A stretch of 44,830 nt of DNA. Origin: Sphingobacteriia bacterium. GTDB taxonomy: Bacteria; Bacteroidota; Bacteroidia; Bacteroidales; 4484-276. Shown piece after piece: positions 1 to 44,830 of this stretch (the stretch's first letter is position 1; each line of letters begins with the position of its first letter). The DNA lies in the NCBI GenBank assembly GCA_009930115.1, contig RZYY01000009.1:1-44830 (forward strand). Direction: 5' to 3'. The notes beneath the pieces were generated by a model. That model worked only from the letters and a program-made list of their open reading frames with translations. It did not search any database and was not told the origin of the DNA. A program made the position numbers and the translations under genes.

Positions 1-2
1 CT

Positions 3-923
3 ATTGTAATGAATCTTGACGATCTGCTTTGCATCGGAGTGAATAGTCCTATTCTGCTTTCATCTACCATAGGTCGCAATAAAAGATTAATCCCCGGTGA
101 AGTAATTTCTACTTTAATAGAGGGAACAGAAGAATTTCTGGAAAAAATGCGCACTTTTGGAGTACAGATTTTCAGCACGGGTGGCGAAACTGCTGATGTT
201 GGCGACCTTGTGAGAACTATTATTGTAGATTCAACTGTTTTTACCCGGATGCGGCGAAACGAAGTTATTGATAATGGAAATATCCGTGAGGGTGATATCA
301 TTGTCGGCCTCGCCAGTTTCGGACGTGCTGTTTATGAAGATGAATACAACAGCGGTATTGGAAGCAACGGGTTAACTTCTGCCCGACACGATGTATTTGG
401 TAAACCTGTAGCAGAAAAATATCCGGAAACTTTCGATCCCGAAATTCCTAAAAATCTTTCCTATACCGGCACCTTCAACCTGACCGACAATTCTGGAGTA
501 GAAGGTAAGAATATGGGAAAACTTGTACTTTCCCCCACTCGCACATATGCTCCTGTTGTACATGAAATCTTTAAATCGCTCAAACCCAAAATTCATGGGA
601 TGATTCATTGCAGCGGCGGCGGTCAGACCAAAATACTTCATTTCGTAGATAATATCCATGTGGTTAAAGACAACTGCTTCACCCCTCCCCCTTTGTTTCA
701 AATCATCAAAAAACTGTCAGGCAGTACCTGGCAGGAAATGTACCGCGTATTCAACATGGGACATCGCATGGAATTTTACACAGATGAAAAGACATCGAGA
801 CAATTAATCGAAATTTCAAAATCATTTGGGATTGATGCACAAATAATTGGATACTGCAGGCCTGCTTCCAAAAAGAAGCTGACCATCACAACAAATTATG
901 GCACTTTTGAATACGATGACTAA
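3..923 (+). CDS. purM: phosphoribosylformylglycinamidine cyclo-ligase (AIR synthase, PurM), 5' truncated by the window edge
   Basis: The frame is open upstream of the listed Met (…IV-MNLDDLLCIG). Motifs STGGETADVGDLVRT, GSNGLTSARHDVF, HCSGGGQTK and FNMGHRMEFY fit the Bacteroidetes PurM family. Confidence 0.93.
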   Translation: MVMNLDDLLCIGVNSPILLSSTIGRNKRLIPGEVISTLIEGTEEFLEKMRTFGVQIFSTGGETADVGDLVRTIIVDSTVFTRMRRNEVIDNGNIREGDIIVGLASFGRAVYEDEYNSGIGSNGLTSARHDVFGKPVAEKYPETFDPEIPKNLSYTGTFNLTDNSGVEGKNMGKLVLSPTRTYAPVVHEIFKSLKPKIHGMIHCSGGGQTKILHFVDNIHVVKDNCFTPPPLFQIIKKLSGSTWQEMYRVFNMGHRMEFYTDEKTSRQLIEISKSFGIDAQIIGYCRPASKKKLTITTNYGTFEYDD

Positions 924-1009
924 GCCTGACTTTTTATTAAAATAAAGGAATTATCCGCAAAGCAGAATCAAAATTTACAATTCTTATTGTAGAAAAGGAT
1001 AATTCATTG

Positions 1010-1017
1010 TAACTTTG
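1010..1017 (+). promoter_or_regulatory. Bacteroidetes -7 box TAACTTTG for the usp gene
   Basis: Matches the TAnnTTTG consensus 24 nt upstream of ATG 1041. Confidence 0.6.
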
Positions 1018-1040
1018 CAACATCACCAAAAACAAATGTC

Positions 1041-1913
1041 ATGAAAAAGATTCTGGTTCCAGTTGATTTTTCCAATCATACCAAGACCGTGTGCAATTTC
1101 GCCCTCGGAATTGCTAAAAAAACCGGAGGTGAAATCAGGCTGTTTCATGCTTACTTCGACTATGTAATGACATCAGGAAGCAGTTTCCCCTATTCGATAG
1201 ATGTCAACGAATTGTTCAATCAGGAAATGATGGTTAAAGTACGTGATGATGCCAAAAATGAAATGCAAAGTCTTGAAAATGATCTTATTGATCAGCTGAA
1301 AAAAGAAAGTATCACCAATATTCAGATTGTACATACGCTAACAGGAGGCATTCCCGAGGAGGAAATCATCAATATTTCGGAAACTTACAGCCCTGACATA
1401 ATTGTCATGGGGACTTATGGAAAAGGAGAAAAAGACATACTTACGGGGAAAATCTCATCGAAGGTTGTTCAGCATGCAAACTGCCGGATATTAACCGTGC
1501 CACGTTCAGCAATTTATCACGGATTTGACAACATGCTCTATCTTACCGACTTTAATGACGAAGGAGTTTATGACCTGCAACGACTTATTGACCTGCTCGT
1601 TAATTACAATCCAATCATCCATTGTGTACATATTAATTTTGAGAATGATAATGGCGCAGACCAGGAAAAAATGGATGTCCTGATGTCGCACTTCAGAGAA
1701 AAAACCATGGAAGGACGATTAATCTTCAAAATAATTGAAGATGAAGATTTCCTTGATGGCATCAACAATTACATTGCCGAAAACAAAATAGATATCATTG
1801 CTTTGGTCAATCATCACAAAAGCTTTTTCAAACGGCTGTTTACTAAAAATCATACCCACGAATTGCTAACACACAGCGATTTGCCATTATACATTTTCCC
1901 CGGAGTTGAATAA
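1041..1913 (+). CDS. universal stress protein (UspA family, tandem domain)
   Basis: MKKILVPVDFSNHTKTVCNFAL N-terminus and a DIIVMGTYGKGEKDILTGKISSKVVQHANCRILTVP Usp nucleotide-binding motif. Confidence 0.93.
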   Translation: MKKILVPVDFSNHTKTVCNFALGIAKKTGGEIRLFHAYFDYVMTSGSSFPYSIDVNELFNQEMMVKVRDDAKNEMQSLENDLIDQLKKESITNIQIVHTLTGGIPEEEIINISETYSPDIIVMGTYGKGEKDILTGKISSKVVQHANCRILTVPRSAIYHGFDNMLYLTDFNDEGVYDLQRLIDLLVNYNPIIHCVHINFENDNGADQEKMDVLMSHFREKTMEGRLIFKIIEDEDFLDGINNYIAENKIDIIALVNHHKSFFKRLFTKNHTHELLTHSDLPLYIFPGVE

Positions 1914-2319
1914 ATCCAGAGAAAATATTTCTAGAAAATTTTTTACATTGAAAACACTTCAGCAAGCCGCACTTGGAAAGTTTTTTTTAAAGTTTTTCTC
2001 ACTTTAAAAACAGGCAGAAATCACTTTCTTACATTTTCTGACCTGAGTGGAAGCCTGATGATATCAAAACTCACTATTAACAATTGTTTCTGATTGATTA
2101 TCAGGACACCTACAAGAAGTTTCACATAAATTAAACGCAGACTAATACAATTCATTCATGGAACAGCAAACATCAGGTTATCTTTTGTTATTAAACACAA
2201 AACCAACTTAATGTCAACCACTTATGATCAAATCAATTGTACCTTCAAACATTTGAATCACAATTAATCAGAATTGTTCTAATTTACTCAATTTTAAGTC
2301 AAAATCCATCAAAACATAC

Positions 2320-2327
2320 TATTTTTG
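2320..2327 (+). promoter_or_regulatory. -7 box TATTTTTG for serC
   Basis: Matches TAnnTTTG, 46 nt upstream of ATG 2373. Confidence 0.6.
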
Positions 2328-2372
2328 CTGAAAATTTTCTTATTCATTTATAACAAATAAATTTTTTTTGGT

Positions 2373-3443
2373 ATGAAAAAACATAATTTTTATGCCGGGC
2401 CTTCAGTTCTCCCGCAATTCACTCTGGACGAAACAGGTAAAGCAATAAAAGATTTTGCTGGTACAGGCCTTTCAATTTTGGAAATTTCGCACCGCAGTAA
2501 GCAATTTGTAGCTGTAGTTGATGAAGCTACAGCCCTTTTTAAAGAGCTGCTCAACATTCCCGAGGGATATTCTGTTATTTTCCTTGGTGGTGGTGCCAGT
2601 CTCCAGTTTTGTATGGTTCCTTACAACCTGATGAACAAAAAAGCAGCCTATCTTAATTCAGGTGAATGGGCTTCAAAAGCCATTAAAGAAGCAAAATTTT
2701 TTGGTGAAGTAGTTGAAGTAGCATCTTCAAAAGATAAAAATTTCAGTTATTACCCGAAAGACTATGTAGTTCCCGATGATGTTGACTATTTCCACATTAC
2801 TACCAACAATACTATTTATGGGACGCAGTTACGCAAAGACATTGATGTGAAAGTGCCTCTGGTAGCCGATATGTCGTCAGATATTTTCTGCCGTCCCGTT
2901 GACATTTCAAAATACGCCCTAATTTACGGTGGTGCACAAAAAAATCTTGCTCCGGCAGGCGTTACTTTCGTGATTATTAAAAACGATATTCTGGGTAAAT
3001 TTGACCGTAAGATACCTACAATGCTCAATTATAAAACTCACATTGATAAAGAGTCCATGTTTAATACTCCACCCGTTGTGGTGGTATTTTCAGCATTGCA
3101 AACCCTGAAATGGCTCAAACAACAGGGAGGTGTGGCAGCAATGGAAAAAATCAACAAGCAAAAAGCTGAACTGCTTTACAACGAAATTGACCGCAATCCA
3201 TTCTTCAAAGGAACTGTAAACAAAGAAGACCGGTCATGGATGAATATTTGTTTTGTGATGAACAACGGGTATGAAGCACATGAGCAGGAGTTCCTTGATT
3301 TTGCCTCAGCCCGCGGGATGATTGGAATAAAAGGCCATCGTTCAGTAGGAGGATTCAGGGCTTCCACATACAATGCACTGCCAGTTGAAAGTGTTCAGGC
3401 ACTTGTTGATACCATGAAAGAATTTGAAAAATTAAAAGCCTAA
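2373..3443 (+). CDS. serC: phosphoserine aminotransferase
   Basis: [16 protein letters not shown] start; [26 protein letters not shown] (PLP lysine) and [15 protein letters not shown] motifs. Confidence 0.97.
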
Positions 3444-3453
3444 AACAAAGGAT

Positions 3454-4377
3454 ATGAAAAAAGTATTAGTTGCTACCGAAAAACCTTTTGCTTCAAAAGC
3501 AGTTAAGGCGATCAGAGAAATTATTGAAAATGCCGGTTATCAGCTTGTGTTACTTGAAAAATACACCACCAGGGATGAACTGCTTGCAGCCGTAACCGAT
3601 GTGCATGCCATAATTATTCGCAGTGATATTGCCGATAAAGCTGTTATTGAACATGCAAAAAACCTGAAAATTATTGTCAGAGCAGGTGCAGGTTACGACA
3701 ACATCGATCTGGCTGCAGCCAGTGAACATGGAATTGTAGCCATGAATACACCCGGACAGAACTCCAATGCAGTTGCTGAACTGGCCATTGGAATGATGAT
3801 TTACATGGCAAGAAACAAATTTGATGGGAAAGCAGGCACAGAACTGCGTGAAAAAACATTTGGCATTCATGCTTTCGGAAATGTTGGAAAAATTGTTGGA
3901 ACAATTGCCAAAGGTATGGGAATGGATGTTTATGCATACGATCCTTTTGTCAGTAAGGAATACATAACCAGTGCCGGCGTGAAAGTAATCGAAAATGAGC
4001 AAGAGCTCTACAAAAATTGCCAGTATGTTTCATTAAACATTCCAGCAACACCCCAAACAAAGAAGCATATTGGTTTTGATCTTCTTTCGAAAATGCCTGA
4101 AAATGCTGTTTTGGTAAATACTGCCCGCAAGGAAGTAATTGACGAAGAAGGTTTACTGAAGATGTTCGAAACCCGTTCTGATTTCAAATACATTTCAGAT
4201 ATCGCTCCTGATTGCCAGGCTGAAATTGAATCAAAATATCCCGGCAGATTTTTCTTTACGCCAAAGAAAATGGGAGCCCAGACAGCCGAAGCAAACATAA
4301 ATGCAGGCATAGCAGCAGCAAAACAAATTGTTAATTTCTTTGAAAAAGGAGACACAACTTTTCAGGTTAATAAATAA
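3454..4377 (+). CDS. serA: D-3-phosphoglycerate dehydrogenase, short form without an ACT domain
   Basis: VRAGAGYDNIDLAAASEHGI, GIHAFGNVGKIV Rossmann fold and NTARKEVIDEEGL. Ten nt after serC. Confidence 0.93.
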   Translation: MKKVLVATEKPFASKAVKAIREIIENAGYQLVLLEKYTTRDELLAAVTDVHAIIIRSDIADKAVIEHAKNLKIIVRAGAGYDNIDLAAASEHGIVAMNTPGQNSNAVAELAIGMMIYMARNKFDGKAGTELREKTFGIHAFGNVGKIVGTIAKGMGMDVYAYDPFVSKEYITSAGVKVIENEQELYKNCQYVSLNIPATPQTKKHIGFDLLSKMPENAVLVNTARKEVIDEEGLLKMFETRSDFKYISDIAPDCQAEIESKYPGRFFFTPKKMGAQTAEANINAGIAAAKQIVNFFEKGDTTFQVNK

Positions 4378-4392
4378 TCAAAGAATTAGTAT

Positions 4393-4400
4393 TACTTTTG
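4393..4400 (+). promoter_or_regulatory. -7 box TACTTTTG
   Basis: TAnnTTTG match. The expected TSS (about 4407) falls at the base of the hairpin at 4408-4445. Confidence 0.5.
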
Positions 4401-4407
4401 CGTCCAC

Positions 4408-4447
4408 AAAATCAGACCTGACCCTTACATGTCAGGTCTGATTTTTT
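4408..4447 (+). terminator. strong Rho-independent terminator-like hairpin after serA
   Basis: Perfect 15-bp arms AAAATCAGACCTGAC / GTCAGGTCTGATTTT with an 8-nt loop (CCTTACAT), followed by T residues. Confidence 0.85.
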
Positions 4448-4481
4448 AACTTATTAATAATTTTCCCCTAAATGAATTTTT

Positions 4482-4883
4482 ATGGAAAACTTGAACGACA
4501 ACAACCAGACTTTTTTCAGGTTTGAGGACCTTCGCGTGTATCATAAAGCACTTAACTATGTTGAATGGGTGCACATGAACACAGCACTTTTTCCCGAACA
4601 TGAGATGCAAAACCTCACAGCTAAATTCGTGAATGCAGCTCAAGCGATTGCATTGCAAATTGCCGAAGGTTCATCCCGAAATAAAACACAATTTGTTTAT
4701 TACCTAAAAATGGCAAAAAGCTCAATTCGCGAATGTGTTGTTTATACAGCAATTGCCAAAGGATTAAACTATATCACAGAAGAGCACTTCGAAGAATCGC
4801 GCAACCATCTTATGGAATTGACAAAAATGATCGGTGCCTTGATTGGCTCATTGCAGCGATCAAACAATTTTGACGAAGACTAA
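4482..4883 (+). CDS. four-helix bundle protein (23S rRNA-intervening-sequence / S23 family)
   Basis: FFRFEDLRVYHKALNYVEWVH…IALQIAEGSSRNKTQFVYYLKMAKSSIRECVVYT is the typical family signature. Confidence 0.9.
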   Translation: MENLNDNNQTFFRFEDLRVYHKALNYVEWVHMNTALFPEHEMQNLTAKFVNAAQAIALQIAEGSSRNKTQFVYYLKMAKSSIRECVVYTAIAKGLNYITEEHFEESRNHLMELTKMIGALIGSLQRSNNFDED

Positions 4884-4915
4884 TTATTAACCAAATTCAA
4901 ATTTTTTTTAAAGAT

Positions 4916-6169
4916 ATGGCTAAACTCAAAGCTTTTAAAGGATTAAGACCCCCGGTAAATCTTGCTTCGCAGGTGGCATCACGCCCCTACGATGTTTTGA
5001 ATTCACAAGAAGCCAAAGAAGAAGCAGCCGGAAATCCCTACTCACTTTTGCACATTATCAAACCAGAAATTGATCTTCCTGAAGATGTTGACCATTATGC
5101 GCAGGATGTTTACGACAAAGCACGCGATAATTTCAAAATGTTCCGCGAAAAAGGATGGCTTATTCCTGATAAAGAAGAATATCTCTATATCTACGCCCAG
5201 ACCATGAACGGAAAAACCCAGTACGGTCTGGTTGGATGTGCCGCAGTTGAAGATTATATGAACAATGTGATCAAAAAACACGAACTCACCCGTAAAGTAA
5301 AAGAAGAAGACAGGATGAAACATGTACGCATTACAAACGCAAACATGGAACCGGTTTTTTTCAGTTATCCTGCAGTTCCTGAAATTGATGCCATTGTTGC
5401 CAATTGGGTGAAAAACCACAAACCTGAAAACGATTTTACTGCTGCGGATGGTTTCGGTCATCACTTCTGGGTTATTGACGACAAAAAAACAATTGAAAAT
5501 CTGATCGAACACTTTGAAAAAATTCCTTCGACTTATGTTGCCGACGGACATCACCGGACTGCAGCAGCTGCTTTGGTTGGCAACGAAAAAAAACTGAACA
5601 ATCCAAACCACAAAGGAAACGAAGAATACAACTATTTCCTCGCTGTTCATTTCCCGGATAACCAATTAACCATAATTGACTATAACCGCGTGGTTACTGA
5701 CCTTAATGGAATGACTGCCGCATCGTTCATTGAAAAACTCACTGAAAGTTTTATCGTTGCAGAAAAAGGAAAAACAATCTATAAACCTGATCGCCTGCAC
5801 AATTTTGGAATGTACCTTGAAGGCAAATGGTACTCCCTCACTGCAAAACCAGGAACTTTTAATGACCACGATCCCATCGGGGTGCTTGATGTAACAATAC
5901 TATCCAGTCTTGTGCTCGACAAATTACTCAACATCAAAGATCTTCGGACTTCCGAACGGGTTGATTTTGTTGGAGGTATCCGGGGACTTGGAGAGTTGGA
6001 GCGCAGGGTTAACTCCGGTGAAATGAAGGCTGCATTTGCCCTTTATCCGGTTTCGATGAAACAACTGATTGATATAGCCGACACTGGCAACATTATGCCT
6101 CCAAAAACAACATGGTTTGAACCTAAACTCCGCAGCGGCCTGGTCGTGCATTTACTCGAAAAAATATAA
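4916..6169 (+). CDS. DUF1015 family protein
   Basis: GLRPPVNLASQVASRPYDVLNSQEA, VADGHHRTAAAAL and DVTILSSLVLDKLL; location behind serC-serA. Confidence 0.9.
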   Translation: MAKLKAFKGLRPPVNLASQVASRPYDVLNSQEAKEEAAGNPYSLLHIIKPEIDLPEDVDHYAQDVYDKARDNFKMFREKGWLIPDKEEYLYIYAQTMNGKTQYGLVGCAAVEDYMNNVIKKHELTRKVKEEDRMKHVRITNANMEPVFFSYPAVPEIDAIVANWVKNHKPENDFTAADGFGHHFWVIDDKKTIENLIEHFEKIPSTYVADGHHRTAAAALVGNEKKLNNPNHKGNEEYNYFLAVHFPDNQLTIIDYNRVVTDLNGMTAASFIEKLTESFIVAEKGKTIYKPDRLHNFGMYLEGKWYSLTAKPGTFNDHDPIGVLDVTILSSLVLDKLLNIKDLRTSERVDFVGGIRGLGELERRVNSGEMKAAFALYPVSMKQLIDIADTGNIMPPKTTWFEPKLRSGLVVHLLEKI

Positions 6170-6231
6170 ACCCTGAGAAATTTTCTCATCTCTACGGAGA
6201 ATTGTAACTTACTTCCGAAAGCGCACAAATT

Positions 6232-6408
6232 ATGGACACAAAATCTATTGTTTTAAAAACCCTGAAAGATTCTGCTGAACCGCTTAAGGGAGGTAATATT
6301 GCCGAAAAATCAGGAATAGAAAAAAAAGAAGTGGATAAACTTTTAAAAGTTTTAATCAAAGAGAATTTGATTCACTCACCCAAACGATGCTATTATTCAG
6401 CTAAATGA
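6232..6408 (+). CDS. small winged-helix-like protein (58 aa)
   Basis: Open frame MDTKSIVLKTLKDSAEPLKGGNIAEKSGIEKKEVDKLLKVLIKENLIHSPKRCYYSAK. Below the ORF track's length cutoff; HTH-like pattern. Confidence 0.65.
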   Translation: MDTKSIVLKTLKDSAEPLKGGNIAEKSGIEKKEVDKLLKVLIKENLIHSPKRCYYSAK

Positions 6409-6493
6409 TCTGCCATCTGAAAATTTCAAATTAAAGTAAGCAATGCTGGTTTATTTCTACAATCAGGATTTCAAACAATCGCAAATTAACTAA

Positions 6494-7249
6494 ATGGCAA
6501 GCTTTGGAAAATGGATTGGTGGTGGACTTGGTTGGGCTTTGGGAGGTCCGATAGGTGCAATCTTGGGATTTATTTTCGGCTCGATGTTCGACGGGATGCA
6601 ATCAGCAGAATTTGCATACCAACCAACACAGGAAGATGAAAACAGAAAACGCCGGTACAAACAAACCCGTACCGGCGATTTCACTGTAAGCCTGCTCATC
6701 CTGTCAGCTGCTGTTATGAATGCTGATAAGCGGATTCTGAAATCAGAATTACATTATGTCCGCGCGTTTCTAATCCAGCAATTCGGTGACGAAATTGCTG
6801 CCCAGCAATTGCTAATGCTGCGCGAACTTCTGAAACAAAATTACAACCTTTATGAAGTTGCCAATCAGATAGGGCAATTCATGGATTACTCCTCCAAACT
6901 TCAATTACTGCACTATTTGTTTGGAATTGCCCAGTCCGACGGACAAATCAATAATACAGAAATAGCGGTAATCGAACAGATTGCTTCGCTTATTAACATC
7001 AGTACAGTCGATTTTACTTCCGTGAAAGCAATGTTCGTCAAGGACAATCACACCAATTATAAAATACTTGAAATAACCCCTGAGGCCAACGATGAAGAAG
7101 TGAAAAAAGCTTACCGAAAGATGGCGCTTAAATACCATCCCGACAGGGTTAGTCATCTTGGACCGGATGTTCAAAAAGCTGCTAAAGAAAAATTTCAGGA
7201 GCTCAATGCAGCATATAATGCTATTAAATCAGAAAGAGGGTTTTCATAA
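6494..7249 (+). CDS. TerB-like plus C-terminal DnaJ-domain protein (DjlA-like co-chaperone)
   Basis: Gly-rich N-terminus (GGGLGWALGGPIGAILGFIFGSMFD), TerB-like middle, C-terminal J domain with HPD (YRKMALKYHPDRVSHLG). Confidence 0.9.
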   Translation: MASFGKWIGGGLGWALGGPIGAILGFIFGSMFDGMQSAEFAYQPTQEDENRKRRYKQTRTGDFTVSLLILSAAVMNADKRILKSELHYVRAFLIQQFGDEIAAQQLLMLRELLKQNYNLYEVANQIGQFMDYSSKLQLLHYLFGIAQSDGQINNTEIAVIEQIASLINISTVDFTSVKAMFVKDNHTNYKILEITPEANDEEVKKAYRKMALKYHPDRVSHLGPDVQKAAKEKFQELNAAYNAIKSERGFS

Positions 7250-7337
7250 GAGCCAACAAATCAATTGCTCTATTTAATTTTCCACTGAAAAACCCATTCC
7301 ATGGAATTATTCTAATCAATAGCAAGCCTTTCCATAA

Positions 7338-8204
7338 TCATAAACTACCTGGTTTCCCTGCCTCTTCACTGATTTGATTTCTTATCCGAAAGGAGGTCTG
7401 AAGACTCTTTCCAATTTTTGCCAAAAAAAACAGCAGAACAAGGAAAAAAATGATACTGGCACCTGAAGGAATATCAAAATAATAGGAAAGAAAAAGCCCT
7501 GAAAAACTGCCAATCAAACCGATAACAATAGCAAGCAGGATTATTCTTTCAAATTTTTTAGTAAAAATATTGGCTATGGTTTGAGGAATGGTCAACAGGG
7601 AAATCACCAGAATAATCCCGACAACACGAATGTTCAGAACAATGGTCAGTGCTACAAGCGTTATCATCATATAATTGACAAATTTGACAGGAAGTCTTGC
7701 AGCACGGGCATATTGTTCATCAAAAGCAACGAAGAGAATAGTTTTGTACATATACAAAAAAACAACAATAATAATCACCGAAAGCACAACCAGCAAAAAG
7801 AGGTTAAGTCGGGTTACAGTGAGAATATTACCGAATAAAAAACTCATCAGATTTGCAGAATAACCGGGAGTGAGAAAAACAAAAATAATTCCTACCGCCA
7901 TTCCAAAAGACCAAAGCATAGCAATGACAGAATCCTCCCTGACATTGGTTTTTCTGGTCATAAACTCGATACCAAGTGCCGAAAGGACACTAAAGATCAT
8001 GGCACCTAAGATTGGATTAAACCCAAAATAATATCCAATACCAATTCCACCAAACGAAGCATGTGTAATCCCTCCACTAATGAAGACGATGCGTTTGGAC
8101 ACTATGTAAGTACCTACAATCCCACAAGCGATACTGGAAAGCACTGCTGCCAGTGACGCATTAATAAAAAACTGATAATTGAAAAGCTGTAAAAAATTTT
8201 CCAT
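7338..8204 (-). CDS. znuB: metal (zinc) ABC transporter permease
   Basis: ABC-3 family: GTYIVSKRIVFISGGITHASFGGIGIGYYFGFNP, multiple TM helices, operonic with the ATPase and binding protein. Confidence 0.9.
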   Translation of the reverse strand: MENFLQLFNYQFFINASLAAVLSSIACGIVGTYIVSKRIVFISGGITHASFGGIGIGYYFGFNPILGAMIFSVLSALGIEFMTRKTNVREDSVIAMLWSFGMAVGIIFVFLTPGYSANLMSFLFGNILTVTRLNLFLLVVLSVIIIVVFLYMYKTILFVAFDEQYARAARLPVKFVNYMMITLVALTIVLNIRVVGIILVISLLTIPQTIANIFTKKFERIILLAIVIGLIGSFSGLFLSYYFDIPSGASIIFFLVLLFFLAKIGKSLQTSFRIRNQISEEAGKPGSL

Positions 8205-8210
8205 TCTCTG

Positions 8211-8966
8211 TTAATTATGTTTTTTTAAGACAGTATGAGGAATATCACCATGGGCAATAATTTGTATCGGGCAGTTATATTCAGCCAGTTGTTCCTGACT
8301 GATAGTATTGGATTCATGGTAGTGCAATTCGCGATTGACACAGGCGATGGTTTTGACATAGTAAGTAATGGTTCCGACATCATGCGATACCATCATAACA
8401 GCCATTTGTTGATTCAGTTCGTTGAGTTTGTTGTAAAGATCATTTTCAAATTTGTTGTCCACAAAAGAGTTGGGTTCATCAAGAATAAGCAACCTGGGTC
8501 TGGCTACAATAGCCCTGCATAGAAAGACCCGTTGCATTTGTCCTCCTGAAAGCTCTCCGATATTTTTCTTCGCCAGGTGACCAATACCCATTTCAGCCAG
8601 AATTTCTTGAGCCTTTTCAACCTGCTCTTTGTTAAAATGATTGACCAACTTATGATGTTTTGCCAGCCCGGACAAAACTACATTGAGCACACTGATTGGA
8701 AATACCCGGTCAGTATTGCTTATTTGTGGCAGATATCCGATCAGTCGCTGATTGTTATCCGAAAAATTATTATGGTGATAGATAATTTTCCCAGACAGTG
8801 GTTTGATCAAACCTATAATAATTTTCACCAGAGTGGTTTTCCCACCTCCATTTGGTCCGATCACGCCAATAAAATCTCCATCATTGATGGTCAGATTTAC
8901 ATGATGAAGAATAATCTCATCATCATACCCGGCATTAACAGATTGCAGCTCAATAATTTTTCCCAT
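8211..8966 (-). CDS. znuC: metal (zinc) ABC transporter ATP-binding protein
   Basis: Walker A GPNGGGKTT, signature LSGGQMQRVFLCRA, Walker B LLILDEPNSFVD. Confidence 0.93.
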   Translation of the reverse strand: MGKIIELQSVNAGYDDEIILHHVNLTINDGDFIGVIGPNGGGKTTLVKIIIGLIKPLSGKIIYHHNNFSDNNQRLIGYLPQISNTDRVFPISVLNVVLSGLAKHHKLVNHFNKEQVEKAQEILAEMGIGHLAKKNIGELSGGQMQRVFLCRAIVARPRLLILDEPNSFVDNKFENDLYNKLNELNQQMAVMMVSHDVGTITYYVKTIACVNRELHYHESNTISQEQLAEYNCPIQIIAHGDIPHTVLKKHN

Positions 8967-8973
8967 TGCTTAC

Positions 8974-10170
8974 TTACTTATTTGAAGATTGTATCAGATT
9001 GGCAATCTTGAGCAAATTCTCATCCCAATTCTCAGCCAGCGGATCAATCTGGACAACTTCTCCGTTGATCTCTTCGGCTACAATTCTGGCATTTTCTTTA
9101 TCAAATTCCTTTTGAATAAATACCACCTTTGCAGCATCCTCACGAGCAAGGTCTATCATATTTTTTAGCTGAAAGGGGGTTGGTTCTTTGCCTTCCTGCT
9201 CAATCGAAATTTGTTGTAAGCCATAATCTCTGGCAAAATATCCCAATGCAGGATGATAAATTATAAATTTTCGATTTTTCATGCCTGTAAACATCTTCTC
9301 GAGTTTCTGGTCGAGTAGATTTAACTCTTTGCTGAAATTATCATAATTCATTAGAAATGTGTCTTTGTGATCCGGGAAATACTCAGTTAGTGTTTTAGTA
9401 ATGTTGGCAGCAATTATCATCCCATTCCGCACCGATAACCAGGTGTGAGGATCAACCCCTTTGCTTTCGTATTGATACCCTTCATGATCATGGTCATCTC
9501 CGGAAATTAGTTCGATTCCAGCAGTCATTTGCACCAGATTAATGTCCGGATAATTGTTTTTGATAACTGGCAGAAAATGATTTTCAAAAGTAAGTTGCCC
9601 ATTATAAAAATAAACAGATGTTTTCTCGATATTCTGCATTTGTCGGGGCGATGGATCATAAGCATGGTGGTTAGCACCCGGAGGTATAAGCACTTCAACG
9701 TGAACCAGATCACCACCAATTTTTTCAACAAAATATTTGTTGGGTAAAATGCTTACTAAAATCTGAATTTTCTCATTTACGGGTTTTTGTTTTCGGGAGC
9801 AAGCGCTCAAAGAGAACAACATTAAACTAAGAAAAAGCAGAGTAAAGGCTGAAATTCCATGTTTTAACCGATCGCTGGTTTTTAATTTTTCTTTCATTTT
9901 ATATTTCTTTTTAAGGTCAATTTTTTTCAATAAGATAAGCGGCACGGGATCAAACCCTGATGTACCCCAGGGATGACATCTCAAAATCCGGTTCATCGCA
10001 AGTTTACCTCCGATAACAGGTCCATGCAGCTTTATGGCTGTTGTGGTGTATTCCGAACAAGTAGGGATATGCCGGCATGATGCAGGGGTCAGCGGCGAAA
10101 TCATCGTTTGATAAATCCTTACAGGGAAAATAAGAAGATTTGTTCCAAGTTTTCTTATTACTTTTTTCAT
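8974..10170 (-). CDS. in-frame fusion: N-terminal YidD (membrane insertion efficiency factor) plus C-terminal ZnuA-type zinc-binding lipoprotein
   Basis: YidD part: IYQTMISPLTPASCRHIPTCSEYTTTAI…RCHPWGTSGFDPVP. From Met at 9897: signal peptide with lipobox LSAC, then ILVSILPNKYFVEKIGG…PPGANHHAYDPSPRQM (ZnuA). No stop between the two halves. Confidence 0.88.
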   Translation of the reverse strand: MKKVIRKLGTNLLIFPVRIYQTMISPLTPASCRHIPTCSEYTTTAIKLHGPVIGGKLAMNRILRCHPWGTSGFDPVPLILLKKIDLKKKYKMKEKLKTSDRLKHGISAFTLLFLSLMLFSLSACSRKQKPVNEKIQILVSILPNKYFVEKIGGDLVHVEVLIPPGANHHAYDPSPRQMQNIEKTSVYFYNGQLTFENHFLPVIKNNYPDINLVQMTAGIELISGDDHDHEGYQYESKGVDPHTWLSVRNGMIIAANITKTLTEYFPDHKDTFLMNYDNFSKELNLLDQKLEKMFTGMKNRKFIIYHPALGYFARDYGLQQISIEQEGKEPTPFQLKNMIDLAREDAAKVVFIQKEFDKENARIVAEEINGEVVQIDPLAENWDENLLKIANLIQSSNK

Positions 10171-10186
10171 TTTACACTAAAGGTTA

Positions 10187-10597
10187 CTATTTGCCATCGA
10201 ATTCCACAAAGTTTCGCTCGGTCTCGTAAAGCACGATGGACAATTCGAATTTTGGATCAATTTTCTTCCTCAAAATATTCCAGATTCGGATGGCAATGTT
10301 TTCTGCACTGGGGTTCAGGTCAGCAAAATCATCAACATCAAGATAAAGATTTTTATGATCATAACGATCTTCAATATTTTCCTTTACAAGATCTTTCAAC
10401 ACCTTCATGTCCATCACATATCCTGTTTCAGGATCAACATCTCCTTTTACTTTCACGATGAGATTGTAATTATGTCCATGATAGTTCGGATTGTTGCATG
10501 AACCAAATACTTTTTCATTTTTATCATCATCCCAGTTGGGGTTATGCAAACGGTGGGTAGCATTGAAATGCGTCTGACGACAAGCTGTAACTTTCAT
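10187..10597 (-). CDS. queD: 6-carboxytetrahydropterin synthase / 6-pyruvoyl-tetrahydropterin synthase family
   Basis: FNATHRLHN, CNNPNYHGHNYNLIVKVKG, YVMDMKVLKDLV, YDHKNLYLD, YETERNFVEF. Confidence 0.9.
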   Translation of the reverse strand: MKVTACRQTHFNATHRLHNPNWDDDKNEKVFGSCNNPNYHGHNYNLIVKVKGDVDPETGYVMDMKVLKDLVKENIEDRYDHKNLYLDVDDFADLNPSAENIAIRIWNILRKKIDPKFELSIVLYETERNFVEFDGK

Positions 10598-10610
10598 AAT
10601 TGTTTGTTTA

Positions 10611-11057
10611 TTAATGATTTAATAATTGATTACCCGACAATTTTGCTTTTTTACTGCATGCATTGCAAAGACCAAAAATCACATAATTGGTTTCGAGTTT
10701 CACAAAACCCTCAGGCAGTTCAACAGGTATAACCGGATAATTGTGCAAACACTTAACCACATTGCATCTCACACATTTAAAATGAATGTGCTCGATTTCA
10801 TTTTCACCTGTACCATTATTACGTTCCGGCAGCACATATTTTGATTCGTGATTATCCACAAAAATCTGATGCACAATTCCCTTTTCAACAAAGGCTTTAA
10901 GGTTTCGGTATAAAGTCACCCTGTCACATTCGGTATTTAATTGAAAGCTAAGCTCAGCAGGCGATAATGCCACCTCACTTTTAAGCATCAGATTGAGCAA
11001 TTCAAGTCTGATGCGGGTAATGCTCAGGTTGTGCTCTTTTAGCAGTTTGGCCGGCAA
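10611..11057 (-). CDS. Fur-family transcriptional regulator (probable Zur); TTG start at 11057 proposed instead of the ORF-track start at 11267
   Basis: LLKEHNLSITRIRLELLNLMLKSE…LSFQLNTECDRVTLYRNLKAFVEKGIVHQI…HIHFKCVRCNVVKCL…GLCNACSKK (two CxxC). A -7 box lies downstream of the ATG at 11096, so the start must be downstream of it. Confidence 0.85.
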   Translation of the reverse strand: MPAKLLKEHNLSITRIRLELLNLMLKSEVALSPAELSFQLNTECDRVTLYRNLKAFVEKGIVHQIFVDNHESKYVLPERNNGTGENEIEHIHFKCVRCNVVKCLHNYPVIPVELPEGFVKLETNYVIFGLCNACSKKAKLSGNQLLNH

Positions 11058-11065
11058 TATATCTG

Positions 11066-11090
11066 ATTTTTGCAACACGGTTGCAAAAAT
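11066..11090 (-). promoter_or_regulatory. palindromic operator overlapping a -7 box (TATTTTTG, 11084-11091) for the zinc operon; candidate Zur box
   Basis: + strand ATTTTTGCAAC-ACG-GTTGCAAAAAT: perfect 11-bp arms, 3-bp centre, immediately upstream of the Fur-family gene. Confidence 0.7.
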
Positions 11091-11184
11091 ACACATTATT
11101 TTGATAACAAAAAATATCTGAAAAAAATTTTTGATGTTTTCAGCAGAATCAGCTTTTTTAACAAAATGAAGAATCAGGCAGATT

Positions 11185-14058
11185 TTATCTTGCACAAATG
11201 CCTTTAAATGAGCATCGCCTGCAAAGCTCGGTATTGGTCGTCTGGATAAAAGGTGTCTGCCGGTCAAATATTTCGGTTAAAATTTTCTTTAAAAAATCTT
11301 CAAAATCTTCTAATAACTGATGATCCGTCAAGACTCCTCCGTTCTCATTTTCTGATGATTTTAAGGTAAAATTCATCAATCCTTCACCTGGTCTTCGCAG
11401 ACTAAAAATTCCACTTGTAAAATTCAAGCGGTTTTCAGGGTGGTTTTTCTGATACAACCATGCATAAATCATTACCTGGAAAGCTTTACCGTTCTTATCA
11501 GATCCAATGAAATTATCCCACGAGCTAAACTTAAGTTCAGCAGGCTTTACATCACCTGTTTTGTAATCGATAATGCGAATTACTCCATCCAATTGATCTA
11601 CACGGTCGATAAATCCCTTGATTTTGATTTCGGTTTTTTCGTTGTTCAGAAGTGTTACAAATGATTCGTAACGTTTTTCAAGGTTCAGCAAAGTAACAAA
11701 TTTGTTTTCAGCTGAGCGTTTACGAATCTGGTCTTTCTCTACAGAAAGAAATGATCGTACAAAATTTGTAATGACCTCAGTTTTTAACTTATTCCACCCA
11801 AATGAAATATCACCATCGGGATATTTTTCATTAATAGCTGCAATGATTGCCTGGCTGGCATTGAGCTGCATTTTTGCAAGGTGTTCATCCCGAAGAATCT
11901 GATTCAAATAAGGGTTGTACAAAATTTCCAGTGCTTTATGAACAATATTACCGATAGTGACGTATTCCATAGTTTCCTCCACCTCATCAGCTTCAGCAAT
12001 CCCGGCAATTTCCTGAAAATAAAAACTAAGCGGACAAGATCGGTAGTTGTTGATGGATGAGGGGGAAAAACCTGACTTCCCTTTATCCATCAATTTTTTG
12101 TACACATCTTCCGTTTTTGGAACCACTATAGATTCTGGCAGACAAATATGCTGAACTGGCAAGCTGGCTATGGTTTGCCGTATTTGATGCAATGGCTGAT
12201 ACCGGGGTAATTCAATCAATAGCTGCTGAATAAAACGGCTTGGCTCTCCTCCGCCCAGTTCATCCGGTTCGGTATTATATACCAGATGCACTTCACGTGC
12301 ATTCTGCAACAAATGATAAAAATGATAAGCAAACACGGCGTTTTTTTCCTGATAAACAGGAATTCCAAAATCCTGCTTAATGTCAGGCGGAATAAATGAA
12401 TGAGCGGTATGACCTGAAGGCAAAATCCCTTCGTTTGCCGACAAAAGGATCACCCGATCAAAATCGAGTGTCCTGGTTTCGAGCAATCCCATAATTTGTA
12501 GTCCAGCCAAAGGTTCTCCCTCAAATGGAATTCGGGTATTTTGTGCCAGATGATCCAAAAGCTTTCTAAGTGTTTTTATGTGCTCTATGGATGAATATTT
12601 TTCCAGAAACCCTTTCAGTCGTAAAATGATTTTGGAAAAATAAAACAGAAATTCAAGCTCTGTTTTGTTAGCATCATTACCCCCAAAATTTTCATCAGAA
12701 AACATCCTCCGGAAATGTTGAATTAAAAAGATCATGTTTTCCAGTACCTGATTTGGTTTGGGATTAACTGAATAAAAAATTTTGTCCCAAACAACTTTTT
12801 GGGTTTCCGAAAAATCAGTTATCAATTTTTTTAGTTGTTCTGGCTGATAAAACACGATATTTCCCTTCCTGATCTTTCCCAAAAGCTCCCTGATTTCAGC
12901 AGAACGCTGCATGTAAGGATGCTGGAGCAATTTCACTATATCAGTGTAATAAAACCCACCAGATTGCTTGCTTGTCACCGCCAAAAATCTTTCAACATTC
13001 TCGTAAAGTCTCAAAATTTGGCTGAAAAACTGGAAAGCAGAGGTATATTTCAGAGGTAAACCCATGGTAACATTAAATGTCGGAAGGTTGCTATCCAATG
13101 AGTCGAGTACCTGAAATAGCAATTTTTCATCAGCAAGTACCAGTGCAGTTTTGCTAAGCAATTCCCGGGCTGTGGAGTTCTTTGCCCATTTTTGAATAAT
13201 GCTTGCAGCATATCGTGCTTGACCCAGATTCTTTGGTGTTCCGCAAACAATGATCTCTTTGATGATTTCCTTAAATCCAGAATTGACCCTGACAGAAGTA
13301 TTCTGTCCAAATTTTTCGATTTGCCTGCGAAGAAATATTCCAGCTTCCTGATTAAAATCGGATAGATAATAATCATCAGCATCCCAGATCATTTCAGCTT
13401 TGCCCCCGGTTACCATTGCAGTAGCTATGATCTGTTCACTTTTTGTTAAAGCATTGAATCCTGCAAAATATACTTTTTCCCATCTGAGGTTTTTGACAAT
13501 TACTTCGGCTTTTTCTGCAATATTCCTGAATATCAATCCTTTATAGACAGATTTTTTCACTTCAGCCTGTGCACGCAACAATTTGTAGTAATCATACAGG
13601 GATCGGTAAAATCGCAAATAATTTTTTACTCCCCGGGTAAGCTGTTTCTGTCCCGGATTCCATTTTTCAATAGCTTTTGCTTCCGACAGATAACCAAAAA
13701 GCGATTTTGCATCTGCCATGCTCATATCAATCTCGTCAATGTCGTTTAAAATGATCTGTCCCCATTGAATAAATTCATCAAATGGTTGTGCCTTTTCACC
13801 TTCGATATGTTTATGAATTTCGTAAAAATCGAACAGCAGTGAAATCGGATCAGCCAGTTTATACCCGGAAATCTGAATACAAAAATCCTCAATGGAAAAA
13901 ATGTCAGGTGACCAGGTTGTTTTCTCGGTTTTCAGGGGAATTAATTTTCTTAAAAACAAACCTGCACGTTTGTTAGGGAGAACAATACAGATTTCAGTGA
14001 GCTGGTTTGCATGCTTTTCACAGATTTGTGCAGCAACTTTATCAAGAAAGGATTGCAT
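11185..14058 (-). CDS. PD-(D/E)XK nuclease family protein, AddB-like (inactivated helicase plus RecB-like nuclease)
   Basis: LLETRTLDFDRVILLSANEGILPSG; GFIDRVDQLDGVIRIIDYKTGDVKP nuclease core; Cys in SSINNYRSCPLSFYFQ plus C-terminal CRRCSFKGIC. Confidence 0.9.
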   Translation of the reverse strand: MQSFLDKVAAQICEKHANQLTEICIVLPNKRAGLFLRKLIPLKTEKTTWSPDIFSIEDFCIQISGYKLADPISLLFDFYEIHKHIEGEKAQPFDEFIQWGQIILNDIDEIDMSMADAKSLFGYLSEAKAIEKWNPGQKQLTRGVKNYLRFYRSLYDYYKLLRAQAEVKKSVYKGLIFRNIAEKAEVIVKNLRWEKVYFAGFNALTKSEQIIATAMVTGGKAEMIWDADDYYLSDFNQEAGIFLRRQIEKFGQNTSVRVNSGFKEIIKEIIVCGTPKNLGQARYAASIIQKWAKNSTARELLSKTALVLADEKLLFQVLDSLDSNLPTFNVTMGLPLKYTSAFQFFSQILRLYENVERFLAVTSKQSGGFYYTDIVKLLQHPYMQRSAEIRELLGKIRKGNIVFYQPEQLKKLITDFSETQKVVWDKIFYSVNPKPNQVLENMIFLIQHFRRMFSDENFGGNDANKTELEFLFYFSKIILRLKGFLEKYSSIEHIKTLRKLLDHLAQNTRIPFEGEPLAGLQIMGLLETRTLDFDRVILLSANEGILPSGHTAHSFIPPDIKQDFGIPVYQEKNAVFAYHFYHLLQNAREVHLVYNTEPDELGGGEPSRFIQQLLIELPRYQPLHQIRQTIASLPVQHICLPESIVVPKTEDVYKKLMDKGKSGFSPSSINNYRSCPLSFYFQEIAGIAEADEVEETMEYVTIGNIVHKALEILYNPYLNQILRDEHLAKMQLNASQAIIAAINEKYPDGDISFGWNKLKTEVITNFVRSFLSVEKDQIRKRSAENKFVTLLNLEKRYESFVTLLNNEKTEIKIKGFIDRVDQLDGVIRIIDYKTGDVKPAELKFSSWDNFIGSDKNGKAFQVMIYAWLYQKNHPENRLNFTSGIFSLRRPGEGLMNFTLKSSENENGGVLTDHQLLEDFEDFLKKILTEIFDRQTPFIQTTNTELCRRCSFKGICAR

Positions 14059-14127
14059 AAAAAAAGAATTAACAAAGGATCAAAAATAGCATTTTTTTGA
14101 TCGTCCTTCTTTGCAAAAAGCCAACAG

Positions 14128-15156
14128 CTAAGGCATTTCCTGAGCAACAACAAAAACTGTAATAAGCTGTCCCTTGCGAATCAGCGATATTGCAAGCGTC
14201 TTCCCAATACAATCCTCGGTAAGTTGCTTATGCAAATCGTCTATTGAACCGACAGTATTTTTGTCAATCCTCACCAGAATATCGCCCTTGATGAGCTGCG
14301 ATGTGATCGCAGATTTAGGTTCAATTTCTGCCACATACACCCCTGAGTTTCCTGTCAGTTGCAAACGCTCTCGCAGACCCGAAGGGATTTTTACTGTTTG
14401 TCCGGTAATACCAAGATAAGCCCTTTTTATTTTCCCTTTTTTGAGCAGTACCCCGCTGATGTAACCCGCAAGATTGGAAGAAACTGCGAAGCAAATCCCC
14501 TGAGCGTGTTTGATGATTGCAGTATTTACACCAATAACTTTGCCCTGAGAGTCGAGCAATGGACCTCCGGAGCTCCCCGGGTTTATTGCTGCATCAGTCT
14601 GAATTACATCGTCAATCAGTCTGCCCGAAAGAGTCCGCAGTGTACGTCCAAGTGCACTAACCACACCAGTGGTTACAGTGTGTTGAAAACCAAACGGATT
14701 ACCAATAGCTATGGCAATTTGTCCGGCTTGCAGGTGATCGGAATTAGCAAATTCGAGAGGGATCAGATTTTTAAGATCACATTTTATGAGGGCAAGATCT
14801 GTGGCAGGATCGCTGCCAATTAAAATTGCCGGCACTTCTGTACTGTCCGGAAATGTAATTAAAATCTTTCCTGACTGGCTGATAACATGATGGTTGGTGA
14901 GAATAATTCCGTTAGTTGAAATTACAAACCCCGAGCCCGTATTGAATGGCTCCTGCTGATTTTCCGAATAGTTCACTGATGGTCGGTTCTTTATTACCCT
15001 GATATTCACCACTGAACGAGCAACATTTTTAACTACCTGTACAATAGTTTTTGAATAATCATCTAGAATTTCATTATCCGGATTGAAATCACCATCATGC
15101 AAAAGAGATTTTTTTTTAGTAGTCATAAGCAGATTTTTGAGGATTGATACCAACAC
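14128..15156 (-). CDS. S1C (HtrA/Deg-like) serine protease with one PDZ domain; likely start at the second Met (MTTKKKSLL…)
   Basis: ILTNHHVI, DPATDLALIK and INPGSSGGPLLD catalytic motifs; C-terminal PDZ (SGVYVAEIEPKSAITSQLIKGDILVRIDKNTV). Confidence 0.93.
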   Translation of the reverse strand: MLVSILKNLLMTTKKKSLLHDGDFNPDNEILDDYSKTIVQVVKNVARSVVNIRVIKNRPSVNYSENQQEPFNTGSGFVISTNGIILTNHHVISQSGKILITFPDSTEVPAILIGSDPATDLALIKCDLKNLIPLEFANSDHLQAGQIAIAIGNPFGFQHTVTTGVVSALGRTLRTLSGRLIDDVIQTDAAINPGSSGGPLLDSQGKVIGVNTAIIKHAQGICFAVSSNLAGYISGVLLKKGKIKRAYLGITGQTVKIPSGLRERLQLTGNSGVYVAEIEPKSAITSQLIKGDILVRIDKNTVGSIDDLHKQLTEDCIGKTLAISLIRKGQLITVFVVAQEMP

Positions 15157-15248
15157 CAGGCCAAATTCAGGCAGGTGACAAACTGACGTTAACTATTCTT
15201 TTTTTCATTGTTGTCGTTTAAACAATTTTTTTATCAAAATAAATTAAT

Positions 15249-15256
15249 TACTTTTG
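15249..15256 (+). promoter_or_regulatory. -7 box TACTTTTG for the RRM gene
   Basis: TAnnTTTG match about 100 nt upstream of ATG 15355. Confidence 0.55.
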
Positions 15257-15354
15257 CCATTGAAAGTTAGAATAAATGGTCATAGTAATACGCTTACTTC
15301 TCCATAGTTATAGCTTTCAAATCAATCAATTTTTAATTCATTATCTTTTTCATT

Positions 15355-15630
15355 ATGAACATTTTTGTTGCAAACCTGAGTTTCAGATTTAAGGACGATC
15401 AACTCAGGAAAATTTTCGAACCTTATGGTGAGATCGAATCCGTCCGCATTATTACCGATCGCAATTCAGGACGCTCTAAAGGCTATGGATTTGTAGTCAT
15501 GCCCAGTGAAGAAGAAGCTGACAAAGCTATTAAAGAACTTAATGGTTTAGAGGTTGACGGCAGAGCTCTTGTTGTAAAAGTTTCAGAGGAAAAGCAAGAG
15601 CCAAAACGATTTACAGGACGCAGGCCTTAG
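15355..15630 (+). CDS. RRM-type RNA-binding protein
   Basis: RNP2 IFVANLSF and RNP1 RSKGYGFVVM; short single-RRM protein with a basic tail. Confidence 0.96.
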   Translation: MNIFVANLSFRFKDDQLRKIFEPYGEIESVRIITDRNSGRSKGYGFVVMPSEEEADKAIKELNGLEVDGRALVVKVSEEKQEPKRFTGRRP

Positions 15631-15655
15631 AAATCAGCTAATCATAAGAGAAACT

Positions 15656-15687
15656 AAAAAGGCAGATCGCAATGACCTGCCTTTTTT
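15656..15687. terminator. hairpin terminator between convergent RRM and GWxTD genes
   Basis: AAAAAGGCAG…CTGCCTTTTTT stem. Confidence 0.8.
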
Positions 15688-15722
15688 GATTTTTACATGT
15701 GCATTTTCTTTGGTGCTGTCTG

Positions 15723-17252
15723 TTAACGGGGATTATTGTAATAATCTCCCGAGCGGCCTTTATAGCGGTCACTTTCAGGCATTGTACCATCGAGTTTGTA
15801 ACGATAATGCAATTCAGCCTGCCAGTTTTCATTTTGAATTTCTCCTGGCATATTGGAATGAATCAGCTTGTAGTCGAAAAGAGCAAGGTTAGTATTGGCA
15901 AATACAAACTTACGGTCACGCAGGTTTTCAATGGAATAATAATGCCATATTTCGTAAGGCACCGAACCCAGTTCGGCTTCATCAGAACCACCTGGAGTGA
16001 TGGATAAACCGGATGAACCTGTATCAAATGGTCTGTCTGTAATTGTATTTGGAGGACCATACTTTAGAAAAACATAACCCCGATCCGTTTCATAGCCTTG
16101 TTTCCCTTTTTTGCCAGGAGAGCCGAATTGCTCGTTAACCAGTTGAACTGTGCTTAGATAATTCAACCAGGATTGTTCAGGATCTGCCTCATTGCGCTCA
16201 ACCCAGAAATTGAGAAAGAAACTGCGCATTACATTCAAATCAGGTTGCTCATTTTCTTTTATCTGGAATTTTACGAATTTGCTTTCCATCTCAGTTGAAA
16301 TAGGATAAAGATAATTGATGTACTCCATCAACGTGTCAATGTTGTTCATTTTTGCAACAAAAGAATTTTCAACGGTAAGCCTGGCAAAATCGGAGAAATT
16401 CAGTTCGATTCCCGGGTTGCTTCTTTGAAAAAAAAGTTTATTGCTGGTAAGAATTACATTTTCACGGTTTCGCACTTCAACCACCAGATTATAATTTCCT
16501 GAGGGCAGTTCAGCAATATCATAATTGGCAAATAAAACAGTAACCGGATTTGCTGTTTCACGCTTGAAGCTGACAAATTTCTCCATCACCTGTTTTGTTT
16601 CATAGGATTCGATGAAATAGTTGAGGAGATATTTCTCATTTTCGCCTAAAACCTTGTCGGAATTGTATATTTCGCAATAAAAAGTAAGTTGCTGTACATT
16701 CTGTGGCAGATAATTATAAATGTAAGGTATGATATCGTAGCCACTTTTGGTTAAGATATTTGGCTGAGTGGCTTTTGTAAAAGATTCGACCAATTGAATA
16801 CCTGAGAGGGAAATTTCGTTTTCAGGGAAGTTCATCTCGATGGGCTGACTGGCAGAAAAAGGAGGTGCATCGCTGTTTAAATCTTTGATTTTGATTTCAA
16901 AGGTGTAATTTCCGTTAGGCAATGCAAAGCGTTGTTGATCGATAAAATTGATATTCCGTTCGGAAGTATCGTTAATAATCGGGCCGGACAATTCCAATTT
17001 GTCAAAGGCTACCACTTTTTCCTGATCTTTGAACATCATTGTAACCTCAACTTTTCCCCTGTATTTGCCATCAGCATCTTTTACCCAGTTAATGCTGCTT
17101 CCGGAAACTGACAGATAGGTTTCGATGTACGGTCCGGTTGATGGTGAAGTAAATTTTGAATAAAAAAGTTGAGCACGCACAAAATCAGGAATGTCAGCAA
17201 CTGCAGGTATGGCAAGAATTGCAAACACCAATGCGCTAAAGATTGTTTTCAT
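15723..17252 (-). CDS. GWxTD domain-containing secreted protein
   Basis: Signal peptide; FFLNFWVERNEADPEQSWLNYLSTVQLVNEQFG and QGYETDRGYVFLKYGPPNTI…PYEIWHYY typical of the GWxTD family. Confidence 0.85.
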   Translation of the reverse strand: MKTIFSALVFAILAIPAVADIPDFVRAQLFYSKFTSPSTGPYIETYLSVSGSSINWVKDADGKYRGKVEVTMMFKDQEKVVAFDKLELSGPIINDTSERNINFIDQQRFALPNGNYTFEIKIKDLNSDAPPFSASQPIEMNFPENEISLSGIQLVESFTKATQPNILTKSGYDIIPYIYNYLPQNVQQLTFYCEIYNSDKVLGENEKYLLNYFIESYETKQVMEKFVSFKRETANPVTVLFANYDIAELPSGNYNLVVEVRNRENVILTSNKLFFQRSNPGIELNFSDFARLTVENSFVAKMNNIDTLMEYINYLYPISTEMESKFVKFQIKENEQPDLNVMRSFFLNFWVERNEADPEQSWLNYLSTVQLVNEQFGSPGKKGKQGYETDRGYVFLKYGPPNTITDRPFDTGSSGLSITPGGSDEAELGSVPYEIWHYYSIENLRDRKFVFANTNLALFDYKLIHSNMPGEIQNENWQAELHYRYKLDGTMPESDRYKGRSGDYYNNPR

Positions 17253-17360
17253 ATTGACTGAAATTATTGATTTATCATGTCAAAATTAGTTGTTTTATCG
17301 TCAAAGCCATAAACAAACAAGCCAATGGTATTTGATGTTCAGTTATCGGTAAATGCTTTC

Positions 17361-19694
17361 TCAGGGCAACCACAATAATTTCCGGACAAAAGTTTGCTCA
17401 TTTGTTTGCAACCTGACAATGTACATTCCACTTTTCACCTGATTACCAGACTCTTCTCTCCCATTCCATTGCATAGAATGAATACCGGGTTCTAACACAT
17501 TTTCATCAAATGTCATGATGATTTTCCCTGTAATATCCTGAACAGATAATTTGCACCATATTTTTCGATTGTTTTGCACCTGAATCACAGCAACAGAACC
17601 AGCAGGATTTGGAGAAACATCCAGTTGGACATCAGCTCTGTACTCAGGGTTTTGAATGTCGGTAATAAAAAGGTTGTCATAAATTTGAAAACCACCAATG
17701 CCGTCAGCTATGTAAGCATTTGATCCGTCCACATTAACACCCAGTGCAAAAACACCTGATGGTTTGTAATAACCTGCAAGAATTGGATTAGCCGGAAAAG
17801 AAATATCAATCATTTCCACTCCGCCAAAAATATAATTTGCCAGATAGGCATAATCTCCTTCAACATCAACAGCTTTAGCAGCATCAGGCAGATAAACATA
17901 ACCTGCAATGAAAGGATTCAATGGATCGGTTACATTGATTACCTCCATACCCCCCAAATCATCAGCAACATAAGCATAACCATTTTGCACAGACACATCC
18001 TGACCTTTGGCATTAAGGTTAGCAAACCGGCTTACAAAAACCGGATTTTCAATATCTGAAATATCAAAAATATATAGTCCTTTAGTGTCTTCATCTTCAA
18101 ATGGTTGATAATCTATAAGATAAAGATAATTTCCCTCAATATCCAATGCCTGAACAAAACAGTATTCTTCACCGGGAATTGCACCATTGTACCAGCCGAA
18201 GCCATGAGCAGTCAATGTCGGAGCATCGGGATCTGAAAAGTCAATTATCCTGAAGCCGTCCCACCAGCAGGCAACGATGGCGTAATGATCTCTCAGGACG
18301 ATATCGTATGTCATCGCCGGGGCTGTATAATGCCCCCGTTTAAAAGGACTTGCCGGATCGGAAATATCCATAATATTCACCGGATTGTTGCCGCTCATGC
18401 TTTTCGGAATATAAACAGCCAGATTACCGGAAACAGCAACAAGGTCAGACAAAGTTTCATTATAGCCAATTTCTGTCGGATGTGATTTGTCAGTGATATC
18501 GAAAACGCGAAAACCATTACTCCCGACATATGCAAGATTTCCGTTAACGCATACATCATTTACCCATGAAGGAAGATGAATTTCTGCAGTTAAGAACGGA
18601 TTATTAATGTCGTCAATGCTTAAAAGATAAGCTTCACTGCTGCTTACTGCAGCAACAACATTTCCGCTAACTGCCACATAATCGGCAATACCGGAATAAG
18701 CTGAAACTTCCTGCGGATTTGCCGGATCGGAGATATTAACTATTCGAACTCCGCCACCAGGATTGGTAGTGCTGTTGGAAACAAATGCATAATTACCCTG
18801 CAGTGCAATACGTGCAGGATTACCGTCAAGTTGCAGCTGACCAAGAAGTTGTGGAGAAGCTGGGTTACTTACGTCCCAGGTTTTCAAACCATAAGAACTC
18901 GTTACCTGATATAGCATACCTCCGGCAGCGGCTACTCCTGAAGTTGCTCCTGACACCACTCCAACTAATTGAGGATTGGCAGGATCGGAAACATCAACAA
19001 TTCGGCAATTGTTGTTTGCTGCACAAAACATAAGATCACCATCTTTCGCCGAAGTCCAAATTAATGTGGAAGAAGGAATCGGAAAATGACCGGTCATCAG
19101 TATATTGTTCAAATCTGAAAGATCATAAATGTAAATCCCATCAGCAACTGACATCACATACAGATAATTTCCCTCAGCATAAATACCCCCTCTCGGATAA
19201 CTGTTGGTCGGAATTCTGGCAAGCCTGAAAGGATTTGTCATATCAGACATGTCCCAGATTTCCACTCCTGAAAAATATGCCCCCAGATACAAACGCGAGG
19301 TTGACGGATCATAACAAATAGCATCCACAAGTGAACGGCTATAAACCACTGAAAGTTCCTGAGGGTTTTCCGGATCAGTTGCATCAATAACTTTCACTGC
19401 ACCTCCCGAACCAAGCAGAAAAACATTCTCAACTCCGGAATAAGCCAACGAATAACTCACTCCCAAAGGCCAATTACCCAAAAAAGCCATCTCCAATGAA
19501 TCGTAATCAAGCACACGACCCATTTCGTAGTGCCCATTCCGAACCATTTGCTGGAAACCATAACCTCCGTTCCCTGAAGGTGAAATCAGCTCTTCAACCG
19601 TTTCAAAAGACCCGGCTTTGGCAACTGTTCTTGCAGGTGACTGAGCCAACAATATCATTGGCACACATAACAGAATAAGTAAAAATTTTCGCAT
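17361..19694 (-). CDS. LVIVD-repeat secreted protein with a C-terminal FlgD-like / T9SS type A sorting domain
   Basis: Signal peptide; repeated VDVSDPANPQLVG / VNISDPANPQEVS / IDISFPANPILAG units; C-terminus ISPNPAGS-like…GMYIVRLQTNEQTFVRKLLWL. Confidence 0.87.
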   Translation of the reverse strand: MRKFLLILLCVPMILLAQSPARTVAKAGSFETVEELISPSGNGGYGFQQMVRNGHYEMGRVLDYDSLEMAFLGNWPLGVSYSLAYSGVENVFLLGSGGAVKVIDATDPENPQELSVVYSRSLVDAICYDPSTSRLYLGAYFSGVEIWDMSDMTNPFRLARIPTNSYPRGGIYAEGNYLYVMSVADGIYIYDLSDLNNILMTGHFPIPSSTLIWTSAKDGDLMFCAANNNCRIVDVSDPANPQLVGVVSGATSGVAAAGGMLYQVTSSYGLKTWDVSNPASPQLLGQLQLDGNPARIALQGNYAFVSNSTTNPGGGVRIVNISDPANPQEVSAYSGIADYVAVSGNVVAAVSSSEAYLLSIDDINNPFLTAEIHLPSWVNDVCVNGNLAYVGSNGFRVFDITDKSHPTEIGYNETLSDLVAVSGNLAVYIPKSMSGNNPVNIMDISDPASPFKRGHYTAPAMTYDIVLRDHYAIVACWWDGFRIIDFSDPDAPTLTAHGFGWYNGAIPGEEYCFVQALDIEGNYLYLIDYQPFEDEDTKGLYIFDISDIENPVFVSRFANLNAKGQDVSVQNGYAYVADDLGGMEVINVTDPLNPFIAGYVYLPDAAKAVDVEGDYAYLANYIFGGVEMIDISFPANPILAGYYKPSGVFALGVNVDGSNAYIADGIGGFQIYDNLFITDIQNPEYRADVQLDVSPNPAGSVAVIQVQNNRKIWCKLSVQDITGKIIMTFDENVLEPGIHSMQWNGREESGNQVKSGMYIVRLQTNEQTFVRKLLWLP

Positions 19695-19802
19695 AACAAA
19701 TTAATTTTGGTTGATTACTGATGGCAAATTTACGAAAAACCTCTGTTTTCTGGCAAACCGTGGCTTTTTTAAGATAATAAAAAATTACTTACACAAAAAA
19801 AA

Positions 19803-20774
19803 CTAATACTCAAAAGGATGCTCCTGATCAAAATCCGGCCGATAATTGTTACTGCTGTCCATCTCCTGAATCCATCCATTGCGAAAACCATACTCGTTAA
19901 AAGCGTGTATAACTTCCTGATATTCATTCTCCGACAGCAATCTGTTGATAGGCTCAACATCAATTACTCTGGGAGTAGGGTGATATTGCGACATTAGAGA
20001 TATTTTAAGTGAAGTTGAAATTTCCTCAGAAATATATTTCAAAACGCCTTTACTGTTTTCAATATGCCCGGGTAAAACGAGATGACGAACCAGTATTCCG
20101 CGAACAGCCTGTCCGTTTTCGTCGAGAAGAAGCGTGGAACCTTTTTGTTTGTACATTTCGCACAAAGCTGATTTAGCAATTTCAGGATAATCGGAACTAT
20201 CGGAATACACTTTTGCAAGTAATGGATCAATATATTTAAAATCAGGAAGATATACATCTACAAGTGATTCGATCTCCCTGAGTGTTTCCACTTTGTCGTA
20301 ACCATTTGTATTATAAACAATTACAGGATGAATGTCCATTTGATGCAAAGCATTGACAATCACCTTGAACTGGGGTACAAAATGTGAAGGTGAAACAAAA
20401 CCAACACTCTCGCAACCAGCATTTAAGCAATTGAGTATTTCTTCCAGAACATGCTTCAAGCTCATTCGGTGTGCTGCTGATCTATTTCGGTTTGTACTGA
20501 TTTGAATATTTTGACAATAGATACATTGTAAGTTACAATGACCAAAAAAAACATTGCAAATTCCGTTTTTACCGCTAATAGGAGGCTCTTCTCCACGATG
20601 AATGCAAATGGATGAAATATAAAAAGAGGCATCACTGCGGCAATAGCCAAGTTTCCTGCTAAATCGGTCAACACCACAATTGCGGGGGCAAATCAAACAA
20701 TTTTTTAATTCTTCCAAAGGTTGAAGGAGATTATCAAGGTCAAGCCTGCTAATTTTCGATAAATCATATTTCAT
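19803..20774 (-). CDS. radical SAM protein, PflA-related COG1313-type
   Basis: Radical SAM motif GHCNLQCIYCQN (CxxxCxxC) preceded by a Cys-rich CLICPRNCGVDR…LGYC segment; GDxxP-like LPDFKYIDPLLAKVYS. Confidence 0.85.
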   Translation of the reverse strand: MKYDLSKISRLDLDNLLQPLEELKNCLICPRNCGVDRFSRKLGYCRSDASFYISSICIHRGEEPPISGKNGICNVFFGHCNLQCIYCQNIQISTNRNRSAAHRMSLKHVLEEILNCLNAGCESVGFVSPSHFVPQFKVIVNALHQMDIHPVIVYNTNGYDKVETLREIESLVDVYLPDFKYIDPLLAKVYSDSSDYPEIAKSALCEMYKQKGSTLLLDENGQAVRGILVRHLVLPGHIENSKGVLKYISEEISTSLKISLMSQYHPTPRVIDVEPINRLLSENEYQEVIHAFNEYGFRNGWIQEMDSSNNYRPDFDQEHPFEY

Positions 20775-21052
20775 CTATGCGTTATTTGTTTGCAATGATA
20801 ATGAAAATGATCTTTGTTGTATTGTTTACCCTTTTAAGTAAAAAGAAAATCCATTTCATTGACAAAAATAAAACTCAGCTTTCGCTCAAAATTACCGGTT
20901 GAATTCCGAAAATGATTTTAATCCGGAACTTTCATCCTTTAGATATGTTTAACTGACAAAAGAGAATTGACCCGTGCCATTGCAATAAAGCATCAAAAAA
21001 AACGTAAGTTGAGCATTGAAATTCTTCTTTAGAACTTTACAAAGAACTTTAC

Positions 21053-22522
21053 ATGTTATCTCGGCAAATCAGCAGCATATTTTTCCTGTTAACCGGATTA
21101 ATTGTCATTTTTTCGGCTTGTCAGAAAGATGATAAATTTGATACCAGTCCTTCAGTAAAACTGGAATTCTCATCCGATACGATCATTTTTGATACTGTAT
21201 TTTCAACCATTGGCTCGGTAACAAAACAAATCAGGATTTATAATCCAAGCAAAAATCGGATTAAGATTTCTTCCATCAGGCTTGCCAATCAGTCAGATTC
21301 CAGATATTCGATCAATGTTGACGGCCAGTCCGGCACGAATTTTCAAAATGTTGAAATTGCTGAAAACGACAGTATTTTTCTGTTTGCACGTGTAACAGTT
21401 GATCCTTCAGATGCAACTCTTCCATTCATTGTAAGTGATTCAATTGTTTTTGAAACCAATGGCAATTTTCAGGATGTGGACCTGGTAGCATGGGGGCAAA
21501 ATGCCCGCTTCATCCTCTGGGATACTGAAAGACCGGGATTGCCAAAATACAAAATTGTTGCGGGCGAAGGTACTGATACTTTGTGGACCAACGATTTACC
21601 GATTGTGGTATATGGCTATGCAGTAATAGATTCCACCGGAAGTCTGACTATTGAAGCCGGAACCAGTGTACATTTTCACAGTGGCTCAGGACTTTGGGTT
21701 TACAAAGGGGGGTCATTAAAAGTGTTGGGTACGCTGGAAGAACCGGTTTATTTTCAAAGCGACCGCACAGATGGATTTTACGAATATTTGCCCGGGCAAT
21801 GGGACAGAATTTGGATCAACGAGGGTGCAGTGGATAATGTCATCAACTACGCTGTGATTAGGAATGGTTTTATAGGCCTGCAGATGGAAACGCTTCAGGA
21901 ATACATGGGAAACCAGCTTTATCTCAACAATACCATAATTGAGAATATGTCGGGGGCTGGCATTCTTTCCCGTTATTACCTTATTGCTGCTCAAAACTGT
22001 GTAATTACCAATTGCGGGCAATATGCCCTTGCTCTTACCCTTGGGGGCTCCTACGATTTCAGACACACTACTATCGCGAACTACTGGCGCTATGGTGTGC
22101 GTACAACACCTTCAGTGTACCTTAATAATTATTATCTTGACCCAAATAATCAGGTCATTGATTTTCCCTTAAATGTCAATTTCGCCAACAGCATAATTTA
22201 TGGTAATCAAAATGAGGAAATATTAACTGACGCATCTGATGAAGCCGAGTTTATCTTCAAATTCGACCATTGTCTGATCAAAACTGAGCAGGATATTTCC
22301 AACCCGGAGTATTATCTCAATACCTTCAAAAATGAAGACCCTTTGTTTGCAGATCATATTGAAAATGACCTCCGACTCGACAGCCTCTCTCCTGCCAGGG
22401 ACACCGGCAGCATTCAGATTGCCACAACTGTACCTCTGGATATTAAAGGTAACAGCAGGATTGAAACGCCAGACCTTGGCGCTTATGAATGGATTCCTGT
22501 TATTGAAGAAAAAAAGCGTTAA
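21053..22522 (+). CDS. lipoprotein, predicted right-handed parallel beta-helix, function unknown
   Basis: Lipobox IFSACQKDD; SLTIEAGTSVHFHSGSGLWVYKGGSLKVLGTLEEPVYFQS beta-helix entry; C-terminal DIKGNSRIETPDLGAYEW. Confidence 0.75.
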   Translation: MLSRQISSIFFLLTGLIVIFSACQKDDKFDTSPSVKLEFSSDTIIFDTVFSTIGSVTKQIRIYNPSKNRIKISSIRLANQSDSRYSINVDGQSGTNFQNVEIAENDSIFLFARVTVDPSDATLPFIVSDSIVFETNGNFQDVDLVAWGQNARFILWDTERPGLPKYKIVAGEGTDTLWTNDLPIVVYGYAVIDSTGSLTIEAGTSVHFHSGSGLWVYKGGSLKVLGTLEEPVYFQSDRTDGFYEYLPGQWDRIWINEGAVDNVINYAVIRNGFIGLQMETLQEYMGNQLYLNNTIIENMSGAGILSRYYLIAAQNCVITNCGQYALALTLGGSYDFRHTTIANYWRYGVRTTPSVYLNNYYLDPNNQVIDFPLNVNFANSIIYGNQNEEILTDASDEAEFIFKFDHCLIKTEQDISNPEYYLNTFKNEDPLFADHIENDLRLDSLSPARDTGSIQIATTVPLDIKGNSRIETPDLGAYEWIPVIEEKKR

Positions 22523-22543
22523 CCTTTAGCTTGATTTAACTCT

Positions 22544-23593
22544 ATGAAAACCATTCGAAACAGAAAATTTTTCCGAAAAGCAACTCTGTTAATAGTTTTC
22601 TGCCTTTTTTTTATCAGTTTTCATTCCTGTAAAACATACGAATCATTTAACATTGATGTGCTTGAGCCGGCAGAAATCGTTGTACCTCAATCTATCCAAA
22701 AAGTACTTTTAGCACACAGCATTGTTGAAACTGACAGTAATCGAAAAACACCCTATGAAATATACAATTCTTCTTACCATGATACTGTTTTTTATGATAC
22801 TGCAGCAGCCGAAGCAGCTTTGGTCAATCTTGCGGGTATCCTGAACTATAACCCGAGGTTTGAAGCAGTTTTGCCCGATACTCTGCAGGTTCAGCTTCCA
22901 TCCCATGCAGATCAGTTTACTTATTTCCATTTGGATAAAACCAGGAAATTATGCAGTGACTATCAGACAGACGCACTATTGCTGTTGAGCTGGATGGATA
23001 AAAAAATCGAATACGATATTTTCTCAAGTTACCTGGGGGGCTATTACAGTATTTACACAATCTATCTGAAAACCAGATGGATGTTTATTGATCCTTTCAG
23101 ATCAAAATTGATTGATCAGATACTCCTCACAGACACACTTTACTATCAAATTGACGGATACTGGGGGACCAACGAAGAAGGACTTTACCTGACAGGCCGG
23201 GAACTGATTCAGGCAGCGGCAGAAGAAACCGGACTTAGATATGGTTCCAGAATCACTCCCCACTTTGTCGAATCAGGCAGGATTATTTTCAAATCAGGTG
23301 ATAAATATCTGCGAAAAGGATTCATTAAGGCAGAAGAAGGCAAATGGAAAGAAGCAGCAATGATATGGCAAAACACACTCAATCGGAATAATTCTGCGGC
23401 AAGGGCCAGAGCAAGTTTTAATATTGCACTTGCAAACGAAATGGAGGGACTACTTGAACCTGCAATCGAATGGGCCAATCACTCGTATTCTTATTTTCCG
23501 GATTCGATCAATTATACTTATCTCTCGATTCTAAAAGAACGTTTGCTGCAACAGGAAAAACTTATTCTGCAACTGGAAGGAGAAAATCAATGA
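22544..23593 (+). CDS. DUF6340-like lipoprotein
   Basis: Lipobox-like ISFHSCKTYESFNIDVLEPAEIVVPQSIQKVLL, C-terminal TPR-like helices. Confidence 0.7.
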   Translation: MKTIRNRKFFRKATLLIVFCLFFISFHSCKTYESFNIDVLEPAEIVVPQSIQKVLLAHSIVETDSNRKTPYEIYNSSYHDTVFYDTAAAEAALVNLAGILNYNPRFEAVLPDTLQVQLPSHADQFTYFHLDKTRKLCSDYQTDALLLLSWMDKKIEYDIFSSYLGGYYSIYTIYLKTRWMFIDPFRSKLIDQILLTDTLYYQIDGYWGTNEEGLYLTGRELIQAAAEETGLRYGSRITPHFVESGRIIFKSGDKYLRKGFIKAEEGKWKEAAMIWQNTLNRNNSAARARASFNIALANEMEGLLEPAIEWANHSYSYFPDSINYTYLSILKERLLQQEKLILQLEGENQ

Positions 23594-23602
23594 CAATAAA
23601 AA

Positions 23603-23624
23603 AGACCGGAGTTATCCCCGGTCT
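23603..23624. terminator. short GC hairpin between convergent genes, possible terminator
   Basis: AGACCGG…CCGGTCT stem, no strong T-tract. Confidence 0.4.
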
Positions 23625-23645
23625 GATAATTATCTCTTTTAACGT

Positions 23646-25094
23646 TTACCCTTTCATGGTTGATTCCACCTCTTCAATTGTAACTGGAATTCTTTTACCA
23701 ATCAGCCGGCAACCATTCTGCGTTACCAGAAGATCATCTTCAAGTCTTATCCCTCCAAAACCTATGTAAGATTCAGCTTTTGAATAATTGATAAACTGCC
23801 TGAATTTACCTTCATCTTTCCATTGCTGTATAAGCGCTGGAATAAAGTAGATACCTGGCTCATTGGTGAGCACATATCCCGGTTGCAATTTCCGCCCAAG
23901 TCTTAGATAAGCAGTTCCAAACTGTTGAATTCGTTTGGTTTCCTCGTCATAACCAACATAATCTTCCCCGTAATTTTCCATGTCGTGCACGTCCATTCCC
24001 ATCATATGTCCTAATCCGTGAGGGAAAAACATCGCATGTGCTCCGGCAGATACTGCTTCATCCACATCCCCCTGCATCAGATCTAATGCTTTCAATCCCG
24101 AAGCAATTACCCTTGCAGCCATCAAATGAATGCTCTGATAAGTAACTCCTGGTTTAACAGCTGCAGTAACAGCATTATTTGCATCCAGAACAATCTGGTA
24201 AATTTCTCTCTGCCGCTGGGTGAATTTACCCCCAACAGGAATTGTACGGGTGTAATCACTGGCATAGTGAAGGGTTGTTTCAGCGCCGGCATCAGTAATC
24301 ATCATCCTGCCGGCCTGGAGAACCTGACTATGATCGTGGTTGTGCAGGGTTTCACCATTTTGAGACAGAATTATTGGGAATGAAACCCCGGCTCCCCTGG
24401 CAAGAGCAATACCTTCTATGGTTCCGGCAATCTCTCTTTCAGAAATACCGGGTTTTGCCATTTTCATTGCAGTAACATGCATCTCATAGCCGATGGCTGC
24501 TGCTTTTTCCAGTTCTTCAATTTCGTATTGATCTTTAACATTCCTGAGTGCTATGATTGCTTTAATCAAACTGAGAGATGACCTGTTTTTTTGATCGGCA
24601 ATTTTTATTCCTGTAAGCTTTTCCAATAATATCTGATTATCATGGCGATATTGCGGAATAAAATGAATCTCACGCTTTTTTTCTATAGCGTTTTTTAAAA
24701 AACTGTCAAGCTCACCGAATGAATGTACATGGTTCACTCCAGCTTTAAGACCATTGTCTTTCATCAGAGGTTGAGGTCCCATCCAAATGATATCTTCCAT
24801 GTCCACATCATTGCCAAAAATATAATCCTTCCCTTCATCGAAATCAATTACTCCTGCCAATCCCGGCATATCAAGCGCGAAAAAATACAGAAAGGTACTG
24901 TCCTGACGATAGAGAAAAGTGTTGCCTGCATAGTTCATAGGCATTTCATTGTTTCCCAAAAACAATCCAATCCCTGATTTGATTTTTGCTTTTAACGCAT
25001 CGCGTCTCTGTTTGTAAACTTCTGTTTTAAACATCTTTAGTATTTTTAGTGAATTGAAAAAATAAAATTTACCGCAAATATAAAGTTTTCGCAA
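23646..25094 (-). CDS. aminopeptidase P family protein (Xaa-Pro aminopeptidase)
   Basis: HNHDHSQVLQAGRMMITDAGAETTLHYASDYTRTIPVGGKF, HGLGHMMGMDVHD and LTNEPGIYF metal-ligand motifs. Likely start is MFKTEVYKQRRDAL. Confidence 0.95.
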   Translation of the reverse strand: MRKLYICGKFYFFNSLKILKMFKTEVYKQRRDALKAKIKSGIGLFLGNNEMPMNYAGNTFLYRQDSTFLYFFALDMPGLAGVIDFDEGKDYIFGNDVDMEDIIWMGPQPLMKDNGLKAGVNHVHSFGELDSFLKNAIEKKREIHFIPQYRHDNQILLEKLTGIKIADQKNRSSLSLIKAIIALRNVKDQYEIEELEKAAAIGYEMHVTAMKMAKPGISEREIAGTIEGIALARGAGVSFPIILSQNGETLHNHDHSQVLQAGRMMITDAGAETTLHYASDYTRTIPVGGKFTQRQREIYQIVLDANNAVTAAVKPGVTYQSIHLMAARVIASGLKALDLMQGDVDEAVSAGAHAMFFPHGLGHMMGMDVHDMENYGEDYVGYDEETKRIQQFGTAYLRLGRKLQPGYVLTNEPGIYFIPALIQQWKDEGKFRQFINYSKAESYIGFGGIRLEDDLLVTQNGCRLIGKRIPVTIEEVESTMKG

Positions 25095-25162
25095 TTAAAA
25101 AGATATGAAAATGAAAAGGTGACAGATTTGGCTGAGTACCTGCAGAGAATTGTGCATCTCAG

Positions 25163-25585
25163 CTATTTTGGGTGGTGAATTTCAACAAGATTCAAAGTTC
25201 CTTTAGTGTGGAGACATTCTGAAATTTTTTTCTTAAACTTCCAACAGGTCATCTGACGCTTGTCAAGCGTGCGGGAGAGATCGTAACTCGAAATGTCAGG
25301 TTCACCACATACAAGGTAAGCTATTTTGAAAGCCTCGTGCAAAGGAATCTTACAGCGATGAAATATTGTGTGCGCAGTTGCTGATTCATCTGTTTTGCAG
25401 CGTGTACATCGCCGCGAATACATAGTTTTACCCTGACAATAATTGGTGTGACCACACTTGCGGCAAACAAAACCGTCTTTCCATTTTTCATCTGCCAGAT
25501 ATTTAAGGCATTGTTCATCAGTGGAAAAAACAGCATCGAATTCAAAAGGCTTCAACTGTGAAAAAATATTGGCCATATAAATCAC
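25163..25585 (-). CDS. stand-alone IS1595-type transposase zinc-ribbon/HTH N-terminal domain protein, no DDE catalytic domain
   Basis: FVCRKCGHTNYC…YSRRCTRCKTDESATAHTIFHRCKIPLHEAFKIAYLVC…MTCWKFKKKI matches the ISXO2/IS1595 zinc-ribbon N-terminus. ORF ends at 140 aa. Confidence 0.85.
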   Translation of the reverse strand: MIYMANIFSQLKPFEFDAVFSTDEQCLKYLADEKWKDGFVCRKCGHTNYCQGKTMYSRRCTRCKTDESATAHTIFHRCKIPLHEAFKIAYLVCGEPDISSYDLSRTLDKRQMTCWKFKKKISECLHTKGTLNLVEIHHPK

Positions 25586-25602
25586 TAATTTTCATAAGAT
25601 TG

Positions 25603-25623
25603 CATGATTTCTTGAAAATCATG
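25603..25623. promoter_or_regulatory. palindrome in the leader of the transposase-like gene
   Basis: CATGATTT-CTTGA-AAATCATG, perfect 8-bp arms. A minus-strand -7 box TATTTTTG lies at 25648-25655. Confidence 0.5.
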
Positions 25624-25698
25624 AACAAACAAATGAACTTTTTTTTGCAAAAATAGTTAAAAGGTGATACTAAAACGATTTAAAACCGAAAAAACTAT

Positions 25699-25706
25699 TA
25701 TTTTTG
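25699..25706 (+). promoter_or_regulatory. -7 box TATTTTTG for the thioredoxin pair
   Basis: TAnnTTTG match 36 nt upstream of ATG 25743. Confidence 0.55.
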
Positions 25707-25742
25707 CAGCGTGATTAAAAAACAGGTAATTAACCAAACATC

Positions 25743-26231
25743 ATGACAGATATGAAAAAAATCAGTTTCTTACTGCTCACCATGGCTCTTTTTGCTGTGA
25801 CTGCCTATGGTTGCAATTCCAGTAACGGCGGCAATGAAACTTCCGGTGCCTCCGGAGGGAACGGCGAAGCCAAAATTGAATTTCTTACTAAGGAGACCTT
25901 CAAACAAAAAATTTGGGATTACGAAAAAAATCCCAGAACCTGGGTTTACGAAGGAGATGTACCCGCACTCATTGACTTTTATGCCGACTGGTGTCGTCCC
26001 TGCCGCATGGCATCCCCTATTCTTGAAGAACTTTCAGCAGAATACGAGGGAAAAATAAAGATTTATAAAATCGATACTCAGGTAGAGCGTGAACTTGCCA
26101 GCGTATTTCAGATTTCAAGTATTCCTGCATTTCTTTACATTCCCATGAAGGGGCAGCCCACAATGGATAAAGGTTTAAAAGATAAAGCAGCATTTACAAG
26201 AATTATAGAACAAATACTTTTAAAAAAATAA
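25743..26231 (+). CDS. thioredoxin-domain lipoprotein (periplasm-facing)
   Basis: Lipobox-like FAVTAYGCNSS, then FYADWCRPCRMASPILEELS thioredoxin active site. Confidence 0.92.
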   Translation: MTDMKKISFLLLTMALFAVTAYGCNSSNGGNETSGASGGNGEAKIEFLTKETFKQKIWDYEKNPRTWVYEGDVPALIDFYADWCRPCRMASPILEELSAEYEGKIKIYKIDTQVERELASVFQISSIPAFLYIPMKGQPTMDKGLKDKAAFTRIIEQILLKK

Positions 26232-26270
26232 ATTTTCGAATTTCGAACAATCAAAAATAAAATAACACTT

Positions 26271-26648
26271 ATGGAACATTTGACAAAAGAAACTTTTCTC
26301 AACAAAGTTTTTAATTACGAAAAGAACAGAGAATGGAAATTTGAAGGTGAACTCCCCTGTCTCATTGATTTCTATGCTGACTGGTGCCAACCCTGCAAAA
26401 TTGTTGCACCTGTACTTGAAGAATTAGCAAAAGAGTACGCAGGTAAAATAAATATTTACAAAATAGATACCGAGGATCAGCAGGAACTGGCTGCCGTATT
26501 TGGTATCCGCAGTATTCCGTCATTGCTTTTCTGCCCTAAAGATGAACAACCTCAGATGGCACAGGGGGCATTGCCGAAAAACACACTAAAACAAGTAATC
26601 GAAGACATTTTACTGAAAGAGAAAGTTGAAAACGTTACCAACAATTAA
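26271..26648 (+). CDS. thioredoxin (cytoplasmic paralog)
   Basis: FYADWCQPCKIVAPVLEELAKEY. No signal peptide; same LTKETF…NYEKN N-terminal extension as the preceding gene. Confidence 0.93.
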   Translation: MEHLTKETFLNKVFNYEKNREWKFEGELPCLIDFYADWCQPCKIVAPVLEELAKEYAGKINIYKIDTEDQQELAAVFGIRSIPSLLFCPKDEQPQMAQGALPKNTLKQVIEDILLKEKVENVTNN

Positions 26649-26665
26649 TTGAGATAACATGTACC

Positions 26666-26702
26666 AAAAAAAAGGCTGCCCATTATGGACAGCCTTTTTT
26701 TT
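26666..26702 (+). terminator. strong Rho-independent terminator after thioredoxin
   Basis: AAAAAAAAGGCTG…CAGCCTTTTTTTT, 13-bp arms, T-tract. Confidence 0.9.
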
Positions 26703-26703
26703 G

Positions 26704-26785
26704 TGCGGATGAAGGGACTCGAACCCCCACGCCTTGCGGCACCAGATCCTAAGTCTGGCGCGTCTACCAATTCCGCCACATCCGC
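26704..26785 (-). tRNA. tRNA-Leu (anticodon TAG), no encoded CCA
   Basis: Minus strand GCGGATGTGGCGGAATTGGTAGACGCGCCAGACTTAGGATCTGGTGCCGCAAGGCGTGGGGGTTCGAGTCCCTTCATCCGCA: acceptor stem, long variable arm, T-loop GGTTCGAGTCC. A -7 box (TATCTTTG) lies at 26798-26805. Confidence 0.97.
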
Positions 26786-26855
26786 AAATTCAGGGCGCAA
26801 AGATATTGCTTTCTGTTTTTATCAGTCAAGACCTTGAAAAAAATGCGTTGATCAT

Positions 26856-27782
26856 TCATCCTTTTTCAGTCCGATCCGGTTTTGCATTCAGTTTTAAAAT
26901 CGCAAATATCATTACAGCAGCACCAATCCATTGAACAAGAGTAAAAACACTACCATTAAATAAATAATCAAAAATTAATGCTGATACCGGAAACATCAGT
27001 TCACTGATAGTGGCCATGATGGCTCTTACTTTTTTCAGACCATAATAATAAAGAAACATCGTTCCGGAACCGGTTGTAAGGCAGATGATACCAATAAACA
27101 ACCAATTATTTGAAGTTGTTGACTGTAACTGGCTAAAATCTCCAAAACCAATCATGATGAATAACATGAAGATGGCGGTAAAACCAAAACGATAAAAAAC
27201 TGAAGTTACAAAATTGTACTTTCCCAAAATCATTTTTGAAAAAACGGTGGAACTTCCGAATGAAAATGCTGCCACCAGTGCAAGCAACGCAGCTTTAATG
27301 GTGTTCGAACCTGTATTAAAATCCGGAGTTCCCCAGCCGAATGTAAGAAAGTAACCACTAAAAACTGCCAATGCTGCCCATAAAACAAAATGCTTTCCTG
27401 CCTTTTCACCCAAAAAAAACATAGCAAGTAAAATAGCAAAAATCGGTTGTAGTTTTTGAAGCAAAACGACAATAGACAAATGATTAAAATTAAGCAGAAA
27501 AAGAGCCTTGACTATGGAAAGTGTACCAAATACACCGCCAAAAAGTGCTATCATGGCAAACACTGCAACATCTTTCAGCGTAAAACTACGCAAATGACGA
27601 TACTCCCTGAAAAACAGTAAATTCATTACTACAAACGGAATCGCATGAAGAATGAATACCACATAACTCACGTCCAGATTATATAATCTGGGAGTGAACA
27701 CTATTCCGTCAAATCCCCACAATACCGCTGACAGACTTACAGCCAGCGAGCCAATTAAATAATTCTTTTTTTCCGGCCTCAT
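26856..27782 (-). CDS. EamA/DMT-family transporter
   Basis: Ten-TM pattern with duplicated EamA domains. The start is moved to Met at 27782 because a minus-strand -7 box (27800-27807) lies between it and the ORF-track start at 27812. Confidence 0.9.
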   Translation of the reverse strand: MRPEKKNYLIGSLAVSLSAVLWGFDGIVFTPRLYNLDVSYVVFILHAIPFVVMNLLFFREYRHLRSFTLKDVAVFAMIALFGGVFGTLSIVKALFLLNFNHLSIVVLLQKLQPIFAILLAMFFLGEKAGKHFVLWAALAVFSGYFLTFGWGTPDFNTGSNTIKAALLALVAAFSFGSSTVFSKMILGKYNFVTSVFYRFGFTAIFMLFIMIGFGDFSQLQSTTSNNWLFIGIICLTTGSGTMFLYYYGLKKVRAIMATISELMFPVSALIFDYLFNGSVFTLVQWIGAAVMIFAILKLNAKPDRTEKG

Positions 27783-27910
27783 GATTTCAATTTGAGGCGC
27801 AAAAGTAACCAAAATTGAGTTGCTGTTTGCTACTTAAAAGCACTTCAAAAGCGTGAAAAAACAATGAGGTTGAAAGAAAAGCTGTTTTAAAAAATCAGAA
27901 AAATATCCAA

Positions 27911-28384
27911 TTATTCATTATGATAAGGTTCATTCCGCAGAATAGTCATTGCACGAAAAAGCTGTTCCATGAAAATTATCCTGACAAGTTGATGAGGAAA
28001 AGTCATCGCGGACAGCGAAATTTTCTCGTTCGACCGGTTGTAAACATCTTTGGAAAAACCATATGCACCACCAATAACAAATGTAAGATTTTTAATTCCG
28101 CTATTCATCCGCTGCTGGATAAAGCCTGCAAAATCAACAGAAGAGAATTTCCTGCCCTGTTCGTCGAGCAATACCACATAATCATCCTCCTTGAAGTGTT
28201 TAATGAGCAGTTCACCCTCACGTAACTTAAAATCAGCAGCTAAAAGATTTCCTGCATTTCGCAACCCGGGAATTGTAAAATCATCAAACGGGAGATAATT
28301 AGTAATCCTCTTTTTATAAAAATTATAACCTTCTTCAGTAAACTTTTCTTTTGATTTGCCAATCATCAGCAGGTGTATTTTCAT
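27911..28384 (-). CDS. rlmH: 23S rRNA (pseudouridine1915-N3)-methyltransferase
   Basis: VVLLDEQGRKFSSVDFAGFI, LTFVIGGAYGFSKDV and LSLSAMTFPHQLVRIIFMEQLFRAMTILRNEPYHNE (SPOUT). Confidence 0.97.
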   Translation of the reverse strand: MKIHLLMIGKSKEKFTEEGYNFYKKRITNYLPFDDFTIPGLRNAGNLLAADFKLREGELLIKHFKEDDYVVLLDEQGRKFSSVDFAGFIQQRMNSGIKNLTFVIGGAYGFSKDVYNRSNEKISLSAMTFPHQLVRIIFMEQLFRAMTILRNEPYHNE

Positions 28385-28470
28385 CAGTTTTTTTATTAAT
28401 TAAACCTGATTTTTAAAAAAACGGCATATTTAATGCGGCTTTTGGCTTGCAATTTTGGTTTCAACCAAAG

Positions 28471-28487
28471 CAAAAGTATTACATTTG
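28471..28487. promoter_or_regulatory. back-to-back divergent -7 boxes for rlmH (-) and the DUF4783 gene (+)
   Basis: CAAAAGTA (28471-28478, minus TACTTTTG) and TACATTTG (28480-28487, plus). Confidence 0.6.
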
Positions 28488-28528
28488 CCGGTAGATACAA
28501 AACTAAGTCATCATCAACGAAAAAAAAC

Positions 28529-28936
28529 GTGTTAAAATTTTTGAGATCTATATTTGTATGCCTTTTCCTTTTGGCTAATTGGAGTGGTTCAGTATCAGCG
28601 CAGGATACACTGGTTAGGTCTGCTGTTATTAATGCCATTGCCACGGGAAATGCATCGCAACTCTCTGAATACTTTGATGCAGCAATTGATTTGGTTGTAC
28701 CGCAATCCGAAGGAAATTTCAGTAAAAAGCAAGCTACCCAGATTATTAAATATTTTTTCGAACGCAATCCGATCCGTGAATTTGTGCTTGAGCATGAAGG
28801 CAGATCAGCCGATGGGGGTTCTCATTTTATAGGTTATTATCACACAAAAGCAGGAAAACATTTTCGTACCTACATTTTAATGAAAAAACTTTCCAAAAAT
28901 GAGCTAATCAGACAATTGAAATTCGAAGAAAAGTAA
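28529..28936 (+). CDS. DUF4783 family secreted protein; GTG start at 28529 preferred
   Basis: Signal peptide VLKFLRSIFVCLFLLANWSGSVSAQD; AINAIATGN-like…YFDAAIDLVVPQSEGNFSKKQATQIIKYFFERNPIREF. A -7 box at 28480-28487 lies inside the ORF-track call. Confidence 0.85.
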   Translation: MLKFLRSIFVCLFLLANWSGSVSAQDTLVRSAVINAIATGNASQLSEYFDAAIDLVVPQSEGNFSKKQATQIIKYFFERNPIREFVLEHEGRSADGGSHFIGYYHTKAGKHFRTYILMKKLSKNELIRQLKFEEK

Positions 28937-29222
28937 AAATGTACCTATAGCTCTCCATCAGACTTTTAAAATTCCTTCTCCTTTTTATTTGCCCCGTTGC
29001 ATTTGCAAACATCTGTGATTGTCAATTCTCATCCCATTAAGTCAAAAAGCGAATATAAGCACTGATTATCAATAAATTTAACACATCAGCCATCACCAGA
29101 ATTTTTATGAAGTGCGACACTGTAAAGAGTATGCTGTGTTTTCAGGATGTTGGTGAGTTTTTGTTCTGAAGATTCCCTGAAAATACAGAGCTTGTTTTCG
29201 GTCCGGTAATTTGATCAGAGAT

Positions 29223-30425
29223 TTACAATCCCACCGCTCTGAACACAGCCTTTTGGCCAAAACGTTTTCGGATGCGGTCAAGTGACTGATACAGGTTGAC
29301 CATTTCGGGAGTATCTTCAAAAAGGTTAAGTTGTTGTACACCTCCTACCAGATGGCTGAAACGCACACCAATAAGCCGGATAAGCATACGACGGGTGTAA
29401 AGCCGGTCAAAAAGCTCAAGTGCAACTTTTGTAAGCACATGATCAAAGGAAGTATAAGGAATCACTTTTTGTAACGTATGGGTATCAAAATTGGCATAAC
29501 GAATCTTTACGGTAACACAGCCGGTAAGTTTTACCTGTTTGCGCAGGCTGAAGGCGATTTTTTCGATCATGGTGCTGAGTATCTCACGCATACGCATTAC
29601 ATCAATAGTATCCTGTTCAAAAGTGGTTTCAGTACTTACAGACTTACGTTCGGAGTATGGCACCACAGGTGTTGTATCAATTCCGTTAGCTTTTTTCCAT
29701 ATATCAATTCCGTTTTTACCCATTAATTTATTCATCATTTCGGGAGGAATGAGGCTTAATGTGCGAATATCTGCCACACCCATTGAACGAAGTGTCTGAT
29801 AGGTTTTTGCACCAATCATGGGAATCTTACGGATGGAGAGTGGTGCCAGGAAAGGTCTCACTCGCGGAAGAGCAACCTGCAGCTCGCCGTTGGGTTTGGC
29901 TTCACCGGTAGCAATTTTCGACACTGTTTTGTTCACCGACAGCCCCGCCGAAATAGGCAAACCTGTTTCTCTGATAATACGTTGCCGCAATTCTTGTGTC
30001 CATTTCATCGAACCAAAAAAACGATCCATTCCCGTAATGTCGAGGTAATGTTCGTCAATAGAAGCCTTTTCGTAAACAGGTGCCTGCTCGGCAATAATGT
30101 CGGTAACCATTCGTGAATATTTGGTGTACTGATCCATATCACCACGAATGACAATGGCATCCCGGCACAGATTAAGTGCCATCTTCATGGGCATGGCTGA
30201 ATGCACGCCAAAAGATCTGGCTTCATAACTGCATCCGGCCACCACACCACGGTCGGAAGTACCGCCAACAATCACCGGCCTGCCCGCCAGCGATGAGTTT
30301 AATAACCGTTCGACCGACACAAAAAAAGTATCCAGATCGAAATGTACAATTGTACGACGATCGCTCACTTCATCCATATTCGTTTCCAATGCCACTGAAC
30401 TTCGACTGTGCCTGAAAGTATCCAT
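29223..30425 (-). CDS. dinB: Y-family DNA polymerase (DNA polymerase IV)
   Basis: IVHFDLDTFFVSVERLL, GCSYEARSFGVHSAMPMKMA, EKASIDEHYLDITG; C-terminal clamp-binding-like QLNLF. The track start at 30428 is a TTG; ATG is at 30425. Confidence 0.95.
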   Translation of the reverse strand: MDTFRHSRSSVALETNMDEVSDRRTIVHFDLDTFFVSVERLLNSSLAGRPVIVGGTSDRGVVAGCSYEARSFGVHSAMPMKMALNLCRDAIVIRGDMDQYTKYSRMVTDIIAEQAPVYEKASIDEHYLDITGMDRFFGSMKWTQELRQRIIRETGLPISAGLSVNKTVSKIATGEAKPNGELQVALPRVRPFLAPLSIRKIPMIGAKTYQTLRSMGVADIRTLSLIPPEMMNKLMGKNGIDIWKKANGIDTTPVVPYSERKSVSTETTFEQDTIDVMRMREILSTMIEKIAFSLRKQVKLTGCVTVKIRYANFDTHTLQKVIPYTSFDHVLTKVALELFDRLYTRRMLIRLIGVRFSHLVGGVQQLNLFEDTPEMVNLYQSLDRIRKRFGQKAVFRAVGL

Positions 30426-30479
30426 CAAATTTCTATGATAATTATTATTTGATTACACTAATGTCCGGAAAACTAATTG

Positions 30480-30515
30480 GAGATTCCGGACCACCGGCTG
30501 GCGGTGAGGAATCTC
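30480..30515. repeat. REP-like imperfect palindrome in the dinB/regulator intergenic region
   Basis: GAGATTCC…GGAATCTC outer arms (8 bp) with inner CACCG/CGGTG stem and 5-nt loop. Confidence 0.55.
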
Positions 30516-30561
30516 ATGCTCATTTTTAATTGCTTTCATTTTTAATCGGACAATAGTGATT

Positions 30562-30586
30562 TGATTAATATTTAATCATATTTTTG
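30562..30586 (+). promoter_or_regulatory. palindromic operator candidate TGATTAA-TAT-TTAATCA abutting -7 box TATTTTTG
   Basis: Perfect 7-bp arms at 30562-30578 directly followed by TAnnTTTG at 30579-30586, upstream of ATG 30680. Confidence 0.6.
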
Positions 30587-30679
30587 CCAACAAATTAATC
30601 ATTTTTTCGTTATAAATAAAAATGTTGATAAAAAAATTTCCGAAAAATATAAACCTGGTCACAATCAAAAAAAACGCTC

Positions 30680-31486
30680 ATGTATTTCAACACCAATATC
30701 AAATTTCTGCGCAAGCGTAAAAGCCGTACACAGGATGACCTGGCGCTATTGCTTGGCATTCCGCGTTCCACGCTCAACAATTACGAAAACAAAATTGCGT
30801 ACCCGGGTATCAACCTTTTAATTGCTATTTCTGACTACTTTGGAATAGCCATTGACACCCTGATTAAAGTGGACCTGACCAAACTGGCAGAGAGCCAGTT
30901 ATCGCAACTCGAACGAGGTTATGATGTTTTTATCCGCGGCAGCAATCTGCGGGTACTCACTACCACCGTAAATTCCGAAAATGAAGAAAATATTGAGCTG
31001 GTGTCGGAAAAAGCTAAGGCAGGTTATTCCAGCGGTTTTGCTGATCCGGAATACATCCGCATTCTGCCAACGTTCCAACTTCCTTTCCTGTCGCCGGAAA
31101 AGAAATACCGCACCTTCCAGATCAGTGGCGACTCAATGCTTCCCATTCCCAACGGATCTTGGGTTACCGGCGAGTTTGTTCAAAACTGGGAACTAATTCG
31201 CAACCGGCAGGCTTACATCATCCTTACCCTCAATGAAGGAATCCTGTTTAAGGTGGTCGAAAACCTGATTCCCGAAAACGGCCAGTTGCGGCTTCATTCC
31301 CTCAATCCCATTTACTTACCTTACAGCATTCACATAAACGAGATCAGAGAAGTCTGGAAATTTGTTCATTATATCAGTACAGAACTGCCTGAAGAACGAC
31401 CGGCAGAAAATCGAATAATGGATGAAATAGCTGAAATTAAAGCTGATGTTAAAAGTTTAAGTGAACGGATCGGGAAGCAACCCTGA
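30680..31486 (+). CDS. XRE-family regulator with LexA-like S24 (self-cleavage) domain
   Basis: HTH: RTQDDLALLLGIPRSTLNNYENKIAYPG. S24: AG site in EKAKAGYSSGF, Ser in FQISGDSMLPIPNGSW, Lys in ILFKVVEN. Confidence 0.92.
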   Translation: MYFNTNIKFLRKRKSRTQDDLALLLGIPRSTLNNYENKIAYPGINLLIAISDYFGIAIDTLIKVDLTKLAESQLSQLERGYDVFIRGSNLRVLTTTVNSENEENIELVSEKAKAGYSSGFADPEYIRILPTFQLPFLSPEKKYRTFQISGDSMLPIPNGSWVTGEFVQNWELIRNRQAYIILTLNEGILFKVVENLIPENGQLRLHSLNPIYLPYSIHINEIREVWKFVHYISTELPEERPAENRIMDEIAEIKADVKSLSERIGKQP

Positions 31487-31684
31487 CCTGTTCGTTACTC
31501 ATTGCTGTTGATCGTCCGGTAGTAAAAATCATGTTTGAGATACCAACCGGAGTAATACTGGTTTTGGCAATACCAATTACTGCTCAAGTCATCAAATTCG
31601 AAAACCATCAGAATAAACCTGGCTAAAAACCCTGCCAGGATTTAAATTCTAAACGAAACCCTGAAAAGCAGTTAACCAACACAA

Positions 31685-31717
31685 AAAAAGCCTGCATCTT
31701 GCTGACACAGGCTTTTT
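31685..31717. terminator. bidirectional terminator hairpin between convergent genes
   Basis: AAAAAGCCTG…CAGGCTTTTT. Confidence 0.8.
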
Positions 31718-31733
31718 CTGATAATAAAACTTT

Positions 31734-32546
31734 TTACAGGTTTTGTTTGACCTGGGCAGCGATATCATCATCAACAAGAATTCGTCCGCAATATTCACAC
31801 ACAATGATTTTTTTGTGCATTTTAATATCCAACTGATGCTGGGGAGGAATTTTATTGAAACATCCATTACAGGCATCCCGCTCAATTTGGACAACAGCAA
31901 GGCCATTCCGGGCGTTTTTGCGGATTCGCTGGTATGCAGCCAGTAAGCGATCTTCAATAAGTGAGCTGTAAGCTTCTGATTTTTTTATGAGAGCTTTTTC
32001 CTCTTTTTCAGTTTCTTCAACAATGTCTTTCAACTCATTTTTCTTGATTTTCAGATCGGACTCGCGCTCTTTAAGCAAAGCTTTTGATTCCTTGATCGAT
32101 TGATTTTTAACCTCCAGTTCGTCAGTAAATTCCCGGATTCGTTTCTCGGCAAGCTGAATTTCAAGATTTTGAAATTCAATTTCTTTGGTCAATGAGTCAT
32201 ACTCTCTGTTGTTTCTGACGTTCATTTGCTGTTCTCCATACTTTTTGATCAGCGTGTTAAATTCTTTGATGGAATTGTTTTTCTCAGTAATTTGCTTTTC
32301 CAAAAGCTTTACTTCATCTTTGTATTTGGCAATACGGGTTTGAAGACCGGCAATTTCATCTTCAAGGTCCTGAACTTCGAGTGGCAGTTCACCGCGAATA
32401 ATGCGGATTTTATCAATTTGTGAGTCTATTTGCTGCAGACTGTACAATGCTTTCAGTTTCTTTTCAATCGAAACTTCAATATTTTCGTTGATGTCGTTGG
32501 GAAGCTGTGAATCAGCAGCTTTTTTTTGATCTTCGTTTGCGCTCAT
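31734..32546 (-). CDS. coiled-coil protein with C-terminal C4 zinc ribbon (zf-RING_7/CT398-like)
   Basis: Long coiled coil then CNGCFNKIPPQ…CEYCGRIL; located next to Nif3 as in many bacteria. Confidence 0.9.
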   Translation of the reverse strand: MSANEDQKKAADSQLPNDINENIEVSIEKKLKALYSLQQIDSQIDKIRIIRGELPLEVQDLEDEIAGLQTRIAKYKDEVKLLEKQITEKNNSIKEFNTLIKKYGEQQMNVRNNREYDSLTKEIEFQNLEIQLAEKRIREFTDELEVKNQSIKESKALLKERESDLKIKKNELKDIVEETEKEEKALIKKSEAYSSLIEDRLLAAYQRIRKNARNGLAVVQIERDACNGCFNKIPPQHQLDIKMHKKIIVCEYCGRILVDDDIAAQVKQNL

Positions 32547-32594
32547 TGGGATATTGCTTTATCTTTTATTATGTTTCAACTCTCAATTTTCCTT

Positions 32595-33689
32595 TTACAG
32601 GTAAAAAACCGGATTGGTTCTTATCTTTGAAATTCGGGTGGCAAAAGTAGGAATTTTTTCTGATAAAATATTCCGTATCACATCTGTGGTAAATTGTTCA
32701 CTTTCATAATGTCCGATATCTACAAATAGTATTTTTTCATCAGCATCAAAAAACTCATGGTATTTAACATCTCCGGTGATGTAAACATCAGCTTTTTCAG
32801 CCATTGCCCTTGAAAGAAGAAAACTTCCGGTGCCACCGCAAACAGCTATTTTCTGCACATTTTGGCGAATTATCTTTGTATGACGCAAACATTGAATGCC
32901 GAAAACTTTTTTTATGCGATGCAGAAAATCTACTGTAGGTTCAGGATTTTTCAACTTGCCTGTCATCCCTGCTCCAACAGCGGAAAAATCATTTTCCAGC
33001 GGGTAAATATCGTACGCAACCTCTTCGTATGGATGCACACCAAAAAGCGCATCAAGCACGGATGACTGAAGGTAAACCGGAAAGATTGTCTCTATACGTA
33101 TCTCAGGCTCTGTATGCAACTCATCAATTTTCCCGATAAACGGGCTGGTCCCTGCAAAAGCCCGAAATGTTCCCCGGCCTTCAGCATTGAAACTGCAATT
33201 GTCGTAATTACCAATATGTCCGGCCCCGGCATCAAAAAGCGCTTTCCTTACCATTTCTGCGTAACTTACCGGGCAAAAGGTTACAAGCTTTCGCAGCATC
33301 ATGGATTTTGGGGCTAACAGGGACACATTTTCAAGACCAATCTTATCGCAAATCATTTTGTTGACACCCTGAGCAACATTGTCAAGGTTAGTATGTGCTG
33401 CATAAACAGCAAGGTCATTTTTAATGCATCGGGTTATCATTCGTTCAACCGGATATTTTGTTCCTATTTTTTTAATGCTTTTAAAAATCAACGGGTGATG
33501 CGCTATAATCAAATTGCATTGATGTTTCAGTGCTTCGTCAATTACTGCATCAGTTACATCCAGAGTAATAAGTGCGGAATTGACCTCAGTGTCAGGTGAC
33601 CCGATAATCAAGCCGGAATTATCATATGATTCCTGTAATGCAAGTGGTGCAACATTCTCAATTACAGCTATAATTTCAGCAATTTTCAT
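32595..33689 (-). CDS. Nif3-like dinuclear metal center hexameric protein
   Basis: ESYDNSGLIIG, IAHHPLIFKSIKKI, YAAHTNLDNVAQGVN, GDVKYHEF, DIGHYESEQF. Confidence 0.95.
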   Translation of the reverse strand: MKIAEIIAVIENVAPLALQESYDNSGLIIGSPDTEVNSALITLDVTDAVIDEALKHQCNLIIAHHPLIFKSIKKIGTKYPVERMITRCIKNDLAVYAAHTNLDNVAQGVNKMICDKIGLENVSLLAPKSMMLRKLVTFCPVSYAEMVRKALFDAGAGHIGNYDNCSFNAEGRGTFRAFAGTSPFIGKIDELHTEPEIRIETIFPVYLQSSVLDALFGVHPYEEVAYDIYPLENDFSAVGAGMTGKLKNPEPTVDFLHRIKKVFGIQCLRHTKIIRQNVQKIAVCGGTGSFLLSRAMAEKADVYITGDVKYHEFFDADEKILFVDIGHYESEQFTTDVIRNILSEKIPTFATRISKIRTNPVFYL

Positions 33690-34452
33690 GATTTGTGCTT
33701 TTGGTTATCAATTTGATTTCTTTCATATTGAACTTTCGAATCACATTTCCAACATTTACCATCAGTAAACCAAACGAATCCACCCCAATGATTATTCCTT
33801 CGAAAACTTCCTTTCCTGATTGAAATAAAGCTGGCGACTGGTAATTCAGTAAAAGCGAAAGGTATTTATTATCAATCTGTTCATAATCAGCCGATTTCAA
33901 TTTTTGATAATAATCATAAATCCTGTTAATGAGGTGAATCAACACATGATTCCGATCGAAAACCGAGCAGGATATCCGGGCCATTGAAACCGGATTAGGA
34001 AGGTGAGAGCTAAACTGTACCTGATTAACATTCAGCCCAATACCAACAATGCACGAGCTGAACTCATTTCCTGTAATCATGTTTCTTGACAAAATCCCGG
34101 CGATCTTGTTATCTTCGACATAAACATCATTTGGCCATTTAATCTTTATATCGGCCCTGTTAAGCATATCTTCAAGTGTATCCGAAACTGCCAGTGATGC
34201 CACTTTATTAAGCATAAACTGATTGGCGGGATCAAGAAAATACGGATACAAGATCATACTCATCAGAATATTTTTCGAAGGTTCGCTCTCCCACATATTT
34301 TTCCCGACACCCCTTCCTTTTAATTGAAAATCAGTGGTAATGACTGTAAATTCATCCGGTTTTTTTTCAATAAGAATTTTTTCAGCCATATCATTGGTCG
34401 ATTCCACCTTGTTGAAATGTATGATATTGTTATTGTTTAAAGTGAATTTCAT
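33676..34452 (-). CDS. birA: biotin-[acetyl-CoA-carboxylase] ligase
   Basis: FNKVESTNDMAEKIL, TTDFQLKGRGVGKNMWESEPSKNILMS, IKWPNDVYVEDNKIAGILSRN, VGIGLNVNQ. Confidence 0.95.
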   Translation of the reverse strand: MKFTLNNNNIIHFNKVESTNDMAEKILIEKKPDEFTVITTDFQLKGRGVGKNMWESEPSKNILMSMILYPYFLDPANQFMLNKVASLAVSDTLEDMLNRADIKIKWPNDVYVEDNKIAGILSRNMITGNEFSSCIVGIGLNVNQVQFSSHLPNPVSMARISCSVFDRNHVLIHLINRIYDYYQKLKSADYEQIDNKYLSLLLNYQSPALFQSGKEVFEGIIIGVDSFGLLMVNVGNVIRKFNMKEIKLITKSTNHENC

Positions 34453-34575
34453 TGAACATATTACGTTACTAAAAGGTTAAATAAACATCAGTTAACTGAA
34501 ATCTGACAATCTACTGCTGGTTCTATTTAAATAAATGCTGAGCAGGGTAACAATTGTCAATTGATTTCAGGAGAC

Positions 34576-34593
34576 CAAAAATAGTTACTTTTG
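34576..34593. promoter_or_regulatory. back-to-back divergent -7 boxes for birA (-) and rsfS (+)
   Basis: CAAAAATA (34576-34583, minus TATTTTTG) and TACTTTTG (34586-34593, plus). Confidence 0.6.
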
Positions 34594-34611
34594 CTAAAAA
34601 TTCATTTTTAC

Positions 34612-35007
34612 ATGCAAAGACACAATTTGAGATCACAAAACGAAAGCAACAGAGAGGAACTCATCAAATATATTGTGCAAGGAATTCAGGAAGTAAAAGG
34701 ACATGATATTGTGGATATGGACCTGAGAGAAATTAAAAACTCAATCTGTGACAACTTTATAATTTGTCACGGAACTTCAAAAAGACAGGTAGATGCTATA
34801 GCTGAATCGGTTGAAAAAAGCGTAAAAGAAAACGCTTCAATTAATCCCTGGCATAAAGAAGGTACTCAAAATGCCGAGTGGATTTTACTTGACTATATTG
34901 ATGTAGTAGTGCATATTTTTAATGAGCAAAACCGCAAATTCTACAATCTTGAAGGATTGTGGGCAGATGCAAAAATTACACAGATTGACCAGATAAATAA
35001 AGAATAA
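34612..35007 (+). CDS. rsfS: ribosome silencing factor; ATG at 34612 preferred
   Basis: DIVDMDLREIKNSICDNFIICHGTSKRQVDAIAESVE…WILLDYIDVVVHIFNEQNRKFYNLEGLWADA. The listed start at 34591 lies inside the -7 box. Confidence 0.95.
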   Translation: MQRHNLRSQNESNREELIKYIVQGIQEVKGHDIVDMDLREIKNSICDNFIICHGTSKRQVDAIAESVEKSVKENASINPWHKEGTQNAEWILLDYIDVVVHIFNEQNRKFYNLEGLWADAKITQIDQINKE

Positions 35008-37154
35008 TGGCCGCTAACCAAGACAATAATTTCACTCCAAGTAAAGAAAAAGAGAAAAAGACCGATTCGCGGAAAAACAATAATCCTGCAGGTAAACCCG
35101 GTGACGGGAATAAGAAAAAATTCAATTTTTATTGGATTTACACTGTAATTGCCGTTATCTTTTTTGCACTTTTCTTTTTCAACAGAGATGGACAGATCGA
35201 AGAAATCACCTGGGGGGACCTCCGTCAAATGCTACTTAACCAAGACGTAGAAAAAATCGTACTGGTCAACCGCGAATATGCTGAAATTTTTATAAAAGAA
35301 GACAAAATCAACGATCCCCGTTATGACAAACTCAGGGAGAGGTTATCAAATAATCTTACCGGAACAACTCCGCATTTCAAAATGGTCATTGGCTCAGTAG
35401 AAACATTTGAAAAAGATGTACAGGAAGAACAGGAAGGAATATCCAATCCGGTTTATATCCGCAATGAAATCCGGCGTAACTGGACGGGTGATCTTCTTGG
35501 CTGGCTGTTGCCTTTAGCACTGTTGGTTGGTGCCTGGATATTCATAATGCGGATGATGAGTCGTGGTGGTCCGGGAGGAGGACAAATTTTCAATATTGGA
35601 AAATCGAAAGCACAATTGTTCGATAAAGATACACATGTTACCATAACCTTTAAAGATGTAGCAGGACTTGAGGAAGCAAAGGTTGAAGTTATGGAAATTG
35701 TGGATTTTCTCAAAAACCCATCCAAGTACACCGAACTTGGAGGGAAAATCCCTAAAGGAGCGTTACTGGTTGGTCCTCCGGGAACGGGCAAAACCCTGCT
35801 TGCCAAATCAGTTGCCGGCGAAGCCAATGTTCCTTTCTTTTCTATCTCAGGCTCCGATTTCGTTGAAATGTTTGTTGGCGTTGGTGCTTCACGGGTGCGC
35901 GATTTGTTCAGGCAGGCCAAAGAGAAAGCTCCATGTATTATTTTCATTGATGAGATTGATGCGATCGGACGTGCTCGGGGACGCAGCGCTCTGACCGGCG
36001 CTAACGACGAACGTGAAAATACCTTGAACCAATTGCTTACAGAAATGGATGGTTTTGGTACAAATGCCGGGGTAATCATTCTGGCTGCAACCAACCGTGC
36101 CGATATTCTTGATCGTGCCTTGCTGCGTGCCGGTCGCTTCGATCGTCAGATTCACGTTGAACTGCCCGATATGGAAGAGCGGAAAGCAATATTTCTGGTT
36201 CACCTGAAACCCATCAAATTTGATGACTCAGTAGATATTGACGGACTGGCCAAGCAAACTCCGGGATTTTCCGGTGCCGATATTGCAAATGTATGTAATG
36301 AAGCAGCACTTATTGGCGCCAGAAAAGGCAAAAAAGTGGTGGATAAAAGCGATTTTATGGATGCCATCGACCGAATCATCGGAGGATTGGAAAAAAGAAA
36401 CAAAATCATTTCGCAAACCGAGAAAAAAACCATCGCCTATCACGAAGCCGGTCATGCCACCGTGAGCTGGCTGCTTGAACATGGCTCACCTCTTGTAAAA
36501 GTTACAATTGTTCCTCGGGGCAAAGCACTTGGCGCAGCCTGGTATCTTCCTGAAGAACGGCAAATTACTACTTTCGAACAGATGGTTGACGAAATGACTG
36601 CAACACTCGGAGGAAGAGCATCTGAAGAAGTAAATTTTGGCGTAATTTCAACCGGTGCACTCAACGACCTCGAAAGAATCACCAAACAAGCTTATGCTAT
36701 GATTTCTTACTTTGGATTGAACAAACGCATCGGAAACATAAGCTATTACGACAGCAGCGGTCAATCAGAATACTCTTTTACCAAACCCTACAGCGAAAAA
36801 ACTGCACAAATCATTGATGAAGAAGTTCAAAAACTCGTACAATATGCTTACTCAAAAGCTGTTCAACTGCTCACCGAACACAAAGCACAAGTAGATCAAC
36901 TCGCACAGCTATTGCTTGAAAGAGAAGTGATTTACACCGAAGACATGGAACACATTTTCGGTAAAAGACAATTCAAACGCGATATCGAGAGAGCAGAAGA
37001 ACTTGCCAGAGAAAAAGACCGAATGAAAGAAAAGCTTGATAATCTGAGGGCAAAAATCAATGAAAAAGAATCTGAATCAGGCGAAAACAGCAGTGAAAAA
37101 AATGATCCTTCAGATCAAACTCATGAAAATCCGAAAACAGACAATGCTGACTAA
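35007..37154 (+). CDS. ftsH: ATP-dependent zinc metalloprotease FtsH
   Basis: [21 protein letters not shown]-region [25 protein letters not shown] zinc motif; start overlaps the rsfS stop (TAATG). Confidence 0.98.
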
Positions 37155-37180
37155 AATGCTGTAACAATAAAACGAGAATC

Positions 37181-37834
37181 ATGCCCAGCGTAAAAGAAAT
37201 CACAACCAGGGAAAGTATTTTCAAGCATATCCGCAATGCCCTGATAGATAAAGCCGAAAACCTATTTACAGGTTCTGATACTGATTCATCACTTTATCAA
37301 CCACTTAAAGAATCGGCTGATGTTACATTTGCGCAGGAATTCACAAAAGTATCCGGAAAATTTGTTTATTGTGAAAATAACAATGACCTTGCTGAAAAAC
37401 TAAAATATATCATACTTGAAAACAAGCTGGAAAACATTTTTTGTTTTGACGATAAACTTTTCCCTCTGTTTGAAGAATATGATATCAGAGTAAAGACCGG
37501 ACAGCAGGAAATAATAAATGCAGGAACAGGCATAAGTTTATGTGAGTGTTTGGTAGCCCGTACAGGAAGTATTGTCGTTTCCTCCAGGCAATTGTCAGGC
37601 AGAAGACTCCCTGCTTTGCCCGAAACACACATAGTTGTAGCATCAACTACCCAGATTGTCGAAGATTTAAAGAATGCCTTTCTTTTTCTTAAAGACAAAT
37701 ACCAAAATCACTTACCATCTTCCATAACAGTAATCACCGGGCCAAGTCGTACAGCCGACATCGAAAAAACCCTGGTTATGGGAGCACACGGACCCAAAGA
37801 ATTGTATGTTTTCCTTGTTGAAGAAAATGAATAA
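37181..37834 (+). CDS. LUD-domain protein (LutC/YkgG family)
   Basis: GISLCECLVARTGSIVVSSRQLSGRRLPALPETHIVVA…TGPSRTADIEKTLVMGAHGPKEL. Confidence 0.9.
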   Translation: MPSVKEITTRESIFKHIRNALIDKAENLFTGSDTDSSLYQPLKESADVTFAQEFTKVSGKFVYCENNNDLAEKLKYIILENKLENIFCFDDKLFPLFEEYDIRVKTGQQEIINAGTGISLCECLVARTGSIVVSSRQLSGRRLPALPETHIVVASTTQIVEDLKNAFLFLKDKYQNHLPSSITVITGPSRTADIEKTLVMGAHGPKELYVFLVEENE

Positions 37835-37853
37835 ACCATTTAAATCAAATACT

Positions 37854-38063
37854 ATGAACAGCGATTGGGTAAAAATCTACTCTGCCGGAAACCTTTACAA
37901 AGTAGACCTGGTAAAAGGCCTCCTTGAAGAAAGCGGCATTAAGAGTGAAATTTTAAATCAGAAGGACAGCGCTTTTCTTACCGGAGATGTCGAACTTTTT
38001 GTCGACACCAAAGATTTTGAAGAAGCTAAACGAATACTTGCCGAGCGAAAAGACTTTGAATAA
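37854..38063 (+). CDS. DUF2007 (putative signal-transducing) small protein; ATG 37854 preferred
   Basis: MNSDWVKIYSAGNLYKVDLVKGLLEESGIKSEILNQKDSAF…VDTKDFEEAKRIL. Confidence 0.85.
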   Translation: MNSDWVKIYSAGNLYKVDLVKGLLEESGIKSEILNQKDSAFLTGDVELFVDTKDFEEAKRILAERKDFE

Positions 38064-38877
38064 TTTCTTTCAGCGATCGCTTACCGCAGTAATCTATGGT
38101 ATTGCTGTTTTGGGCTCTGTATTCCTGGGGCCGTATGCATTTTTTATGCTTTTTTTTCTGGTAAATGCCTTTGCCATCAGAGAATTTTATTTAATGCTTC
38201 AGAAAGGTATGGCGCTAAAACTAAATATTAGTTTTGGTGTGCTCCTGAGTTCGCTGCTCTATCTGATAATTTCGATATGTAATCTCCAAATACTTGGAAA
38301 AAACTACATAATTTTAAGTCTGTTACTTCTCTTATTCATTTTTATAGCTGAACTTTTCAGGAATCAAAAAAATCCGGTTATCAATATTTCAGTAATCCTG
38401 CTTGGAAATGTATATCTTACACTTCCTTTTAGCATGTTGAACAGGATGTTTACCTTTCAGAACAGCTTTGGGTCAGGATTCCCGTGGTTACTTGCCGGAC
38501 TATTTATCATAATTTGGGTAAATGATACGTTCTCTTATTTAACCGGAAGCATTATTGGAAAAAATAAAATGTTCAAAAGAATATCACCAAACAAAACCTG
38601 GGAAGGAACTGCAGGTGGATTTTTCTTTTCTCTGCTTGCAGGTTTTCTCCTTTCGCGAATAAGTCAATCAATTGGAAGTTGGCAATGGGTAGCTTTTTCA
38701 GGTTTGATTGCATTATCAGGAAACTTTGGTGATTTATCCGAGTCCATGCTTAAGCGCAGTTTTAGTATCAAAGACTCCGGCGACATTCTTCCCGGTCATG
38801 GCGGACTGCTTGACAGGTTTGATTCACTGTTGTTTGCGGTACCTGCTGCAATTGTATTTTTAACGTTAATTAATTAA
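38056..38877 (+). CDS. cdsA: phosphatidate cytidylyltransferase; TTG start at 38056 proposed
   Basis: ISPNKTWEGTAGGF and KDSGDILPGHGGLLDRFDSL signature, multiple TM helices. Confidence 0.93.
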   Translation: MNNFFQRSLTAVIYGIAVLGSVFLGPYAFFMLFFLVNAFAIREFYLMLQKGMALKLNISFGVLLSSLLYLIISICNLQILGKNYIILSLLLLLFIFIAELFRNQKNPVINISVILLGNVYLTLPFSMLNRMFTFQNSFGSGFPWLLAGLFIIIWVNDTFSYLTGSIIGKNKMFKRISPNKTWEGTAGGFFFSLLAGFLLSRISQSIGSWQWVAFSGLIALSGNFGDLSESMLKRSFSIKDSGDILPGHGGLLDRFDSLLFAVPAAIVFLTLIN

Positions 38878-38884
38878 ATGAGTT

Positions 38885-39541
38885 ATGAGAATTCATAAAG
38901 AAGGTTACCCGATCATCACCGTGGTAGTATTGCTGGCCCTGCTCATCATCGCCATAATCAATTATTATCACCCCGATCAAAGCAATTATCATTTTGCAAT
39001 TTATTTTCTGCTCCTACTTTTTGTGGCATTTATCATCCGTTTTTTTCGAAACCCCGACAGACCCCTCACAGTAAATGATTCGATGATTATATCGCCTGCA
39101 GACGGAAAAATTGTTGACATTGCCGAAATTGAAGAACCTGAATTCTTCAAGGACAAACGATTGAAAGTATCAATCTTCATGTCACCAAACAATGTACACA
39201 AAAACTGGTATCCAACCAGTGGAGCGATCCGTTTCTCACGACACCACCCCGGAAGATTTCTGGTTGCCTGGCATCCAAAATCTTCAGAGTTGAACGAGAG
39301 AACTACTATTGTTATTGAAAAAGACACCGGCACACAAATTCTTGTCAGACAGATTGCCGGTGCTGTTGCCCAGCGCATTAGCTGTTATGCCAAGGTAGAT
39401 AAAAATGTAACTCAGGGCGAAGAATTAGGATTTATCAAATTTGGATCGCGTGTTGATATTTTCCTGCCTCTGGGAACGGATGTAATGGTTTCACTCAATC
39501 AAAAAGTAGTCGGAAGCAACACCGAGATAGCAAGATTATAA
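38885..39541 (+). CDS. psd: phosphatidylserine decarboxylase family proenzyme
   Basis: ISPADGKIVDI, FMSPNNVHKNWYPTSG, IKFGSRVDIFLPLGT (Gly-Ser processing site). Confidence 0.92.
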   Translation: MRIHKEGYPIITVVVLLALLIIAIINYYHPDQSNYHFAIYFLLLLFVAFIIRFFRNPDRPLTVNDSMIISPADGKIVDIAEIEEPEFFKDKRLKVSIFMSPNNVHKNWYPTSGAIRFSRHHPGRFLVAWHPKSSELNERTTIVIEKDTGTQILVRQIAGAVAQRISCYAKVDKNVTQGEELGFIKFGSRVDIFLPLGTDVMVSLNQKVVGSNTEIARL

Positions 39542-39544
39542 ACT

Positions 39545-40477
39545 GTGAATAACATGTCTTTTAAAATCACAGTTTTAGGAAGTGCAGGAGCCATACCTAC
39601 AATTAACCGTAATCCTTCCGGAATGGTTGTAGTGATGAATAATCAATATTTTCTTATCGATTGTGGAGAGGGGACACAAATGCAGTTGCGCCGCTACAAC
39701 ATCAAATTTCAACGAATCAATCATATTTTTATCAGCCATTTGCATGGTGATCATTTCTTTGGATTGATAGGTTTGATTTCCTCCATGCATCTTAACGGAC
39801 GTACCGAACCACTTAACATTTACAGTTTTCCAAAACTTCAGGAAATCATTGAAATACAACTGGAGGCGTCTCATACCCATCTGAATTATCCACTCATTTT
39901 TAAGCCGTTAACAGGGGATACCGAAATCATTTATAATGATGAGCATCAATATGTAAAAACGTTCCCCCTCAATCACAGTGTACCTGCTGTAGGTTTTGTC
40001 TTTACCGAGAAACCCAGGTTAAAAAAGATAAAAAAGACTTTCTTAGAAAAAGAAGATGTCAGCATCGATGAAATAAAAAAGATTAAAGCTGGTGCTGATT
40101 TTTATGGAAAAAACGGAAAGTTTTATCCAAACACTGCCATGACTATCGACCCGCCTAAACCCAGATCGTTTGCCTATTGCTCCGACACAAAATATGACGA
40201 GTCCATTATCGAACACATCAAAGAAGCTACTTTGTTATATCATGAAGCATCATTCGGCGAAGAAATGAAAGACATTGCTGAAGAAAAACTACATTCTACT
40301 GCACGTCAAGCTGCCACCATTGCCCTCAAAGCCGATGTAAAACAACTTATGATCGGGCATTTTTCGGCCCGCTACAAGCAAGCAGATGATTTATTGCTTG
40401 AAGCCACTGCTGTTTTTCCTTCAACAATTGCTGCAGAAGACGGTCTATCCCTTGGCCTGATTTCGAGCCAGACCTGA
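39545..40477 (+). CDS. rnz: ribonuclease Z
   Basis: FLIDCGEGTQMQLRRYNIKFQRINHIFISHLHGDHFFGL; SDTKYDESI; MIGHFSARYK. Confidence 0.96.
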   Translation: MNNMSFKITVLGSAGAIPTINRNPSGMVVVMNNQYFLIDCGEGTQMQLRRYNIKFQRINHIFISHLHGDHFFGLIGLISSMHLNGRTEPLNIYSFPKLQEIIEIQLEASHTHLNYPLIFKPLTGDTEIIYNDEHQYVKTFPLNHSVPAVGFVFTEKPRLKKIKKTFLEKEDVSIDEIKKIKAGADFYGKNGKFYPNTAMTIDPPKPRSFAYCSDTKYDESIIEHIKEATLLYHEASFGEEMKDIAEEKLHSTARQAATIALKADVKQLMIGHFSARYKQADDLLLEATAVFPSTIAAEDGLSLGLISSQT

Positions 40478-40641
40478 GTTAGTTAGCTGCCAACTGTTAA
40501 TGAAAAATTTGCTTCCAAACTTATATTGCCAAGAGCATTAACAGTAACACCATTTCAAATTCATGCATTTCCCCGATAACATTTTGTTGTTCCTGCCTCT
40601 CCACGCCCAGTCACTGCTTTTGATAACCCGTTTATTAAAAC

Positions 40642-40685
40642 AAAAAGTGCCTGAATCAACCGGGAATTGAATCAAACACTTTTTT
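40642..40685. terminator. possible bidirectional terminator between rnz and the Qmo-like operon
   Basis: AAAAAGTG…CACTTTTTT, 8-bp stem with long loop. Confidence 0.45.
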
Positions 40686-40759
40686 GCGGCACGCAAATTA
40701 ATTGCGAGAACCTTTAAAAACTTGATTGAGATGCATTAACCTATAATTGGAGGCATAGG

Positions 40760-41839
40760 TTATTTCTTTTGTTTTTGTAAAGCTTTTTCGGTTTCAAATA
40801 CTTTTTCGAAATACATAGCAAACGAACGATAAAGAAAATGAGTCCATTTCCCAAATGGGACAATGAGTAATGCCCACTGCACCAGAACGATCATGTGAAC
40901 CAAATAAAGCCACAAATTGTTTTCGATCAGGTTTAAATCTACAAAAAGTCTGACTATAAATGCAGTAAAACCAAGCAGAAACAACCAGATTACAAACAAC
41001 CAGTCAGAGGGTTGCGAAAATTTATTGTTCTCGCGGTTTTTTTTCATACGCCCTCTTACAAATAAAAAGGTATCGACGAAAACCACAATACTTACCAGAT
41101 AGCCCAAAGCAATAATAAAAATGCTCTCAGCCCTGAACCAGTCGAGTACAACTGTGGTAAACAGCAGTGACAGGTAACCTAAAACAAGAATCATATGTTC
41201 GAGCCAGCGGGTTCTGCTGTCATCACAGCCAAGCGTACGTTTTTGAGTAAACATGTGAACGAACAGATCGCCGAAGCTTATGAGATAGCTCTTCAAAGTA
41301 ACCTTTTTGCCGGGTTTAAGAACGAGAAAATACCACATCCGGACCAGGTTTGGCAAAAGAATCACCAGAAAAACTGTCAGGATAGCAAAAAACTCAAACA
41401 GATGACCGAAGTGCATAATTGGTTCCAGCTCAAAGTTGTAATGTGCAGCTACACCAATAACTGCCAATGCAGTAATGACAAATGCAATGATGGTAGCAGG
41501 CAGAAATTTATATAGCAGACCTGATAAACCGGTCCAATCATATTTTGCAGTAAGCCACCGGCGCAGAGCCATCATCAGCTCACCTGGATTGGCTTGACGG
41601 GGACAAGACAGGGAACATTCGCCACAATAATAGCAGAGCCACGGATCGAGTGAGCTGGTAATTTTATCTTCCAAGCCGACTACACTTGCTCTTACCATCA
41701 TTCTGGGAAAAGAATACTCTGGTGTTGAAAGTGAACACACAGCTGTACAATTTCCACAATTGTAGCAGGCGCTGAAATCAACTCCGCCATATTTTTTTAT
41801 TTCTGATAAAAAGTCAGGATTTACTTTTGACATTTTCAA
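40760..41839 (-). CDS. QmoC/HdrC-like membrane subunit: two [4Fe-4S] motifs plus nitrate-reductase-gamma-like TM domain
   Basis: CYNCGNCTAVC…, CYYCGECSLSCPRQANPGELMMALRRW, then several TM helices with His residues. Confidence 0.87.
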   Translation of the reverse strand: MKMSKVNPDFLSEIKKYGGVDFSACYNCGNCTAVCSLSTPEYSFPRMMVRASVVGLEDKITSSLDPWLCYYCGECSLSCPRQANPGELMMALRRWLTAKYDWTGLSGLLYKFLPATIIAFVITALAVIGVAAHYNFELEPIMHFGHLFEFFAILTVFLVILLPNLVRMWYFLVLKPGKKVTLKSYLISFGDLFVHMFTQKRTLGCDDSRTRWLEHMILVLGYLSLLFTTVVLDWFRAESIFIIALGYLVSIVVFVDTFLFVRGRMKKNRENNKFSQPSDWLFVIWLFLLGFTAFIVRLFVDLNLIENNLWLYLVHMIVLVQWALLIVPFGKWTHFLYRSFAMYFEKVFETEKALQKQKK

Positions 41840-42109
41840 CTACTTTTTTTTCAGTTCATAATAATAATAAGCATCGTCATCATCAACTTCACCGGTTACA
41901 ACTTCACCATATTTTCGCATAGTCATCAGGTAATAGGTAACTTCATGCAAGGGTAATCCTGTGGCTGCTGCCAACTCGGGAATGGTTTTAGGCTCGTCTT
42001 CGAGAGCTTTGCGCAGTTGTTTGCGCATATTGGCATAAACCTTTTGGCGCTGTTTGGCCATTTCGGTAACCTGCCGTTTTTCCTTTATGATATTTATTGT
42101 TTTTGACAT
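41840..42109 (-). CDS. small winged-helix-like protein encoded between hdrA-like and qmoC-like genes
   Basis: RKALEDEPKTIPELAAATGLPLHEVTYYLMTMRKYGEVVTGEVDDDDAYYYYELKKK. Ends one nt before the qmoC-like start. Confidence 0.75.
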   Translation of the reverse strand: MSKTINIIKEKRQVTEMAKQRQKVYANMRKQLRKALEDEPKTIPELAAATGLPLHEVTYYLMTMRKYGEVVTGEVDDDDAYYYYELKKK

Positions 42110-42142
42110 TATTTTTCAGTTTGATGTTTCAAAAAATTCCGT

Positions 42143-44068
42143 TCATTCGATCAGTGCATCAATCATGTTTTCTATTTCCTGATTGGTATAACCAATTAGA
42201 TCGATGGCATCAACAGGACAAACAGGCAAACACATACCACAACCTTTACAGTTGGCTAAATTGACATGTGCCACTTCTTTATCTTCTACTTTGGTTTTGA
42301 TAATTGCATCGAAAGGACATGCTTCAGCACATTTTCCACACCATTCGCAAATGTTCACATGAACCTTGGCCAGCGTAGGCTCAAGCTCTATTTCGCCATG
42401 GCTTACCAGGGAGCTTGCTTTGGATGCTGCTGCCAATGATGATTTGAGTGATTCGGTGATATTCTTTGGTGATTGACAGGTTCCCGCAATCTGAACACCA
42501 TCAATGACTGTTTCGACTGGCCGTAACTTAGGATGTATCTCGTTGAAAAATTTATCCCGGCCAATTGGAATTTTTAAAATATCTCCTATTGTATTGTTTT
42601 TACGCGGTACCATACCTGTAACCAACACTACAAGATCAACAGGTATCTCAAGTTCTTCTTTTGCAGTAAGCAGATCCACTACATTGATAATTGTTCCCTT
42701 ACCATTTTTAGAGATAACAGGTTCTTTTTTCGGATCAAATTCAATGTATACATCACCGTTGAGAGATGATTGAGTATAAAGCAATTCCTGCTTTCCGTAA
42801 GTCCTTATTCCACGGTTAAGATGGTATGACTTGATTTTATATTTATCGAATACTTCAATGGCTGCGTGAATAGCCGAAGTGCAACAGTAACGGGAGCAAT
42901 ATTTGTTCTCTCCTTTTATCTGCATGCTTCCAACGCAATAGATATAACCAATGGTTTTAATCTCTTTTCCATTGTAGATCAGTTTATCCTTACTGAGCTC
43001 AATCAACCGTTTGAATTGTTGCAGTGTAATTACTGAATCAACAGTTTTATAGCTGAATTCTCCCTCTGCTGGTTCATATGGATCAAATCCGGTGGCTATT
43101 AAAACCGATCCTACAGTGATGGTTTCATATCTGATTTCCTGCTCAAGATCAATATTATCGCATACTTCAAGGCATTTCCCACACTTTGTGCAATGCTCCA
43201 TATCGATTGCCGGAAGATGAGGAAACTCCGAATCATAATTTTTATAGATAGCTTTACGCTTGGTAAGTCCAAAATTAAATTCATCATCAACTTCAACAGG
43301 GCAAATTTCAATGGCTTTGTCAAAAGCATCGGGGGTGCAGGGTTCAGTAATAAAGCGCGGAATGATTTTTAGCTCAAGATTATAATTTCCTACACTCCCT
43401 GATTTTGAAATTACCTGAGTTCCGGTGTACAACTTTATTTTAGGGTGATTAATAACATCTTTATAAAGCTCTGTGACGATTTCTTCGCCGGTTTGCTCCG
43501 AAGTAAAAAGTTTACCCCATTGCGAAACCCTTCCGCCAATAAAATGTTCTTTTTCGATAAGAAACACTTCAGTCCCCATATCAGCAAGCTCAACAGCAGC
43601 ACGCAAACCAGCTACACCGGCTCCAATGACTGCCACTTTATTTGCGGCTTCAATTTTCAACTTGGTAAGTTCCTTGGACTCTGCAACCCGGGCAATTCCG
43701 GCCTTAACCATTTGTATAGCTTTTTCTGTCGCTTCGACCGGTTTATCGCTGTGAGCCCATGAACCCTGCTCCCTGATGTTCACCTGAACATAATTGTACT
43801 GATTTAAACCTCCACGTATAGCAACATTTCGGAAAGTTTGCAGGTGTAATTTCGGAGAACATGAAGCCACTACAATAGCATCAAGCTGATTTGTTTTAAT
43901 ATCTTCTTCTATTTCCTTTTGAGATGAATCTGAACATGCAAACATGGTGGTTCGGGCAAGAAATACACCAGGCTGGTTTTCAATATTCTGTTTCACTTTC
44001 TCAACATCAATATAATCGCTGATGTTGGAACCACATTGACAAATATAAACACCTATTTTCTGCTTCAT
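42143..44068 (-). CDS. HdrA/QmoA-B-like FAD and iron-sulfur flavoprotein
   Basis: VAVIGAGVAGLRAAVELADMGTEVFLIEKE FAD fold; CTKCGKCLEVC; C-terminal CEWCGKCAEACP and CKGCGMCLPVCP ferredoxin motifs. Confidence 0.92.
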   Translation of the reverse strand: MKQKIGVYICQCGSNISDYIDVEKVKQNIENQPGVFLARTTMFACSDSSQKEIEEDIKTNQLDAIVVASCSPKLHLQTFRNVAIRGGLNQYNYVQVNIREQGSWAHSDKPVEATEKAIQMVKAGIARVAESKELTKLKIEAANKVAVIGAGVAGLRAAVELADMGTEVFLIEKEHFIGGRVSQWGKLFTSEQTGEEIVTELYKDVINHPKIKLYTGTQVISKSGSVGNYNLELKIIPRFITEPCTPDAFDKAIEICPVEVDDEFNFGLTKRKAIYKNYDSEFPHLPAIDMEHCTKCGKCLEVCDNIDLEQEIRYETITVGSVLIATGFDPYEPAEGEFSYKTVDSVITLQQFKRLIELSKDKLIYNGKEIKTIGYIYCVGSMQIKGENKYCSRYCCTSAIHAAIEVFDKYKIKSYHLNRGIRTYGKQELLYTQSSLNGDVYIEFDPKKEPVISKNGKGTIINVVDLLTAKEELEIPVDLVVLVTGMVPRKNNTIGDILKIPIGRDKFFNEIHPKLRPVETVIDGVQIAGTCQSPKNITESLKSSLAAASKASSLVSHGEIELEPTLAKVHVNICEWCGKCAEACPFDAIIKTKVEDKEVAHVNLANCKGCGMCLPVCPVDAIDLIGYTNQEIENMIDALIE

Positions 44069-44830
44069 GACAACCTCCTTATGTAACTTGCAGTTTCTGA
44101 AGATGCAGCGCCAGCCGAAAGTATTGAATCGGGAATGTCCATAGGTCCCGAAGCAGCACCAGCAACAAATACACCGGGAATGCTTGTGCGTGACGGATTG
44201 GTAAGCTCTTCTATCTGTTTAACATAGTGAAATGGGTCGGTCTCGAGTTTCTGACCGTTGAACATATCAGCAATCCCGTCAACGGCCAGTATGCCATTGG
44301 CAAGAACCACCATATCATGCTCGGACTCTTTGACTATTCCTTTGTAAACATCTTCGTAACGAACAATAAGGTTACCGTTTTCTTTTTCAGTGATTTTAGC
44401 TACTTTACCTTTTACAAAATCAACTCCCATGCTTCGCGCTTGTTGGTAAAATTCATTAAATCCTTTCCCGAATGCCCTGATATGCAAATAATAAATGGTT
44501 ACATCGGCCATAGGTAAAGCACCCATTATCAGCTGAGCCTGCTTTATGGAGTACATACAGCAGATTTGTGAACAGATAGGATTCCCAACAGTGGCATCAC
44601 GCGAACCAGCGCAAAGAACATAGGCAATATTTTCAGGCATTTTGCCATCTTTTGGTCGCAACACTGCATTGAATGGCCGCGTAGGCACCAGTTGACTTTC
44701 CATTTGCAATGCCGTTACTACATTTTTATATTTTGAATAGCCGTAATTGGGCAATTTGATTGGATCGATCATGTCGTAACCTGTAGCGACGATAACTGCT
44801 TTTACTTCAATCGGTATAATTTCCAGTTCC
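44065..44830 (-). CDS. second HdrA-like flavoprotein, 5' truncated by the window edge
   Basis: The frame stays open beyond the listed Met to the window end (…ELEIIPIEVKAVIVATGYDMIDP). CAGSRDATVGNPICSQICCMYSIKQAQL and GVFVAGAASGPMDIPDSI are HdrA-like. Stop overlaps the next gene's ATG by 4 nt. Confidence 0.9.
   Translation of the reverse strand, partial: ELEIIPIEVKAVIVATGYDMIDPIKLPNYGYSKYKNVVTALQMESQLVPTRPFNAVLRPKDGKMPENIAYVLCAGSRDATVGNPICSQICCMYSIKQAQLIMGALPMADVTIYYLHIRAFGKGFNEFYQQARSMGVDFVKGKVAKITEKENGNLIVRYEDVYKGIVKESEHDMVVLANGILAVDGIADMFNGQKLETDPFHYVKQIEELTNPSRTSIPGVFVAGAASGPMDIPDSILSAGAASSETASYIRRLS

Follow-up and report, generated by a model that had tools for sequence, protein, structure and literature searches.

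Background

The Zur proteins described in Proteobacteria, Firmicutes and Actinobacteria (e.g. E. coli Zur, PDB 4mtd) have a Fur-family fold with two CxxC pairs, and they act on a palindromic site on the znuABC promoter, with autoregulation where zur itself is located in the znu operon (PMC6103462). Among their targets, TonB receptors are common (PMC6103462), COG0523 genes are linked to Zur sites, and paralogues of HisI and QueD are predicted targets (PMC2770081). In Bacteroidota, PgFur of Porphyromonas gingivalis and other Fur homologues also carry CxxC motifs; for PgFur a non-canonical function and no zinc box have been reported (PMC6613475). The open-access Zur reviews consulted make no mention of Bacteroidota or of the box sequence described here.

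The locus analysed here, from a Sphingobacteriia bacterium, shares with these systems the Fur-family fold, the two CxxC pairs, the palindromic site on a znuABC promoter and the regulator gene within the operon. Known Zur boxes are AT-rich, unlike TTGCAAC-N3-GTTGCAA, and the present site differs from them also in being fused to the -7 box of Bacteroidota. By "the window" we mean the whole stretch of 44,830 nucleotides that was analysed, of which the following features are used below.

7338-8204, minus strand: ZnuB-type permease (Pfam ABC-3, 5.2e-75; best NCBIfam match AztB, under cut-off)
8211-8966, minus strand: ZnuC-type ATPase (Pfam ABC_tran; best NCBIfam match AztA, under cut-off)
8974-10170, minus strand: YidD domain followed by a ZnuA-type metal-binding lipoprotein in one frame (Pfam YidD 4e-26, ZnuA 1.5e-64)
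10187-10597, minus strand: QueD-like (PTPS family) protein (Pfam PTPS 6.2e-32; under the NCBIfam QueD cut-off)
10611-11057, minus strand: Fur-family regulator, proposed Zur (Pfam FUR 3.7e-9; alignment and clade; AlphaFold/Foldseek)
11066-11090, no strand: palindrome, proposed operator or Zur box (sequence; kept beside homologous fur genes)
11084-11091, minus strand: -7 promoter element TATTTTTG (sequence; TAHHTTTG consensus, PMC6847099)
11108-11111, minus strand: TTTG, weak candidate -33 element (sequence; 16-nt spacer to the -7 box, element weak in the phylum)

Results

Palindrome, promoter and operon

At 11066-11090 the window reads ATTTTTGCAAC-ACG-GTTGCAAAAAT, a 25-letter palindrome with 11-bp arms and a 3-nt spacer in which the core TTGCAAC-N3-GTTGCAA occupies 11070-11086. 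The minus strand from 11090 to 11066 is ATTTTTGCAAC-CGT-GTTGCAAAAAT, and as all 11 of 11 arm positions match, the perfect 25-bp palindrome on a promoter claimed by the original prediction is borne out. The same prediction had placed the -7 box within the palindrome, and indeed TATTTTTG overlaps the upstream half-site, which contains the TTTG of the box. When tested against the motif of the Bacteroidota primary sigma factor, TATTTTTG fits TAHHTTTG and neither H position is G. Since the G of TAHHTTTG lies at -5 in F. johnsoniae (PMC6847099), the spacing gives a predicted +1 at 11079, 1 base away from the dyad centre at 11078. It may be noted that the -33 element, for which only the weak TTTG candidate is seen, is poorly conserved in the phylum and weak or absent in the F. 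johnsoniae data (PMC6847099). In Markov simulations of the window, 0.2-0.27 perfect palindromes per window are expected with arms of at least 11 bp and a spacer of 0-8, and arms of this length with a spacer of exactly 3 occurred in 0 of 30 first-order simulations.

The palindrome heads five minus-strand genes (fur-like, queD-like, yidD-znuA, znuC and znuB); their ORF coordinates give gaps of 13, 16, 7 and 6 nt in order along the operon, in agreement with the earlier description of five ORFs 6-16 nt apart. The position of the ATG at 11096, upstream of the -7 box, was likewise confirmed. A start at TTG 11057 is plausible for the fur-like gene, because over its full length the protein then aligns with homologues in which the ATG comes after the homologue's own box; the predicted 5′ UTR would be 22 nt. 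ZnuA, ABC-3 permease and ATPase are encoded together, which is the layout of a ZnuABC importer, and the best NCBIfam transporter matches are to the zinc system AztABC, all NCBIfam zinc-transporter models being matched under cut-off. A second PTPS/QueD-family gene is present in the genome at C66:8779-9192, so that the QueD-like protein exists in two copies, and the operon copy would fit a spare for zinc starvation.

YidD and ZnuA form a single open frame of 398 aa (8974-10170; L262). The frame is likewise continuous in G073, a genome of the same family, and the fusion is therefore not an assembly error. Also, yidD adjoins znuA in three other genomes (G051, G007 and G056), and in L215-L217 it follows MerC-like genes that have this same box. 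The link of YidD with zinc is thus recurrent.

The regulator and its clade

The window protein scores above the Pfam FUR cut-off, with the winged helix and dimerisation domain of the family, and its AlphaFold model (pLDDT 90) matches Fur-family proteins in the PDB. The best TM-scores, taken by query length, include E. coli Zur with zinc and DNA (0.64-0.66) as well as V. cholerae Fur (0.63), and the metal can therefore not be read from the fold by itself; the Foldseek matches extend equally to structures of Zur, Fur, PerR and Mur. In the alignment (whose numbering is used here) the two CxxC pairs of the structural zinc site are C95/C98 and C131/C134, and the HxH pair is kept. In contrast to E. 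coli Zur, an extra Cys stands at the position of the metal-site Glu (E111 by alignment), and such a ligand replacement would favour zinc. The NCBIfam Zur model PRK11639 gives 30.5 bits against a cut-off of 167 and no Fur-family model reaches its cut-off, but these models are narrow (E. coli-type), which bears on the naming of the protein and not on its function.

The protein falls in a Bacteroidota clade apart from classical Fur (58 rows, support 99/99), and the signature C-x2-C-x4-C is present in 113 of the 116 proteins collected. The classical Fur of this genome (C76:13642) also belongs to the Fur family, but it has neither of the CxxC pairs nor the third Cys and lies on a separate branch; a box-like site near it falls inside the upstream gene. 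The three znu-linked proteins group together with weak support (51/44), the pair of window and G051 having 92/93, and the efflux-linked proteins described below form one branch (97/99).

Box and regulator across the order

A relative of the Fur-like protein was found in 44 of 119 genomes of the order and ZnuA homologues in 47 of 118. All three fur-carrying znu operons found (window, G051 and G029) have the exact core TTGCAAC-N3-GTTGCAA. In G051 the order is fur, an unannotated gene, yidD, znuA, znuC, znuB and in G029 it is fur, znuA, znuC, znuB, with the exact box at the fur start in both. Of the 29 fur-less znu loci read, which include that of G073, none has the box at ≤1 mismatch. G073 keeps queD-yidD-znuA-znuC-znuB; neither fur nor box is present in the 126 nt of contig upstream, and no Fur homologue is detectable elsewhere in the genome. 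No common alternative motif was found upstream of the fur-less operons, and the majority of znu operons in the order are without the box. On dividing 118 genomes by the Fur subfamily, the box is found in 20 of 43 genomes with it vs 8 of 75 without (p=2.6e-5, a value that ignores kinship, almost every genome being of a different family). The exact box occurs in seven genomes and all seven have the Fur. Within the order, the box as read from these genomes is a companion of the regulator and not a general znuABC signal. The Zur-box reading of the original prediction is supported, with this one refinement. Flavobacterial relatives of the Fur protein (L049-L125) are mostly without the box at ≤2 mismatches; in at least two of them (L049 and L085) a diverged TGCACTTCxGTTGCA lies immediately behind fur and ahead of additional genes, the next in L085 being a long ORF.

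The palindrome also folds well as RNA (-11.5 kcal/mol, z -4.25), as a leader hairpin, attenuator or terminator would. We reject such a role as very improbable: with the predicted start at mid-palindrome, a leader would contain just one half, the palindrome is joined to the -7 element, and the relatives conserve the sequence of both half-sites and not merely their pairing.

Promoter-fused sites in the phylum

The motif was also searched without reference to any gene, using the promoter-fused probe TAnnTTTGCAACnnnGTTGCA with the reversed pattern as control. Exact sites numbered 16 in 396 genomes of the phylum and 50 in 295 genomes of the class, the two samples overlapping in some genomes. The reversed pattern, an imperfect control whose composition differs (it holds CpG), had 0 matches in both samples, and by base count alone roughly one chance match is estimated for the larger sample. 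Near fur genes, 15 sites have TAnnTTTG directed at the controlled gene and one, where it is present on both sides, has it in the opposite direction; in 14 of 14 discordant sites the -7 box aims at the target gene (p=1.2e-4). By this sequence evidence the box is a promoter-fused putative operator. A chance palindrome in AT-rich DNA finds its one argument in the other long palindrome of the window, a longer perfect inverted repeat at 4408-4445 with 15-bp arms and an 8-nt loop that is possibly a terminator. Against this, the present palindrome is rare in simulations, it recurs exactly beside homologous genes in other families and the reversed pattern is without matches, so that chance is contradicted by conservation and has a negligible probability.

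For 40 sites the first two downstream genes and the divergent neighbours were read by a Pfam scan. The domains are FUR (10 divergent genes), MerC (11), cobW/COG0523 (7), DUF4625 (5), TonB plug (4) and, more rarely, YidD (3), FolE (2) and ZIP (2), and PRA-CH/HisI is divergent from two COG0523 sites. Non-random matches were the outcome of the test named in the original prediction, namely whether motif hits are random with respect to metal genes: they track the Fur subfamily together with genes linked to zinc. Under the box, DUF4625 lipoproteins and TonB-dependent receptors are found repeatedly (L183, L188, L191, L195, L213, L214, L226 and L231), which suggests an outer-membrane zinc-uptake system; DUF4625 has no mention in the literature searched.

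Uptake and efflux under the same box

Three arrangements are seen. The box lies before fur-znu, or before fur-TonB receptor-DUF4625 or fur-COG0523 (L183, L188, L191 and L193), or directly after fur and before metal-efflux genes. In the present genome, 27 sites are found at ≤2 mismatches, of which 24 are in genes and two adjoin the two non-classical fur genes; the remaining one is asymmetric and lies before trigger factor, where a small and probably spurious ORF overlaps it. At ≤3 mismatches the 51 matches vs 31 in the control are mostly noise. For COG0523 this genome gives only weak GTPase-type matches, and no second zinc gene was found under the box.

The second of the two fur genes is a paralogue at C7:3887-4300 (locus C7:1-4300, L140), with a near-identical box TTTGCAATAGTGTTGCA at C7:3868-3884 before an efflux operon that encodes a Metal_resist-like protein, a DUF302 protein and two Cation_efflux proteins. 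The same putative operator is thus present on uptake and efflux genes within one genome. This paralogue and the efflux branch share with the window protein the clade, the C-x2-C-x4-C signature and the box, the difference being that their box lies after fur and before efflux genes instead of before fur-znu. For other members of this arrangement the assignment comes from unannotated ORFs, which look like RND and CDF pumps. Tentatively, and at somewhat less than even odds, one Fur clade with one promoter-fused operator may serve opposite tasks, one branch repressing uptake at high zinc and its sister branch controlling efflux.

The near-identical TTTGCAATAGTGTTGCA would also allow the site to be a target of the C7 paralogue, or common to both proteins, with the znu operon cross-regulated. 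This appears improbable, as G051 and G029 have the exact box at the start of the linked fur, G073 is without both gene and box in its contig upstream, and the efflux branch forms its own clade, in which the right flank differs.

Discussion

We consider the palindrome to be the operator of the Fur-family protein encoded downstream, a Zur of a Bacteroidota-specific clade that would repress the operon at high zinc, and place the probability of this reading at about 0.78. The sequence itself shows the palindrome, its overlap with the promoter, the layout of the genes, the linkage of the box with the regulator and the association with zinc genes; DNA binding, zinc as the ligand, repression and the start site are what we infer from it. 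At high zinc, a zinc-loaded dimer would bind TTGCAAC-N3-GTTGCAA and, as the half-site contains the -7 TTTG and the predicted start is at the dyad centre, would block RNA polymerase, turning off fur-queD-yidD-znuA-znuC-znuB with the regulator's own gene included. At low zinc the protein would be released, and the ZnuABC importer and the spare QueD-like enzyme would be made. The simplest reading would be that a metal-loaded dimer represses transcription sterically at the core promoter. Since the same box is present before efflux operons of the sister branch, the box may respond to more than zinc starvation.

An unlikely alternative, though the least unlikely of its kind, keeps operator and Fur-like autoregulation but has the protein respond to Mn, to Fe or to heavy metals more broadly. 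The metal is not fixed by the family names of the transporters, Mn and Fe are also possible substrates of the ZnuABC type, structures of Zur, Fur, PerR and Mur are matched without distinction, and the sister branch is on heavy-metal efflux clusters. The genes beside the box argue otherwise, COG0523, ZIP, FolE and HisI being hallmarks of zinc regulons (PMC2770081), and the Cys at the metal-site Glu position would favour zinc as well. The reading as a Zur operator is preferred, and the box is very probably a zinc switch of Bacteroidota.

No description of the box was found in the open-access papers searched, and its novelty as a Bacteroidota zinc box is provisional. Bacteroidota dominate the gut and many environments, yet they are absent from the Zur reviews searched. 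If the double use on uptake and efflux is true, the metal logic would have to be inverted or otherwise different, and cross-talk may be possible. With a defined box and a recognisable regulator clade, zinc regulons could be identified from genome sequences, and testable functions would be suggested for the DUF4625, MerC-like and YidD genes found repeatedly at the box. The box would also provide Bacteroidota genetics with a compact promoter tunable by zinc.
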